Source: Phaeodactylum tricornutum CCAP 1055/1
Taxonomy: Eukaryota; Bacillariophyta; Bacillariophyceae; Surirellales; Neidiaceae
Direction of reading: 5' to 3'
NCBI RefSeq assembly: GCF_000150955.2
Contig: NC_011675.1
Coordinates: 929,650-993,649, forward strand
Length of the DNA: 64,000 nt
In this document: piece by piece, positions 1 through 64,000 of the stretch
Numbering within the stretch: position 1 is the first letter of the stretch
Layout of the letters: the number at the start of each line of letters is the position of its first letter
Notes under the pieces: model-generated
Database searches by the model: none
Told to the model about the DNA's origin: nothing
The model's input: only the letters and a program-made list of their open reading frames with translations
Translations under genes and position numbers: made by a program

Positions 1-1092
1 CAGATGGGAAGGTACAAAGTTTTCGCTACGATGCTCATTGAACCTTGTGACAAAGTTGTCAACAAGTTGCCATCGGTGAACATGAGTGCTCATACCATCG
101 GGTCGGACTGGACATTGTTCACTCCAACGGATATATTTCCAGATATTGTCAAACCGTTGCCGGGACATTCCTGTGCGTCCAAATGAAGGGGCAGGAATGT
201 ACTTGGAGGGTGCAGTGGTGGACCATAGTTGGGCCCGGCTACTGAACTCAAACTTTGTAGTGAGTATGAGCATTCCAAAGAACCGAAGAAGTTCTCCGGA
301 TGTGATTGGATTCTTGTTTTGCTGTGCAAGCTGAGTATTTGTAAGCCGACACATAGTAGTCAGCTGGGTCGGCGGAAACATGAGCAGAAAATATTCGAGG
401 CGCGAAAATCTCACCCCATTGTCAGAGTCTTGACCAATAAGGTCACCAACTGAAGTACGGATATGGAAGTGCCTAACATAGACATGGCCATTCACATCCA
501 GCCGGGTTTTTCTTTCATTCACATACCACTCTGTTTGGTGCACTGTGGCTACCGGGTTTTCGGACTCTGTGTCAAGCGAGGTATCAGTGTCAACCAGGGT
601 CTCGACAATTTCGGCTACCGGGCTATCGGGCTCTGTGTCAACCGGGGTATTGGGCTCTGTGTCGACCAAGGTATCGGGCTCTATGTCAGCCGGGGTTTCA
701 ACCATTTCGGCTACCGGGGCTTCGACACTTTCTTCCATCAAGTTTCCGGCTTCCATGTCTGCTTCTGCTGCCTGCAAAGCCTCTGCTGCTAATTCCTCAA
801 TTAAGGACATTCCTTCATCTTCTGGCGGTACAAATGCCTTTACACTCCGAATGTTCAGTGTTTTTTCCTTGAACAAACTCTCTCCAAAATCATAAACTGC
901 TGTTATCAAAGTAAAGGTACGCCCGGTTGTAATGGATACAGGGGTGGTCGTGACGTCTAGAACCGTTCCAACAAGCCGCTTGGAGTGCTTGTTGACGCCA
1001 TATCTCCGTGCGCACTTGCTCAGATGCACAACATGACAAGCCTTTGCCGTCACCTTCCCTCCAATTCTAAGTCTAGGATCCCTCACTGGCAT
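1..1092 (-). CDS. PiggyBac-type transposase, N-terminal part (cut by window edge)
   Basis: The minus strand is open without a stop from an ATG at 1092 to base 1, giving 364 codons of a protein that continues outside the window. The N-terminal half is acidic and holds short D-T-E-P-D-T-P-V type repeats (roughly residues 120-190, DNA 540-720). After that come a stretch with MCRLTN, SGELLRFFGMLIL and a motif RQRFDNIWKYIRWS, which read like the start of the DDE_Tnp_1_7 (PiggyBac) domain, where a small conserved block of R-F-x-x-I-x-x-x-x-R precedes the catalytic core. The catalytic aspartates would lie to the left of this window, so activity cannot be judged. The ATG chosen is the first after in-frame stops at 1128-1126 and 1119-1117. 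The frame is clean, in contrast to the broken LINE next to it, so this copy is either young or domesticated. Family assignment is from remembered motif pattern, not a search. Confidence 0.8.
   Translation of the reverse strand, partial: MPVRDPRLRIGGKVTAKACHVVHLSKCARRYGVNKHSKRLVGTVLDVTTTPVSITTGRTFTLITAVYDFGESLFKEKTLNIRSVKAFVPPEDEGMSLIEELAAEALQAAEADMEAGNLMEESVEAPVAEMVETPADIEPDTLVDTEPNTPVDTEPDSPVAEIVETLVDTDTSLDTESENPVATVHQTEWYVNERKTRLDVNGHVYVRHFHIRTSVGDLIGQDSDNGVRFSRLEYFLLMFPPTQLTTMCRLTNTQLAQQNKNPITSGELLRFFGMLILTTKFEFSSRAQLWSTTAPSKYIPAPSFGRTGMSRQRFDNIWKYIRWSEQCPVRPDGMSTHVHRWQLVDNFVTRFNEHRSENFVPSHL
540..720 (-). repeat. Short coding tandem repeat (acidic D-T-E-P-x-x-P-V units)
   Basis: Imperfect 24-30 bp units on the minus strand encode repeated acidic blocks such as VDTEPNTPVDTEPDSPV inside the transposase N-terminal region. 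The same V-A-E-(I/M)-V-E-T motif occurs twice. This is simple-sequence expansion in a disordered region. Confidence 0.6.
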
Positions 1093-1189
1093 GTCTGACA
1101 ATGCACCAAGCCTAATTTACATGACTCAAACCAAGTATCGGAGATGTAATGGCCATTTCATTGACGTCCAGACAAGCCATTTTACCAGG

Positions 1190-4100
1190 TGAGCACAGAA
1201 GTAGAATAGACACTAGAGGTGGCACTACAAACAGCAGAGAAGGACATGGAGATTTTGCTCTTGGGCAATATTAACGTGGATATCTCATTGCCGGGGGGGA
1301 TGGTTTGAGACATCAAGATTACAACGGTGCTCAGCAGCTTTGGGCTGCAGGACTTGACTCGGCATTTTTGGCAGCGAAACCACTACCGTCACCGCTGGAC
1401 GTGGAGAGCAAAGCGGAATGGCCGGATGGTACACTCTCGAAATGACGTGGTAATGGGGACGGATCGCCGGTTCATCCGTGCGGTCAAGATCCTGGACCCC
1501 CCTTGTTTTGAGAGTGATCACTACGCTATCGTGGTCACGATGCAGACGGGCTTGCTAGCTGAGCAAAAGCATTACCTGGAGGGCAGGAGGCGAATGCCAA
1601 AGACGGCAGAGCGCGGCAGCGGGGAGACAAAACTGCCAGCAGACGTTGCTTTCGAGCAGCGGCTCAAGTGCAAGGTACAGGTGGAGCCGAAGAAACAGTC
1701 TGTACATCCAGACTGGCTCTCGGCAATGACACATGCACTCCTGGACAAGCGGGTCAATCTCCTGAAACACGGAGCTTCGCACAGGCGGCGTAAACAAGTG
1801 GGGCGTCACATACGGAAGAGTATGTGACGGGATTGGAGGAGTCGGGCAGAAGAAGCAGGACGACAAATCGAGCAGCTACTAGAGGCCAAGGATGTCTCTG
1901 GAGCTTTTGATGTGGCGAAACGGTGGTACAGGAAGTCTACAGGTCGACCTCCTCCACCGTGCCGCGAAAACATGGAGGCAACAGCAAGCCGATACAAAGA
2001 CTTGTATCAGGCGGAACCAGCTCCCGGGGCACCAATCCCCACCTCAACCAGCCGCCAGTGGCAAGTGCTTGACAATGCGCCAGAAGCTGACAAGATTGCT
2101 TGGCATGTGCGAAAGCTCAAGACCAAGAAGGCTCCAGGCACATCAGGCATTCGCCCAGAGGATATGCGGCACTGGTTAAACTTGTTCGAGGTGGAACAGA
2201 GGGATCAGCAACCGTTCCGGCTCTTGACGGAGATTGTCCAGAGCGCATTCCTGACGGGTCAGTTACCTCAGGCACTCAGTGTGGCAATACTGGTGCTGCT
2301 CCTGAAGCCGGGCAGTACTGAAATTCGCGGCATCGGGTTGTTGGAATCTGTGTGGAAACTCATTTTGTCCATCATAGATGCAAGAATGAAGGACGTTGTG
2401 GAGTTTGACAATGCAATACATGGATTCCGTCAAGAGAGAGGCACCGGGACAGCGGTCTTACACAACAAGCTGGGCATGCAGCTTGCGGTCGCGCGTAAGG
2501 ATACGGTAGTGCAACTATACCTTGATTTGACCAAGGCATACGATATCCTGGACAGGGGATGTGCACTTGCGATTTTACGCGGTTATAACGTTGGCAAGAA
2601 CATTATTCGGATTTTGGAGACTTTCTGGTCGTGGCACAAGGCGGTGCCACGGGCCAGTGGCTACTATGGGCGAGTGATTGGGGCTACACGCGGTGTTACG
2701 CAGGGAGACATTGTCAGCCCCATGATCTTTAACATTGTGGTTGATTGCATTCTGAAGGCGTGGAGGACAGAATTTCGTGCAACGGTGGCACGGGTGGAAG
2801 CAATTTTTTATGCCAATGACGGTGAATTGTTGAGTGAGAGTACTATGGCCTTGCAGGCTGCGTTAGGATAGTTTTCGGACTACTTCGCGTGTGGGGGGCT
2901 TCGGATGAACGTGGATAAAACAAAGTCGCTGGTGTCGGACCCCGGTCCAATCCAGCTTGGCATGTCTTTGCCCGCTTTCCTTCACAGGACGACTGGAGAA
3001 GGGGGTAACTCGAGATTGCGGCGTGCAAAGAAGGTTACGTGCGAGATCTGCGGCCACGACTTTCGCCAAACTTTGCTGACTCGGCACATGCAGGCGATCC
3101 ATCATGTAGATTTGACTCCTTGAGCGCCCCTTTCGCGACGGCTGTTCAATAGCAAAGAGGAATATTTGGTAAGCATACCCAAGTTGAAGGAACCCATTTA
3201 GGTAGTGTGTCCGGTGGACGGGTGCCACGCGACGGCAAGTCAAGCACATGATATGCGAAAGCACTTCATGCTGCGGCATCCCACTGACAGGATATGTATT
3301 GAGGAGGAAGGAGTGCAGGCACTACCCAAGTGCAAACATTGCGGAATGCACGTGGCAACAAAGACAGTGGCTCATCATTTCCGTACAAAGCTATGCGAGG
3401 TGGGCCAGAAGCGGAAGGCCGCCCGCACCCAGGAGTGGACCGCCCAGACCGCAACCTCCCATCAGTTCTACATTGACGGGGTAGCAGTGGGCCGGGTGAA
3501 TCAGTTCCGACACTTGGGGAACAAATCCTTGTGAATGACAGCAATGACGGTGCAATCCGCTACAATATTAGCAAGGCAAGGGCTAAGTGGCATATGATCG
3601 CTCGAGTTTTAGTTCAAGAGGAGGCGTCACCCCGCGTCATGGGCATGTTCTACAAGGTGATTGTGCAATCGGTCCTGTTATACTGCAGTGAGACATGGGT
3701 TCTTACCCTAGCTCAGTATGATTGGCTCAATGCATTTCATGTGACCATAGCATGGCGGATATCAGGTTTAAAGGTTTGGTATGATCCGGACACGGAGACC
3801 TGGTTAAAACCGGCGTCCAACATGGCACTGGAAAGGGCAGGACTACACCCGCTGGCAATGTACTTGAAACGCCGGCGAGACTACATCCTACCCTATGCTA
3901 GGAATCTCCCAGACTTTGCATCCCTTCGCGACTGGGCTGTAACACGGAACATTGTTCAGAGAAGCTTTTGGACGGATGATTCAGACTTATCCAAACTACA
4001 AGAGGACATTGATAGAAGGGTTGATTATAATGCGAACCCCGTGGGAACCCGGGAATTCAAAGTGTGAATAGTTTCACAATAATTAGTACTAAAAGATGAT

Positions 4101-4200
4101 CACCCACCCAAAGACTTGGTGTTGAGCCCATGGCAACGGCTCGAATTTGATCTTGCCCGTGCGGCAAGCAATACACCTTCCGCCAACATCATCTACCCTA
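1190..4200 (+). mobile_element. Non-LTR retrotransposon (LINE) copy 1, 5'-truncated
   Basis: Alignable with copy 2 from about 1190-1215 (matching 4820-4840) onward. The first part of the endonuclease is therefore missing, as expected of 5'-truncated LINE insertions. Parts in order: end of the AP-type endonuclease (about 1207-1560, ending with the S-D-H-Y motif), a linker, reverse transcriptase (about 1912-2960), C2H2-type fingers (3030-3410), and a C-terminal domain (3440-4066). The reading frame is mostly kept but is cut by several stops and at least one frameshift near 3530. The 3' end is somewhere in 4067-4200; no poly-A tail is visible. Clade is not assigned. Confidence 0.85.
1327..4067 (+). 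pseudogene. LINE polyprotein remnant, copy 1 (endonuclease end, RT, zinc fingers)
   Basis: The frame beginning near 1207 reads through the end of an exo-endo-phosphatase domain, GLQDLTRHFW to ESDHYAIVVT. It then enters a reverse transcriptase at 1912-2871 with KKAPGTSGIRPEDM, LDLTKAYD (RT motif A), GVTQGDIVSP (motif B) and FYANDGE in place of the usual FYADD (motif C), so the catalytic Y-x-D-D box is damaged. In-frame stops fall at 1825-1827 and 2869-2871, and others follow at 3121 and 3532. After the RT come three Cys/His fingers: CEICGHDFRQTLLTRHMQAIH is too long to quote further, then CPVDGCHATASQ with a paired H-x4-H, and CKHCGMH. The last part (3531-4066, shifted frame) has YKVIVQSVLLYCSETWVL, common at the C-terminus of such LINE proteins. 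Not functional. Confidence 0.85.
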
Positions 4201-6592
4201 ACACTACTTAGGGGACGGATAAATCACAGTTTGGACGCAAAAGGAAGTAAAGGAAAGGAGTAGAAGCAGGGACAGAGAACCAATTGTTGTTGTCCGTTTG
4301 CTTGGTGTTCGTGAGTTTTTTTGTTGAGAGGGGGCGGCACGGTCAGACGTCCGCGGTAGGATTTGCACAGGAAAAATTTTTCGTGCGACATTGGAAATCA
4401 ACGGATCTTTTTGGAAAATGCCAATGAATTTAATGCATCAGGCCAATGGTTTGACCAACCGTACCGTGCTGAAATACGGCACACTCAACATATGCCACCA
4501 CGGGAATGGGAATATATACCAGGCGCTCAAGACAATACGAGAGTTGAACCTGGACTTTGGATTTTTGACGGAGATCAAGGCGAACAATCCCGCGATGTTT
4601 GTACGTTTGTACGCGGGTTATTGTGTGGCGGAAATCGCGCTGGGGGGAAGCCTCACACAAGGAGGAGTTTGTTTCTTCTGGCGCGAGGAGTCGGAACGCT
4701 TCTTGGTCGAAAGTGTGCACAATTCGGGCCAAATGTCGCCTCATGTGTGCTTGTTTCTGGCGGCCTACGGTGGAAAGCGGTGGGGGTTTACATCCCGCCG
4801 AATGAAACCAATGGGACTATGCTGAGCAAGTTGGAGGTGGCACTACAAGGGGCAGAGAGGGATATGGAGATACTGCATACGGGCAATATCAACATGGATC
4901 TCTCAGAGCCGGGGGAGACGGTCCGGGACATCGAAGTTTGCACAGTGCTCAGCAGCTTTGGGCTGCAGGACTTGACCCGGCACTTTTGGCAGCAAACCCA
5001 ACACCGCCACCGCTGGACATGGCAAGTGAAGCGGAATGGCCGGGTAGTACACTTGCGGAACAGCGTGGTAATGGGGACCAACCGCCGATTTATTTAGGCA
5101 GTCAAGACTGTGGACCCCCCTCGTTTTGAGAGTGATCACTATGCTAGTGTGGTCACAATGCAGACGGTTTTGCAAACAGAGCAAAAGGGATATTTACAAG
5201 GACGGCAATGAATGCTGACGACGGCAGCAATCACACAAGGGGGAGTACAGAGTGCACCGGATATTGCTTTTGAGCAACTCATCAAGTGCAAAATACAAAT
5301 TGAGCCCAAGACCCAGCCGGGACGGCCCGACTGGATCTCGGCGGATACGCATGCTCTTTAAGACAAGCGGGCGAGGCTCCAGAAACACGGGGCCTCACAA
5401 TGGAGGAAGAAACAAGTTGGACGGCATATCAAGTCCAGTATGCGACGGGATTGGCGGAGCTGGGCAGAGGAAGCAGGGAAAGAGATGGAACAGCTACTGG
5501 AGGCCAACAAGGTCTCCAGGGCCTTCACTGTTTGGTGGTACAGGAAGTCAACAGGTTGACCTCCCCCACCGTGCCACAAGAACATGGAGGCTACCGCCAC
5601 AAAGTACACGGAGCTGTATAGCACAACACCGGCTCCAGGGGCACCAATACCCGTCCCACTATGTTGTTGGTGGCGGGTGCGCAATGATGCGCCACAAGCA
5701 GAGGAGATTGCTAGGCACGTGAGGAAACTCAAGACCAAGAAGGCTCCAGGCGCATCAGGCATCCGGCCCGAAGACATGCGACACTGGTTAGAATTGTACA
5801 AGGCAGGGGACAATAGGCGACCATTCCGGCTCCTAACGGAGATTGTCCAGAGCGCGTTCCTGATGGGACAGTTACCTCAGGCGCTCAGTGTTGCGATACT
5901 GGTCCTGCTCCCGAAACCGGGAAATGGCGACTTTCGCGGCATTGGGCTGTTAGAATCCATCTGGAAGCTTGTCTCGTCAATTATTGACTCAAGATTGAAG
6001 GGCGTCTTGGAGTTTGACAACGCAATACATGGATTCCGTCAGGAGAGAGGCACCAGGATAGCGGTCCTCCGCAACAAGCTGAGCATGCAGCTTTCGGTCA
6101 GAAGGAAGGATACGGTAGTGCAAATATACCTTGATTTGACCAAGGCATACAACACCCTGGATAGGGCATGCACACTTGCAATTTTACAGGGCTACAATGT
6201 TGGCAACAATGTGATTCGGATTTTGGAAACCTTCTGGATGCGGCACAAGGCGGTGCCACGGGCCAGTGGGTACTATGGTTGGGTTATCAAGGCTACACGC
6301 AGGGTCACACAAGGCAATATAGTCAGCCCCCTGATCTTCAACATGGTGGTTGACTGTATCTTGAAGGCATGGAAGTTAGAATTTGCTGGAATGGCGGCAC
6401 AGGTGGACGCAATGTTTTATGCAGACAACAGTGAATTGTTGAGTGAGAGTACTACGGCCCTACAGGCCGCACTGGAACACTTTTCGGATTATTTCGCAAA
6501 CGTAGGTCTCCGGATGAACGTGGACAAGACAAAGTCGCTGGTGTTGGACCCCGGTCCAATCCAGCTTGGCATGTCATCACCAGCCTTCCTTC
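4201..6592 (+). mobile_element. Non-LTR retrotransposon (LINE) copy 2, 3'-truncated
   Basis: Second, head-to-tail copy of the same family. It keeps the 5' leader (4201-4390) and the start of the endonuclease that copy 1 lacks, and runs collinearly with copy 1 through the RT to about 6592. There it stops abruptly, just after the stretch that matches copy 1 at 2980, and is joined to a third fragment. The zinc-finger and C-terminal parts are missing. The two copies differ at many scattered bases, so they are separate old insertions or an old tandem duplication rather than a recent one. Confidence 0.85.
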
Positions 6593-6639
6593 ACACAAAA
6601 ATTGCCACGGGCCATTGGGTGCTAAAAATGAGTGATTGA
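4391..6639 (+). pseudogene. LINE polyprotein remnant, copy 2 (endonuclease and RT)
   Basis: An ATG at 4391 opens an endonuclease-like domain (TLNICHHGNGNIYQALK, then LTEIKANNP, matching the N and E motifs of AP-endonucleases). The frame shifts by one near 4780, continuing as VYIPPNETNG, then TGNINMDL and SDHYASVV. Stops lie at 5095-5097, near 5207 and around 5360 and 5560. From 5584 to 6639 the reverse transcriptase is open: KKAPGASGIRPEDM, LPKPGNGDFRGIGL, YLDLTKAYNTLD, RVTQGNIVSPLIF, and MFYADNSELL, where motif C has D-N instead of D-D. The final residues after about 6592 belong to unrelated joined sequence. Dead copy. Confidence 0.85.
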
Positions 6640-6911
6640 GGCTACACACGGTGTCATGCAGGGTGACATTGTCAGCCCCATGATTTTCACAATGGTGGTT
6701 GGGGCTTTGAATGAATATGGACAAGACCAAGCCTATGGTGTCCAACCTTGGTCCAATCCAGCTTGACATGTCATTTCCAGCAACCTTCACTGGACAACTG
6801 GCAAAGCTGGTAAATCAAGATTATGGTGTGCAAAGAATGTTATCTGCAAGATGTGTGGCCACAACTTTTGCCAAACATTTTGATTTGATCCAAACACTGA
6901 TACCTAGGTGA
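6593..6911 (+). mobile_element. Third LINE fragment, more diverged, fused to copy 2
   Basis: After the copy 2 breakpoint, the sequence returns to an upstream part of the same element. Bases 6645-6710 again encode a motif-B like block (VMQGDIVSPMIF), then jump to a block matching copy 1 at 2905-2990 (LNMDKTKPMVSN and GPIQLDMSFP). After that a decayed finger (CKMCGHNFC at about 6850) appears. Order and spacing show internal deletion. It is more diverged than copies 1 and 2. Confidence 0.7.
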
Positions 6912-7521
6912 AACTTGTAGCAGCAAGGCAGGATTATTCCTGTTGGCAACATATTTACAATGCCAGCAGGGATACATTTTGCCCTATGCAAGGAATCTCC
7001 CATACTTTGCCACCCTATGCAACTAGAATTTCTGGATGGCAGTCCTTTGAAAGGTGACCCTTCTTGTTACAGTAGTTACATTTTTGTGTATTGGTTTCAT
7101 TGGGGACTTGCAATTCAGTTGGGTACCTTGAAGTTATCCCTTACTGTCCTTTTTGTCTGCTGCAAGAGCAAGTCCTCCAGTCTTTTTCTTGTCTGTTGCT
7201 GAGCGTTTGAACTTTTGAATCCACAACTCACAAGTTAACTACTTAAGTTTCTTGAATATTGTATTCCTGCTTCCAAGGTTCTTGTATGCCATTACAACCT
7301 CTGAGTACTTGCTTGGTAAGTTTCCAATGACATGAGACTTCAACTCAATTTTGGACTTCTTGCCCTGCTTGGAATTTTCTTAACTTCAGATCATTGAACC
7401 ATTTATCCCAATCCTTCTAAGTGTTGCCCAAAGTGTTTTTGACAAATTTTGAATCAAGGTCCACCAAGTCTTCTTCTTCTTCAGGTTTGCATTATTTGCA
7501 CAGATTGGTCCACACCATACA
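6912..7521. other. Gene-free stretch left of the hAT element
   Basis: AT-richer sequence without a convincing gene. Weak coding-like character appears on the minus strand toward 7200-7521 and is described with the debris around the hAT element. Otherwise nothing recognised. Confidence 0.5.
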
Positions 7522-7529
7522 CACATGAC
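7522..7529. repeat. hAT target-site duplication, left copy
   Basis: cacatgac directly before the left terminus; identical to 8792-8799. Confidence 0.9.
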
Positions 7530-7549
7530 CAGGCTGCCTTTAATGCGGT
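7530..7549 (+). repeat. hAT left terminal inverted repeat
   Basis: Pairs with 8772-8791 (19 of 20 bases as reverse complement). Followed by subterminal accgcattaaag motifs. Confidence 0.88.
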
Positions 7550-7817
7550 GTTTTGTCCTCAAACACCGCATTGAACCGCATTAAAGGTTTTGAACTCACC
7601 GCATTTAAAGTACTAATTTAACTCTATTTTATCGTGATTTACGTAGAGTCAGTAGAAAATAAAACCTCTTAACTCTAACCCAATTTACAGCTCATTTCAA
7701 TCAAAACACTGTTAGAACATAGCTAATCTATCCTGTACAATACCCCGTTCTCTGCCTTAGCAAGAAGAGCTAAAGAAAGCATTGACATCACAAATGCCAA
7801 CGCAATTCTGATATTTC

Positions 7818-8639
7818 ATGGAGGCCCATAACGTGTTTACTTCGTTTCAGGGATTGACAATGCTGGTGTCACAGCAGCAGAAAATTCTCAGTGGCTTGAT
7901 TGATACCTACTGTAGAATGTCCGGGATGGCTGGGCCCCTTGAACAAGAACAGATTGATGCTATCATTTCAAAAGAGCCAGCTGAGAGAAACGGAAGCTAT
8001 GTTATCACTCACAATCAGGTTCGGTCGTGCCTTGATGGGCTCGGCATGTGGATGATCGAAACAGTCGAAGAATCGGCGTCTGATGAGGAGAAACTTTCTT
8101 GTTTGCTGGCCAGCATTGGTAATTTATTTGTGGTTGCAGCAAATGGCATTGCCAACATTGCAATTGTACGCAGTGGAAACAAATCACAGGCTGCAGAACT
8201 ACCGCCGGAGCTCCCATACGAGCTTGCTGCAAGCAACATGCGAGATTTTGTCAAGACAATTCAGAAGCACCGAACACGATTACAGCGGAAATTTTCAGAC
8301 GAAGAAATTGACCAACTTAGTCGAGAGTTTAGCATATTTCTCCGAGCGTACTGAGAAGAACCCTTCTTGCAAGACACTGTATTGCATTCTTATAATCAGA
8401 AGAGTACTTTCTCAGAGAGTTGGGCGGCAACTCATGGACGATTTCCGCTCATTCAGAAATTTTGCGGCGGGTTGGCATCGGCATTTCCAAATACAGCGAC
8501 AGTTGAGTCTGACTTTTCCGTCATTAATTGGGAGAAAGACAACACAAGGCAACATCTTACAGACTTCTCGCTCGAAGGCATTTTGCATTGTAAACAATAC
8601 AACAATCTGAAGGTCCTCTCGGCTCTAATTAAGGAGTAA
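7818..8639 (+). pseudogene. Shortened hAT transposase-like frame with one in-frame TGA
   Basis: An ATG at 7818 opens 178 codons to a TGA at 8352-8354. The same frame then stays open to 8639, so one stop divides a frame of about 273 codons. The second part carries GGLASAFPNTATVESDFS, then WEKD and SLEGILHCKQY. I recognise this as the C-terminal end of hAT-like transposases of oomycete and algal genomes, where T-A-T-V-E-x-D-F-S stands in the dimerisation region. The N-terminal zinc finger and most of the catalytic core seen in full hAT transposases (over 500 residues) are absent. This is therefore an internally deleted copy that would need a transposase from elsewhere. It could also be an expressed short protein ending at 8354. 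Confidence 0.6.
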
Positions 8640-8771
8640 TCATACGTAAAACCATAGTATTCATGGACTTAAGATGTATATTTTAGGGTTATTTTTAGGG
8701 TTACCGCAACGAACCGCATTAAAGATTTCAAATTCACCGCAAACAAGCTCTTTGCGGTTGCTTGCGGGAAA

Positions 8772-8791
8772 ACCGAATTAAAGGCAGCCTG
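8772..8791 (-). repeat. hAT right terminal inverted repeat
   Basis: Reverse complement of the left terminus with one mismatch (attcggt against atgcggt). Confidence 0.88.
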
Positions 8792-8799
8792 CACATGAC
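8792..8799. repeat. hAT target-site duplication, right copy
   Basis: cacatgac directly after the right terminus; identical to 7522-7529. Confidence 0.9.
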
Positions 8800-9548
8800 C
8801 ATTTGCATTTTTGACATAATGGAAGACTGTCCCCATCACAGATTGGATGAGAAAATTGTGTGCTGTGTTGTTTTCCTTCTTGATCTTCATTGTTTCTTCT
8901 GATGTTGGTGTTTCTTCACCCATGTGGCTCTTGATAAGAGTTTTGTCAAATCCTTTCTCCTGCCCTAATGCAAGAGCTTTGCTGTACGTCTGTACAACTT
9001 TTGGTTGGTAACTGGCAAACTTTGACTGCTTGTCTGTTTCCCTTCAATTTACCTTAATCTGTGAGGAAGCTCCTAACTGTAAGTTGCTGTGAGCAATAGC
9101 AACTAAAACTTTCCTATGTCTTCTTGCAACGGAGTGTAAAAGACCTTGGTTTGCAACTTTTGTAGTTGGACAATAGTGTTGTTTCTTAGAAAACAAGCAA
9201 ATACAAAGTGTTTATGTCCAGTATTATGAAGTGTTTTTCTTTTATTTAAACTATGGAGAAGCTTTTGGATCCATCTTAGAATGCCTGGCTGTCTAGCATA
9301 GTTTGTGTAGTGTTAGTATAACTCAGAAAACTGTATTCATCAAATGCCTGATGAACGGACTTATTGTTGCAGTTCTCTTACATTACGTCCTTTTTATCTG
9401 CCTACGAAAGTATTTACGATCCGTTGGCCCTTTGGGCTCGTTTTAGCTAGTTATCGTTGTAGTTTCCTAAAACACTGAGGATGGCCCTTCGGAGAGCCGG
9501 AAAACGTATAGAATTCTGTTGAATAACGCGATTTCTGTCATAGAATCC
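8800..9548. other. Spacer before the PX-VPS9 gene
   Basis: No gene recognised. The first 190 bases are the right-hand part of the old debris into which the hAT element inserted. Bases 9200-9548 probably hold the promoter and leader of the PX-VPS9 gene; no clear motif is seen. Confidence 0.5.
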
Positions 9549-11198
9549 ATGTCGTTCGAAGCGTCCCTCTACGAACGATGCGTGTTTCATTCAACACGAC
9601 AGTACCGCACAATACGAAATGAAGTCATTGGCATTCATAAGCTTGCTGCAACTCTAGCTACAAGGGGAGTCCTCAAATCCACTGAAGAGCAGCTAGATAC
9701 ATCCCGCACACTGCACCAAATTGAGCAACGGGCGCGTCAGTGGGAAGCTACCGGCTCTTTTCGTATTCGCTCTCCGACCAATGCCGAATATGATGTGCTA
9801 CTTCCACTCAACAGCGTTCGGCCTGCTTTAAATGTACGCGTGGTCAATAGCTTTCTGAATGAAAAGAATGGTATGGTGTACACTATATGGGTATATGACA
9901 TCGATGACGCGCGGGAATGGTACGCTCCCGTACGTTTCCATCAGGACTTTGTCGACCTGCGTGCTGCCTTGACACCTCTGTACGACGCTGTCGCAAAGAT
10001 ACCGTTCCCCAGAATCGGTCGTTTTAGATTCGGTAGTCCTATCCGCCAGCAAGAATCGGACATTGATTCCTCGGCAAGAGCCTGGCAACTTGAGTCCTTC
10101 TTACGAAACGTTGTCTGCATGATCTATCGTGAACGATTACACCCAGCTGCCGCCGAGCTCGCCATGCACGTCCAATCCTTTCTTGGGTGTGGTGAAGCCC
10201 GACTTCTAGAACCACGATTACGCGAGTTGCCTGAATGGAGCGATTCAGGTACAGAGGCATCCGTAGATATTTTTATCCGTGGCAAATTGCAACGAAGCTT
10301 ACAAAAGCACACGCATCGTATTTTTATGTTGGACGCAATGAAGCAAATGATTGATCCGTTTGTCGAGGGAGTGAGAAGCCGGCAACCAGACTTAGGCGAA
10401 ATGGAAGTGTTGCAAGTACAAGGACACATTGCGCTAAAGCAAAAGGCGCTGCAAGACTTGGAGCATGTCGAGGCTTTCTTAGATTTTTTACAAGGCATTT
10501 TGCTCGAGTCTTGTATGGAAGAGTATTGTTCCATCGCTTCCCGCGAAGAGTACGAATTGGTGTATAGAGAACTAAAGCATGACGAATCACAGTGGACTAG
10601 ACTGGTGCACGAAGCCATTCGGGCGCAAATTGAGATCGAAGTGTATGTTCCTCTGCGAAGTGTTGTTTCTCGCTGGCTTGTTTACGGTTGGAAACATGAA
10701 GATATGGAAGTTCACTTCAAGATGAACGAATTGCGCGTCCGACCCCAGTCTTTCTTTTGCATTCCTCAAGATAAACAATTGGATTCAGCCTCTTTGCAGC
10801 TGGTCATCGATATTCTAAAAGTGGGTGTTGGACGAAGGACGCTACCTTGCACTAAGCTACGCGCCATCCTCAAAGCCGCTAGAGCTATTTCAAGTTTGTT
10901 GGCCAATCAAGGCAATTACGGAGATAGAGATGGCAAGGAAGGCTCCGCCAACAGCGGTACTCAATATTTGGGGGCTGACGATTTTCTTCCTATCTTTATT
11001 TACTGCGTCGTTCAGGCGGACATGGAAAGACCCTGTGCATTGTGCGTCCTCCTGCGAACATTATGTGATCGAATGAATCGTATCGGAGAGGTTGGCTACT
11101 ATTTGGCATCATTTGAAGCAGCCATTACTCATATTCAAGAGCTAGATCTATCACAAAATCTCAAAGAAATGCAATCATTTCTTCCTGTACCTCTATAG
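9549..11198 (+). CDS. PX and VPS9 domain protein (Rab5-type exchange factor)
   Basis: Predicted 549 residues, intronless. Residues about 90-212 form a PX domain: RVVNSFLNEKNGMVYTIWVY, then YAPVRFHQDFVDLR, then KIPFPR, and the final helix QLESFLRNVVCMIYRERL. PX domains bind phosphoinositides, usually PI3P on endosomes. The middle (about 215-400) is helical with no known domain. Residues about 410-535 form a VPS9 domain, with GADDFLPIFIYCVVQA near 475 and GEVGYYLASFEAAITHI near 515. The D and the Y-x-x-T/S-F-E-x-A motif are the hallmark of Rab5/Vps21 GDP-GTP exchange. The likely role is activating a Rab5-like GTPase on PI3P-bearing endosomes. The frame is open upstream from a TTG at 9519, but the first ATG is 9549. 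It ends 29 bp from the convergent CMS1 stop. Confidence 0.85.
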   Translation: MSFEASLYERCVFHSTRQYRTIRNEVIGIHKLAATLATRGVLKSTEEQLDTSRTLHQIEQRARQWEATGSFRIRSPTNAEYDVLLPLNSVRPALNVRVVNSFLNEKNGMVYTIWVYDIDDAREWYAPVRFHQDFVDLRAALTPLYDAVAKIPFPRIGRFRFGSPIRQQESDIDSSARAWQLESFLRNVVCMIYRERLHPAAAELAMHVQSFLGCGEARLLEPRLRELPEWSDSGTEASVDIFIRGKLQRSLQKHTHRIFMLDAMKQMIDPFVEGVRSRQPDLGEMEVLQVQGHIALKQKALQDLEHVEAFLDFLQGILLESCMEEYCSIASREEYELVYRELKHDESQWTRLVHEAIRAQIEIEVYVPLRSVVSRWLVYGWKHEDMEVHFKMNELRVRPQSFFCIPQDKQLDSASLQLVIDILKVGVGRRTLPCTKLRAILKAARAISSLLANQGNYGDRDGKEGSANSGTQYLGADDFLPIFIYCVVQADMERPCALCVLLRTLCDRMNRIGEVGYYLASFEAAITHIQELDLSQNLKEMQSFLPVPL

Positions 11199-11227
11199 TA
11201 AAGCTATCCTCACATGAAGACCGAATT

Positions 11228-12034
11228 CTAGAAAAAAGCCAGACGCATATCTTTCCGTTTTTGCAAACTTGGCAGTACAAACTCCTGCAATAGTGTGGCA
11301 AAGTCGGGAGCGGTGTCGGGAAGCGTGCAAACGGTAAAATCTTTGTTCGTCATGTGGCAGTCAACGACTATCAATTGAGTGTACTCAAAGCTTAACCCCT
11401 TACTACCCTGCTCACATAGTACGTGCAGTCGGTGTGGTGTTCCCACCGCCACCCCAAAAGGCGCCGACGATAATTGCTCAAGCTGACTCTTCATGTCGCC
11501 ATTTTTTGGAAATAACTTAGCCGCCCGAGCTTTAAGGGGAGAGACTTCTTTGAGCACCGACACGGCTCGACGAGCCGAAACGCAGATGACTACAATGGAT
11601 GGCGACCGGACTGTCTTCCACTTTTTGAGCTTTTTCATGGAAACAGAGTCCTTTATGCGATCCACAAGGCTCGACTTGTCCGACTTGGACAAATACTGGG
11701 ACACATTCTCCATATCGGCTGTATTGCCGGCGTCGTTTTTGGAACGGAGGGCATGGTGGCGTAGAAGAGTCTCGAGGAATTGCGACTGGTTTTCAATGCT
11801 TTGCTCATTTAGATACTTCCCAGCTTCTATCAGCACCTTTCCTGGTGGCTTTTTGTCTGAGCTCTTGGTCGTTTCAAGTGTTCGGTCGGCATCGGAAAGT
11901 TTGCGTTTTCTTCCTGAAGCAGCATCAGGTTGTTCCAAGATTTCTTGCAGTTCGTCGTCTTCGTCGTCGTCGGATAGCGGACTACCCACCACATTTTCAA
12001 TCAGAAAGTCGTCGTCTATGTCGTCTCCTCCCAT
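11228..12034 (-). CDS. CMS1: Cms1-like ribosomal small-subunit biogenesis protein
   Basis: Predicted 268 residues. The N-terminus is acidic (DDDEDDELQEILEQ) followed by a basic RKRK patch. The C-terminal half has SPSIVVICVSARRAVSVLKE, then PFGVAVGTPHRLHVLCE, then LIVVDC, and a final KDMRLAFF. These are the remnants of a DEAD-box helicase fold (motifs Ia to II) without catalytic residues, which is how the Cms1/CMSS1 family looks. Cms1 is a nucleolar protein found with early U3/90S pre-ribosomes. The reading frame continues upstream to 12109, but MGGDDIDDDF is the best start and leaves an ordinary leader. It shares a 484-bp divergent promoter with EMC6. Family assignment is from overall motif order. 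Confidence 0.8.
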   Translation of the reverse strand: MGGDDIDDDFLIENVVGSPLSDDDEDDELQEILEQPDAASGRKRKLSDADRTLETTKSSDKKPPGKVLIEAGKYLNEQSIENQSQFLETLLRHHALRSKNDAGNTADMENVSQYLSKSDKSSLVDRIKDSVSMKKLKKWKTVRSPSIVVICVSARRAVSVLKEVSPLKARAAKLFPKNGDMKSQLEQLSSAPFGVAVGTPHRLHVLCEQGSKGLSFEYTQLIVVDCHMTNKDFTVCTLPDTAPDFATLLQEFVLPSLQKRKDMRLAFF

Positions 12035-12518
12035 TTTATCTCTTACAAAAGAGAAGCTGGCACTGATTGCGAATGTCACAAAGTAATTTCTCGCAGCATT
12101 CACTGTCAACAGAAAGGAACAAGCTCACTGTCAGGAACAAAACATTTGAGGGTTTCGAATTTTCGTTGGTTCCGAGTGCGGTTGCCTGGCGTGTTTGCAC
12201 GGTTTGTTTATGACTGTTGAAGTCTGGAAGTCTGCCGCCTTTCACAGTCATTGTATCCCCTATCAGGAAAGCGGGTAGAGGCCAGACCACTTGCTCTTCT
12301 CACTAGCTAGAGTAGACACGTTCTCGTTGGTGTGTGAAGGCGATATGGAAATTACTCCACTACATGTTCAATATTGAAAGAAACATACTTACACCGTCTT
12401 TTTCTTAGCCTTGACGAACGGCCATTCACCTAGACATTACTCGTAGAAGCGTCCGTGTTGACCACTGCCAGAAAGCCTCTCTCATAAAGAACATTTTTGG
12501 CTTAAGTTTCTTTCCATC
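12035..12518. promoter_or_regulatory. Divergent promoter between CMS1 and EMC6
   Basis: 484 bp separates the two start codons. It contains three copies of TCACWGTCA: 12100-12108, 12125-12133 and 12242-12250. The first two are TCACTGTCA, the third TCACAGTCA. No other gene is seen. TATA-like boxes are not obvious. Confidence 0.5.
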
Positions 12519-13002
12519 ATGATTGCGGATCCCATGGCCGATCTAACCGGCGGGTCAGCAGCGCAACCCGATGCCAACCATAACGGCAATTCCAAGGAAG
12601 TCCTCGATCCTATTGCGATGCAATCAAACATGATGAGAATTGAACGAATTCGCTCGGTTATGGGGATTGCGGCAGGATGTGTGGCCGGCATTGGTGGACT
12701 GACGTCGTGGGAAGGACTCAGTACGTGTTCTCCGAGCAAATTATCCCTTGCGCAACCATGGTCGAGAATGTTTTTCTACTCCAGTTTGCTAACGGGTGCT
12801 TGCACTGTTTTTGTTTGCAGTTTGCTTCTTGATTTTGCATGTTTTCGTATGTGTGGCAGTTTGGGCTTGGAAGATGAAGTTCCAACTGCAATTGTACACC
12901 AAGCTCTCGTGGTTTGGCTACTTGACTACGTCGATCCAACCGACGGCCTTGTCGTTTACTCTGTTCTGGACGCTCTTTTACGGTCTCGTGTATTTGTATT
13001 AA
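12519..13002 (+). CDS. EMC6: ER membrane complex subunit 6
   Basis: Two exons, 12519-12720 and 12821-13002, with a 100-bp GT-AG intron in phase 1, giving 127 residues. The joined protein reads RIRSVMGIAAGCVAGIGGLT, then W-E-G, then ICFLILHVFVCVAVWAWKMK and a final TALSFTLFWTLFYGLVYLY. The family (EMC6/TMEM93, Rab5-interacting protein family) is about 110 residues with three membrane helices, the first with small glycine-rich residues; all fit. EMC6 is a core membrane subunit of the complex that inserts tail-anchored and multi-pass proteins into the ER. The unspliced frame gives a nonsense tail, which supports the intron. A tandem duplication covers the end of the gene. Confidence 0.9.
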
Positions 13003-13083
13003 AGCTATACCTCTTTTACGGTTCGTGTATTAGTATTAAAGCTCTACCTCTTTAAGGTCTCGTGTATTTGTATTAAAGACATG
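12973..13083 (+). repeat. Tandem repeat of about 37 bp covering the EMC6 stop codon
   Basis: Three units: 12973-13010, 13011-13047 and 13048-13083. Each carries cgtgtatt(t/a)gtattaaag. The first unit contains the real EMC6 C-terminus (G-L-V-Y-L-Y-stop); the other two repeat it in the 3' UTR with small changes. Confidence 0.85.
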
Positions 13084-13214
13084 CGTCTAGATTGCTATTG
13101 TTGTGATCCACAAAAGGGCTTGGTTTTATTTTGTACACGTACGATCACATGGCCGGCTCCCCTAAGCCACAATCGACTATACCCTAGGCATGGAGGTGAT
13201 TCGGTTGTCTTTCT

Positions 13215-13921
13215 TTATTTAGGAGCCCCGAATGCTTCCGGCATGCGTTCTACGGTATACCGGTATCCCGACACGTACATGCAGGGGACACCGGGAATTT
13301 TGCGAATGCGCCCGCGGAGTTCCTTATCACACGTTGCGACGAGAAAGCACCGCCAGGAGGAGACCATTTGGACTAAACAATCGTCCGCGTAGTTTCCGCG
13401 ACAACCACAGGTGATCCGTTGGAACCGCGGGTCTTTGGCGAGCCGCAAGGCGATCTTGTACTTGCCGCCCAGCTTTTCCAATTCCGCCATGACGCAATCG
13501 GTAATACAGGGAATGGCCTTGGCCAACAAACAATCCATCATGGAGCGGACCATGTCGAGTTTTTTTCTGCAGATATTGTAGAGAAACCGTGATTGATACA
13601 ATTGGAACAGTGTTACCGTGTCAGCGAGTTGACGCGTCCGTTAACGACATGTTGTCCAATTGATCGTCTGTTCGGCACGTACCGTATGGAGAAATTAATA
13701 AAATTGGTATCGACGAGTACGTGATAGGGCGGTCCGAGTTGGGTATTGTATTGAAAGAAGAGGGCACTGACGGCTTGTTCCACGTGCCGCGGGGCTTCCC
13801 GGGCTTTCTTTTGCGCGGCCTGAGCCTGAGCCTGGACGGCATTCTCCCGCACCCTGGTGTCTTTTGGACTGAGGAGTTTTTTGGTGACGGCAAATTTGCG
13901 CGTCTGCTTGGCGCGGCCCAT
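13215..13921 (-). CDS. FCF1: FCF1/UTP24 PIN-domain endonuclease for pre-rRNA
   Basis: Two exons, 13921-13683 and 13566-13215, with a 116-bp intron (GTACGT donor, CTGCAG acceptor, phase 2). Together they give 196 residues, the usual length. The N-terminus [20 protein letters not shown] matches the family. The joined junction reads [19 protein letters not shown]. Acidic PIN residues are present: [22 protein letters not shown] and ATCDKEL, and the end is [15 protein letters not shown]1/Utp24 is the nuclease that cuts pre-rRNA at the A1 and A2 sites in the small-subunit processome. Without splicing the frame stops after NFSIRYVPN. Identification is strong from near full-length motif agreement. 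Confidence 0.95.
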
Positions 13922-14775
13922 CTTCCACAAACCTCCGTAGAAGAGACCAAAAATGGCGCAGCGAACGGACACGCGGGTGGTTGTGTTTTTGTTTTGGTGG
14001 TTGCGCGGTAGGCCCGTGAGTCCGCTGTGACCAAAAGTGATACTGTCGAACAACTACAGTAAGAATGTATGACGGGTAGTAAGTATTCTCTGTCCGTCAA
14101 TCAATCGAGTCTGTTTTTCCTCCAACGGTAGACAGTTGTGGGAAGATTGGGTTCTATTGCCATCACCACTACTACTACTACACGACTACGACTGCTACCA
14201 TCTCGTGGTTGGGTTTGTGTATGGCGAGGGTCGGTTATTTGGTTGGACGGCGTACAGACCAGTGCTGGAGTAGCTGCCAACTAGAGTAGAAAAAGCCGTA
14301 GTCCGCGAGATCCAAGGTCGGAACACTCCGGTCGGTACCAAGGTCAGACCCCAAAAGTCATTCGCGGGTCGAAATATACGGGTTCCGCTGCTCGTGGTCG
14401 GACTCTTTTGGCTCGTTGGGGCACTTTGGTTCCTTGTGAAAACGTGTTCCGAACGGACGAACCGAATCCCCTTGGGAGGTTTTCGAATTTCCCCCCCACG
14501 TCGCAGGAGGAAAACTACGGTAGCTCTTGCTCTACTCTACTAGTAGAGCCAACTAGTGGCTCTACTCTACTAGCTACTGTAACTAGCAAACGTGTGCCCG
14601 TGCCAAGGATACGGTCGATGTACCAAAGAGGCGGGGCATCTATCTACACACCAACACAACGGTCCGTTCCGATTCGATTCGCAGTCAATTCACCTTGCTT
14701 GTGCAATTAATTGCTCTTCTTTCTCCACAGGTGAGACTAAACAAACGTATTTCCATATCTAAAAAGGTGATAGAC
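13922..14775. other. Divergent spacer between FCF1 and the NPF/PH-like gene
   Basis: 854 bp with no gene recognised. It holds a CTA-rich run near 14165-14200, the inverted and direct repeats at 14529-14573, and a CAG-GTGAGA site at 14728-14736 that could be a leader intron donor, though no suitable acceptor is seen before the ATG. Confidence 0.5.
14529..14573. repeat. Paired 15-bp direct repeats with a palindrome
   Basis: gctctactctactag occurs at 14529-14543 and 14559-14573. Between them ctctactagtagag (14535-14548) is a perfect 14-bp palindrome, and agtagagcc (14542-14550) can pair with ggctctact (14558-14566) over a 7-base loop. Confidence 0.75.
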
Positions 14776-16836
14776 ATGGAAGGCAACAATCCGTTTGGTG
14801 CTCCCACCGCCGCCGCCGCTGTACCGGCAGGATCCACCACGTACCAAGACACGGCGGTAGAAAGTGGGGGAGGCAATCCGTTTGCGTCTCCGTCGTCACC
14901 GGATCCGTACGGTACAAACCCTTACGTAACTGCCACCACCGCACCCGACCCATCGTCGGCGTACGGTGCTCCGTCGGCCCCCAACGCCTACTACGGAGCC
15001 CCACAGCCACCACCACCACCACAACAATGGAACACGGGGTACGCAGCCTCCCACGCGAATCCGTATTCGACGACGGCGCCGACGAATCCACCTCCGCAAT
15101 CGTACGGCAACGCGTTGGTCCCCGCCCCGCAGTCTGCTAATCCGTACGCCGCAGCAGTCGTGACTCCGCAGTCACAATCACAACCTTCGCAGTATGCCTC
15201 ACAAGCCATGGTGCCGAGTACGCAAGCACCGGTGAATCCGTGGAGTGTGGGGGACTACCACGGAACTGCGACGACTCCAGCCGCAGGGTTTGATCCGTTT
15301 GCCCCTCCCGCTCCGACGCAACCCCAGCCCGGGTATGCTTCCGCCGGATCACCTCCGAATCCCTACGCCAACCAGGATGTCTTTGGTGATTCGACGACAC
15401 CGGCCCAGTCCGCTCCACTGGACGACGAAAACCCATTTGGTCCCTTTGACGCTCCGGCTCCCACTCCGGCTCCCGTCACGACTCTCGATCACTACCAATC
15501 GAGAGCGTTGGAACGTCGGGAGGATCACGGTCCACCGCCACCGCAGGAAAACCAGACACCACGGGACTATTCCGACGCCATTGTTCCACACAATCCCAGT
15601 GGCGAAGACAATCCCTACCCCGTGGGATCGTCCGAACGCAACCGCTACAGTCAAGAACTCGCTCGACAAGCGCCACCCGGAGCCTCCCCACTACCCAAGG
15701 CCGAACTCGTGCGCAAGAAAGGATTCGTGCTCTCGCGGATCTCGTTCCGGACAATTGTCATGAAGAAATGGAAACAGAGCTTTTGGGTACAGTATGGACC
15801 CCACACCATGCTGTGGTTCCGGACACAGGCCGATTTCGACGATTGGCTCAACAATCCCTACCACAATCAGCAACAACGCAATTTCATGATCAAACTCGCC
15901 GTTAATTTCGTGCACGATCTCTACAAACCCAACGTTCGCGGATACCAAGTCACACAGTGTCGCACCAAGGGATACGGCAACAAACTCGTACGCCAGTTCA
16001 AACTGGAACGGTGGATGGATTACGGACCCACTATTGCCGCAGCCTTTGGTTCTTATGATCCCAAAGAAGTCGACGCTTTGCGCGAAGCCCTCGTGGAGTG
16101 TATGCGGAACACACCCTTGAGTGGCGGTATTCGAGCCACGGGTGCCGTCCGACAAGATTACGCCGAACCACACGACGACAACGGCTATGACCGCCACCAC
16201 CAGGACAACAATGGCCACCACGACCATCACCACAACGGTGATCGCGGCGATTACGAAGGTCATTCCGGGGGAAATCGTGGACCGCCTGTGGACTACCACA
16301 ATCCCAACAATCGAAACGACAACCACCAGACGGAGCCAGAGTCCGTGGCATACGAGGAAGATTTGTTGGACGTCGATAACTGGGATGACGTGGGCACAGC
16401 GGGTGGACAAAGCAGTTACGGGCCGGATTCCAGTACCACACCATCCCAAGTGGGATACCCCAGTTACGGTCAGTCCCAAACGGTACCGTACGGACAGCCT
16501 CCACAGTTGCAGCAACCGTTCGGACAGCAACAGCCTCAACAACCGTACGGACAGCAACAGCCCCAGCAACCGCAACCGTACGGACAGCAACAACCCCAGC
16601 AACCGCAACCGTACGGACAGCAACAACCCCCGCAACCGCAACCGTACGGACAGCCACCGCAGTCGTACGGGAGTTACCCACAGCAGCATCAGGCGAACGC
16701 CACCCCCAACTACCAAAGACCGACGCCAAACGCCCCCGCAGCGTATCCCGGCGCCCCGGCTTATGGCAATGCCCCTGCGAATCCCTGGGATACGCCCCAA
16801 CCGCAGCCCACCTATGCTGCCCAGAATCCGTTTTAA
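14776..16836 (+). CDS. NPF-motif protein with PH-like domain and Q/P repeats (possible endocytic adaptor)
   Basis: 686 residues, intronless. The N-terminal 300 residues are disordered and rich in N, P, Y and A, with N-P-F motifs at the start (EGNNPFGAP), near 35 (GGNPFASP) and near 220 (ENPFGPFD); another N-P-F ends the protein (AQNPF). N-P-F is the ligand of EH domains in endocytic proteins. Residues about 308-445 look like a PH-type fold: ELVRKKGFVLSRISFRTIVM, KKWKQSFWVQYG, MLWFRTQADFDDWL, then QFKLERWMDYGPTIAAAFGS and EVDALREALVECM. A histidine/aspartate-rich linker follows (about 470-515), then P-Y-G-Q-Q-Q-P-Q-Q-P-Q repeats. I know no named family with this layout; a membrane-traffic role is inference. 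The frame extends upstream to a TTG at 14695, but ATG 14776 is the first methionine. Confidence 0.75.
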   Translation: MEGNNPFGAPTAAAAVPAGSTTYQDTAVESGGGNPFASPSSPDPYGTNPYVTATTAPDPSSAYGAPSAPNAYYGAPQPPPPPQQWNTGYAASHANPYSTTAPTNPPPQSYGNALVPAPQSANPYAAAVVTPQSQSQPSQYASQAMVPSTQAPVNPWSVGDYHGTATTPAAGFDPFAPPAPTQPQPGYASAGSPPNPYANQDVFGDSTTPAQSAPLDDENPFGPFDAPAPTPAPVTTLDHYQSRALERREDHGPPPPQENQTPRDYSDAIVPHNPSGEDNPYPVGSSERNRYSQELARQAPPGASPLPKAELVRKKGFVLSRISFRTIVMKKWKQSFWVQYGPHTMLWFRTQADFDDWLNNPYHNQQQRNFMIKLAVNFVHDLYKPNVRGYQVTQCRTKGYGNKLVRQFKLERWMDYGPTIAAAFGSYDPKEVDALREALVECMRNTPLSGGIRATGAVRQDYAEPHDDNGYDRHHQDNNGHHDHHHNGDRGDYEGHSGGNRGPPVDYHNPNNRNDNHQTEPESVAYEEDLLDVDNWDDVGTAGGQSSYGPDSSTTPSQVGYPSYGQSQTVPYGQPPQLQQPFGQQQPQQPYGQQQPQQPQPYGQQQPQQPQPYGQQQPPQPQPYGQPPQSYGSYPQQHQANATPNYQRPTPNAPAAYPGAPAYGNAPANPWDTPQPQPTYAAQNPF
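16504..16680 (+). repeat. Coding minisatellite, 33-bp units
   Basis: Units begin ccgtacggacagcaacag and encode PYGQQQPQQPQ. One unit of 27 bp is followed by three of 33 bp and a degenerate last one. Frame is preserved throughout. Confidence 0.85.
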
Positions 16837-16928
16837 ACACAAACTTGTTTTATGTTGGCCTCATTCTGTGTTAGGATATATATCCCCCCAAACCTTAATA
16901 CTAGTAGTGCTTTGTTTACGTCACTATG

Positions 16929-19900
16929 TTACGCCAAGTCTTCCAATCGACACGGTGCCCGAACGGCCTGTGTAAAACCCTTGATGTACCGGAGGCGGAC
17001 AATTTGGGTCAACGGAACACCACTGCCCGTATGAGACGTTTGATGTTTGTGGGAACGCTCGACTCCCACGCGGGCCGCCGTACGGGCTGACCGCTGCTGC
17101 TTGACTTTGCGAGCCTGTAGTCCCAAAAAATTGTGGGCCGTAGCTTTGGTTGGTGATGGTGTTTTGCGGCGCTTGGCGAGTGGTGCGTCGGAACTACTAG
17201 CCGCTTCCCGTTTGTCGGGAGAGGAAGTGTTCATCGCGGACAATTCAGGCGCTGCTTCCATCGGGGCGGCCACCACGGAGGGCGCCGGCAGCTTGGACCG
17301 AACTTTCGTGGAGATCGCCTTGGACTGCGCTTGGGCTCCGAGATGGCGCATATTTTCGTGAAGCACACTTTGTGCCAGCAACTCTTTCATCTATAAGTAG
17401 TCAAGACAGCGAGGGCGAGCAAAAGGATGAGTGAGTGAACCAATACACGAGACACCGCCGCAAACGGTTCCGGCACCCACGACACAACGTACCGCTATGG
17501 GAATCTCAATTCGTTTTTGACTCTTGGCTCGCGTCAGGTCCATAAAGTGTGCGAGGCGATCGATTGGTGGCTCGAGACGGAGAACGCTGCCAGTGATCCC
17601 TTTGAACTCGCCCGGTGCGGCTTCCTCCTGCTCCGCGACATAACTAAGGCCCAAACATCGCAAAGACATAACGTGTCTGTGAAAGGAACCAAGTTCTGCC
17701 TTATTCAGAATTTGCAGAGACGTAGCGGCCCGATCTAGGGCCCCACTGCTACCTTCCCCTGCGGAAAGTACCCATAAGCTGTACGGGATGGTTTCCGTCG
17801 CCAATAAGCTCGTTGACCGACTTCGTGTCTGCATTGAAAGCCCTTCAGCAAACTTTTGCGCCAGAGACTGATTCGCTTCAAACTGGTAGCGACTGTCCAT
17901 AAGCTCCCGTGTTGAAAAGGATAAGTCCGGGCGCTGTTCGACGCGACACAGTAAATGAATCGCACCGGCGGTGGACGGAACCTGCCGCGGACACAGATCC
18001 GAACTCGACAACCATTCGTGAGCTGCTGCACAGCGGTCCAAGGTTGGGTCGATGTACGAAACGCGGAGTACATTGAGAAACAAAACATCCAGGATACGAA
18101 GATTGTCCCCAAAATTCTATAGCCACCCACGAAATGGTGTCAGTAACGACAAATGTACAATGTGAATTCTATCACCAATCTACAGTCTACATACCTGCAC
18201 AGCCTCGAAAATGCGCGTTGAGCTCGGGCGCTTGTCTTGCATGACACGCTTGCTATCAAGAAAGGTTCGATCCTTTCTCTTCCGAAATACGCTCGTGATT
18301 GTACCAGCCATATCGTTTCGTTCATCCTTGAGGCCATCCCCCGACATGGCACCGCGCAAGCTGTCGGACAAATCGATAACGGACGGGGCTTCTTCCGCGT
18401 GGGTGGCCAGCTCCTTGGACCGCGAGGACGCAAATTGCAAGGTGTGCAAACAGGAGCGAATGTCACCGGATGCGACCGATACTAATTGATTTAGCAACGA
18501 GCTGCCACCTCCCGCTGTTAGGTTTTCCGCCGTCAGCACGGATCGGAGGCGAGCAACCAAGCGAGCTGGCGACGGCGGATTGACGTGAAAGGCTTTTGCG
18601 TAAGGCAGTAAAGCCCGCAGCGTCGGCGCATATTTGTTGTTGCATATCAAAATTAAGGGGCGCCGCAAATATTGTGCTTTGGAAGCCTGTGACTTGGCTG
18701 GAATATCGGCTCGAATTATGTTCACAATGGCCTGTATGGAACCTTTGGCATCCGCACCATCAATCTCGTCCAGAATGACACAGTTGGGCTTTGGTAGGGA
18801 ATCGTCTTTGCACTCGTGGTTGTGTACACTTCTTCGCATCTTTGCAGTGTGGAGAGTTGTAGATTCCATGGCTCGAACGATTCGTTCCGTTAAAGCAGAA
18901 GCCGAACGTTCGTCCGATCCGTTGACTTCCAATGGACGATAACCAGCATGCCGGGCGACAATGTGCGCCAGAGTAGTCTTGCCGACACCTGGCGGTCCCG
19001 ATAACAAAATGACTCTACACGACTCTTCCGGGCGGCGATCTTGCCGACTGCTATCCCTACTCTTGCCACTGCCATGTTCGTTTTTGCGATCCGAATGAAA
19101 ATCCGATGGTTTGGCGGAGTACCCAAAATCGGGCCGCGGTGGGGGATCTCGCCGAAAGACGTACGGATCCCAGGCGCGCAGAGCTCGCACTACTTCGCGA
19201 TTGGTACGTTCGTCGGAAAGAAGATGCGCAAAGGACGTGGGGGCATGCTTATCTACCCACAAACGATGGTCCTCCGTCCCCAAATGACGGTGACTATCTC
19301 CGTGGACTGGGTCGTCATGATCAGTGTTACAGTGCTGCTGTTTGTCGTGTTCTTGCCTACGGCGAATTGCTTGTACCCGCTCCATGAGTTCCGCAACAGA
19401 AATTCCCAAAGAGTTGTGGGTATCGTTTTTGTGTCCGATACCTTCACCACCATCTAGCTTGCCGTCACTAGCGGGAACCTTCACGTTGAGATGCACACGG
19501 GTCCCGTCACCCAGCGTCATGGGTATTTGCTGGTGCCGTCCCACCTGTGGTCGTGTGGGCATGGAGTGCGATCGGTAGCAAGGTCGTTTCCGACCCATTT
19601 GGGATCGGGCTGATTTGGTGCCAAACTCCAACAATTGTGCATCCGGTGCCGACGGCAATCTATTGCTCACTTGTCTGGATATTCCCACGGATAGCGTGAT
19701 TTCCGGATTGTCGTCGTCGTCGTATGCTCCGAACAAGTCTCGATTCCGTCTCCTTCCCGGTTCCGACTTTTTCCATTCCTTGGCTTGCATGGTATTGCCG
19801 CTCGGCGAATTGGCTTGGCGAGGAGCCCTCCAATCCATATTGTAGTTGTACCTGAAAAAGTACGTTTGGCATTATCGCTCGTGAGTTTTGGAATCATCGT

Positions 19901-20250
19901 TCGTCGGTATGCCGATTGTTCGTTTCGTAATGCGACGTCACGTACCGCTCAAAGGTGAAGAGATTCTCGGTAGGCTTTTCGGCGCGTTGTTCGAATGCAT
20001 CACGAACACTAACGTGCGGATCTACAGGCGCAGGATTGACTACCGCACCCGTATTCTCGACCGGCACGAGTACTGACTGCTTGCCCATTGTCGTCGCATC
20101 GTTGGTCCTACTACCCGTCGTCGTTTTGGTAACGCCACCGCTGGCCATCATTTCTTCGAAAAAGTCTACATCGTATTCGGCCGTCGGCGGCTCGTAAGAT
20201 TCCTCAATGTAGTCATTGATGAGATCATCCTCGTCGAAATCGGGTTCCAT
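16929..20250 (-). CDS. CTF18: CTF18-type clamp-loader large subunit (alternative RFC)
   Basis: Four exons: 20250-19946, 19851-18195, 18116-17493 and 17390-16929. Introns are 94, 78 and 102 bp, all GT-AG (donors GTACGT, GTATGT, GTACGT) and phases agree, giving 1015 residues. The N-terminus is acidic ([27 protein letters not shown]). The AAA+ core has [18 protein letters not shown], Walker [21 protein letters not shown] (about 386), Walker [12 protein letters not shown], sensor 1 [10 protein letters not shown] and a sensor-2 region [14 protein letters not shown]. The C-terminus [15 protein letters not shown] ending EDLA matches the Ctf18 tail that binds Dcc1 and Ctf8. Ctf18-RFC loads PCNA on the leading strand and serves cohesion and the replication checkpoint. 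The gene is convergent with the NPF gene (92 bp apart). Confidence 0.9.
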
Positions 20251-20744
20251 TCTGCGTTATCCAAGACCGTTCCAAGCTAGTATTGGTTGACACGGCACAA
20301 AGCTGGGACGACACTTTCGATTGCACCGGCTGAAGAGTATTTCGTGACTACCCACCATCATGGTCGGTTGAGACGAGCAGGAAGTGGCACGGGACGGAAA
20401 GGCGCGAAAAAGCTGTGCAGGCGTTCCCTTGTTACGAATGTATTGGATTCATTGGATAGTTTAAAGCTATTGCGACATTGACATTCTTATGTTTCCATTG
20501 GTTCGTGTCACCCCAGGGACACATTTTGTGTCGGAATGGTGACGGTGAATCCGGTTTCATTTTCATACGGTAATACGCAGCTATATAGCGAACTTTCGGA
20601 TTCTGCAAAACAATTCACAATCAGTACGTGTGTTTACAGCTACAAATGTTTTTCGAGAAAGGTGGTGATACACAGGCTTTCCTTTTCCATCTTCATTCTT
20701 CATGAGGAGATACGATTTGCGCATCATTTTGTCCTCTCGTAGGC
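20251..20744. other. Spacer between CTF18 start and repeat-protein gene 1 end
   Basis: 494 bp without a recognised gene; probable CTF18 promoter near 20251-20400. Nothing else seen. Confidence 0.5.
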
Positions 20745-20957
20745 TCACAGCGCATCCCTCGCCTTCTGCAACGCACTGCGATCCATCCCGGCCTGGTCCT
20801 TTGCTTTCTGAGCACCGCTCCGGTCAATACCGACGTTGTCCTTGACCTTTTGCAGCCGACTGCGACCGACACCGGTATCATCCTTGTTACGTTGCGTGTG
20901 GCCCACTCCAAGCGTTTCCTTGGTTTGCTGGATCGCGGACTTGTGGTGGTCGTGCAT
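20745..20957 (-). CDS. Small 14-residue-repeat protein 1 (tandem paralogue)
   Basis: 70 residues, single exon. The sequence is hydrophilic and made of about four 14-residue units: SAIQQTKETLGVGH, then TGVGRSRLQKVKDN, VGIDRSGAQKAKDQ and AGMDRSALQKARDA. The consensus is (A/V)-G-(V/I)-D-R-S-(G/A)-x-Q-K-A-K-D-x. It is charged, has no cysteine, no signal and no membrane segment, and could fold as an amphipathic helix in the manner of LEA or CsbD-like stress proteins; that comparison is only by composition. It is the most diverged of the three copies (ends in L not M, with R for K in places). A conserved block lies 119 bp upstream of the ATG. Function unknown. Confidence 0.75.
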   Translation of the reverse strand: MHDHHKSAIQQTKETLGVGHTQRNKDDTGVGRSRLQKVKDNVGIDRSGAQKAKDQAGMDRSALQKARDAL

Positions 20958-21474
20958 ACTTTCAGATGGAAGCGAAGGCTTTTTTACGGTTCACAATGGA
21001 ATCAAACGTTTTTATAAGTGGAAAGTGATGCTCCATTCGGTTTGAAGAGTTGCCTTTGTAAATTGGACAAACCGATTTCGAGATCGAAGAGGGTCAAGGA
21101 AGCCCCAAACTTTTTTTACTTCAACATGGAGTCGCATTTGAAGTACTGAATCGTCACCAGTTGAGTCAAGGAGTCGCAGTGGGCACTTCAATGAGAATTT
21201 TGAGGGATGGACGACGATTGACCGTGAGATATCTCCGTCGCATCATTAGATTTGTTCGACGGTCATTACGACTCACACGGACTTGGAATGATCTCTAGAT
21301 ATGGTGCAGAATGACAAAAGTTGGCCAGTGCAGTTTCTTGCAACGATTCTAATCAAAATACACGGTAGCACAATAGTGGACACAAAAGTGATGCAAAGCA
21401 TAATACTATTTTCCTTCTCTGCCTTCATTATCACTGTCAGAACGCATTGCCGTCCTTTTCCTGCTGCATCCGGT
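20958..21474. other. Upstream region of repeat-protein gene 1
   Basis: 517 bp between gene 1 and gene 2. It holds the conserved upstream block (21076-21106) and one TCACTGTCA at 21431-21439, close to the stop of gene 2. No other gene seen. Confidence 0.5.
21076..21106 (-). promoter_or_regulatory. Conserved upstream block, gene 1
   Basis: On the plus strand tttcgagatcgaagagggtc and on to agcccc. It aligns with 21811-21843 and 22549-22580 at the same distance (119, 124 and 127 bp) from the three start codons. Confidence 0.6.
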
Positions 21475-21687
21475 CTACATGGCATCCTTCGCCTTCTGTA
21501 GCGCGCTGCGGTCTACGCCGGCTTGATCCTTGGCTTTCTGGGCGTCGCTAACATCAATGCCAACGCTATCTTTGGCCTTCTGTACACCGCTGCGATCCAC
21601 ACCGGCCTGATCTTTGTTGACTTGAGTGTCACCCAATCCGAGTGTTTCCTTGGTCTTCTGCATCATGGACTTGTCTTGGTCAGGCAT
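21475..21687 (-). CDS. Small 14-residue-repeat protein 2 (tandem paralogue)
   Basis: 70 residues: MPDQDKSMMQKTKETLGLGD, then units AGVDRSGVQKAKDS, VGIDVSDAQKAKDQ and AGVDRSALQKAKDA. It is close to protein 3 in the N-terminus (D-K-S-M-M-Q-K-x-K-E-T-L-G). Lysine and aspartate rich, uncharged overall, no hydrophobic core, no targeting signal. Expected to be cytosolic or nuclear and intrinsically disordered or helical. Like its neighbours it is a separate transcription unit as judged by its own upstream block. Function unknown; a desiccation or stress protectant is a guess from composition. Confidence 0.8.
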   Translation of the reverse strand: MPDQDKSMMQKTKETLGLGDTQVNKDQAGVDRSGVQKAKDSVGIDVSDAQKAKDQAGVDRSALQKAKDAM

Positions 21688-22203
21688 TTTGGTTTCGATT
21701 TGTTGTATGTACTTGAGTAGGCAACTGAAATAGTCAATTGATTGAATTTGTGAAACGAGATCGTCATCTGATGTTTTTCTTCATTCCATTCTACAAAAAT
21801 TCGGGAAGAAAATTCGGAGATCGAAGACCCTCGTGGAAAATCCATTCTTCTCGTTAGGAACGGAATGGATGATTGCGAAGATATACAGTCCCACAACGGG
21901 TATCGACTTCAATATACGACTGACTGTATAGTTGTATACTTCTTCACTCAGGAGCATCATCGACAGTAAGATTTGATGTGACCAGCAATACTTTTAAGCA
22001 AAACTGGGAACTTTTCCTTACTGATATTATGCAGATCGAATTTACCGGTTTGAGGACCTAGATGTTCTGATGTAGTTATTTACATTAGCATATTTTTACA
22101 AATAGACAGTAGAGAGATGATCACAGCTATTTACTTTATTTTTCCTACGCCTCCGCTCTCACAGCTGGAATATCAATCTCCGCTCCCTTGACCGAGCGCC
22201 TGT
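21688..22203. other. Upstream region of repeat-protein gene 2
   Basis: 516 bp. Holds the conserved block at 21811-21843. No gene recognised. Confidence 0.5.
21811..21843 (-). promoter_or_regulatory. Conserved upstream block, gene 2
   Basis: aattcggagatcgaagaccc followed by tcgtggaaaatcc on the plus strand; counterpart of the blocks upstream of genes 1 and 3. Confidence 0.6.
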
Positions 22204-22422
22204 TTACATGGCATCCTTAGCCTTTTGCACGGCACTGCGGTCTGTACCAGCGGTGTCCTTGGCTTGCTGAGCCCCGCTCTTGTCCACGCCGACATTGTCC
22301 TTGGCCTTTTGCATGCCGCTGCGGTCAACACCAGCATCGTCTTTCTTGTCCTGGGTATCGGTCATTCCAAGAGTCTCCTTGGCCTTCTGCATCATAGATT
22401 TGTCGTCGTTTTGTTCAGGCAT
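22204..22422 (-). CDS. Small 14-residue-repeat protein 3 (tandem paralogue)
   Basis: 72 residues: MPEQNDDKSMMQKAKETLGM, then units AGVDRSGMQKAKDN, VGVDKSGAQQAKDT and AGTDRSAVQKAKDA, ending in M. Two residues longer than protein 2 at the N-terminus. The three genes lie in the same orientation with nearly equal spacing (about 730 bp from start to start), which indicates tandem duplication of a gene together with its promoter. No intron is needed. Function unknown. Confidence 0.8.
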   Translation of the reverse strand: MPEQNDDKSMMQKAKETLGMTDTQDKKDDAGVDRSGMQKAKDNVGVDKSGAQQAKDTAGTDRSAVQKAKDAM

Positions 22423-22548
22423 CTTGATATTGTTTTTTGTGTTTCTGGAAAAGTATTGACAAGAATGGTCAATGTTGTAAATTTATGAGATATAGTATAG
22501 TATATTTGTTCCATCCAGTGCGCTACATGACTTGCGGAAGATGGAGAG

Positions 22549-22580
22549 ATTCAGAGTTCGAAGACGCTCAAGGAGAGCCC
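22549..22580 (-). promoter_or_regulatory. Conserved upstream block, gene 3
   Basis: attcagagttcgaagacgct followed by caaggagagccc on the plus strand, 127 bp from the ATG of gene 3. Confidence 0.6.
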
Positions 22581-23044
22581 ATGGGGTACTTCGGAATGGC
22601 ACGAGCAGAAGCCAGTGATTTTCGAGATTCCACAATACTCGATGGCAATGTGATGGCTGCGAACTTCAATCAATACTCCATATCAATCTTTTTCGTATGT
22701 TCTTTCGAAGTTCGATAGTACAATCGACGATCGCACATGCAAAGATACCATACCCAGCCGCGCAAACGACTGACGTAAAGTTCAAAATGGAGATATTCTT
22801 GAAAATAAGAGAAAGCACACACGACGAAATATACATTGTTCTCTTCACGAGACGCCGACTATGAAAATTCCGCCGGGACGGGAACCACTTCCGGATTCCA
22901 GCAAAGGCGAATGGATCCCATGGATCCCAAGAGCTGTAGACGGTGACTCGCAACACAGTTAAACTTGAACGTTAGCCCTTTGCTGTCTTTGGCGGACACC
23001 GGTGGGAAGCGTAGAGTTTTTTTTTGCATTGCTGCTCCCCGGAC

Positions 23045-23083
23045 TGACAGTGAAACATCATCTTGTATCCAGCTTGACTGTGA
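23045..23083. promoter_or_regulatory. Two TCACWGTCA-type motifs before VPS26
   Basis: TGACAGTGA (23045-23053) and TGACTGTGA (23075-23083), in the same orientation, 30 bp apart, immediately before the VPS26 start. Confidence 0.45.
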
Positions 23084-23101
23084 ATAGCTCTCGGAAGAAA
23101 A

Positions 23102-24397
23102 ATGAACGTTGTATGTAAGAATTATTTTGCCTCCGCGTAAGGCTTTGTTGATCCTATCCCTTCTTACGCTTCAGATTCTATCCTCTGTTTGTCATGCAAG
23201 GGATCTTTACTCGGCGCTTTGACCGGCAGTGGCGGTCCTGCAGTGGAGATTCGTTTGACGCCGCCTTCCTCGCAGGATATCGTCGCAATGGATCACGCGC
23301 CAAGCTGGAAGCTGCACCGGAATCCCTTTTGGAGAGTGAAGCATCCCGCTAGCGACAAGTTGATTACTCCCCAAACATCCGGCTTATTGCAACAACAACA
23401 GTTTGCACAGGGATATTTCGAGAACAGCGTACATGCGCCACACCAACAACGCGCAAATCACCAATCGAGTCCGCAATTCACGGGTTCTTCTTCGGATCCT
23501 TTGACGGATTCGTCGTCCATTGTTTACGCCTATGAAGCAAGTCAGGATGTTCAAGGGGCTGTCATCTTGCGATTGCCTCCAGGCAAAAAGGTGGAGCACT
23601 TGGGCATCAAAGTGCAATTTATAGGGCGCATCGATATGAGTATAGGTGTTCACGAAGGTCGCCCACACTACGATTTTATTAGCCTGTCAAAGGAATTAGC
23701 CCCGCCCGGATCTTTGTACCAAACTGAGACCATGTACACTTTTCATTTTAAAAACATGGACAAGGAATTCGAGTCTTATTGTGGGCGAAACGTGGCAGTT
23801 CGGTATATTGTCAAGGTCAAGGTAGAGCGCAAGTTTTTGCCCCCACTCAAGCAGGAACAGGATGTTTGGGTGCAGTTCCGTGGACAGGAGCCAATCTCAC
23901 ACGAGTCTATCAAAATGGAAGTTGGAATTGAAGACTGCTTGCATATTGAATTTGAATATGCCCGACGCCAATACCATTTGCGGGACACTATTACTGGTAA
24001 AATTCATTTTTTGCTCGTGCAAATCAAAATCAAACACATGGAGCTAGCTGTCATTCGAAGGGAAACCAGTGGAGAAGGTGTTGCGCTCGCAGCAGCTACA
24101 GACGCCACCAATCAAGGAAGTTCTTCCAACTCGAACGTCGACGCCGCTGGCAATATTTTTACCGAAACTCAAACCCTTGTCAAATACGAAATCATGGACG
24201 GTGCACCCGTCAAGGGTGAAGTCATTCCGGTGAAATTGTCTTTGCAAGGTATTCCTGCTGATTTAACCCCAACCTATACAGCCGTTAACAATCGTTTTTC
24301 AGTGCGGTATTTTCTGAACCTGGTCTTGGTGGATGAAGATGACCGTCGGTACTTCAAGCAGCAAGAAATAATCTTATGGCGGAAAGACTTGGGGTAG
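23102..24397 (+). CDS. VPS26: Retromer subunit VPS26
   Basis: Exon 1 is only 13 nt (23102-23114); a 60-bp intron (GTAAGA to TTCAG) leads to exon 2, 23175-24397. The product is 411 residues, starting MNVVYSIL. Arrestin-like fold motifs are clear: GVHEGRPHYDFISLSKELAP, ETMYTFHFKNMDKEFESYCG, VAVRYIVKVKVERKF, then IGIEDCLHIEFEY-like text and GEVIPVKLSLQGI, ending FFLNLV-type strand and YFKQQEIILWR. VPS26 binds VPS35 in the retromer, which returns receptors from endosomes to the Golgi. About 70 residues near the N-terminus are extra and Q/H/S-rich (about 65-120), and a serine/asparagine loop sits near 310. The exon 1 model rests on splice sites and frame, not on transcript data. Convergent with the exonuclease gene, 47 bp apart. 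Confidence 0.92.
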
Positions 24398-24444
24398 ACT
24401 AATATTATGGATATTGCCATGCTGAAATTATAAACGGTCGATGA

Positions 24445-26713
24445 CTAGCGTTTCCGTTTGCGGGACGCAATGATACCCAAAGCTACACTTGCGGCAAACG
24501 CCACAGCAGCGCTTGCCATTATCTTCCATTTTACAGGTGAAAGCTCCACCTTTGAAATCCGAGATGGCGGCTTGTTTTGCCCAGCATACCAATAAACTTT
24601 ACTAGCCTCCGGGTCGAATCCGTCGCCCTGGAGTGATCGTCGAACGGAGAAGAGCATCTCCTGGACAAGCCCAGCATGCTCCGCCAAAACATCCGGCAAG
24701 TAGTAAGTAATGCGGCGCAAACTTTCTTCGCACGTCGGTCGTTGCCACGAAATAACGACTAGTAGCTCCAAAGGGGCGACAAACCCAGATAAGCATTCTA
24801 AACGCGTTGCGACACGGTCACGCCAGGCTACCAGTTCTTCATACAGTGCAATCTGAGAATCTCCAAAGTGCACCTCATTTCGCCGCGCGCGCTGGAGGAG
24901 CGACAGAAAATCTTTCTGTTTCAAAAAAGGTTCCTTCCGATCAGACCATAGATCCTTGCATCTAAGTTGGCTCCATGAAAGCACTTTCATCAGAGAGGCT
25001 TGCAAGCGAAGTACAGCGGCGCTCGCGTTCGAGATTTCACTAAGTGATGACTTTCTTTCATCACTTGAGCTACTGCTCTCGGTGCTAGCTGTCCTTGGTC
25101 GATTACTCCATGTAGGTGGGAATGAGGTTTCGTCATCAACTTGCGGCTGAAAGTGGTTGCCCTCGACCAACCAATTATCATTCTTGCGGTCCGATTCTAG
25201 GTTTAAAGGTTCTATGAAATCGTCACTGGCAAGACCATGACAAGTCGACTCTGCTGCATTGGAACTTGGCGGACCGATACCTTGCTCTTCCATTTTTACG
25301 ATTGCCATAGAATTGATTGCTGCTAGGGTATCAGCAACCATGCGAGATTCATGTAATTCCTCCGCCGGCTTTATTTCAAACAGGTAGGTCTTCGTCAAAT
25401 CACGAATCATAAGCATTCGCAGCTCAATCAAAAAGTGGACGTCAAATCTACCGTACTGTATCATTGGCCCTGTCAGCGGACGAGCTCTCCAATCGCAGGT
25501 CTGATATTCGTTTTTCAAACTTTTGTAAAGATCCGTATATTTCATGCCGTAGTGTTCGCAAACTGCAGCGAGCCCATGCGATTCTAGACACAAGACTTTC
25601 GCGGCTTCGTAAGTGTCGAAAGCATTGATGACAAAGATTCCGAAATCGCGATGGAGAGACCGTACATCAAGTCCACCAATGGAATGTCCAACCTTGACAA
25701 TGTCCGGATCCGCAAATATCGGTGCCAGTCCCCCGACTTCTTCAAAAACACCAGGTGCGAGAGGGTCAATAACGTACGCCATACCATGATCGGTCGAAAG
25801 CTGCAGCAAGCAAGTCAGCTGAGTGTATTTCGATTTGTTGTATGACTCAACATCAAAAGCAAGTGCCAAGGGAGGAGATTGCGAAAGTTCACTTATGCAG
25901 GCTCTCATTTTCGAAGGTGTGTCGACCAGAGTCCATTCGCTCTTTCGCATGCTAGAGTCCCATACAGCAGGGGGTTCGACCCCTGAGAGATCTTTGTTCG
26001 CCCAGATTCTGAAATCCATCGAATCGATGCCATCGCGCAAACAGCATCCAGGTTGGTCAATTAGCTTCTGAATAGACTGGCGAGCCAGCTGCTCTGCCCG
26101 TGCTTGTACAGCCATTTCCTGCTGAACATCCGATACTGTTGATTCTACTCCCATATCCAAGGTCATACTTCGACAATACCATGGCTTATAGCGATGAACC
26201 GAAAATTTCAACGGTTTCTCTATGTTTGGCAAATGATCAAAGCCGTCGGCGTATATGGAGATAACCAAGTATCGGTCGTCTCGATTCTCTCCGACGCTGA
26301 CGTGATACAGATTGGCTGATGTCGATAGATTGAGAAAAAAGGTTGGAGTAAGCAATACGAAATAAATGGATTTTCGCAGCGCAGAAAGTTTTACCTTCCA
26401 CGCAACTCTCGTGGACAGCCAACCGCTGCTTTGAGGATAGCGTCCTTGGCAAGGCCAAATAGGGAGCTGACACGTTTCGCTGATCAAGTACCGGCATTTC
26501 TACTACCCCGATAGTTCGAACAAAGGATTTTTTCATCGATAAGCTTTCGGCATCGTACGTTCCATCGGAAACGCGTTCGGCGTGTTGACGATATGTTTTG
26601 AGATAGCGGATTAAGTCTCCTCGTTCTTTCCAGCTCCAGCTCGTATTAAAACCAGTGGCACTGTCGCCTTTGGGCTTTGCCTTAAATCTATTTTTGCGTC
26701 TCCATCGACCCAT
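24445..26713 (-). CDS. RRP6-like 3'-5' exonuclease with HRDC-like region and C-terminal membrane tail
   Basis: Two exons, 26713-26395 and 26315-24445, with a 79-bp intron in phase 1; 729 residues. The DEDDy exonuclease domain (about 225-430) shows LALAFDVESYNKSKYTQL (D261, E263), VGHSIGGLDVRSLHRDFGIF, INAFDTYEAAKVL and the last motif MIQYGRFDVHFLIELR with Y and D. An HRDC-like helical region (about 590-690) contains LYEELVAWRDRVATR and SLRRITYYLPDVL. The C-terminus has a hydrophobic helix IMASAAVAFAASVALGIIAS followed by RKRKR, a tail-anchor layout. This resembles the cytoplasmic RRP6-like proteins of plants (RRP6L3) more than nuclear exosome RRP6. The membrane location is inference from the tail. 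The N-terminal exon is basic. Confidence 0.8.
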
Positions 26714-27452
26714 CCTTTTTGCGAGGAGAATCCAGGATCCCGACGATGCGTTTCAATGTGATAGTAGCGAGCACTGCTGGTCGATAAAGCTCATTTTGCG
26801 GTTGGACTCGGAATACTGTGACTGGGAACCTGAAGGGCCAACTCATTGTTTCCTCTCTATCGCGTGTATGAAAATATCCCCAAGACTGATCTACTTCATT
26901 CGTTAGCTATTCTGCGAAAGTTAACTCCAATTAGAGTTCGGAATCGGCAAATTGATCATCGCTTCTCCATCTCCTGGAAGCCGTTAGCTTACAGGTGAGC
27001 TCTCCATACTACGATGAAAAATGATACGGCCCCATTTCCACAACGGATGGCTACCATTGGGAAAGGTCAAAAGCAATGAATGGCAAAAGGTTTCCAAATT
27101 CACATTCCGTGAAAAGGTCTGATCGTCGTCCTTAACTGTAAGCTGGTTTCTTGTGTACTTAAACACAATACCATATTAGAACACAGCCGGCTAAGCAATA
27201 AGATGGCCCACCGAGAGGGAAAAAGGATGAGTTAAAGGGCTACAGTGTGGAATATGGCAACATAATAGGCGTCGTATCCGCGTGTTTTAAGTCTGATTTC
27301 ATACAGAGTAACTTATCCAAAACACAAGTATGTATGTGAAAGGGTGGAGCTTGGACAACAGCTAAAGAAATAGTCTGACAGCAGTTTTCGGATCAATTTA
27401 TTTCTAAAATGTATAGCATTTGCGACTGGGAATATAAGGATTACAGATCACC
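26714..27452. other. Spacer 5' of the exonuclease gene
   Basis: 739 bp between the exonuclease start and the stop of the next minus-strand gene. No credible coding region or motif seen. Confidence 0.5.
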
Positions 27453-28076
27453 TCACCCAAAGCGCCCCTTACTTCCCAAATCTCCACTAGCTCGTTTCAC
27501 AATCGTCTTCGATTGAACCATCATGTCCACCAAAGCCCAAAGTTGTTTTTCTTCAGCACTTTTTTCGCGCATTTTTCCAGCTTCGTTGTCCGCTAGAGAT
27601 TGTTCTGTGCTAATCGCATGCGTGTCCGCTTCTTGTTCCAAATCGATTGCCATTGCTGCTGCCTTTGCTTTTACTTGATCGCCTAAAATGATCAACTGCT
27701 GGTCAAACAAATGCGTAAACCGCTGAGGGTCGCCGTTAGGTCGAGAAAAGGCTTCTGTAAAGATGCATTGCATACGTTGCCTTCGAGAGTCGTCCGTCCT
27801 CTCTTTCGACAGAGAAAGAATCAAGTCTTTCATTTCCCGTGCTTCGGAAGTTTGATTTTCCGAAGATGAATCTGAGCCGGCGGCAGCCGAACAGCGAGTT
27901 TGAATCGAAAGAGGTACAACAGACATATCGCGTTTAGCAATGACGAAAGAAGATGGTGCCCAACCATAAACTCCCGAGACGCTGTAAAACAAAAAGCTCA
28001 TGTGCAGGCCTGTTTGGGTAAGAAGAACCAGTCTAGCCTGCCTCCGTTTCCCATACGCTTTCGACATGCTGTTCAT
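27453..28076 (-). CDS. Unknown protein with plastid-type presequence
   Basis: 207 residues from the ATG at 28076 (a second ATG at 28067 is possible). A basic start is followed by a hydrophobic stretch (LVLLTQTGLHMSFLFYSV) and the sequence SGVYGWAPSSFVIAKR. An aromatic residue directly after a signal-peptide cleavage site is the diatom plastid-import pattern (the ASAF motif); here the site would be G-W, so plastid targeting is plausible but not certain. The rest is soluble and helical, with a stretch MQCIFTEAFSRPNGDPQRFT, then LFDQQLIILGDQVKAKAAAM and KQLWALVDMMVQSKTIV. I do not recognise a family. No known catalytic motif is seen. Confidence 0.65.
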   Translation of the reverse strand: MNSMSKAYGKRRQARLVLLTQTGLHMSFLFYSVSGVYGWAPSSFVIAKRDMSVVPLSIQTRCSAAAGSDSSSENQTSEAREMKDLILSLSKERTDDSRRQRMQCIFTEAFSRPNGDPQRFTHLFDQQLIILGDQVKAKAAAMAIDLEQEADTHAISTEQSLADNEAGKMREKSAEEKQLWALVDMMVQSKTIVKRASGDLGSKGRFG

Positions 28077-28937
28077 GTCAAACAACGAAACACAATTGTC
28101 CTATGGATGTGTAGAAGGCTTTTTTCTTCACTCTGATACTAATGGTCGTTTCAGGAGAAGCTGGTGTATAGCTAGCCGCAGCAGAGTTGGCAGACGATTA
28201 GACGGAGGTAGGAGAGGATTCTTCTGCCTGTCAGCAGCAGATTGCGCATATGCATATTTCAAATAGCACTCGTGTGACATTCTGTTGGCAATCTACAATC
28301 TAGAATCGGGACAATCAGTTTTGCATTGATGACGTCAGACACAGTCCAACTTGAAAAAAATCTCTACCAGGTTTGGTATAATTCACAATTTCTCCGATTT
28401 ATAGCGACCCATTTATCGAATTTCCTCAGTACAACAAAATCTTTTTGTTAATATGAGTTTTACTTCACATTCTTATATAACAAGAATGACTACGAAAGCA
28501 AAAAGTAAACACTTCCTCGATACTGACAGTGAAATAGATCTATCTCGTAGGAATCTGCCAGTTCGGAACAAATGAGATGACTTCATAGATAATTTTATAT
28601 AGAGGACTTTATTGTCAGTCTCGATAGCCATGTCCATTTGGGGCCTGAAAGAGTAACTCACAGTCAGTGAGAAAAGACCTCAAGGGGGTGTCTCTTACGG
28701 CTAGTCAAGCCTCGTTGCAGAATACTGCATATGCAGTTTTTGCCTGTAAGCCTCTCTCCAGGAGCGGTATCTTAAAGAGGGACAAGCTGCCCAGGGAACA
28801 ATACTCTGACAACAGCAAATCAGACCTCGAGACATTGCCGCAACGCTTCATGCCTGCCCTCTATCGTCGTGCATTATCAGCGAAAGACAAGACGTGACAT
28901 TTCTTGGCATAGAGATCTTTTCGCTTGTTTTGTCGTA
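28077..28937. other. Divergent spacer before the protein kinase gene
   Basis: 861 bp between divergent genes. Contains TGACAGTGA at 28524-28532 and TCACAGTCA at 28658-28666. A small plus-strand frame (28667-28897) lacks support and is taken as leader or noise. Confidence 0.5.
28524..28666. promoter_or_regulatory. TCACWGTCA-type motif pair before the kinase gene
   Basis: TGACAGTGA at 28524-28532 and TCACAGTCA at 28658-28666, opposite orientations, 134 bp apart, within the kinase upstream region. Confidence 0.4.
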
Positions 28938-30482
28938 ATGACGGACTTGATCCGTGCTGTGTTGGTCGAAAACGAAGAATGGCCTGAAGCCGCAGAAAAG
29001 AAGTACGAACGCATTCAAATACTTGGCAAGGGATCATTCGGTATAGTTTGGATGGCACGGCGGTCAGATAGTCCTGAAGGTGAATTTGACGAAAAATACG
29101 TAGCGGTCAAAAATATTCACATTAAAAATGAGAAGTCCAACGTTTACGCGGAGCGTGAAATTTCCATCTTACAAGAACTTTGTCATCCCAACGTTATTCG
29201 GCTAATAAGGTCGTATCCTTTGCACGGAGGTTCTCGATTGGTTGTTATGCAGCTTGCCCGGGGTCCAAACTTGCACCAGCTCGTGATTAAACGTGGAGCC
29301 ATCGGAATGCCTTTAGCGCGGTTGATTTGTCGGCAATTGATTGCGGCTGTATCGTATTTGCATGGACGTGCGGTGATTCATCGTGATATAAAACCGAGCA
29401 ATTGTATAGTAGCCTGTACCCAGGGAAGCCCGAAAGATGACTACGACTGGTTCCGCGACGACGCCATTTGGGACAGCGGCCTTGAGGGTACCAAAGCGGT
29501 TGCCAATCAGAAGTGGAAGCTTATGCTGGTGGATTTTGGCTTCGCAAGAGCGCTGGAGAACGATGAAGTATTCATTAGACAGAGCAAGCACCTACGAAAT
29601 TCCATTGTTTACGAACAATCAGTCGATCCAGCGAAAAACACGCGAACCTCGTTTGCCTTCCGCAACATAAATGATCGGAATTGCGAATCTGACGACCATT
29701 CGGATGAAGATGACGATGCATTGGGGAAATTAGCGGAAACGGCCGCATTAAGTATGCGCGGTACCGCGTTTGAAGCTACGAACGAAGTCGAAGACGCAAT
29801 CATGGGGAATACCGCAGTCAGAAAGCGCCAGTCTGGTGTTTCTATGCCGATAGCTACGGATCTGGAAATTGACGGTGGCCTTCGCAGCAATAACAGACGT
29901 ATTTCGAGTGCACGAACAAACGTCCGTTCCATGAGTGCGTTGGGTACTAAAGCATATGCGGCACCAGAAATCCGAAAGCAGTTGCGCCATAAGACAGAGG
30001 CAGATGTCTCAAAATCTAACGCCGCCATGACAGAGTGTGTGGCCGACTACGGAATGATAGTTGACGCATATAGCGTAGGATGGACCCTGCGAGTCGCAAT
30101 GACGGGAGTACCACCTAACTTTTCTATTTCTGCTTACATGCAAGAACGCGAATCGGTGGTGATGGAAGGTGAAGATCACGACGAGATTACCAGCGGATGT
30201 TGCTGTTTCATCGCTCCACGGAAAGAGTGGATTCGGATCCGAGACCCATCCATGCTTCACGGTGATGCTAATTTGCTGCTATCTAGCATGACAGAAAAGA
30301 ACCCCAGTGATCGCATGACTGTCCGCGAAGCCCAACACCATCCCTGGATTGCTGGTGGAACGGGAGAGGCGAAATATTTGCTGCCACAAGGGGATGTGCC
30401 TTCCGAACACGGAGACCCCGTTGTTCCTCTCAAATGCGCTACCCATCTTTCCAAACTCACGATTGATTATCATATGCAATAG
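28938..30482 (+). CDS. Serine/threonine protein kinase with a very long activation segment
   Basis: 514 residues, intronless; the first ATG in frame is 28938 (the frame is open from a GTG at 28869). Kinase motifs: glycine loop ILGKGSFGIVWMARR (29-42), YVAVKNI (VAIK lysine, about 58), EREISILQELCHPNVIRLI (C-helix), [13 protein letters not shown] (HRD near 149), DFG at 199-201, and GTKAYAAPEIRK with APE at 342-344. Between DFG and APE there are about 140 residues instead of the usual 20-30. They hold an acidic run (SDEDDDALGK) and serines. A smaller insert (about 155-190) separates HRD from DFG. All catalytic residues are present, so it should be active. Sub-family is not clear; CAMK-like features are weak. 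Confidence 0.88.
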   Translation: MTDLIRAVLVENEEWPEAAEKKYERIQILGKGSFGIVWMARRSDSPEGEFDEKYVAVKNIHIKNEKSNVYAEREISILQELCHPNVIRLIRSYPLHGGSRLVVMQLARGPNLHQLVIKRGAIGMPLARLICRQLIAAVSYLHGRAVIHRDIKPSNCIVACTQGSPKDDYDWFRDDAIWDSGLEGTKAVANQKWKLMLVDFGFARALENDEVFIRQSKHLRNSIVYEQSVDPAKNTRTSFAFRNINDRNCESDDHSDEDDDALGKLAETAALSMRGTAFEATNEVEDAIMGNTAVRKRQSGVSMPIATDLEIDGGLRSNNRRISSARTNVRSMSALGTKAYAAPEIRKQLRHKTEADVSKSNAAMTECVADYGMIVDAYSVGWTLRVAMTGVPPNFSISAYMQERESVVMEGEDHDEITSGCCCFIAPRKEWIRIRDPSMLHGDANLLLSSMTEKNPSDRMTVREAQHHPWIAGGTGEAKYLLPQGDVPSEHGDPVVPLKCATHLSKLTIDYHMQ

Positions 30483-30861
30483 TACACTGCTCTGTTTGTG
30501 AAAATTGGAGAGCATCCAGTTTTCGAATTAAATGCCCTTTTTCTACTTGCATCATTGTCCGAGCTTTTTGGTTTCACTTGTTGCAGAGGACACTGCTCTT
30601 GCGAATACACGTCAACTTGCTTTGGCTGCATGACATGTGCAGCTAATCACTGGGAATTATTCTGATACTTAAATTCTGTTAGCGTTTCGAGGTAGAGGAG
30701 TATTTACATTGAAGACACAACAAAGACTTTTCGATAATAAGCGATAGCGGGCGACGGACAGACTCGAATTCCTTGAAATCCAATCATTCTTCCAATGTAA
30801 GCCTATTTGCAGACTCCTATCGTTCTGTGCATTTGCTGAATTCTGTGTATTGATAAGGACC
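30483..30861. other. Spacer between kinase and RRS1
   Basis: 379 bp; nothing recognised beyond a presumed RRS1 promoter and leader. Confidence 0.5.
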
Positions 30862-32330
30862 ATGACGCAGCAGAAGAAGAAAAGCAAACCAGGAGACAAT
30901 GCAAAGCAGGAAGATAAAAGTGGAGAAGTTGATTACGGCGCAACCGCTGACGCTTTTGCTTCCGACTCCGAAGATGGCGGCGACGTGGGTTCCAAAGGCC
31001 AGGTTGAGCTTGTGGACGTAGAACATAGCGAGGACGAGAGCGATGTTGTATCGGATAGTGATGGGTCGCAAGATAGTGAGTCTGATGTGGCTGAGAGTTT
31101 AGAAGACGAGAAGAATCACGTTAGTACTACCGACTTTATTCCTCCACCATCGCTCAACGGCGAACAATGTTCGTTCGATCTGAGAAATTTGATGGCAATC
31201 AATTCCCATCAGATAAGTATTTCCGAGCTCTATTCTGAAAAGAAAAAACAAGATGTCGAAGAGATTACGCTTTTGGGTGAAAATATGGAGTTGAAAATAA
31301 ACGAAGAATACTTATTAGATAAGGCAGCGGATGGATGTGCTCAGCTCATCGGCGCGTTGTGGCAACTCCCCATTGAAAGGAGCGACGCCGGCCCTTTGGC
31401 GTTTTTGCCATCGTTTGATGACAGCAAAATTCCTCGTGCACTTGTAAGTGAGAATAGCAAAAATTTTTGATCAATTGACCAGGTTTCTAACTGTCTACTC
31501 TTGTTTAGCCGCCTCCTCCGCCAAAAAAAGAAACACGGTGGGAAAAGTTTGCCAAGGAGCGTGGTATTTCTGTCAACAAGGAAAAACGATCTCGTAAGGT
31601 ATGGGACGAGGCTACTGGAACTTGGATGTTTCGACACGGCTACCAAAAGGCCAACGATGATACCAAGGAGTGGCCAATTATGGAGGTCAAAGGGAACCAA
31701 GATCCATTCGAAAACCCGTGGGACCGATTGCGTGAGGAGAAACGCAATCGGACCGAGCGGAACATGGAGAATCGTATGCGAAACAAAGAGCGCGGCGGTG
31801 AACTAACAAAGGGGACGACAAACCGTGTTCTTAAAAGTCGTGAAAAGAATAGGCAAGCCGGAAAAGCGGGAGGTAACAGTGATCGCGACACTGTACCCCC
31901 TACTGGTGTTCCTGTGGATTTGGCCGACAAGTCAACTGGCGGTAAGCTGCGTGGCAAGGCTTCTCTCAATGCTGCACTTCTCGCGACGCAGCGATCAACT
32001 GCCTCATTGGGTAGATTTGATAAGATGCGTGAGGGAGAACCCGACCGGAAAAAAGCTGTGGCTGGATTGAAGAAGCGAAAGTACGAAAGCGCAACGGACA
32101 AGAAAGTCATTGCTAGTGAGACAGATCGCAATATGAAGCTTCTCAAGTCTGTTGTCGATGGTGGAGGTGTAGCCAAAGAAAAGGCTAGGCGGAAAGGTCA
32201 ACTCGCAAAGGGGGAGACCGCCTATGACTATGAATTTGATGACGGTCTTGGTGCATCGTCTTTTCGGAAAAAGAAGGGGCGTGCTGGTGCGGGTAAGATG
32301 AAAAAGATGACCAAGAAGCGCGTAAAATAG
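30862..32330 (+). CDS. RRS1: Regulator of ribosome synthesis RRS1
   Basis: Two exons, 30862-31443 and 31509-32330, with a 65-bp intron (GTAAGT to TTTAG, phase 0); 467 residues. An acidic serine-rich N-terminus (about 25-90) precedes the RRS1 domain: FDLRNLMAINSHQIS, then LDKAADGCAQLIGALWQLP. The junction IPRAL-PPPPKKETRWEKFAKE restores the family signature, followed by KRSRKVWDEATGTWMFRHGY and ANDDTKEWPI, then NPWDRLREEKRNR. The C-terminus is basic and ends in GKMKKMTKKRVK, a nucleolar-type tail. RRS1 works with RPF2 to bring the 5S RNP (5S rRNA, L5, L11) to 60S precursors. The acidic head is longer than in yeast (whole protein 203 residues there). The frame opens upstream at a TTG (30850), but ATG 30862 is used. 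Confidence 0.93.
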
Positions 32331-32693
32331 TCAACACTTGGCCGAATGACCGACCGACTATGAGTGCAAAGCACGGGCAATAGGCATAGATTGTCTGCTA
32401 ATGTGTGGTCGGTCTTCCAAAGCAGCTGGCCGCACGAGCGCTCAATATTTACAGTAAATAAAAAGTGAACTCTCTGCCAAACGCTACCGACAAAAGCCCA
32501 AATTGTACCAAAGGAGGGTGCACGGCATCGTCGCTGGAACTACAGCAAAGGCTACACCAGATCCAACGTTAGCTCTAGTGCTGCTACGCGACAAGGAACG
32601 AATACTTTACAAAGAAGAAGTGTACAAAAATACGCAAGAAATTCTCTCATACATAATTATGCTAGTAGCACGGTAAAAAGAAGAGCGACATCT
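32331..32693. other. Convergent spacer between RRS1 and acyl-CoA synthetase
   Basis: 363 bp between two stop codons. Presumed 3' UTRs; no motif recognised. Confidence 0.5.
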
Positions 32694-35194
32694 TTAGAAG
32701 ATGCCTTTCTTTTTTACATCTTCGAACTCCTTCTCAAATTGTTGAATAACGGCCCGACGTTGCAACTTGTTGGCGGCCGTCAGACACCCGTTCTCAGGCG
32801 TCCACGGTGAGTCCAAAAGCGCCACCGCAACCAGCTTTTCCAAATGACTTAAATCACTCTTGGCGTGTTCTTTCTTCATGTCATCGAGGACGGCATTATA
32901 AACTTCCTTGGACGTTTTGAGCTCCTCCCAGTCACCCTTGAGTCCCTTTTCTTGGGCCCACTTGGTGGTGTAGGGCTGGCTGAGCTGCATGATTGCGATC
33001 GGTCGGTCCATGTCCCCGTCGCCATAGCAGCAGATACCACCCTGCACGGCATCTACGAACTTCGAGTTGCCGTAAGTCATCTCCATCTTCTCGAGAGCAA
33101 TATACTCGCCACCCTTGAGTTTGACCAAGTTCTTTTTGCGATCCACAATGCGAATGCTACCGTCCGCCATGAATTGACCAATATCACCCGTATGGAACCA
33201 GCCATCTTCCTTGAATTCGTCTTTGGACTTTTCGGCCATCATGTAGTATCCACAGGTGATGTTGCTGCCTCGAACAACAATTTCACCACGACCGAAAATG
33301 GGGTTTCCCTCCACATCCCGGCGATCGGTAGAAAGATAGGACTGTCCGGCCTTGTCACCTACATCAGGAGTCGACTCAAGCTTGACTTCAACCGAAGCAA
33401 TGGGGACACCCGCAATATTTCCACGTGTATCGGTAAAGTCCTGAATCGTCAAGCCGGCGCAGGTTTCCGTCAATCCCTATGCATTATAAAAAGCAAGAGC
33501 GTCAATAAGCGGTTGGTTTCGTCCAATGGAACGCTGGTATTACCAACTTTTGAGAGACTTACATATCCTTGAATAAAAGTCACACCAAAGGCTGCTCGAA
33601 TAAAGTCTTGCACCTCGGTATTCAACGGTCCTCCTCCCGAGACGGCGAGACGCAATTGCCCGCCTACCACCTTGGCAAACTTCTTAAAGACGAGCGCCTT
33701 GAACAGCGGGGTATCGAATCCGTGTTTCAGGGCAAAGGATCGCCAGGCAAATCCCGTTTCCACCAACATTTGCGCCACGGGTGAGGCTTGATGTACCTTG
33801 GCTTCAATGCCCTTTTTGATAGTGTCCCAAATTTTGGGCACCGCTACCATAATGGTGGGCGAGAACTGTTCCAAGGCACCAATCGGATAGGCACCGGTTG
33901 CACTGAGCGATTTGGGATCGGCATAGCACAAGGTGCATCCCATGGTGATCATAAGAAACTCGGCCATGAGTTCCAAAATATGCGCCAGCGGCAAATAGGC
34001 TAGATAGGTTTCGCCACCCGGGACAACTTGCAGGGCTACGTCGCCCGCGGCACAGGCACCGACGATTTGACGGTGTGTGACGATGACTCCCTTGGGTTTG
34101 CCTGTGAGTAGCGAGACGAGGGGCAATAATATAAACAAAATAGGCAAGCTGGGTGAGATTCGGGTCCGCGTTGGTGGTGGGTCGTCGTTCTTTGGCGAAC
34201 GTGTGTGTGTGTGTGTGTACATACCGGTGGATCCACTGGTGTACATGAGTACGGCACAGGAATCGGCCTTGGGCGGTGTCGGTGGGTAGGCCTTGGTATC
34301 ACCCGACGCACAGAATTCGTCAAAGGACACAATTGTCACACCCTTGGGAGCCTTGGGCATTTCAATTGTTTCGTTGGGCGCTACCAAATCGTCCGTGTAG
34401 ACAATGTACTTGAGCGAGGGCATACTGGAACACTTCTGGGCCAACCTGGATACATCCTTACGGTTGCAAACGATAACGGGTATGATATTGTCGACGACAG
34501 CTTCGGCAACGGCGTCCATCCCGAGCGTCGCGTAGACGGTGGTCACGGTGACGCTTTGCGTAAAGGCGCCCATGGCGGCGATCATCCATTCGGCACAGGT
34601 GTTTTCGAAAATAGCGATCCGACAGGGCGTCGTGACTTGCTCCAGAGTCGTCGAGTAGGGCGCCGGCTGCACTCCCGCCGATCGGAGGGCGGCACCGAAC
34701 TGATTGGCCTGTTGACCGACTTGAGCGTAGGTCTTCCACGTGGTGTCGGGACCGAATTCCTTGATTTTGGGCGTCCGCCAACCGAGAAAGTGGCGGGTGC
34801 CCATGCAGTGGCGGGATCCGAATCGCTCAAAGGCGACCTTGGTGATATCGTACAAAGTTTCCATACCCGGACGCGGTGTAGTAATGAGCTGCGCCCTAAA
34901 GCGGGGGTCGACACGGTGCGATTCATCGTCGGCCACGGGGACGGTCCGCAGTTGGTCGGCAGAGGTAATCTTTCGAATGATTCCTAACCATCCAAAGGTA
35001 ACAATCGTCAACTGGAGATTGCAGAATACAGTTGCGGCACCACAAGTGTGAGAGTCACGACGTTCAAACGATAGAGAAAGTACCAACAGAAACACTATAA
35101 CTAACTAACACAGTTACGGTACCGCAACGACACGTACCAAAAGGTCGATGGCAATGAGCAGAATCTTGACGGGCAAGAACAAAAGGTATTTCAT
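32694..35194 (-). CDS. LACS: Long-chain acyl-CoA synthetase, N-terminally membrane anchored
   Basis: Four exons: 35194-35138, 35011-34225, 34101-33563 and 33476-32694, joined in consistent phase (introns 126, 123 and 86 bp), 721 residues. Exon 1 plus the start of exon 2 give a hydrophobic anchor, MKYLLFLPVKILLIAIDLL then LTIVTFGWLGII. AMP-binding signature YTSGSTGKPKGVIVTH is split by the second intron at the glycine. Others: YLPLAHILELMAEF, VSGGGPLNTEVQDFIR, IQGYGLTETCAG (junction of exons 3 and 4), GWFHTGDIG and DRKKNLVKLKGGEYI. The enzyme activates C12-C22 fatty acids with ATP and CoA for lipid synthesis or oxidation, on ER, plastid or lipid-body membranes. The second intron is 123 bp, has no stop in frame, and contains a (GT)9 run on the plus strand. 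Last two residues before stop are I-F. Confidence 0.93.
34201..34218. repeat. GT microsatellite inside a LACS intron
   Basis: Nine GT units (CA on the coding strand), directly after the donor site of intron 2. Confidence 0.95.
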
Positions 35195-36165
35195 CTTGAC
35201 GACAAGCGCAATTGGTAAGGCAGATGCACGCGATTTACAGTCAATCAAGAACGGCAGCGATTCGGTAGTTTCCTTTCGTCACGGAAGTTGAAAGAGTTCC
35301 TCGCACTCGTTGAGGCGAGAGTATCGAAAGTTAACAGTAAGGGCAGGAAAGAGAAAAAAACAGTAGGCACCTCTCGGCGCTGGATCTTATTCTGCGCGGA
35401 GACGATCCTCGTCACACGAGGGTCTGGAATCGACAGGGAAACAAACAGACGCTGCGCCATGGAATGCCGTCGCTGTTGAGGCCGAATCTTCACAGGTTAG
35501 TCCGTGACGTGGAATGTTGGCGGTCCGGGATCCGTCGCGAACGACAACAGTACGGGTTTTGGAATTTCGCACGATACGCATTTTGGTAACGGTTTGTTAC
35601 GTACGTTAGTTACGTTTCCAAATTCATTAGTAGGAATCGCCCTTCACGCTGCTCTCTCTAGTCAGCTACTAGAGGCACGTATACGACAACCCGTCTGTAG
35701 TTTTGCGTCTGCTTGTCCGTCAGGCATGTCCCAACCTACTCCAGGACATTGGAGTAGGTTGTTCGGTAGGGGTAGGTAATGTCGTTTGTCCTTCGTCTGT
35801 TCGAATGATGTGGTCTATCGTCTGTGCATCGTTGGAATATATATTCACACTACGATGCCAAAGCGCCAGACGCGCCTTGTTTACACCCCGATCCACTCGC
35901 CGCAATCGTAGCCCATCCAACCCGCACTACCCGCACTACCACCACCACCGTGATTGGGGCAGGGTCCAGCGGTACCGACACCCCACCCAAGTCCACCGGG
36001 CTCGTTTCATGCCCCAGAACCATATTTCATTGTCGCTTCCCGCGATCCCGTTCCCGTAGTCTGATTGTGTCTCGTTTGGGACTATCGTGGACCTCTCGGC
36101 TTGTTGTTTGTCTGCCTGCCTGCCTGCCAAGCACCCAAACCACATTCCACTCACCGAGCGCCACC
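35195..36165. other. Divergent spacer between LACS and CstF-77
   Basis: 971 bp. Holds a strong hairpin at 35732-35761. The frame of CstF-77 is open from 35824 but with no ATG before 36166, so this is taken as leader. No separate gene recognised. Confidence 0.5.
35732..35761. repeat. Perfect inverted repeat (11-bp stem, 8-base loop)
   Basis: caacctactcc (35732-35742), loop aggacatt, ggagtaggttg (35751-35761). A second partial copy of ggtagg follows at 35765-35777. Lies about 410 bp before the CstF-77 ATG. Confidence 0.8.
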
Positions 36166-39100
36166 ATGGCGGGGGATCCACGCCAGCCACCGCAGCCGTC
36201 ACCGGAATCGGCGCATATCGGAGACAAAAAACCCGAGACGGCACGATCCATTCTATGGAGTGCTGACGATCATCCCGACGAGGAACTGGAAGATGTGGAT
36301 TTGCCCTTGCCAGTCGTCGATCATCCGTTGACCGTGCCGTTGTCGACGAACGCGTCGCACCCCGTACCGGCGGCGGATCACGAACTGATATCCCGGATTC
36401 TGGTACCGTCTCCGTTTCCTCATCACCACGCGGGCCCCACCAGCGCTCGTTTCAGGAATGCCTTGAATCGGGTACAGACTCAACCCACTGCGGACGTCGA
36501 AGCCTGGCAAGCCCTCTTGACGGAAACGCAAACGTGCTACAAACAGATTGTGGCCAACAACACATTGACAAACTCCGTTACGCACCCGTACACAACCGAC
36601 GCCGAGACGGATGTTGTTGCTCGCGTCAAACAACAACAATTGGATTGGGTGGAATCCTGCTACGGTGCCGTCTTACGCTACTTCCCCTACGCCAGTAGCC
36701 ACGTACACACCGTGGCAGAAATTCTGTGGACACTGTCGTCGCACGGCGTCGCGGAAGAACAGCAGTTACTTGTATTCGACGGCACCAACCATAGTCACCA
36801 CAGTACCATCAACGCCTCGTCTGTGTCTCCCCAACGAACTCAACTGTACGAAGCCAAACTGGAACGACTCTTGTCTCGCTATCTCGGTGTCACGTTCGAC
36901 CATTCCTCGTCCGGTAGCAATTATCCCAACGGTCGGGACGCCGATACGCCACCGTCCCCACCCGAAAACACGGCACTACCCGGAATGTGCGATTGGATGG
37001 TAGAATTGTGGTTGTTGTACGCTCGGAAAAAACGGCGTGACGCTCTACGGCACAGTAACCTCGCACAACAACAACAACTACCCGACGCGCGTGTATCTTA
37101 CGTTCGGGACCAAACGTTACAAGCCTACGAGCAGGCACAACCCTTTGTCGGACACGGTGAAAATAACGTCATCTTTTGGAAAGCATATTTGGACTTTGTC
37201 CGTTCCTGGACGGCCATGGCCAATGAGGACGCGAAAAACCATCACGCGGTGGCGCAACAGCAAATGGTGCGACTCCGGACCATTTATCAGGCCTTGATCA
37301 AGTATCCCATGACGGGATTGGATCAGCTGTGGCAAGAGTACGAAGCCTTTGAGCGGGGTCAGAACGAAACACTCGCGCAGGCGTTGACGCAGGAACTGTT
37401 GCCCACGTACCAACACGCCCGGACCGTGTATCTCGAACGACACCGTGTGTACGATACCAACGATCTACAACTAGGTCGACTCGCCACGCCACCGGCGGAC
37501 AATGCCGTCACTCAAGAAGAAGATTACGAAACGAAACGAGCCGAAGAGCAAGCATTACTGCGTGCGTGGAAAGTGCGGGTTGCCTACGAACGGACCAATC
37601 CGGAACGTTTGAATTCGAGTGAGTTTGCACGACGCGTCCGACAGGTCTACCAGGCGATGGTTTCGGTGCTGACGCGGTACCCAGAAGCTTGGCACATGTG
37701 GAGTACCTGGGAATTGTCCGTGGCCACCGGTACTACCACGACGTCTGATGTCACTGCTGATGGACGACACCACGAATCAACCATCACGTTGGCCCGTGCC
37801 GTCTTACAACTCGGACAAAGTCATATTCCAGACTGCACATTACTCGCGCATACCGAAGCCATCCTAGTCGAACTTCATGCAGTGGATCCCAAATCATGCT
37901 TAAATGTCATGGAACGGTTTGTGGATCGTAGCCCCAATACTCTCGGCTTTGTTCTATATCAGCAACTGACGCGACGATATCAAGGTATGGAAGCTGCGAG
38001 AAAGGTGTTTGCACGTGCACGACGCGTATTGGTAAATCCGGCCGAAGCCGCGGCCGCTGCAGCGAAACAAGATGTCCGGACTGAGGACGGGGTTGATGCA
38101 GAGAATCATCCACACGACGAGGGAAGCGGCGGCAAACGCTGGGTAGTGACAAATAGATTAGATCCTAACATTGGACCGACAAATGGGCAACAGGTGCAAG
38201 GTGCTACCGAAACGACGACAGGACAAGAAGGGGTTGTAGACGGAAGCGAAAAACATCCACCGGGTGTTATTACTTGGCACCTATACGCCTCGCACGCAAA
38301 CATTGAGCACAGGGTCAACAAGGCACCGGAAGTTGCAGCGCGAATTTATGAGTTGGGTTTGCGGAAGCACGCGGCCTTTTTGACCGTACCGTCCTACGTA
38401 ATGCGATACGCCCAACTACTCCTGGAATTAAACGATACAATGAATCTACGGGCCTTGTTAACTCGCGCTGTCGCTGCTTGTGAGGCCCAAGAAAAGGAAA
38501 ACTCCCTGGCGTTGCTCTGGAACATGACTTTGCATTTTGAGTCGGTCATGGGAGGGTCCGATCCAACTAGTGCCGTAACGATGCAGAAAATAGAACGACA
38601 ACGTCGTGCAGCCCTGATGGGTGCTAACGTGGAAGAGGTAGCCACTGGAGGGTTTGTTGGAATTAATGAACCAGCCTTGATTGGTGCTCAAAAATCCACT
38701 ATTGCAGACCAGTTGGTGCGAACGGAAAGCTATGATACGAGTTCCTCTATTGTAAATGGAATGAACCGTGCGGTGGATGTTTTGGAAATAATGGGGTTGT
38801 GGGGAAGCGGGGAGTCATCAGTGGATCAAGCTCGTCGTCGGATCAAGCAAAGCAAAAACCGGGAAAGCGAAGTTGATATTTCCGGTGGGAAGAGCGACAC
38901 AAGTTTTCAAAAGCGACTCGAGTACCAAAACGCAGTATCGGCAGGGTTCTCACCAGAGGCAGGAACGACTGATGGCACCGCCATAGGCAACAAGATTATG
39001 TCAGCTCGTGAGCGCTATCAACAGGGAGCTATAGCGGTCGCCTCCGGTGGTGCGGTTGGCTCGAGTGCAATTATTATGGCAATTCAGCAAATGCCAGATT

Positions 39101-39369
39101 GGCTGCGACCACTTCTCATGACATTGCCAGCGACACGACTACGTGTTCCAGTTGTGCCAAAACCTCCGCCGCATATGGTTGAAATCGCTTTGGCCGCACT
39201 GAAGGCGAATTCGCTTCCTGCCGAGCGGCCTGAGGGAGAAGTATCTACGAGTGGCAGCAAGCGTAAATTGGCTGCGATTGACTCCTCGGACGAAGAGAGT
39301 GATGTGCAAGGCGGAGGGTATGGCAGCCAGTTTCGAAACAGACAGCGTGCTAGAATGAACGCGTCATAA
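36166..39369 (+). CDS. CSTF3: Cleavage stimulation factor 77 kDa / RNA14 homologue (HAT-repeat protein)
   Basis: 1067 residues in one exon. The ATG sits in ccaccATGG. After a disordered 90-residue head come half-a-TPR units, e.g. DVEAWQALLTETQ (about 110), MCDWMVELWLLYARKKRRD (about 275), NVIFWKAYLDFVRSW, then YPMTGLDQLWQEYEAFERGQN, RAWKVRVAYERTNPERLNS, YPEAWHMWSTWELSV and FVLYQQLTRRYQGMEAARKV. The block P-x-x-x-L-x-x-L-W-x-E-Y-x-x-F-E is typical of CstF-77/Rna14. The C-terminal tail has LPATRLRVPVVPKPPPHMVE, like the Rna15/Pcf11-binding monkey-tail region. CstF-77 dimerises and scaffolds 3'-end cleavage of pre-mRNA. It is longer than human CstF-77 (717) through N-terminal and internal low-complexity inserts (about 620-700). 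Convergent with VPS51, 23 bp apart. Confidence 0.85.
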   Translation: MAGDPRQPPQPSPESAHIGDKKPETARSILWSADDHPDEELEDVDLPLPVVDHPLTVPLSTNASHPVPAADHELISRILVPSPFPHHHAGPTSARFRNALNRVQTQPTADVEAWQALLTETQTCYKQIVANNTLTNSVTHPYTTDAETDVVARVKQQQLDWVESCYGAVLRYFPYASSHVHTVAEILWTLSSHGVAEEQQLLVFDGTNHSHHSTINASSVSPQRTQLYEAKLERLLSRYLGVTFDHSSSGSNYPNGRDADTPPSPPENTALPGMCDWMVELWLLYARKKRRDALRHSNLAQQQQLPDARVSYVRDQTLQAYEQAQPFVGHGENNVIFWKAYLDFVRSWTAMANEDAKNHHAVAQQQMVRLRTIYQALIKYPMTGLDQLWQEYEAFERGQNETLAQALTQELLPTYQHARTVYLERHRVYDTNDLQLGRLATPPADNAVTQEEDYETKRAEEQALLRAWKVRVAYERTNPERLNSSEFARRVRQVYQAMVSVLTRYPEAWHMWSTWELSVATGTTTTSDVTADGRHHESTITLARAVLQLGQSHIPDCTLLAHTEAILVELHAVDPKSCLNVMERFVDRSPNTLGFVLYQQLTRRYQGMEAARKVFARARRVLVNPAEAAAAAAKQDVRTEDGVDAENHPHDEGSGGKRWVVTNRLDPNIGPTNGQQVQGATETTTGQEGVVDGSEKHPPGVITWHLYASHANIEHRVNKAPEVAARIYELGLRKHAAFLTVPSYVMRYAQLLLELNDTMNLRALLTRAVAACEAQEKENSLALLWNMTLHFESVMGGSDPTSAVTMQKIERQRRAALMGANVEEVATGGFVGINEPALIGAQKSTIADQLVRTESYDTSSSIVNGMNRAVDVLEIMGLWGSGESSVDQARRRIKQSKNRESEVDISGGKSDTSFQKRLEYQNAVSAGFSPEAGTTDGTAIGNKIMSARERYQQGAIAVASGGAVGSSAIIMAIQQMPDWLRPLLMTLPATRLRVPVVPKPPPHMVEIALAALKANSLPAERPEGEVSTSGSKRKLAAIDSSDEESDVQGGGYGSQFRNRQRARMNAS

Positions 39370-39392
39370 AGCGTAAAAAAACTGAAGTACTT

Positions 39393-42353
39393 TTATTCTT
39401 CTCGAATGATGAACATTGTGGAAGTGTCATCAGCTGCTGCACTTTGTAGAAACGACCGCACACTAGCTCGCGACTGATACACAAGGCTCTCATCCTCTGA
39501 ATACACGTTGTCCAAGCTTCGTTCTCTGACAGTGTTCATCAATTCGCGTAGTAAGTTCGACAAAGCCGAGCAAGCATTGCTTCCCTCGAGAGAAAAGCTC
39601 TCGTCTATGTAGTGCGGCAGCATGTGTTTCAATAACTCAGTGTCAATTTGTAGCTGTTTGAAGCTATCTCGAGAAAAAGTGCGAACACGAACTTGCTCGG
39701 CGAAACCACGAAATGCCGACTTAAAGAAAATGTAGAGAACTGCATTTCGAGAAGGATCAACGATTTCACCCGGATGCGGTAGGACTGACACAACGTTGTC
39801 CATAAACATGCGCTCAACATCCAATTGTAAACCTGTTTTCCGACCAACAACGCTTTTAGTAAACTCGGGTATAGAATCATCGGCCAAGTAGCTCACTGGC
39901 CCAGCTCTCTGTCTACCACCAAACACATCATAGCAGTCCAGCGCAGTTACCCTGGCAATTTCTAGCGCTTTCACGGCGGCATCGCTTGGGCGGTTTCTAA
40001 AGTCTTTACCAGATACATTCGTGGCCAGAAGACCTGCTGTCAGAGCATCAGCCGCTTGATGGCCTTGGTAAACGGCATATTGTGCAATTATTCTTGAAGA
40101 TGACAGCTGAAATTGTCGAGCAATGATGTCATCGGCACGCGAAACTTTCATCTCAGCTGACAATGAAGCGTCTGTGGGAAACATTCCCCTTGACTTCTTC
40201 TTGCCTCCTCCTACATAGCTCTGTATTGATTCTTCAATTTCGTCCGAGACAGACTCCTCCGCCAAAAGACACAATTGTGCAATTGCCAACGTGCATCCAA
40301 TATCGCCCATTGATCTACCAGTGGTTGCACTGATAGACTGCAATTTGCGCACAATAGAATCTACAAGTTGCACAATCCCAGTTTGGCTTTGGTTCTGGGA
40401 GACAGCGTCAGAAAAACAGCCTGCCATGGTGTCTATGCCTTCGTGGTCTTCGTTGTCACCATCCTTTTCTGTTGTAAGTAAATTCACTTCCAATAATTCA
40501 GTTGCATCGCATGAGTCCCCACCAGCCAAGCACTCAAAAACGCCTGCTAGCCAGGAAGCGAATCGACGGACGCTGCTATAAACTGCATCTTTGAGAACGG
40601 GAAGATCGGGAGCAGATATCGAGTCGCTGTGTTCACGACCCTCAGCAAGCACGCTGCGAATAGTGTCGTCTATAAGCTGTATACAGTCGGATAAAGCACT
40701 ATTCAAAATAGCTTGTTGGGCATCTCGTCGAAATTCGTTTCCACGTTCGATCTGCATACGCTCAGCGAACGGTAACATGCAGTCTGTCACAACACTTAAA
40801 CGGAGCTCTTGAAACTTGCGATCAACACGCCGTCGTACCATAGACTCAGACAGTGCCATCGCTTGGTCCACAAGTTTTGAAGCGTAGTCGACACCAATCC
40901 CTATATCAGGAAGTGCCAGTCCTGATGCGAGTTGACGAACGGCTTTCATTAGAGTTGCCAACGCCGTACTCACATCGTCCCCGGTATAATTCCCATCATC
41001 CCGCGTCGTAGTTTCCTCGCTTGACGCTGCTTCAAATCCCACCTCTAGGATTACTGACCTGACATGGGACAAAAAATATCCGAAAGATTTGGAGATAAAA
41101 TCAATCATGTAGCTTGACTCCGCCGCAGCTCCGAATGTTAGACCAAACAGCGTAGCCACTTCTAATATGGTGTCTAGAACGTCCGAAGGAACCAGTATAC
41201 TTCCCTCCGATTGATTCTGTGAGGATTCTACATGGGAGAACGAATTCGTCAGATTGATGCTGACTGTGAGATCCTTTGCTCCCTCAAAGCGCGATTCCTG
41301 TACTTCTAACACGTGAGCATCCAACATTCTTTCGATGGTGCGTGCAGCTGCAGACATTGCCATTGACTGAAGGTCATCCCCGCTAAAATCTGCTTCTAAA
41401 TAGTCTTCGGCGTGACTGTTAAACAAAATAAATAGGGTCCCAACGCACTCAAATATGTCGGTCATATTTTTTGGCAAGTCGATAGTCCTGCCATCTATGC
41501 TTCCCATTTCAGCGTTTGGATCTTCCTGGTCCACATCTTGAAAATGCCCACTCCACTGTAGTAGCTTTCGCTTCAGGTCTTCCTTCATTTCCACCAGAAT
41601 TTCATGACATTCCACTTCAATATTGCGTAGACTCTCAAATCCTTTGGAATGCTGTCCCAATATTGACGACGCGGAAAGATAATTGCGGGTGGCCGATCGG
41701 TATTTACCCGCACCGATTTGAGACTGCAGCGTTTTTGGCAACTTCAGAAGGGTATCCAATCTAGTCAAAAGTCGCTTGACCCGTATTTTCTCCGCTACTT
41801 GATCACGCAATGAACCTAATGCATCTTCCACGTCCTTGGATGTGTCGTGAATCCGTTTCATACCAGAAGCGAGGCGGTCAAGACCGTCTTCGTTGGCCTT
41901 GACGTTCACTCCAATAGATTTAATAGCATCGGTTGCATCGATAAATCGAGAATAATTTTCGTATACGAGAGTTTGCATAGTGGAATCTAACGTACGAACT
42001 TGCAACGCGAGACGCTCCTCTGTTTCAAGCAGCTCGTGCACTGAGGAAGCGTGTATATGTTTCGTCGTATGCGCCTGAGCATCAAAATAGGGCGAATCCA
42101 GATCTTGCGATGACGCCAACTTTCTGGAAGACCGTTTAAATTCTACAGAATCTTCGTCTTCACTATCACCGTCATCCAAGCTGATGGGATTGGGTTCATA
42201 GTCAGCCGCGACCACTGCTGATTTACCGTAAAAGCTCTCTAGTAACTTTTTCCGAACCAAAGCTTCACGGTCAACCTTTCCTTCGCGATTTTCTCCCAGC
42301 GCCAGGAACTCTTCGTCCGAGGAGTCGTCTGCGGAAGAAGAGTACGTTTCCAT
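39393..42353 (-). CDS. VPS51: VPS51 subunit of GARP/EARP tethering complexes
   Basis: 986 residues, intronless. The ATG at 42353 (METYSSSADDSS) is chosen; the frame is open upstream only from a GTG. The conserved Vps51 N-terminal domain lies at about 85-160: LDSPYFDAQAHTTKHI, then VHELLETEERLALQVRTLDS, MQTLVYENYSRFIDATDAIK. That is the family signature (D-S-x-x-F-D, L-D-x-x-M-Q-T-L-V-Y-E-N-Y-x-K-F). A coiled-coil region follows, then the long helical rod of CATCHR tethers to the end (LPHPGEIVDPSRN, LQIDTELLKHMLPHYID). VPS51 with VPS52, 53 and 54 (GARP) or 50 (EARP) tethers endosome-derived vesicles. With VPS26 and the PX-VPS9 protein it places several endosome-Golgi genes in this window, probably by chance. 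Confidence 0.9.
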   Translation of the reverse strand: METYSSSADDSSDEEFLALGENREGKVDREALVRKKLLESFYGKSAVVAADYEPNPISLDDGDSEDEDSVEFKRSSRKLASSQDLDSPYFDAQAHTTKHIHASSVHELLETEERLALQVRTLDSTMQTLVYENYSRFIDATDAIKSIGVNVKANEDGLDRLASGMKRIHDTSKDVEDALGSLRDQVAEKIRVKRLLTRLDTLLKLPKTLQSQIGAGKYRSATRNYLSASSILGQHSKGFESLRNIEVECHEILVEMKEDLKRKLLQWSGHFQDVDQEDPNAEMGSIDGRTIDLPKNMTDIFECVGTLFILFNSHAEDYLEADFSGDDLQSMAMSAAARTIERMLDAHVLEVQESRFEGAKDLTVSINLTNSFSHVESSQNQSEGSILVPSDVLDTILEVATLFGLTFGAAAESSYMIDFISKSFGYFLSHVRSVILEVGFEAASSEETTTRDDGNYTGDDVSTALATLMKAVRQLASGLALPDIGIGVDYASKLVDQAMALSESMVRRRVDRKFQELRLSVVTDCMLPFAERMQIERGNEFRRDAQQAILNSALSDCIQLIDDTIRSVLAEGREHSDSISAPDLPVLKDAVYSSVRRFASWLAGVFECLAGGDSCDATELLEVNLLTTEKDGDNEDHEGIDTMAGCFSDAVSQNQSQTGIVQLVDSIVRKLQSISATTGRSMGDIGCTLAIAQLCLLAEESVSDEIEESIQSYVGGGKKKSRGMFPTDASLSAEMKVSRADDIIARQFQLSSSRIIAQYAVYQGHQAADALTAGLLATNVSGKDFRNRPSDAAVKALEIARVTALDCYDVFGGRQRAGPVSYLADDSIPEFTKSVVGRKTGLQLDVERMFMDNVVSVLPHPGEIVDPSRNAVLYIFFKSAFRGFAEQVRVRTFSRDSFKQLQIDTELLKHMLPHYIDESFSLEGSNACSALSNLLRELMNTVRERSLDNVYSEDESLVYQSRASVRSFLQSAAADDTSTMFIIREE

Positions 42354-43085
42354 CGCAGCAAAGGGACAACGACTCACTCGGTAGAGAAAGGTTGAAGTTG
42401 CAAATCTATAGAATGCACGGCGTACGCCTGCCTATGGAATACTTCTTCAGATTGGTGCTACACGAGTAAAATGACCACGCAAGTACGGTAGACGATGATT
42501 ACCCTGCCATAGGATCAAACTCGACTAGAAAAGGACATTCAGAGTGGGTCTTTGTACTTACGCACTTTTGTCCAGTGTAAATTCGTATTGGTATTGCACA
42601 AACAAATATAGCGCCGTTTGATCTCGTGTTAGTATGTCCGAATACCTAACTGTAGAATGCAATTTCGTGTTATGTATCATCGCGTCCTGAATGGAATGTA
42701 CCGTACAGTAATATGGACCTAACAGTAAATATCGACTACGGTCCTATTTGCTCACTGTCAGGTACTAGTGCGACTCAAAGGAAAAAGCACATTCTCTAAA
42801 AGAGCAGAGATGCTACTATACAAGAGCAGGAAGCAGTAACCTTTTTGGTAATAGTTTTTGGCAAATGGGCTCATTTAGAGGTGCGGGCCACAGCACTCTA
42901 ATAAAACTTCGCATGAGCGGGAAAGTTTTAGATTCCTTCAAGGTCAAAGTATTTTCATTAGAATTTCTGCCTCAATCATGCGTGCCGTCTTTCGTCGCAG
43001 ACTCTCTTCTGAGTTTTCACCAATACTGCAACCACTTTGAGTAGAAAGGGAAAGTGGTAGCTGAATTCTTTGTTGATATCTTGAC
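42354..43085. other. Spacer 5' of VPS51
   Basis: 732 bp. Contains TCACTGTCA at 42752-42760. No gene recognised; an antisense frame near the dehydrogenase end (42944 on) is a shadow. Confidence 0.5.
42752..42760. promoter_or_regulatory. TCACTGTCA motif upstream of VPS51
   Basis: Single copy, about 400 bp before the VPS51 ATG. Confidence 0.35.
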
Positions 43086-44094
43086 TCACTGAAACATTTT
43101 TGTAACCTCATCGCAATAATCGAAAAGGGCCGCCATATCTTCCTCATTTTTAGCGCAGTCATACTCTTCATAAGGATCGCAGTCCCGATAGTACCCCGCG
43201 ACTTTAAGCTCGTGTGATGGAAGCGCTGCACAAGTAACGGTGGTTGAGGCCCCAGCTTGTACGCTTTTCATGCGCAAATCGTCCGGCAAGCCGATCCAAA
43301 GAATTTTCAGCGCGCTGACGAAATTGGTGGTGCGGCCCAGATTTGTATTTATTCCACCCTGCCATGATTCGAGAATAGCGTTAGCAGACTTTATAGGAAC
43401 AAAGTGAGTGTTAAGATTTTGAGCTTACCGGATGCAAAGAAACCGTCTCAACGTTGGGATAGCGTTTGTGAAATTCCTTGGCAACCAAAATATTACCCAG
43501 CTTGCTTTGTTGATACGCTTTCCAACCACTATACCCCTTCTTGTTCTCCATAGAGAATGTCTTTATGTAATTCATGTCGATCCGTGGCCCTTTTCCGATA
43601 GTGTGGGCCGTCGACGACAACCAAACTTGGCGCTTTGTTTTATCAATAAGCAACTTTGACAGCAGGAAATGGCCAATTACGTTGATACCCATTTGCTGCT
43701 CAAATCCATCTTTGGTCACTCCGGGAGGCGTATTCATGACCCCCGCGTTGTTGATTAAAACATGGATGGTCTTGTACTTTGCGTTTACGTACTCTGCGAA
43801 TCTTTTCACGGATGCAAGATCACCTAGATCGATTAGGTGTCCGTCAACGCGATCTGCCGCAAATGATTCTTTCATTTCTTTTATAAAATCATCCTGTAGA
43901 TTTTGACGTCGACCTCCGATAACGACCTTGCTCGCGCCTTCGGATAGTAGAGCTTTGGTGGTTTCAACTCCGATGCCACTGTAGGCACCTGTTATCACAA
44001 AAACCTTGCCTTTGATGTTGTCGCCGTACATTTTCGCAGCTTCCGAGGCTGGGCGGCTTCTACCTGGTGTGGCCTTCGTTGCGTCGACAACCAT
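43086..44094 (-). CDS. Short-chain dehydrogenase/reductase (retinol-dehydrogenase-like)
   Basis: Two exons, 44094-43429 and 43358-43086, with a 70-bp intron (GTAAGC to GGCAG, phase 0); 312 residues, a normal classical-SDR length. Cofactor motif VFVITGAYSGIGVETTKALL (T-G-x-x-x-G-I-G near 36-43), HLIDLGDLASVKRF (D for adenine), VLINNAGVMNTPPG (N-N-A-G), catalytic Ser in VWLSSTAHTIG, and YQQSKLGNILVAKEF (Y-x-x-x-K). The exon junction VSLHP-GGINTNLGRTT restores the P-G motif after the active site. The loop after it binds substrate. The family includes retinol dehydrogenases, WW-domain oxidoreductase and protochlorophyllide-reductase-like enzymes; substrate cannot be told. No presequence is seen, so cytosolic or ER face is likely. 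Confidence 0.9.
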
Positions 44095-44627
44095 TTAAGA
44101 CAGGACCGATGAAGCTACTGAAATTGAATATTCGCGGACCTTTGCGTATTGCGGGTATTATCTTCAGATGATGAGGATGAAAATAAAGACGCGATGTAGA
44201 GGCAGGAAACGAGAAGAACTATGAAAACAAGAATTGAGATGCAAATGGAAGAGCGGGGACATCGCGACGAAAAGTTCACTGATTTCTGAGAGTGTCGGCT
44301 GCGCTATCTGTAAACGAACCTTCCCATCCACATTCCTAACAACTAGCATGAAAGTGGTTTGGTAACATCGAGACTGCGATGCTTATGAAGAGTATCCACG
44401 TAAGTTGCTTAATCTCTGATGTTGACTCTCTCGAGACTGCGGTACAATCTAGAGGATGCGAAACATTGTATCGTTGGTATCTTCATTTTGAAAATCTCCA
44501 TAATCAGAGCAAAGAATTTGTGAAAGAAAATTGTTGACTGACTGTGAACGCAATTTCGACAAAAGTACAAAGCACAGAGGGAGCAATGAAATTTTTCAAG
44601 AACTCAATGGATGGCTTCGAGAAAATC
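44095..44627. other. Spacer 5' of the dehydrogenase
   Basis: 533 bp with TGACTGTGA at 44539-44547. No gene recognised. Confidence 0.5.
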
Positions 44628-45887
44628 TCAACGAACCAAGCCGAGGTTGTTTATATCCCATGAGTTCGTGGGCCAGGATTGCCGATCTCGAGCGCGCTGC
44701 ATCAAAACACGGGTCCACGCAACCCAAGCACCAAACGAAAGACGTTTGTCCCAAGCTGTTCCCCACTGATGCTGAAGATCTAGCGCTCGGTAAGTGGTGT
44801 TCAAAGCGCTATCAAAATTACCGGTGTGTAGGTGCTTCTGGGCTAGAATCACGAGTGGTTCAAACGCCCATGGGTTCATTTTCACACAGAGCTGCAGTAC
44901 CTCAATTGCCTCTGCGTTATCAGTGACTTCGCCAGATACGACTGACCAGTAAAAATCCCTAGCAGCAACTTCGTCGCTTACTGAAAGTGACTGGGTGCCA
45001 TTTGCAAAGACTGGAGGAAAGTCCGCGGTCCGATCCTCGTCGGCACTCCGATTGACGTCTTGTGTAGATGGCACGAAGGTTCGTGCAACTTCCGCTAGCT
45101 GCGACAAGTAGCTCATCCACAACCCCGGCTTAGAGACTCCTGGCCAGAGTGCCGTCGTATCATGACGCGCTACATCGTCTTTCCCAGGAATAATCATGCT
45201 CCCTTCCTGTCCACCTCCTCCAAATAAAGTATCCTGCCAGCCAAAGTACTGGTCCGCAATGTCAGCCATCGTAAACACGACTAGCATACGGAGCGTCTCG
45301 CTATTCAGGAAAACGCTTTTCGAAGAGTCCCGCAAATGAGGAACGGTCAAGCCTTGTTTTGGTATAAAGCCCTGTGCCAACAACGTATTCACAACTACTT
45401 GCTGACGATCAATGATACAAAACAGGTGTACTAAGACTTCCGCATCTTCGCCAATCAAAGTTTTCATCATTCCTCGTTCAATTGCTGGATCAAAAAGCGC
45501 CAGATTCACGTAGGAATTCGAATACGCCGAATGGAATAGTCCAACCCGTCCAATCGTACGACCCTGGCCCCAAAGCCTCAGTATATTGTGCACACTCAGC
45601 AAATGCTCCAAAAAAGTCGAATGCTTGTGCCAACATCGATGTGCGCCACGAGACCTGAGTGCTGATATACTCTGCCGTAGTACAATCGGATCCAGGCCCT
45701 CATAATCGTCGGCGAGGATTTGTTCTACAAGGTTTCGTTCCCGTTCGGCGCCGCCAAAGTCCAGACTCCCATCTGCGGCACAGACTGGACCAGACCCCGA
45801 CGACGCCATCGTGGCGTTCACAGTTAAAGCTACCTGCAGGAGTGTGAACAACAGGAAATGTCGTTTTGACACAAAATGTAGTCTCAT
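44628..45887 (-). CDS. Conserved protein with signal peptide, HD-like metal motif (DUF6817-like)
   Basis: 419 residues, intronless. An N-terminal signal peptide is clear: MRLHFVSKRHFLLFTLLQVA, then LTVNATMASS. The central part contains HSTFLEHLLSVHNILRLWGQ (about 90-110) and VGLFHSAYSNSYVNLALFD, with H-x-x-x-x-x-H and F-H-S-x-Y. These histidines are laid out like the HD-type fold and match what I remember as DUF6817 in plants and bacteria. Then EDAEVLVHLFCIIDRQQVV. The C-terminal 110 residues form one or two TPR-like helices (NAEAIEVLQLCVKMNPWAFE, LVILAQKHLHTGNFDSALNT). Function unknown; a metal-dependent hydrolase of the secretory system or plastid is a guess. Confidence 0.7.
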   Translation of the reverse strand: MRLHFVSKRHFLLFTLLQVALTVNATMASSGSGPVCAADGSLDFGGAERERNLVEQILADDYEGLDPIVLRQSISALRSRGAHRCWHKHSTFLEHLLSVHNILRLWGQGRTIGRVGLFHSAYSNSYVNLALFDPAIERGMMKTLIGEDAEVLVHLFCIIDRQQVVVNTLLAQGFIPKQGLTVPHLRDSSKSVFLNSETLRMLVVFTMADIADQYFGWQDTLFGGGGQEGSMIIPGKDDVARHDTTALWPGVSKPGLWMSYLSQLAEVARTFVPSTQDVNRSADEDRTADFPPVFANGTQSLSVSDEVAARDFYWSVVSGEVTDNAEAIEVLQLCVKMNPWAFEPLVILAQKHLHTGNFDSALNTTYRALDLQHQWGTAWDKRLSFGAWVAWTRVLMQRARDRQSWPTNSWDINNLGLVR

Positions 45888-47420
45888 GGTTTTATTGTGT
45901 CGACAAATGAATGCAAAGTTTGGCCTTCTGCCCAGAGATTATCGATTCCTCAATGTCAGTCGTTTGCAGAAAAATCGTCGTCCGCTCCTAACACTAAAGG
46001 CATCTCTCAGCTACTACGTAGGGCAAGTACATTATACCGAATATCCTCTTCACTATTAATTAGACCGAGGGATAACTGCAAAAGGCATTATTCACTGTCA
46101 CTCGATTGGGTTCGATTCATGTCCTTGACCGTGGGCATGATAATTATTTATCGCGCGGCATTCTTGGTCATCCTGGGAGATTAAAGATACCAAATCTTCT
46201 CACTGTCACAGACTTTCTTGTTGATGACGTCACTACACCGCAATTTACCATTTTGCGTGACGCGCTGTCGGAGAAGGCGACCGGTCATTCACAGTCAATG
46301 TCAAAATTCTTGGAAAGCCGAGCGCGAGTCGAACTGCAGTTAGACATTCAAAGAGCGAATCAGATTTCAATAAATATATTATCTACGGAGGTCCAATTGT
46401 TTCGACGTGTTCTGCATACTTTCTATCGAGATCTCACGTTCGTCTAGTACTGAATCTACGTATCCAGCTCGAGGTCTAAAAATAGCGTACTTCGATTAAA
46501 TAGGTTCTCCGCCACGCACTCGGGGTTCATGACCCAAAGTTGTCTACTTGTCCGCCTACGTATGCCGTAGTTTTCCGTGCTTCGTGTGTGGTTCCGGTTC
46601 TGCGTATGGGTGACTGACCAAAGAAAGTACAAGTAGGCCGTAGGGTTTCTACACCCGTAGACTGGTCACGCAGTTGAACTTTTTTCGTCTTTCCCTCACC
46701 AACACAAATCCGCGAAATCGCAAACTGCAAACCTGTGTGCCGACACAGAGAAATTAATGTAAGTTCTTTCGAAACCATTACCATGAGTTATTTTATTCGT
46801 TCCAGATATTGCGGAACTACCGGTCAGTCTTGTTCAACCTTGCTGTTCTATCTGAGTTCATAGTTCGTGCGAAGGCTGCGTTTTGGGCGAATAATTGAAA
46901 GTTCTGTTCATCATTGCTGTTGTTTAACCGGGCAACATCCCCCCACCACAAATTTTCGGTTTCTCCTCGATCGTTAGTCAGAAATCAATCCCAATCATTC
47001 GACTATGTAACCCCAAGCATTCCATTTGATTATCCGGTGCTATTATCTTTCTGGAAGAAGTGGTCCCGTTGATTTTGTATGCATTGGTTTGGCATCAATC
47101 ACGAGGTCCCCATTTTTTCAGATACCTCGAATTGTCCGAATTTCCCTCGACTTTTCTTGAGGATCTCTCCTTCCCAACCGCTTGAAGTAGCATATTCCAG
47201 GATTTCGCCGCAGTTACTTTCTTATCGTAGCGTTAGAGACGACTTCATTTGATTTGTCGTCCCCAAAGATGTAGGAGATGAATTTGGTGGTGATTTTCAT
47301 TTCTTCCATTGTCTCCTGTGCGTCGGAAGTAACTTGCGTTCGTCATCCAATTCAGCTCTGTCGGCTTCTCACTCACACAAATTCATTCTTCTCATTATTA
47401 CTCAGCTGTCTAATTTGAAA
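45888..47420. other. Long spacer between divergent genes
   Basis: 1.5 kb with no gene recognised. Contains TCACTGTCA at 46092-46100 and 46200-46208 and TCACAGTCA at 46289-46297. Two short frames (46106-46447 plus; 46527-46784 minus) lack any sign of selection. The sequence 46980-47420 should hold the promoter and leader of the aminotransferase. Confidence 0.5.
46092..46297. promoter_or_regulatory. Cluster of three TCACWGTCA motifs
   Basis: 46092-46100, 46200-46208 (TCACTGTCA) and 46289-46297 (TCACAGTCA), all same strand, spaced about 100 bp, 205-410 bp before the DUF6817-like gene start. Confidence 0.45.
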
Positions 47421-48837
47421 ATGTACTTCTCCAAGCTCGCTGTTCTCTCCGCACTGACTCTTGCCATTGGCTCAGAAGCTCTGCTTACCAACCCACTACA
47501 GACTGGAAACAAGGCAACCACAAATGGGTAAGTTTCTCGCCGCATCAAAATGTATTCACCGAAACACAAGACCATGCTTTGCTGACAAGAGCATCCTTCA
47601 CTTTGTCAGATTGAAAGATCGCGCCTATGTCACCCGTGACATCAAGACTCCTGACCCGATCCCTGTTTCTGGACAAGAAGAGGCGATGGAACTCATGAAA
47701 ACTGGACGTCTCTACCGCTACAATATTGGCCCGAATGAGGAATCGGTCGTCTCCGTATGCGAACAAGAAATTGCCGCCTATACCGGTCACAAATACTGTG
47801 TCGCCCTCAACTCGTGTGGATCCGCCTTGATGTTGCTGCTCAAGACAACTGGTCTCCAAGCTGGTGACAAGGTTCTTAGCAACGCCTTCACTTTTGGTGC
47901 CGTTCCTTCTGCCATCGAGCATGCTGGCGGAAAGGCAGTGTATGTCGAATCCACCATGGACATGGTCATAGACTTAGAAGATATGGAGAAGAAACTCACA
48001 GATCACCCAGATTGCAAACATGTTCTTATTTCTCACATGCGCGGAAAGCTCGCTGATATGGCTGGAATCAAGGCCCTGTGCGATAAATTTGACGCGATTC
48101 TGTTGGAAGACTGTGCACATTCCCTAGGTGTAGAATACGCGGGGAAACACTCAGGTCACATGGGAATTGCCTGCGCTATTAGCAGTCAATCGTACAAGAT
48201 GATCAACTCGGGTGAAGGAGGCTTTTTGCTCACTGACAATGAGGATATTGCCGCCCAAACTGCTGTCTACGCCGGTGCCTACGAAGGTCTTTCTGCCAAA
48301 CACGTTACTGTACCGAGCAAAGAACACTTTAAGGATTACCCAACAACTCTACCGAACTATTCTCTTCGAATGAGCAATTTGGCAGCGGCTGTCATTCGTC
48401 CTCAAATCAAGACTCTCGACGAGCGAATTGCCAAATATAACAAACGGTACAACGATCTTGTCACCAACCTCGAATCCCGTGTTGGCGGTCACATGACATT
48501 CCCACAGCTTACGCCTGAAGTAACAATGATGGTTCATGATTCACTTCAATTTAACCTTGACAAGAAATTCTCTCCCGAAATCATCGAAGCGTTCATCGAA
48601 GAATGCAAGGAACACGGACTTCCAGTCGAATTATTTGGACATAAGACCAATGCACGGAATTTTGTGAATTGGGGATTTGCACCAGCCGAGGATCCTCTGC
48701 CGAAGACTGCGGATATGCTCTCCCGTGCCTGTGATGTCCGAATGCCACTTATGTGGGACGACGAAGATTTTGAAGACATGGCGAACGTCCTAGTGGAAAG
48801 CGTAGAAAAAGTCCTTGCGGACGCCGGAGTTGAGTAG
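47421..48837 (+). CDS. DegT/DnrJ/EryC1-type PLP aminotransferase with signal presequence
   Basis: Exon 1 is 47421-47527 (MYFSKLAVLSALTLAIGSEA and on to ATTN); exon 2 is 47610-48837. The 82-bp intron has GTAAGT and TTTGTCAG ends (phase 2). 444 residues. Exon 1 codes only for the presequence; exon 2 carries the whole enzyme: YCVALNSCGSALMLLLKTTG (PLP phosphate site), AFTFGAVPSAIEHAGG, LLEDCAHSLGVEYAGKHSG (D binding pyridine nitrogen) and SSQSYKMINSGEGGFLL, where K232 is the Schiff-base lysine. The family aminates keto-sugars or inososes in bacteria. Alternative acceptors at 47570 and 47591 keep frame, but 47609 has the best pyrimidine tract. The presequence ends S-E-A-L-L-T-N-P, so ER or plastid entry is likely. 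Substrate unknown. Confidence 0.85.
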
Positions 48838-49536
48838 CCGTTTTGTTCAGTTTTGTGATACGGTTCGTGTATGAAAATATTGGAAGCACGAGGCTACTGA
48901 TGTACAGTTAGGCATTAGACCGTAACATTCAGTAAGCACACATATACAGCATCGAAACTATATCCGACGCGTCCTCGTAAATCGAAAGAACATGAACAGA
49001 TTTTTTGCAACATGTGCTCAAAAAGTCAATCTACTACTAAATGGAAAGGGTAACATCGTAAAGGTTGCATCTGTTGTGCATGGATTTATATTTTTCTGAC
49101 ACTGAAATCATAGATTAAGCATCATCTCCCTTCCCTTGAGTACTATCGACCCGCACCGTAAACTGCCACCTCTTTTTACCCAAGGTCGGACACTGTCATA
49201 GACAAAGCATCTCCCTTCCTCTATCGACGCACGTCGTAAACTGCTACCTCTCTTTACCCGAGGTCGGGCACTGCTGATTGACTGTGATTCAAGCTGTGAC
49301 CAGCTCCATGTTATTGCGTCCGAAACGATCTTTCTACGGGGAGTCCCTGATTTCCCTCTACCACTGAAGCAATCGTTTTGTACAATTCTAGTTCCTATGG
49401 CAAAGTATTGCACTTGGCATCACGTTTTACATGTCTAAGCTTGCTACATTCGTGTTTCTGTAGCGAGTCGTCCAAAACGGCATCCCCGAAGTGCCGAATC
49501 AACGAAATATACCCATAACACTCACAACTACCATCC
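48838..49536. other. Convergent spacer between aminotransferase and Aurora kinase
   Basis: 699 bp. Contains the tandem repeat at 49111-49276 and TGACTGTGA at 49279-49287. A minus-strand frame (49108-49413) only reflects the repeat. No gene recognised. Confidence 0.5.
49111..49276. repeat. Imperfect tandem duplication, units of 88 and 78 bp
   Basis: Unit 1 is 49111-49198 and unit 2 is 49199-49276. Shared features in order: tagattaagcat/tagacaaagcat, catctcccttcc, atcgac, cgtaaactgc, acctct, ttaccc, ggtcgg and cactg. Unit 2 is shorter by small deletions. Confidence 0.85.
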
Positions 49537-50520
49537 TCAGCTATTTCCATTGCTGTTGGTCGAAGCAGTATTTCGTAAGATCCACGGATGCTTCGGGACA
49601 TTTCGTAAACACATTCTTTTGTTCGGCTCTTTTACCAACAGCTTACGGATAAGGTCTTGGGCATCCTCCGCAACACCACGAGGAAAAACTAAGTCAACCC
49701 TTGAAATCCGTCTGTATGTCGCTGAATGTCCTTCGGCTTCAAAAGGCGGGGCACCAGTCAAGAATTCGTATAGGAGCACCCCTAGGCACCAGACATCCAC
49801 ATTCTCATCGTGTTCTCGTCCTTCTACCATCTCCGGAGGAAGATAATCGAGTGTCCCGCACAAGGTGTTTCGTCGAGACGTCGGCGCATGCACAGACCAA
49901 CCAAAATCGGCAATTTTGATTTCGCCATAGGCACCAAGAAGAAGGTTTTCTGGTTTGATGTCTCGATGGATGACATGCTTGCTATGACAGTAATTCAACG
50001 CGAGGGCCAAGTCCGAGATGTACTGAGCGGTCGTTCCTTCCGAAAATCGTCCACGGGTAGTTAGCTTTTTGTACAGCTCTCCGCCAGGTGAGTATTCCAG
50101 AATTAAGTAGATGCGCTTGTTGTCATAGAAATATCCATACATTCGTAGAATATTGGCATGGCGCAGGTGGCTTTGAATCTCGATTTCACGGCGTAGTTGA
50201 TGCTCGACACCAGCCTTGAGCAATTGAGATTTTTGGAGGACTTTTATGGCCACAATGTACTTGGTGCGTTTCTCCCGTGCGAGATACACGGATCCAAACT
50301 TACCCCGACCGAGGGGTTTCCCTATTTCAAAGTCCTTCAAAGACCAACGTTGCCCTTTCTCGGCCTCGCTGTGCCGGCTGTTGGTCGAGCTGCTCGCTAG
50401 TGTTATCGTTGCTTCTGCGGCAAGCGAGGCCTCAAAAGCAGCTTTTGGACTCAATCCACGTTTCCAGCTACCTTTGACCGGGGAATTTAATTCCGCATTC
50501 TCTTTATCCATGGTAGACAT
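49537..50520 (-). CDS. AUR: Aurora-type mitotic protein kinase
   Basis: 327 residues, intronless. A short N-terminal tail carries M-S-T-M-D-K-E-N, an APC/C KEN box at residues 6-8. Kinase motifs: [20 protein letters not shown] (glycine loop about 70), [51 protein letters not shown] (about 185), [13 protein letters not shown], and [20 protein letters not shown]. The last is the Aurora activation loop (R-x-T-x-C-G-T-x-D-Y-L-P-P-E), with the auto-phosphorylated threonine. A second ATG at 50511 would drop three residues but keep the KEN box. Aurora kinases run centrosome, kinetochore and cytokinesis steps. The sequence alone does not separate A from B type. Confidence 0.93.
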
Positions 50521-50824
50521 AATATGGAAAACCTGTCAATCCCGATTCTTCAGTGCTGTGGGTGCTTTCAAATGGGGCAAGGCAGGGCCGGGCCCATCCT
50601 TAAGCCACGGAAGCCTTCGCAACTAAACAACTTCCCCCCCCCCCCGTGAGCGAGAGAGATAACCGGAAATTTAGCGATTCCTTGAAACGACATTTCAAGC
50701 GCCTTATCAATGAATAAGTGCCATACTCTAACTAATCATTTAAGGCGATTGCTGTTGGCCGTTATTAAACGCTATGCAATTATAGAGTTATCTAACATTA
50801 TTTGAATAGTTGTATCTTATTTCA
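50521..50824. other. Divergent spacer between Aurora and phosphatase genes
   Basis: 304 bp, with a run of 12 C at 50634-50645. AT-rich from 50690 on. No gene recognised. Confidence 0.5.
50634..50645. repeat. Homopolymer run of 12 C
   Basis: Twelve consecutive C residues 110 bp upstream of the Aurora ATG; length may be a sequencing or assembly uncertainty. Confidence 0.9.
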
Positions 50825-51870
50825 ATGGCACCGTAAGAGAACCTGTGTCTTCTGTCTTTTTCGGTACCCGGATTTAACCTTCGACTCTTGTCTCGTTGCG
50901 ACGACGTTCTTTCTTTTTTGAAAAGGATTTTTTTGGTCTGGCACAAGGCAAAATTTTACCCCCTGTTGGAGACTTGGAGCGCGAAAAAGCTTCACAACTG
51001 TTCTATCGCATAAGACTACGCGGTTCAACTCGTGTTAGCAGGATAGGCACAGTCCACGGAGTTTACCTCAAGTATGTTGGGCTTTCTGCTCTTTCTTACG
51101 CCAGTTTCGCTTTTCTTATGAAAAGGGAAAATGGCGATAGCCTCTCCCTGACTGAGCTCCTCTCAACTGGTTCGAACATGCAAATTTTTTCCGCACTCAC
51201 TATGGGATACTCTACGATCTTGAACGGCGTCATCGCTGTGCTTTTCAAACTTGAGGTGGGCATGGGGATGGTCGGAAAAAACAGAAAGACGGGCAAAATT
51301 CCAACGTGGAGTTACATTCTTTTGTTTCCCTTTCATGTTCCGACTCTTTTGTATACACATATGCATACGATGCATAGTACGTATAAAGTAAAACGTGATG
51401 GCAAATTTGTTCAAGAAAAGGTTCCGACGGCATCAGAAGTCCAGCCCGGCTGGTGGGTTGGCGGCTGCTACGCGCACGAGCTGAAAAAGGACTGGGCTGG
51501 TGTCGTTGATTTGACGGTGGAATTTCCAGAGTCTTGCATCAAACGCACCCGAGGCTACATTTCTCTGCCAACTTGGGACGGTGTCCCCTGTTCCCCAGCT
51601 CAGCTTGAGGAGGCAGCCACTTTTGCCGTCAACGCTGCTCAGCAAGGGGGCGATGTACTTGTCCACTGCGCACACGGACGGGGGCGCAGTACCACCGTTA
51701 TGTGTGCTTGTCTCGTCAAAGCTGGACTCTTTGATACGTGGAAAGAAGCTTTTGAAAAAGGAATTCAGCCCCAGCGCTCTGTATGTAAATTGAACAAAAG
51801 AATGCGGGAGAACCTCACAGCTTGGCAAGAGCACTATGTCGACGGTGAACCTAAGAAGAAGGGCCAATAG
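50825..51870 (+). CDS. Membrane-bound dual-specificity protein phosphatase
   Basis: The ORF frame that starts near 50896 has no ATG before 51118 and would cut a hydrophobic helix. A better model is exon 1 50825-50832 (ATGGCACC), a 209-bp intron (GTAAGA to TTAGCAG) and exon 2 51042-51870, phase 2, giving 278 residues starting MAPIGTVHGVYLKYVGLSAL. Three hydrophobic segments follow (about 10-30, 45-75 and 95-120, e.g. TWSYILLFPFHVPTLLYTHM). The C-terminal half is a phosphatase: VQPGWWVGGCYAHELKK, WAGVVDLTVEFPES, and the loop VLVHCAHGRGRSTTVMCACL with Cys212 and Arg218 (C-x5-R). The acid residue is the D in VVDLT or in TWDG. Substrate may be protein or lipid; PTPMT1-like lipid phosphatases share this loop. 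Tiny first exon needs transcript support. Confidence 0.8.
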
Positions 51871-53085
51871 GCTGAAGTTTACTCAATTCTTCGTGGGAAA
51901 GTTGACTCGAACGCGTTGCCACTCAAAGCGGGCATCCTGACCTTGCCAATGTATACGATGACATAGCATATTTTAGCAGTAAGCCACAAGAGACAGAGCT
52001 ACGTAGTTTACCTTATTTCGGTGCTGCCATGTGAGGATGCTAGAGAGATAGGTTTACAGTTTTGGTCTTTACTGAAAGGAATATTGCGTTGGCAATCAAG
52101 GTGGAAAACGCTTCCCTAGAAGTAGCTCTCAAGGTAGTTTACGCAAATAGACGACCGACAAGGTATAGCTGTCACGGTGGAGGACGGCTACAAGATAGGG
52201 CTCAATTTCCCAGCACTTCCGAATCAGTGGTAATCCATTGATACAAACGCGGGTTCGGGAGTCTGGGTACAGACTTCTTAGCCGATCCGACAAATAGTTG
52301 GACGCCGTTTGAATCGTTTGTGTTTTTCCCACTATCTATCTATATGTTCCTTGTGTTGCTGTCCATCGAATCGTCCTTCCGGTTCCCCGGCATAAATCGA
52401 GCACGGTGTCCCTAGACGTTCATTAGGGTTCGTATGTTCCTCCCAGACATACAGAACCTAACGTTCAGACCAACTACGTGAGCCCAAACTATGGATTTCA
52501 AATGAGTGCCTTATGTAAAGGTTGCTACTGTGAAGATGTCTCACTTTGGATTTCCGATACATATTGTCCTGTACGCGAGGCCACGCCCGAGGTTCTGTTC
52601 TGACAAAGTCTCGAAACAGTCAATCGCGTTGGATCGAAAAAGGGTCATTTTCCCTAAATGGTTTTGTCGTTCGAACGTTTTGATTGGTCATATTGGGAGC
52701 GTTGTGTCGTGTTGCATGTCATGTTCGTGCACGTGGTACCGAACTATTCTGTGTGGCGCTGGCAGTGGGACAGCCGAATACCGCTGGGGCGTGGGTAAAT
52801 GGGTATATGTTAACGCAAGATTTCTACGCTCGTCGAGGACTGTACGTCGGGTACCGATGAAATAGACAAAAACGGCCGCAGCACACCTTCCCACGCTCCG
52901 AGAGAGGTCGCTTCGTCGAATGCGGACATTTCAGCGCAACACCCGGCGAAACGTTTTGTTTCTGCTAGACGCGAACTTTTCGTTTTGGAGGTTGACATTC
53001 AGGGTTTCTTCCTCTGTAATATATCTTTTTCGAGTTTTTACGAGAATTGGACGACTACCTCCCAATACTAGTGAAGTTGAGCAAG
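51871..53085. other. Long spacer before the CBP/p300 gene
   Basis: 1.2 kb. A minus-strand frame at 52129-52332 (67 codons, GTG start, Y-L-S-D-R-L-R-S-L-Y-P-D and so on) looks mildly protein-like but has no ATG and no family; it could be a last exon of an unseen gene. Nothing else recognised. Confidence 0.4.
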
Positions 53086-56000
53086 ATGCAATCCAATAGT
53101 GGTGGGATGCCTGGAGGTAGTATGAACGCAACGTCGATGCAAGACATGCAACGTTTGCAGCTCCAAATGGCGCAGTATCAACAGCAGCAGCAACAACAAC
53201 AACGACAGGCGCCCGTCGGAAACCAGCTACTCCTTAACAATCACAACAGTGTGTCAAACCTAAATATGCAGCAGCAGTTTCCCAGCAACACAAACAACGC
53301 GCCTACCGCATCATTTGTGAACCTGTCGACACAATCTGGCGCCGCAGGTCGTATGAGTAATCCGGCGCTTGCCATGATGCAACAACAGCAGCAGGGAGTT
53401 GTGACAGGTAGCAATGGCGCTTCATTGATGAATTCCGGGGGTCCCAACGCGGCTTCCATGTTTAGTTGGAATGGAATGCAGCAGCCACAGCAGGGTCAGA
53501 ACGCGTCGTCGATGGACGCCAGCACCGGAAGTAGTGCTCGTCTCATGGCTATGGCTAACATGAATCGTATGAGTATAGGGGGAGGGGCCGGTACTATTTC
53601 AGGGCAGGGGAATAGTATGAATCCGTCTACGAGCACAATGCCGAATATGCAGACTTTACTTCAGCAGCAGCAGGTGAACGCCTCTCATACACCAAATCAG
53701 ATGGGCTTTCAGCAGCAGCATCACTTGTCGGGGTCTCAGATGGGATCGTCCACAAATACGAATCACACCAACGGTGGAGGAGCACAGCAGCTTATGCTAC
53801 AGCAGCAGATCGCGAGTTTACAGAAGCAGATGCAATTTCAACATCAAGGTGGCATTGGAACCGTATCAGCTATGCAGAATCCTTCTATATCCAATGCAAC
53901 TGTTGGCAGTGCGGGTCCACGGGCGGCAAACTCGCTGCAATCTCACCAGCAGCAACTTCTGCAGCAAATACAGCAACAACAGCATGTTGGGCCCGGGCCT
54001 CCTTCTATGCCTGCGCAACACCAGCAACCCTATCAACAACACCAAATGTCTGCCGGAATGCAGTCTCTGCATCAGCAAGACTCGACTCCACAAAATATGA
54101 TGAATATGCTTCAACAGCAACCTCAATCTCACGCCAGAAATAATGCCATGGCTAACGTGATGAGTGATCAATCAAGTCAGACTCTTAGTCGAAGTGGGTC
54201 CTTAAATGAGCAACAGTTGCGAATTCATCAGCAGAATCTGCTGCGTGCTTCATCCGGGCAGCAAACCACGGTGTCGGATACGCAAGAAGCGGCGAAGTCC
54301 GTAAGATCGCAGCAGCAGTCACCAAGTCAACCGTCCAAACAACATGGAATGCATCCACAAAATGCAACGTCGTATCAACCATCCAACAATATTGTACAGG
54401 GTCCATTTGGCGGAATGCATGGCTTGCCCAATCAGCATAGCATGCAAAGTGTGTCCAACCAACAGCTAAACAATCATGGGAAAGCAATGCCGATGCATTC
54501 CGATGGTAGCACTACTTTAGGCATGTCCTCACATGGGAACAATAGCATGTACAGTGGGCAAATGAGTGGTAGTAACGCTTCTCAGCAGCAGGGTAGCGAC
54601 GATCCAATTTCCATTTCACAGCACAGTAATTTAAGTGCTGGTCAGCTGTCACGCACTCATCAAGCGAGCAGCAATGACTCTGGACAAAAGACTTTTCTGG
54701 ATGGTAGCTTTGCTGGGGGCTGGCAATCTAACGATGATCTGCCAGATCGACGTCGCGTTATATTTAGCATTTTAGAGGTGATTCGGCAGATTCGGCCCGA
54801 CGATACGAGCAAAATGTCAAACAAGTAAGTTCTTTTCGAGGTTTATTACGTGGTGCCGGCTTATGACAAGTTTCTCAGCTAGCTCTTTCTCTCTTAGACT
54901 ACCTCATATGGCAAAGAGCCTGGAAGAGCATTTGTATCGATCGGCACACAGCAAAGACGAATACATGGATTTTTCAACTCTGAAGGAGCGTTTGCAAGCA
55001 ATTGCGCATGGACTTGACCTGCACAGAGGTTCCTCTTCGCCAATGGTTTCCAAGAATCATGATACGACGCACTTGCCCCAGCAAAGTAGTAATCCAAGCT
55101 ATTCAAATATTGAGTCTCAGCAGAATTCTTTGCAAATCGGCTTTCCGCCAAGCTTGACTGCATCTGGTCCGACAAGTCAGCAGCATCAAAATGCGGGTTG
55201 GACGGGTCCATATGATGTAAGTTCCAAGGATGTGATGAAAATTCAAGGCCAAAACAACGCCGACAATTTAGTTGTGCAGAGAAACGCAGCTAGTCAGCAG
55301 AGCTTTGGACGTATTGCTGGTTCGAATAGTCAACATGGAGGCATTATGTCGGGATCAAATACCGCTGGTCCAAACCACAACAGCGGAATTTGGCCAACGA
55401 ATATGGGATCGTCGGAAAGTTTGGGTCAACCGAGCATAGGGAATGTGGCAATGAACGGCGGCTCGCAGCATCAATCCTCAATGAATCAAGGGATGAACGA
55501 TATGGCGTCGATGAGTCAGACTTCGCAACAGAACGATTTTGCTGGGTCTTCCCTGTTTATTGATCCTTTGCAAGGCTTCAATTGGCAGAGCGGTTTCCTT
55601 TCGGACTCAAATATGCCTCCCCCTGTCGGGAATGGTATAGTTAACTCGGATTATCCAAATACACCCAAGTACCAGGATCCGGGCGTAGCGCAGAAGCAGA
55701 AGGTCATATTGCAGCAGCAACAGCGATTGCTGCTACTTCGGCATGCCAGTAAATGCAAGGCGGGATCAAACTGTACGACGAAGTTCTGTTCTCAGATGGT
55801 GACCTTGTGGAAGCATATGAAGACTTGCCGTGATAAGAATTGTAAGACTTCTCATTGCTTGAGCAGTCGTTGTGTTTTGAATCACTACCGTATTTGCAAA
55901 AATCAAGGCAAGACGTCGACTTGTGAAGTATGCGGTCCTGTGATGGCGAAAATCCGTCAACAGGAGCGCGACGATGGTACTGGTGATCCCTTGGCCACCG

Positions 56001-59000
56001 ATTCCTCTGCCATGAACTATCTTCAGCCAAGCTTGAATGCTCTTCCAAATGTGATTCCGACAAAACAAATCGGTGGTTTGTCACAGGTTCGACGGAGCGA
56101 TAATATTTTGGAAAATTCTTGTCAAAGTGAACAGGTCCAGCTGCAGCAATTGCAGGCGCAGCAAATGAAACTTCAAACACAGTTGGATTCATTGAAGCAG
56201 CTTCAGAAACAGCAAGAGCAATTGCTCGAGCAGCAGTCGAGAATACAGGAGCAGGCGCATAAGGTCAAGGACCCAAGCTCCCAGCAAGCACAACAATTGC
56301 AACAACAGCAGCTTCTTCTGCATCAGCTACAGAAACGATGCGAACAACAGCAGCTTCAGCTACAACAAGAGATTCAGTCCCAATCGAGAACAGCTGGTTT
56401 GGCCCAAGCTCAGGCTCAGCAATTCCAAGCGGCAGCACAGTTTCGTACAAGTGTACAAGAGGCCCAGATGTTGCAGTCTTCATCACCAATTATTCCTGGA
56501 TCCTACGGGGAACCAACAGAGTCTAAGAAAAAGCGGCATACGGTAACAAAATCCAAACGAATTTCGTCGAAAGGGAAGCGTGGTGGGAAAGGGAAAGGAC
56601 TTCGGGCTGCGGTTGAGGTTCTATCATCCCATGATCCAGCCGAAGATAACTTTGATCCATATGCCTCGCCAAAAAAGAGGGGTCTGTCTTCTTCTTCGAA
56701 GCCAGCGCAAAAGAAAAGGAAGGCAACTTCCGATAAAGAGGCTGACCCAGGCGAAAGGGCGACAGGAACTGATATTGTGGAAGACTCGACGCTGGCGTAT
56801 GAAGGCAATACGTCTTTGCTTCCGTTCATGAGTCTAGTCAGCGTCAGAAAACATGTGGATTCTCTGAATAAAAAAACAAGTCTTTGGTCTCGCATGGTGA
56901 CTTACAAGTGTCTTCCAGTCATTCAAGAGCTCATTGACGACCAGTTTGGGTGGGTTTTCCACGACGCCGTCGATCCAATTGCACTTGGCTTGCCCGACTA
57001 CTTTGATGTTGTGAAACATCCCATGCATCTCGAGCTTGTGAAGAAAAAACTGGAAAATGCGATCTACTGTGACACAGACAGTTTTGCGCATGACGTTGAG
57101 CTAGTTTTTGAGAATGCTATTTTGTACAATGGGGAAACCAGTGAAGTTGGAGAGCTAGCGAATAGTTTCTTGGTCAAGTTTGCTCAGATATACGAGAAGC
57201 TCATTGCAGGTATGTATTAGTTGTGATCGAAGTAGTCGTGTATTTCGAGGCTTTTGTTCACTTATATTCAATCAATTTTTCGAAAAGGAATCGAGTCGCC
57301 GCAGCAACTCGTGAAAAAGAATGGGGAGGCTTGTGCTCTCTGTGGTCTCCAAAAGAGACAGCTTGAGCCATTATCGCTTTATTGTCATGGGAACTGTGGT
57401 ATGCAGCCTATCGAAAGGCATTCATCTTACTTTACCGATCACTCAAAATCAAATCTTTGGTGTTTATTGTGTTACGATCAGTTGCACGAAGAAAAAATCA
57501 TATTGCTGGACGACGGAAGTGATATTAGAAAAAAGGATTTACAAGAGTTCAAGAATGACACTTGTCCTGAGGAAGCATGGATCACTTGTGACGAGTGTAA
57601 TTCTCAAGTTCACGAAGTTTGCGCTCTTTTCAGCAGGAGAAACGAGGCAAAAGCTTCGTACACCTGCCCAAACTGCTATACCTCGAAATCTTTAGCGTCG
57701 CAAAGCACGAAGTCTGTGGCCAAGTTTGTAAAGGGGGCTGATTATTTACCACACTGTAAAATGAGTATTGATATCGAAAAGGGACTTCATAGAACGCTCC
57801 AAGATCTCTATGATGCCAAAGCGAAAGATGAAAAATTGGGGGCCGGCCAAACTGAGCAAGCGGAGGGTCTCACTGTTAGAGTGCTATCAAATGTAGAAAA
57901 GAAACAATCTGTAGGAGCGAGGGTAAGTAAAAAGCGGAGCTTCCAGTCAAATTTCTTGGAAGTTGTTCTCATTCTGAGGTTCCTCTTCACAGATGCAACG
58001 CTGTTTTTCCGAAAAGGGGTACCCTTTAGAGTTTCCTGTACGCTCGAAATGCATTGCCCTCTTTCAAAAAATCCACGGTGTTGACACCCTTCTTTTTTCA
58101 GTCTATGTGTATGAATACGGGCAAGAATGTCCAGCTCCGAACAAAAGAAGGGTGTACATTTCTTGCTTAGATTCTGTTCAATATTTTGAGCCCAGCTGCT
58201 ACCGTAAAGCGGCTTACCAGGCAATCATTGTCGAATATCTGCGTTACGTAAAGGAGCGAGGCTTCCATACGGCTCATATATGGAGCTGTCCTCTGACGCC
58301 CGAAGACGGATACATTTTCTATTGTCACCCATCGCACCAACTTATACCGCGAGAAGATATGCTTCAGTCATGGTATCATCAGCTACTAGAAAAGGCGAAG
58401 TCAAGTGGTGTTGCTATTAGCACCACCACGCTCTATCACGAGTATTTTGAAGGTGGGGCTGATTCTACGAAAATTGAGCAACAAAGGTTGCCGACCTGTC
58501 TCCCATATTTTGAAGGTGACTACATACCTGGTGAAATCGAGAATATCCTGGAAACAATTGATGAAAAAGAAAATCAGAGTAGTGTCCAGAAACTGATCAT
58601 GTCCCTGCTTGGGCAGAGGATCATGAAGATGAAAGACAATTTCCTCGTTGTTCATTTACACAATGATGGTGTTGCTGCGGCTAGCGAGCAAAGCGAAGAC
58701 GTTTCAAAAGGGTGTGACGGCTGCGACGAGAAAATAGTGCTCAGCAAGAGATCAAGTACAACTGAACCGGGTTTGATGCGGATCGATGTAAGGGACGATG
58801 ATGTAGCAATGACGGAAGCTGACGCTTTTCCTGCCCGGGAGGATCCTACTGTATTGAAAACAGCTGCTCCACCGAAGAAGGTAAATACTCCGGAGAAAGC
58901 TACACGTTCAATGGGAGAGGCAACATCCAAATCTGAAAAAACTGAAGACAAGAGTGTTCCAACACCTGGTATGTTGCTATTTGAAAAGCCTGGGAGCGAC

Positions 59001-60674
59001 ACAAGTCTTGTTGATTCAGCTAAAGACGCAGCAAATGAGGGTGTGGCCCCAATATCAGTTTCAATGGGAGAACCAACAGCCGAATCTGAAAAGAGGAAAG
59101 ATAGATATGTTTCGACAGCTATTGTTTGTGAGAAGCCTAGGAGTAACTTCAGTCTGATTGAATCAACGAAAGATACAGCAGAAACCGCTGCGGCCCCCGA
59201 TTCAATTTCGATAGTAGATTCAAAAGTTGATTCCAAAGACACGGCTTATTCAACAACTGGCGCTTTGCTTTGTGGTAAGCCTGGGAGCGACATAAGCCCG
59301 ATTGATTCAGCCGATAACGTCAAAAATGAAATTGAGCTTCCTGGTGTAAGAGTAGCTGGAGTGAAAGAAGAAAGTGGAAGCGAGGGATTGCGGGAGAAAG
59401 TCAGCCTTGCGCATACTGGTACGTCTAACGACATACATCTTTTGTCAAGAGGCGCCACTGATGCTGATGTGTCTAGAGATAACGCTCATGTTGGCGCAAA
59501 CGCAGTTTGCGTTGTAGAATTAAAAGCTAACGATGAACCTCCGCTAGAAGAATCGGGCGGTAACGGAGGCCTGACAAACGAAAGCGATGGGGTCGCTGCT
59601 TCACTCATAGAGAAACAAGCTACCATCCAGATAGCTGGAGGGAATCTTTCCGAAACCCAAACGGAGCCAATCGATTCGGAGGATGGATGTATCGACGATT
59701 CTGTCAACACTGCAGTCCAATCTGGCGAGTTGGATGAAAAGGAGGGAAGTGCAACAGAACAAAATCGGGATGAAGTGATTGCCACCATCGACAAGAAAGC
59801 GAGCAAAAGGCTTATGGACAGCGCGATCTCAACCCACACTGAACCCACCGAATCTTCGAGTGAAATTTCGACAAAAAGTGCTCTGGCGAGCAGAAGCCCT
59901 CTCGTCAATAGAAAGAGGCCGCTGAATTCGGTTGAATCCAACACATGGGATGAAGATGCTCCCATTGAAAATGCTTTGTTTGAAACCCCACAGCATTTCT
60001 TAAATTTTTGTAAAACAAAGCACTTTCAGTTTGATGAGCTTCGACGAGCCAAACACTCCACTTTGTCGATACTCTTTCAGCTGCACAATCCTATGGCTTC
60101 ACACGTTCTTCAGCAGTGCGGATCGTGCTACCGAGATATAACCTGCGATGCCAGGTACCATTGCAATGTTTGCTCCAACTTCGACTTGTGCCAAGAATGC
60201 TACAGCTCAGTAATGAAGAAGGAGTTTGTTCTGAATGACTCCCGCTTCGCTCATGACACGAGCCACACGTTTTCTCCCATTGATACGGAAATGCTTGAAG
60301 AAACGAAAACACGCGAAGAACGTCAGAAATCCTTAACGGCGCATGTTGAACTCCTGGAGCACGCTGTACCTTGCCAAGGCCCACCAGCATGCTCTCTGGA
60401 GAACTGCCAGCGCATGAAAAAACTCGTCGAGCACGTGGGAACTTGTATGATCCAACCAAAGAAGGACTGCAAGATTTGCAGTCGACTCCTGTCGCTATGT
60501 ACAATACATTCGCGTTTGTGCGCTATTCGCGGACCTTGTCCGATTCCCTTTTGTGACCGAATCCGAGAGCGCAACAAACGACTACGCCAGCAGCAAGATC
60601 TTGTGGACGACCGGCGCCGACAAGCTCAAAATGAATTGTACCAATCCTCTGAAGAGCCATCTATAACAACTTGA
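53086..60674 (+). CDS. CBP: CBP/p300-type histone acetyltransferase (KIX, TAZ, bromodomain, PHD, HAT, ZZ, TAZ)
   Basis: Four exons: 53086-54824, 54898-57209, 57288-57922 and 57993-60674 (introns 73, 78 and 70 bp, phases 2, 1, 0); 2455 residues. Order: Q-rich head (1-540); KIX-like helices split by intron 1 (RRRVIFSILEVIRQIRPD to EEHLYRSAHSKDEY); TAZ1 about 853-935 (LLLLRHASKCKAG, CRDKNCKTSHCLSSRCVL); bromodomain about 1259-1350 (WVFHDAVDPIALGLPDYFDV, NAILYNGETSEVGELA); RING/PHD about 1358-1484; HAT from about 1563 (FSVYVYEYGQECP, AAYQAIIVEYLRYVKERGF, HIWSCPLTPEDGYIFYCHP, PYFEGDYIPGE). Then a 430-residue disordered insert, the HAT end (ALFETPQHFLNFCKTKHF, LRRAKHSTLSILFQLHNP), ZZ (CDARYHCNVCSNFDLCQECY) and TAZ2. 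It acetylates histones as a coactivator. The HAT resembles plant HAC proteins. ATG 53086 is the first in frame. Confidence 0.93.
58909..59350 (+). repeat. Three degenerate coding repeats of about 47-50 residues in the HAT insert
   Basis: Each unit runs S-M/I-x-E/D, a charged part, then L-x-E/G-K-P-G/R-S-D/N-x-S-x-I/V-D/E-S-x-K-D. Starts are near 58909, 59063 and 59212. Examples are FEKPGSDTSLVDSAKDAANE and CGKPGSDISPIDSADNVKNE. Confidence 0.7.
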
Positions 60675-61140
60675 GACTGCAAGTCACTGTTTAACGTCAG
60701 AATGTCGTTGCTGTAGATATGTTCCTTTTCATTGTTGATGCTGGGATGAGTAAAGTTGGTTTTTTAAAAGACTGCAGTAGTAGGTTACTGTTAGTTGCCA
60801 AGAATACTGCTTGCGCCTTGCTTCAAATGACGAACAACTAGCTGTAGTAGCTTACAGTTAGCCACTAACTGGAAAGAGATTTCACAGACAATTTTACTCC
60901 TTACATCAATAGTAAAGAAATTCTCTATCTGGGTGTTGGACAGACGAGAAATGGCAGTTCGCTGTAAAGTACGACCAATCTGATCAGTAAAGATTGGGAC
61001 ATGGTAGTAAGTCGGCCGAAGAGCAGCCAGGCCCCTTTCGATCGGTTTTAAGCTACGAATAGTCTTGAGTTTTTGCGAGGCACCTCAAAAGTCCGCCTTT
61101 CATAAATTCGTTACATTGGATCGGAATACGTTTCGTCAAA
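60675..61140. other. Spacer between CBP/p300 and PRP22 genes
   Basis: 466 bp with no gene recognised; presumed 3' UTR and the PRP22 promoter. Confidence 0.5.

Positions 61141-64000
<2,860 letters not shown>

Follow-up and report, generated by a model that had tools for sequence, protein, structure and literature searches.

Three small open reading frames in tandem constitute a genuine gene family, which is under selection and has no match in the libraries tried. All three lie on the minus strand of the window, i.e. the complete stretch of 64,000 nucleotides that was analysed: copy 1 at 20745..20957 (70 residues, net charge +5, counted as K/R minus D/E), copy 2 at 21475..21687 (70 residues, net charge 0), and copy 3 at 22204..22422 (72 residues, net charge -1). 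Over 211 nucleotides, the DNA copies are in register with spacings of 730 and 729 bp; identity to the first copy is 73% for the second and 70% for the third. At the protein level, copies 2 and 3 share 71% and 62% of the residues with copy 1 and 75% with each other, and these values together with the regular spacing bear out the original prediction that the same-strand genes are paralogous. Reading the sequences, we found that Cys, Trp, Phe, and Tyr are absent from all three proteins and, by eye, there is no signal-like hydrophobic stretch, in agreement with the earlier claim that the proteins contain neither a signal nor cysteine. A tblastn search of the window (no low-complexity filter, E ≤ 10) returned the three copies and one shifted-repeat match among them; matches elsewhere in the window are weak, the best one (36132-36350) having 26% identity at an E-value of 0.003.

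The coding status follows from the pattern of substitutions. Between copies, 46-53% of the third codon positions differ, compared to 19-27% of the first and 10-13% of the second positions. For the three pairs, the NG86 method gave dN values of 0.167, 0.221, and 0.170 and dS values of 1.76, 1.72, and undefined; maximum likelihood gave dN values of 0.179, 0.227, and 0.171 and dS values of 1.45, 1.76, and 9.04. YN00, which produced values for a single pair, yielded a dN of 0.272 and a dS of 0.786, which is not saturated. Note that exact dS values are unreliable on 69-70 codons; in every comparison that defines dS, however, dN is much smaller. The comparison of dN (0.17-0.27) with dS (0.79 to saturated) indicates that the copies are coding genes under purifying selection; the relaxed codon substitution that had been named beforehand as a finding against the family is contradicted, as dN is far below dS. 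That the copies are chance or non-coding repeats has hardly any probability left, being contradicted by the codon pattern and by length differences that consist of whole codons only and occur only near the N-terminus.

Each protein carries at its C-terminus three units that vary around the form (A/V)-G-(V/I)-D-(R/K)-S-x-x-Q-K-A-K-D-x. By reading, a further clear unit was recognized at the N-terminus of each copy (DKSxxQKxKETLG, with the variant HKSxxQQTKETLG in copy 1), followed by a second unit, which is degenerate and comprises 12 residues. The repeats proposed originally are real, but the proposed number of three to four units per protein was slightly too low, since we read four clear units and a degenerate one. 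When the three proteins are compared with themselves, identity is highest at shifts of 14 and 28 residues. At shift 14, the fraction of identical positions is 34%, 36%, and 34% for copies 1, 2, and 3; at shift 28, copy 2 reaches 43%. When shifts from 4 to 30 were considered, none of 5000 shuffles of any of the three proteins attained the value of the best shift, and among the 294 Met-started frames of 40-600 residues in the window, the copies rank first, third, and fourth in self-periodicity. Considering the last three units and summing over codon positions, an equivalent unit differs between genes in 9-15 of 42 nucleotides, whereas different units inside one gene differ in 12-21 of 42. These ranges overlap; on average, however, equivalent units are closer, which suggests that the repeat protein probably predates the gene duplication.

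New here is a conserved block upstream of the three copies, which suggests a common regulation. Within the 250 bp preceding the ATGs, the best ungapped block of 30 columns contains 18 columns that are identical in all three genes. In contrast, 80 random triples of 250-bp segments, which began outside 20300-22900, gave only 10 to 13 identical columns (6, 43, 26, and 5 triples with 10, 11, 12, and 13, respectively). The block lies on the minus strand at 21080..21109 (copy 1), 21817..21846 (copy 2), and 22554..22583 (copy 3) and starts 152, 159, and 161 bp before the respective ATG. Its core TCTTCGAWCTC begins at -133, -140, and -142; it reads TCTTCGATCTC in copy 1 (21080-21090) and likewise TCTTCGATCTC in copy 2 (21817-21827), and TCTTCGAACTC in copy 3 (22554-22564). 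The span originally assigned to the cluster, 20745-22422, does cover the three genes but ends before the upstream block of copy 3. In gapped alignments of the flanks, 55 of 245 ungapped columns are identical in the upstream 330 bp (block excluded) and 70 of 298 in the downstream 330 bp; 60 random triples had a mean identical fraction of 0.208 (sd 0.029, maximum 0.281). As the identity of the flanks is near the mean of the random triples, they have decayed to background except for the block, and its retention points to a shared regulation of the three genes.

We read the block as a candidate for a constrained regulatory site, which may be part of a promoter or a 5' UTR; the tandem family is then probably co-regulated. 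Local gene conversion is an alternative source of the conservation. The core TCTTCGAWCTC occurs four times on both strands of the window (first-order Markov model: mean 0.12, maximum 1 in 60). Because the core was picked after viewing the alignment, this count is not an independent test and the comparison of the complete block is the better guide. The fourth exact site is at 32719 (+), within the minus-strand frame 32697-33476 and near its 3' end. Two further interpretations of the block were rejected. The consensus of the heat-shock element is nTTCnnGAAn; by eye, TTC and GAA are 6-7 bases apart in the block, which does not constitute a canonical element. An upstream coding exon is, by reading, unlikely, because copy 1 is one base short just after the core when compared to copies 2 and 3, and frames are not kept. 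The block offers a concrete handle on a putative regulator of the three genes.

The copies also show a biased codon usage. Seven large ORFs served as the reference. GC3 amounts to 141 of 215 codons in the copies and to 2341 of 4503 in the reference; among lysine codons, AAG makes up 23 of 29 and 97 of 190, respectively. The reference ORFs, which may contain some non-exon sequence, are the Pfam-matching ones among nine frames scanned, taken from the 28 stop-free frames of at least 250 residues. One of them, 33473-35101, is nearly as biased (GC3 332/543, AAG 19/26). Other codon preferences of the copies are weaker (GTC 5/14 versus 98/320; GCC 1/7 in copy 1). A codon bias of this kind marks well-expressed genes, and is not a proof of high expression.

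The surroundings of the cluster can be described as follows. The GC content of the window is 48.4%; ARAGORN detected no tRNAs in it, and a scan of 20000-23500 with Rfam at gathering thresholds found nothing. The frame 23189-24397 matches Vps26 and the frame starting at 35809 matches Suppressor of forked. An AAA protein is encoded at 18180-19838 (-), with an RFC1-lid match below the cut-off; the ORF at 19894-20250 (-), comprising 118 residues, is possibly its N-terminal part, which would imply a short intron between the two. The matches to Vps26 and Suppressor of forked and the AAA protein indicate nuclear DNA of a eukaryote, for which a diatom is a plausible source. At 14587-16833 (+), a stop-free frame of 749 residues has no Pfam match at E ≤ 0.001; it includes a 33-bp repeat (16512-16658) of Gln/Pro/Tyr/Gly-rich low complexity, where other frames are open, too. 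Tandem repeats were also found at 12973-13078 (37 bp, 2.8 copies, 90% matches) and at 587-718 (24/48 bp), the latter inside the stop-free frame 1-1116 (-).

The original statement that no named family with this unit is known was supported in the libraries tried: neither Pfam nor NCBIfam gave a curated family above its cut-off, and the PDB contained no credible match. Pfam models for copies 1 and 3 were missing at E ≤ 1, and at E ≤ 10, a limit at which filtering removes most matches with E-values higher than about 0.1, copy 3 added only DUF3813 at 1.5; NCBIfam had no match at E ≤ 1. In the PDB, nothing was found for copy 3 at E ≤ 1, and the lone match to a profile of the three proteins, Gp17 (chain 9vvp_S, E = 0.54), was taken as chance. 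In viral contigs, 76 pattern stretches were detected with the alignment of the three proteins, 45 with the C-terminal alignment, 10 with copy 3, and 9 with copy 2, none of which was confirmed by tblastn (E ≤ 1e-3). Similarly, none of the stretches in prokaryote genome contigs (99 for copy 2, 102 for the C-terminal alignment) was confirmed, and a tblastn search of phages with copy 2 gave no match at E ≤ 1. That prokaryotes yielded no relatives is what one would expect of a eukaryotic family. Titles and abstract openings among the matches listed from the diatom, Phaeodactylum, and Hsp12 literature do not describe the tandem family, nor was QKAKD found in the Phaeodactylum literature.

The three copies are probably stress-protection proteins, or similarly abundant ones, of an unnamed type; the codon bias, the upstream block, and the Gly-rich hydrophilic composition argue for this indirectly. 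More specifically, we give roughly even credence to a family of hydrophilin-like, conditionally helical proteins that would work as Hsp12 or LEA proteins do. Hydrophilins are characterized by a Gly content >6% and a hydrophilicity index >1. With 10.0%, 8.6%, and 8.3% Gly and GRAVY values of -1.22, -0.98, and -1.32, copies 1, 2, and 3 resemble them in composition, copy 2 being borderline on the GRAVY scale used. The best-supported mechanism, which we derive by analogy, would be a disorder-to-helix switch at surfaces, as for Hsp12. In dilute solution, the chain is probably mostly disordered. Each 14-residue unit, approximately G(V/I)D(R/K)SxxQKAKDx(A/V), would form a single short helix with roughly three turns, beginning at an Asp/Ser N-cap and stopped by the Gly of the next unit; positions 7, 10, and 14 of the unit hold small or aliphatic residues. 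Upon water loss or contact with a surface, i.e. a membrane or a client protein, the chain would turn into a string of short helices, which might coat and stabilise this surface, as is thought for Hsp12 and group-3 LEA proteins. The coding pattern, the purifying selection, the repeat layout, the upstream block, and the codon bias are observed; we infer the capping of the helices, their conditional formation, the binding to surfaces, and the induction by stress.

PMC3407059 describes yeast Hsp12 as lacking structure in solution; on SDS micelles, it adopts four amphipathic helices that move independently of each other. According to PMC6054528, lipid vesicles are remodelled by the protein in vitro, and it contributes to the tolerance of desiccation. 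Composition alone is no proof of an Hsp12-like function, because the latter source finds charge, glycine content, and disorder to be insufficient for the role of Hsp12, which the hydrophilin Stf2 does not have. AlphaFold2 models were computed from the three close sequences lacking the first Met (residue n of the models corresponds to residue n+1 of the protein), with copy 1 or copy 2 placed first. No compact fold was predicted; the models consist of separate low-confidence helices (mean pLDDT 60.6 and 61.6, pTM 0.24 and 0.23), which comprise in model numbering residues 7-14, 23-26, 33-40, and 47-68 with copy 1 first, and 7-14, 18-26, 34-40, and 47-68 with copy 2 first. There is about one helix per unit for the first three units. 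The last two units, however, make up one merged helix that spans a Gly, which speaks against Gly as a stop. For 18-residue segments at an angle of 100 degrees, the hydrophobic moment reaches at best 0.33, 0.30, and 0.27 in the three copies, and the mean hydrophobicity does not exceed 0.18; taking the chain as a whole, the strongest signal is not at 100 degrees but at 126-128 degrees in copies 1 and 2 and at 82 degrees in copy 3. This modest amphipathicity and the deviating angles count against the helix switch.

Alternatively, 14 residues may be regarded as two heptads, forming a coiled coil or docking to a partner, so that the copies would be binding or scaffold proteins lacking any stress role. 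Such a function would agree with the 14-residue register, which is kept across the three copies, and with equivalent units being closer between genes than units within a gene are. Nevertheless, we consider it unlikely: by reading, positions 7, 10, and 14 make no continuous heptad stripe through the Gly part, the chain is strongly hydrophilic, and the monomer models lack a compact fold.

Do the copies represent true, diverged HSP9/HSP12 proteins outside the fungi? Copy 2 is the only one with a match to HSP9_HSP12 (PF04119), at an E-value of 0.014; its 16.3 bits are far below the gathering cut-off of 26.3. Searched as separate pieces, the first 39 residues of copy 2 match this model at 0.28 and the last 40 match nothing at E ≤ 10. 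Four of ten shuffled versions of copy 2 matched other Pfam families with E-values of 0.029-0.32 (the lowest being 0.029, 0.071, and 0.085); taken alone, the E-value is weak evidence, as shuffles reach 0.029, although none reached 0.014. Local alignments to yeast Hsp12 (109 residues, sequence confirmed against PDB entry 2l9q) scored 50, 51, and 61 for copies 1 to 3, as compared to 32, 27, and 43 for the reversed sequences. Composition shuffles rarely reached these scores (15, 31, and 6 of 2000), but permutations that keep the 14-residue period did so in 67, 88, and 19 of 2000 cases. Moreover, Hsp12 was absent from the PDB matches (E ≤ 10) to the profile of the three proteins. Yeast Hsp12 has no 14-residue period: its identity at shift 14 is 10.5% and its best shift is no better than that of 4534 of 5000 shuffles. 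In their available text, PMC3407059 notes no obvious Hsp12 homologues outside fungi and PMC12750107 treats PF04119 in fungi. The likeness to Hsp12, including the common stretch KSxxxQxxKE, appears to go somewhat beyond composition and to be insufficient for assigning the copies to HSP9/HSP12; this membership, judged from these comparisons, is not supported, and we rate it as distinctly improbable.

Even less probable is that the copies are ordinary group-3 LEA proteins of the PF02987 type, despite the similar Lys/Ala/Asp-rich character of the repeated helices. The period of LEA group 3 is 11 residues, whereas the best shifts of the copies are 14 and 28. Neither LEA nor CsbD-like models were found in Pfam (E ≤ 10; for LEA, too, most matches above about 0.1 are dropped by the filters) or in NCBIfam (E ≤ 1). 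The original prediction had judged the similarity to LEA and CsbD-like proteins to be one of character only, a view in agreement with these results, and the sequence comparison lends LEA group 3 membership no support. LEA-type proteins do occur in stramenopiles, since a PF02987-type protein is reported for Aurantiochytrium in the available text of PMC12221091; the available text of PMC4009763 mentions LEA proteins for a polar chlorophyte and none for a diatom.

Returning to the hydrophilin-like, conditionally helical proteins, a bolder version seems possible, if rather doubtful: an unnamed, possibly lineage-specific family protecting surfaces, built on a Gly-capped two-heptad unit distinct from the 11-residue unit of LEA proteins and synucleins, which was amplified in tandem together with a conserved promoter element and which would have evolved an Hsp12-like job independently. 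If the protective role is confirmed, a eukaryotic microbe would possess a stress-protectant family of its own with a simple repeat unit. With hydrophilins, the copies share a high Gly content (8.3-10.0%) and strong hydrophilicity, but hydrophilins are a class defined by composition and not by descent, which is silent on ancestry. Group-3 LEA proteins (PF02987) likewise have repeated Lys/Ala/Asp-rich helical units; the copies differ from them by the period of 14 instead of 11 residues, by Gly in the units, and by the missing model match. Synucleins consist of KTKEGV repeats with an 11-residue period. KTKE in a repeated, possibly conditionally helical chain is common to them and the copies, whereas the period is different and the Pfam scan of the copies gave no synuclein model. 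HSP9/HSP12 proteins are, like the copies, small, hydrophilic, charged, and helix-prone; Hsp12 is longer, aperiodic at 14 residues, and locally more amphipathic (best moment 0.41 versus 0.27-0.33). If confirmed, the tandem family would add to fungal Hsp12 a further case for testing how small disordered proteins protect membranes.
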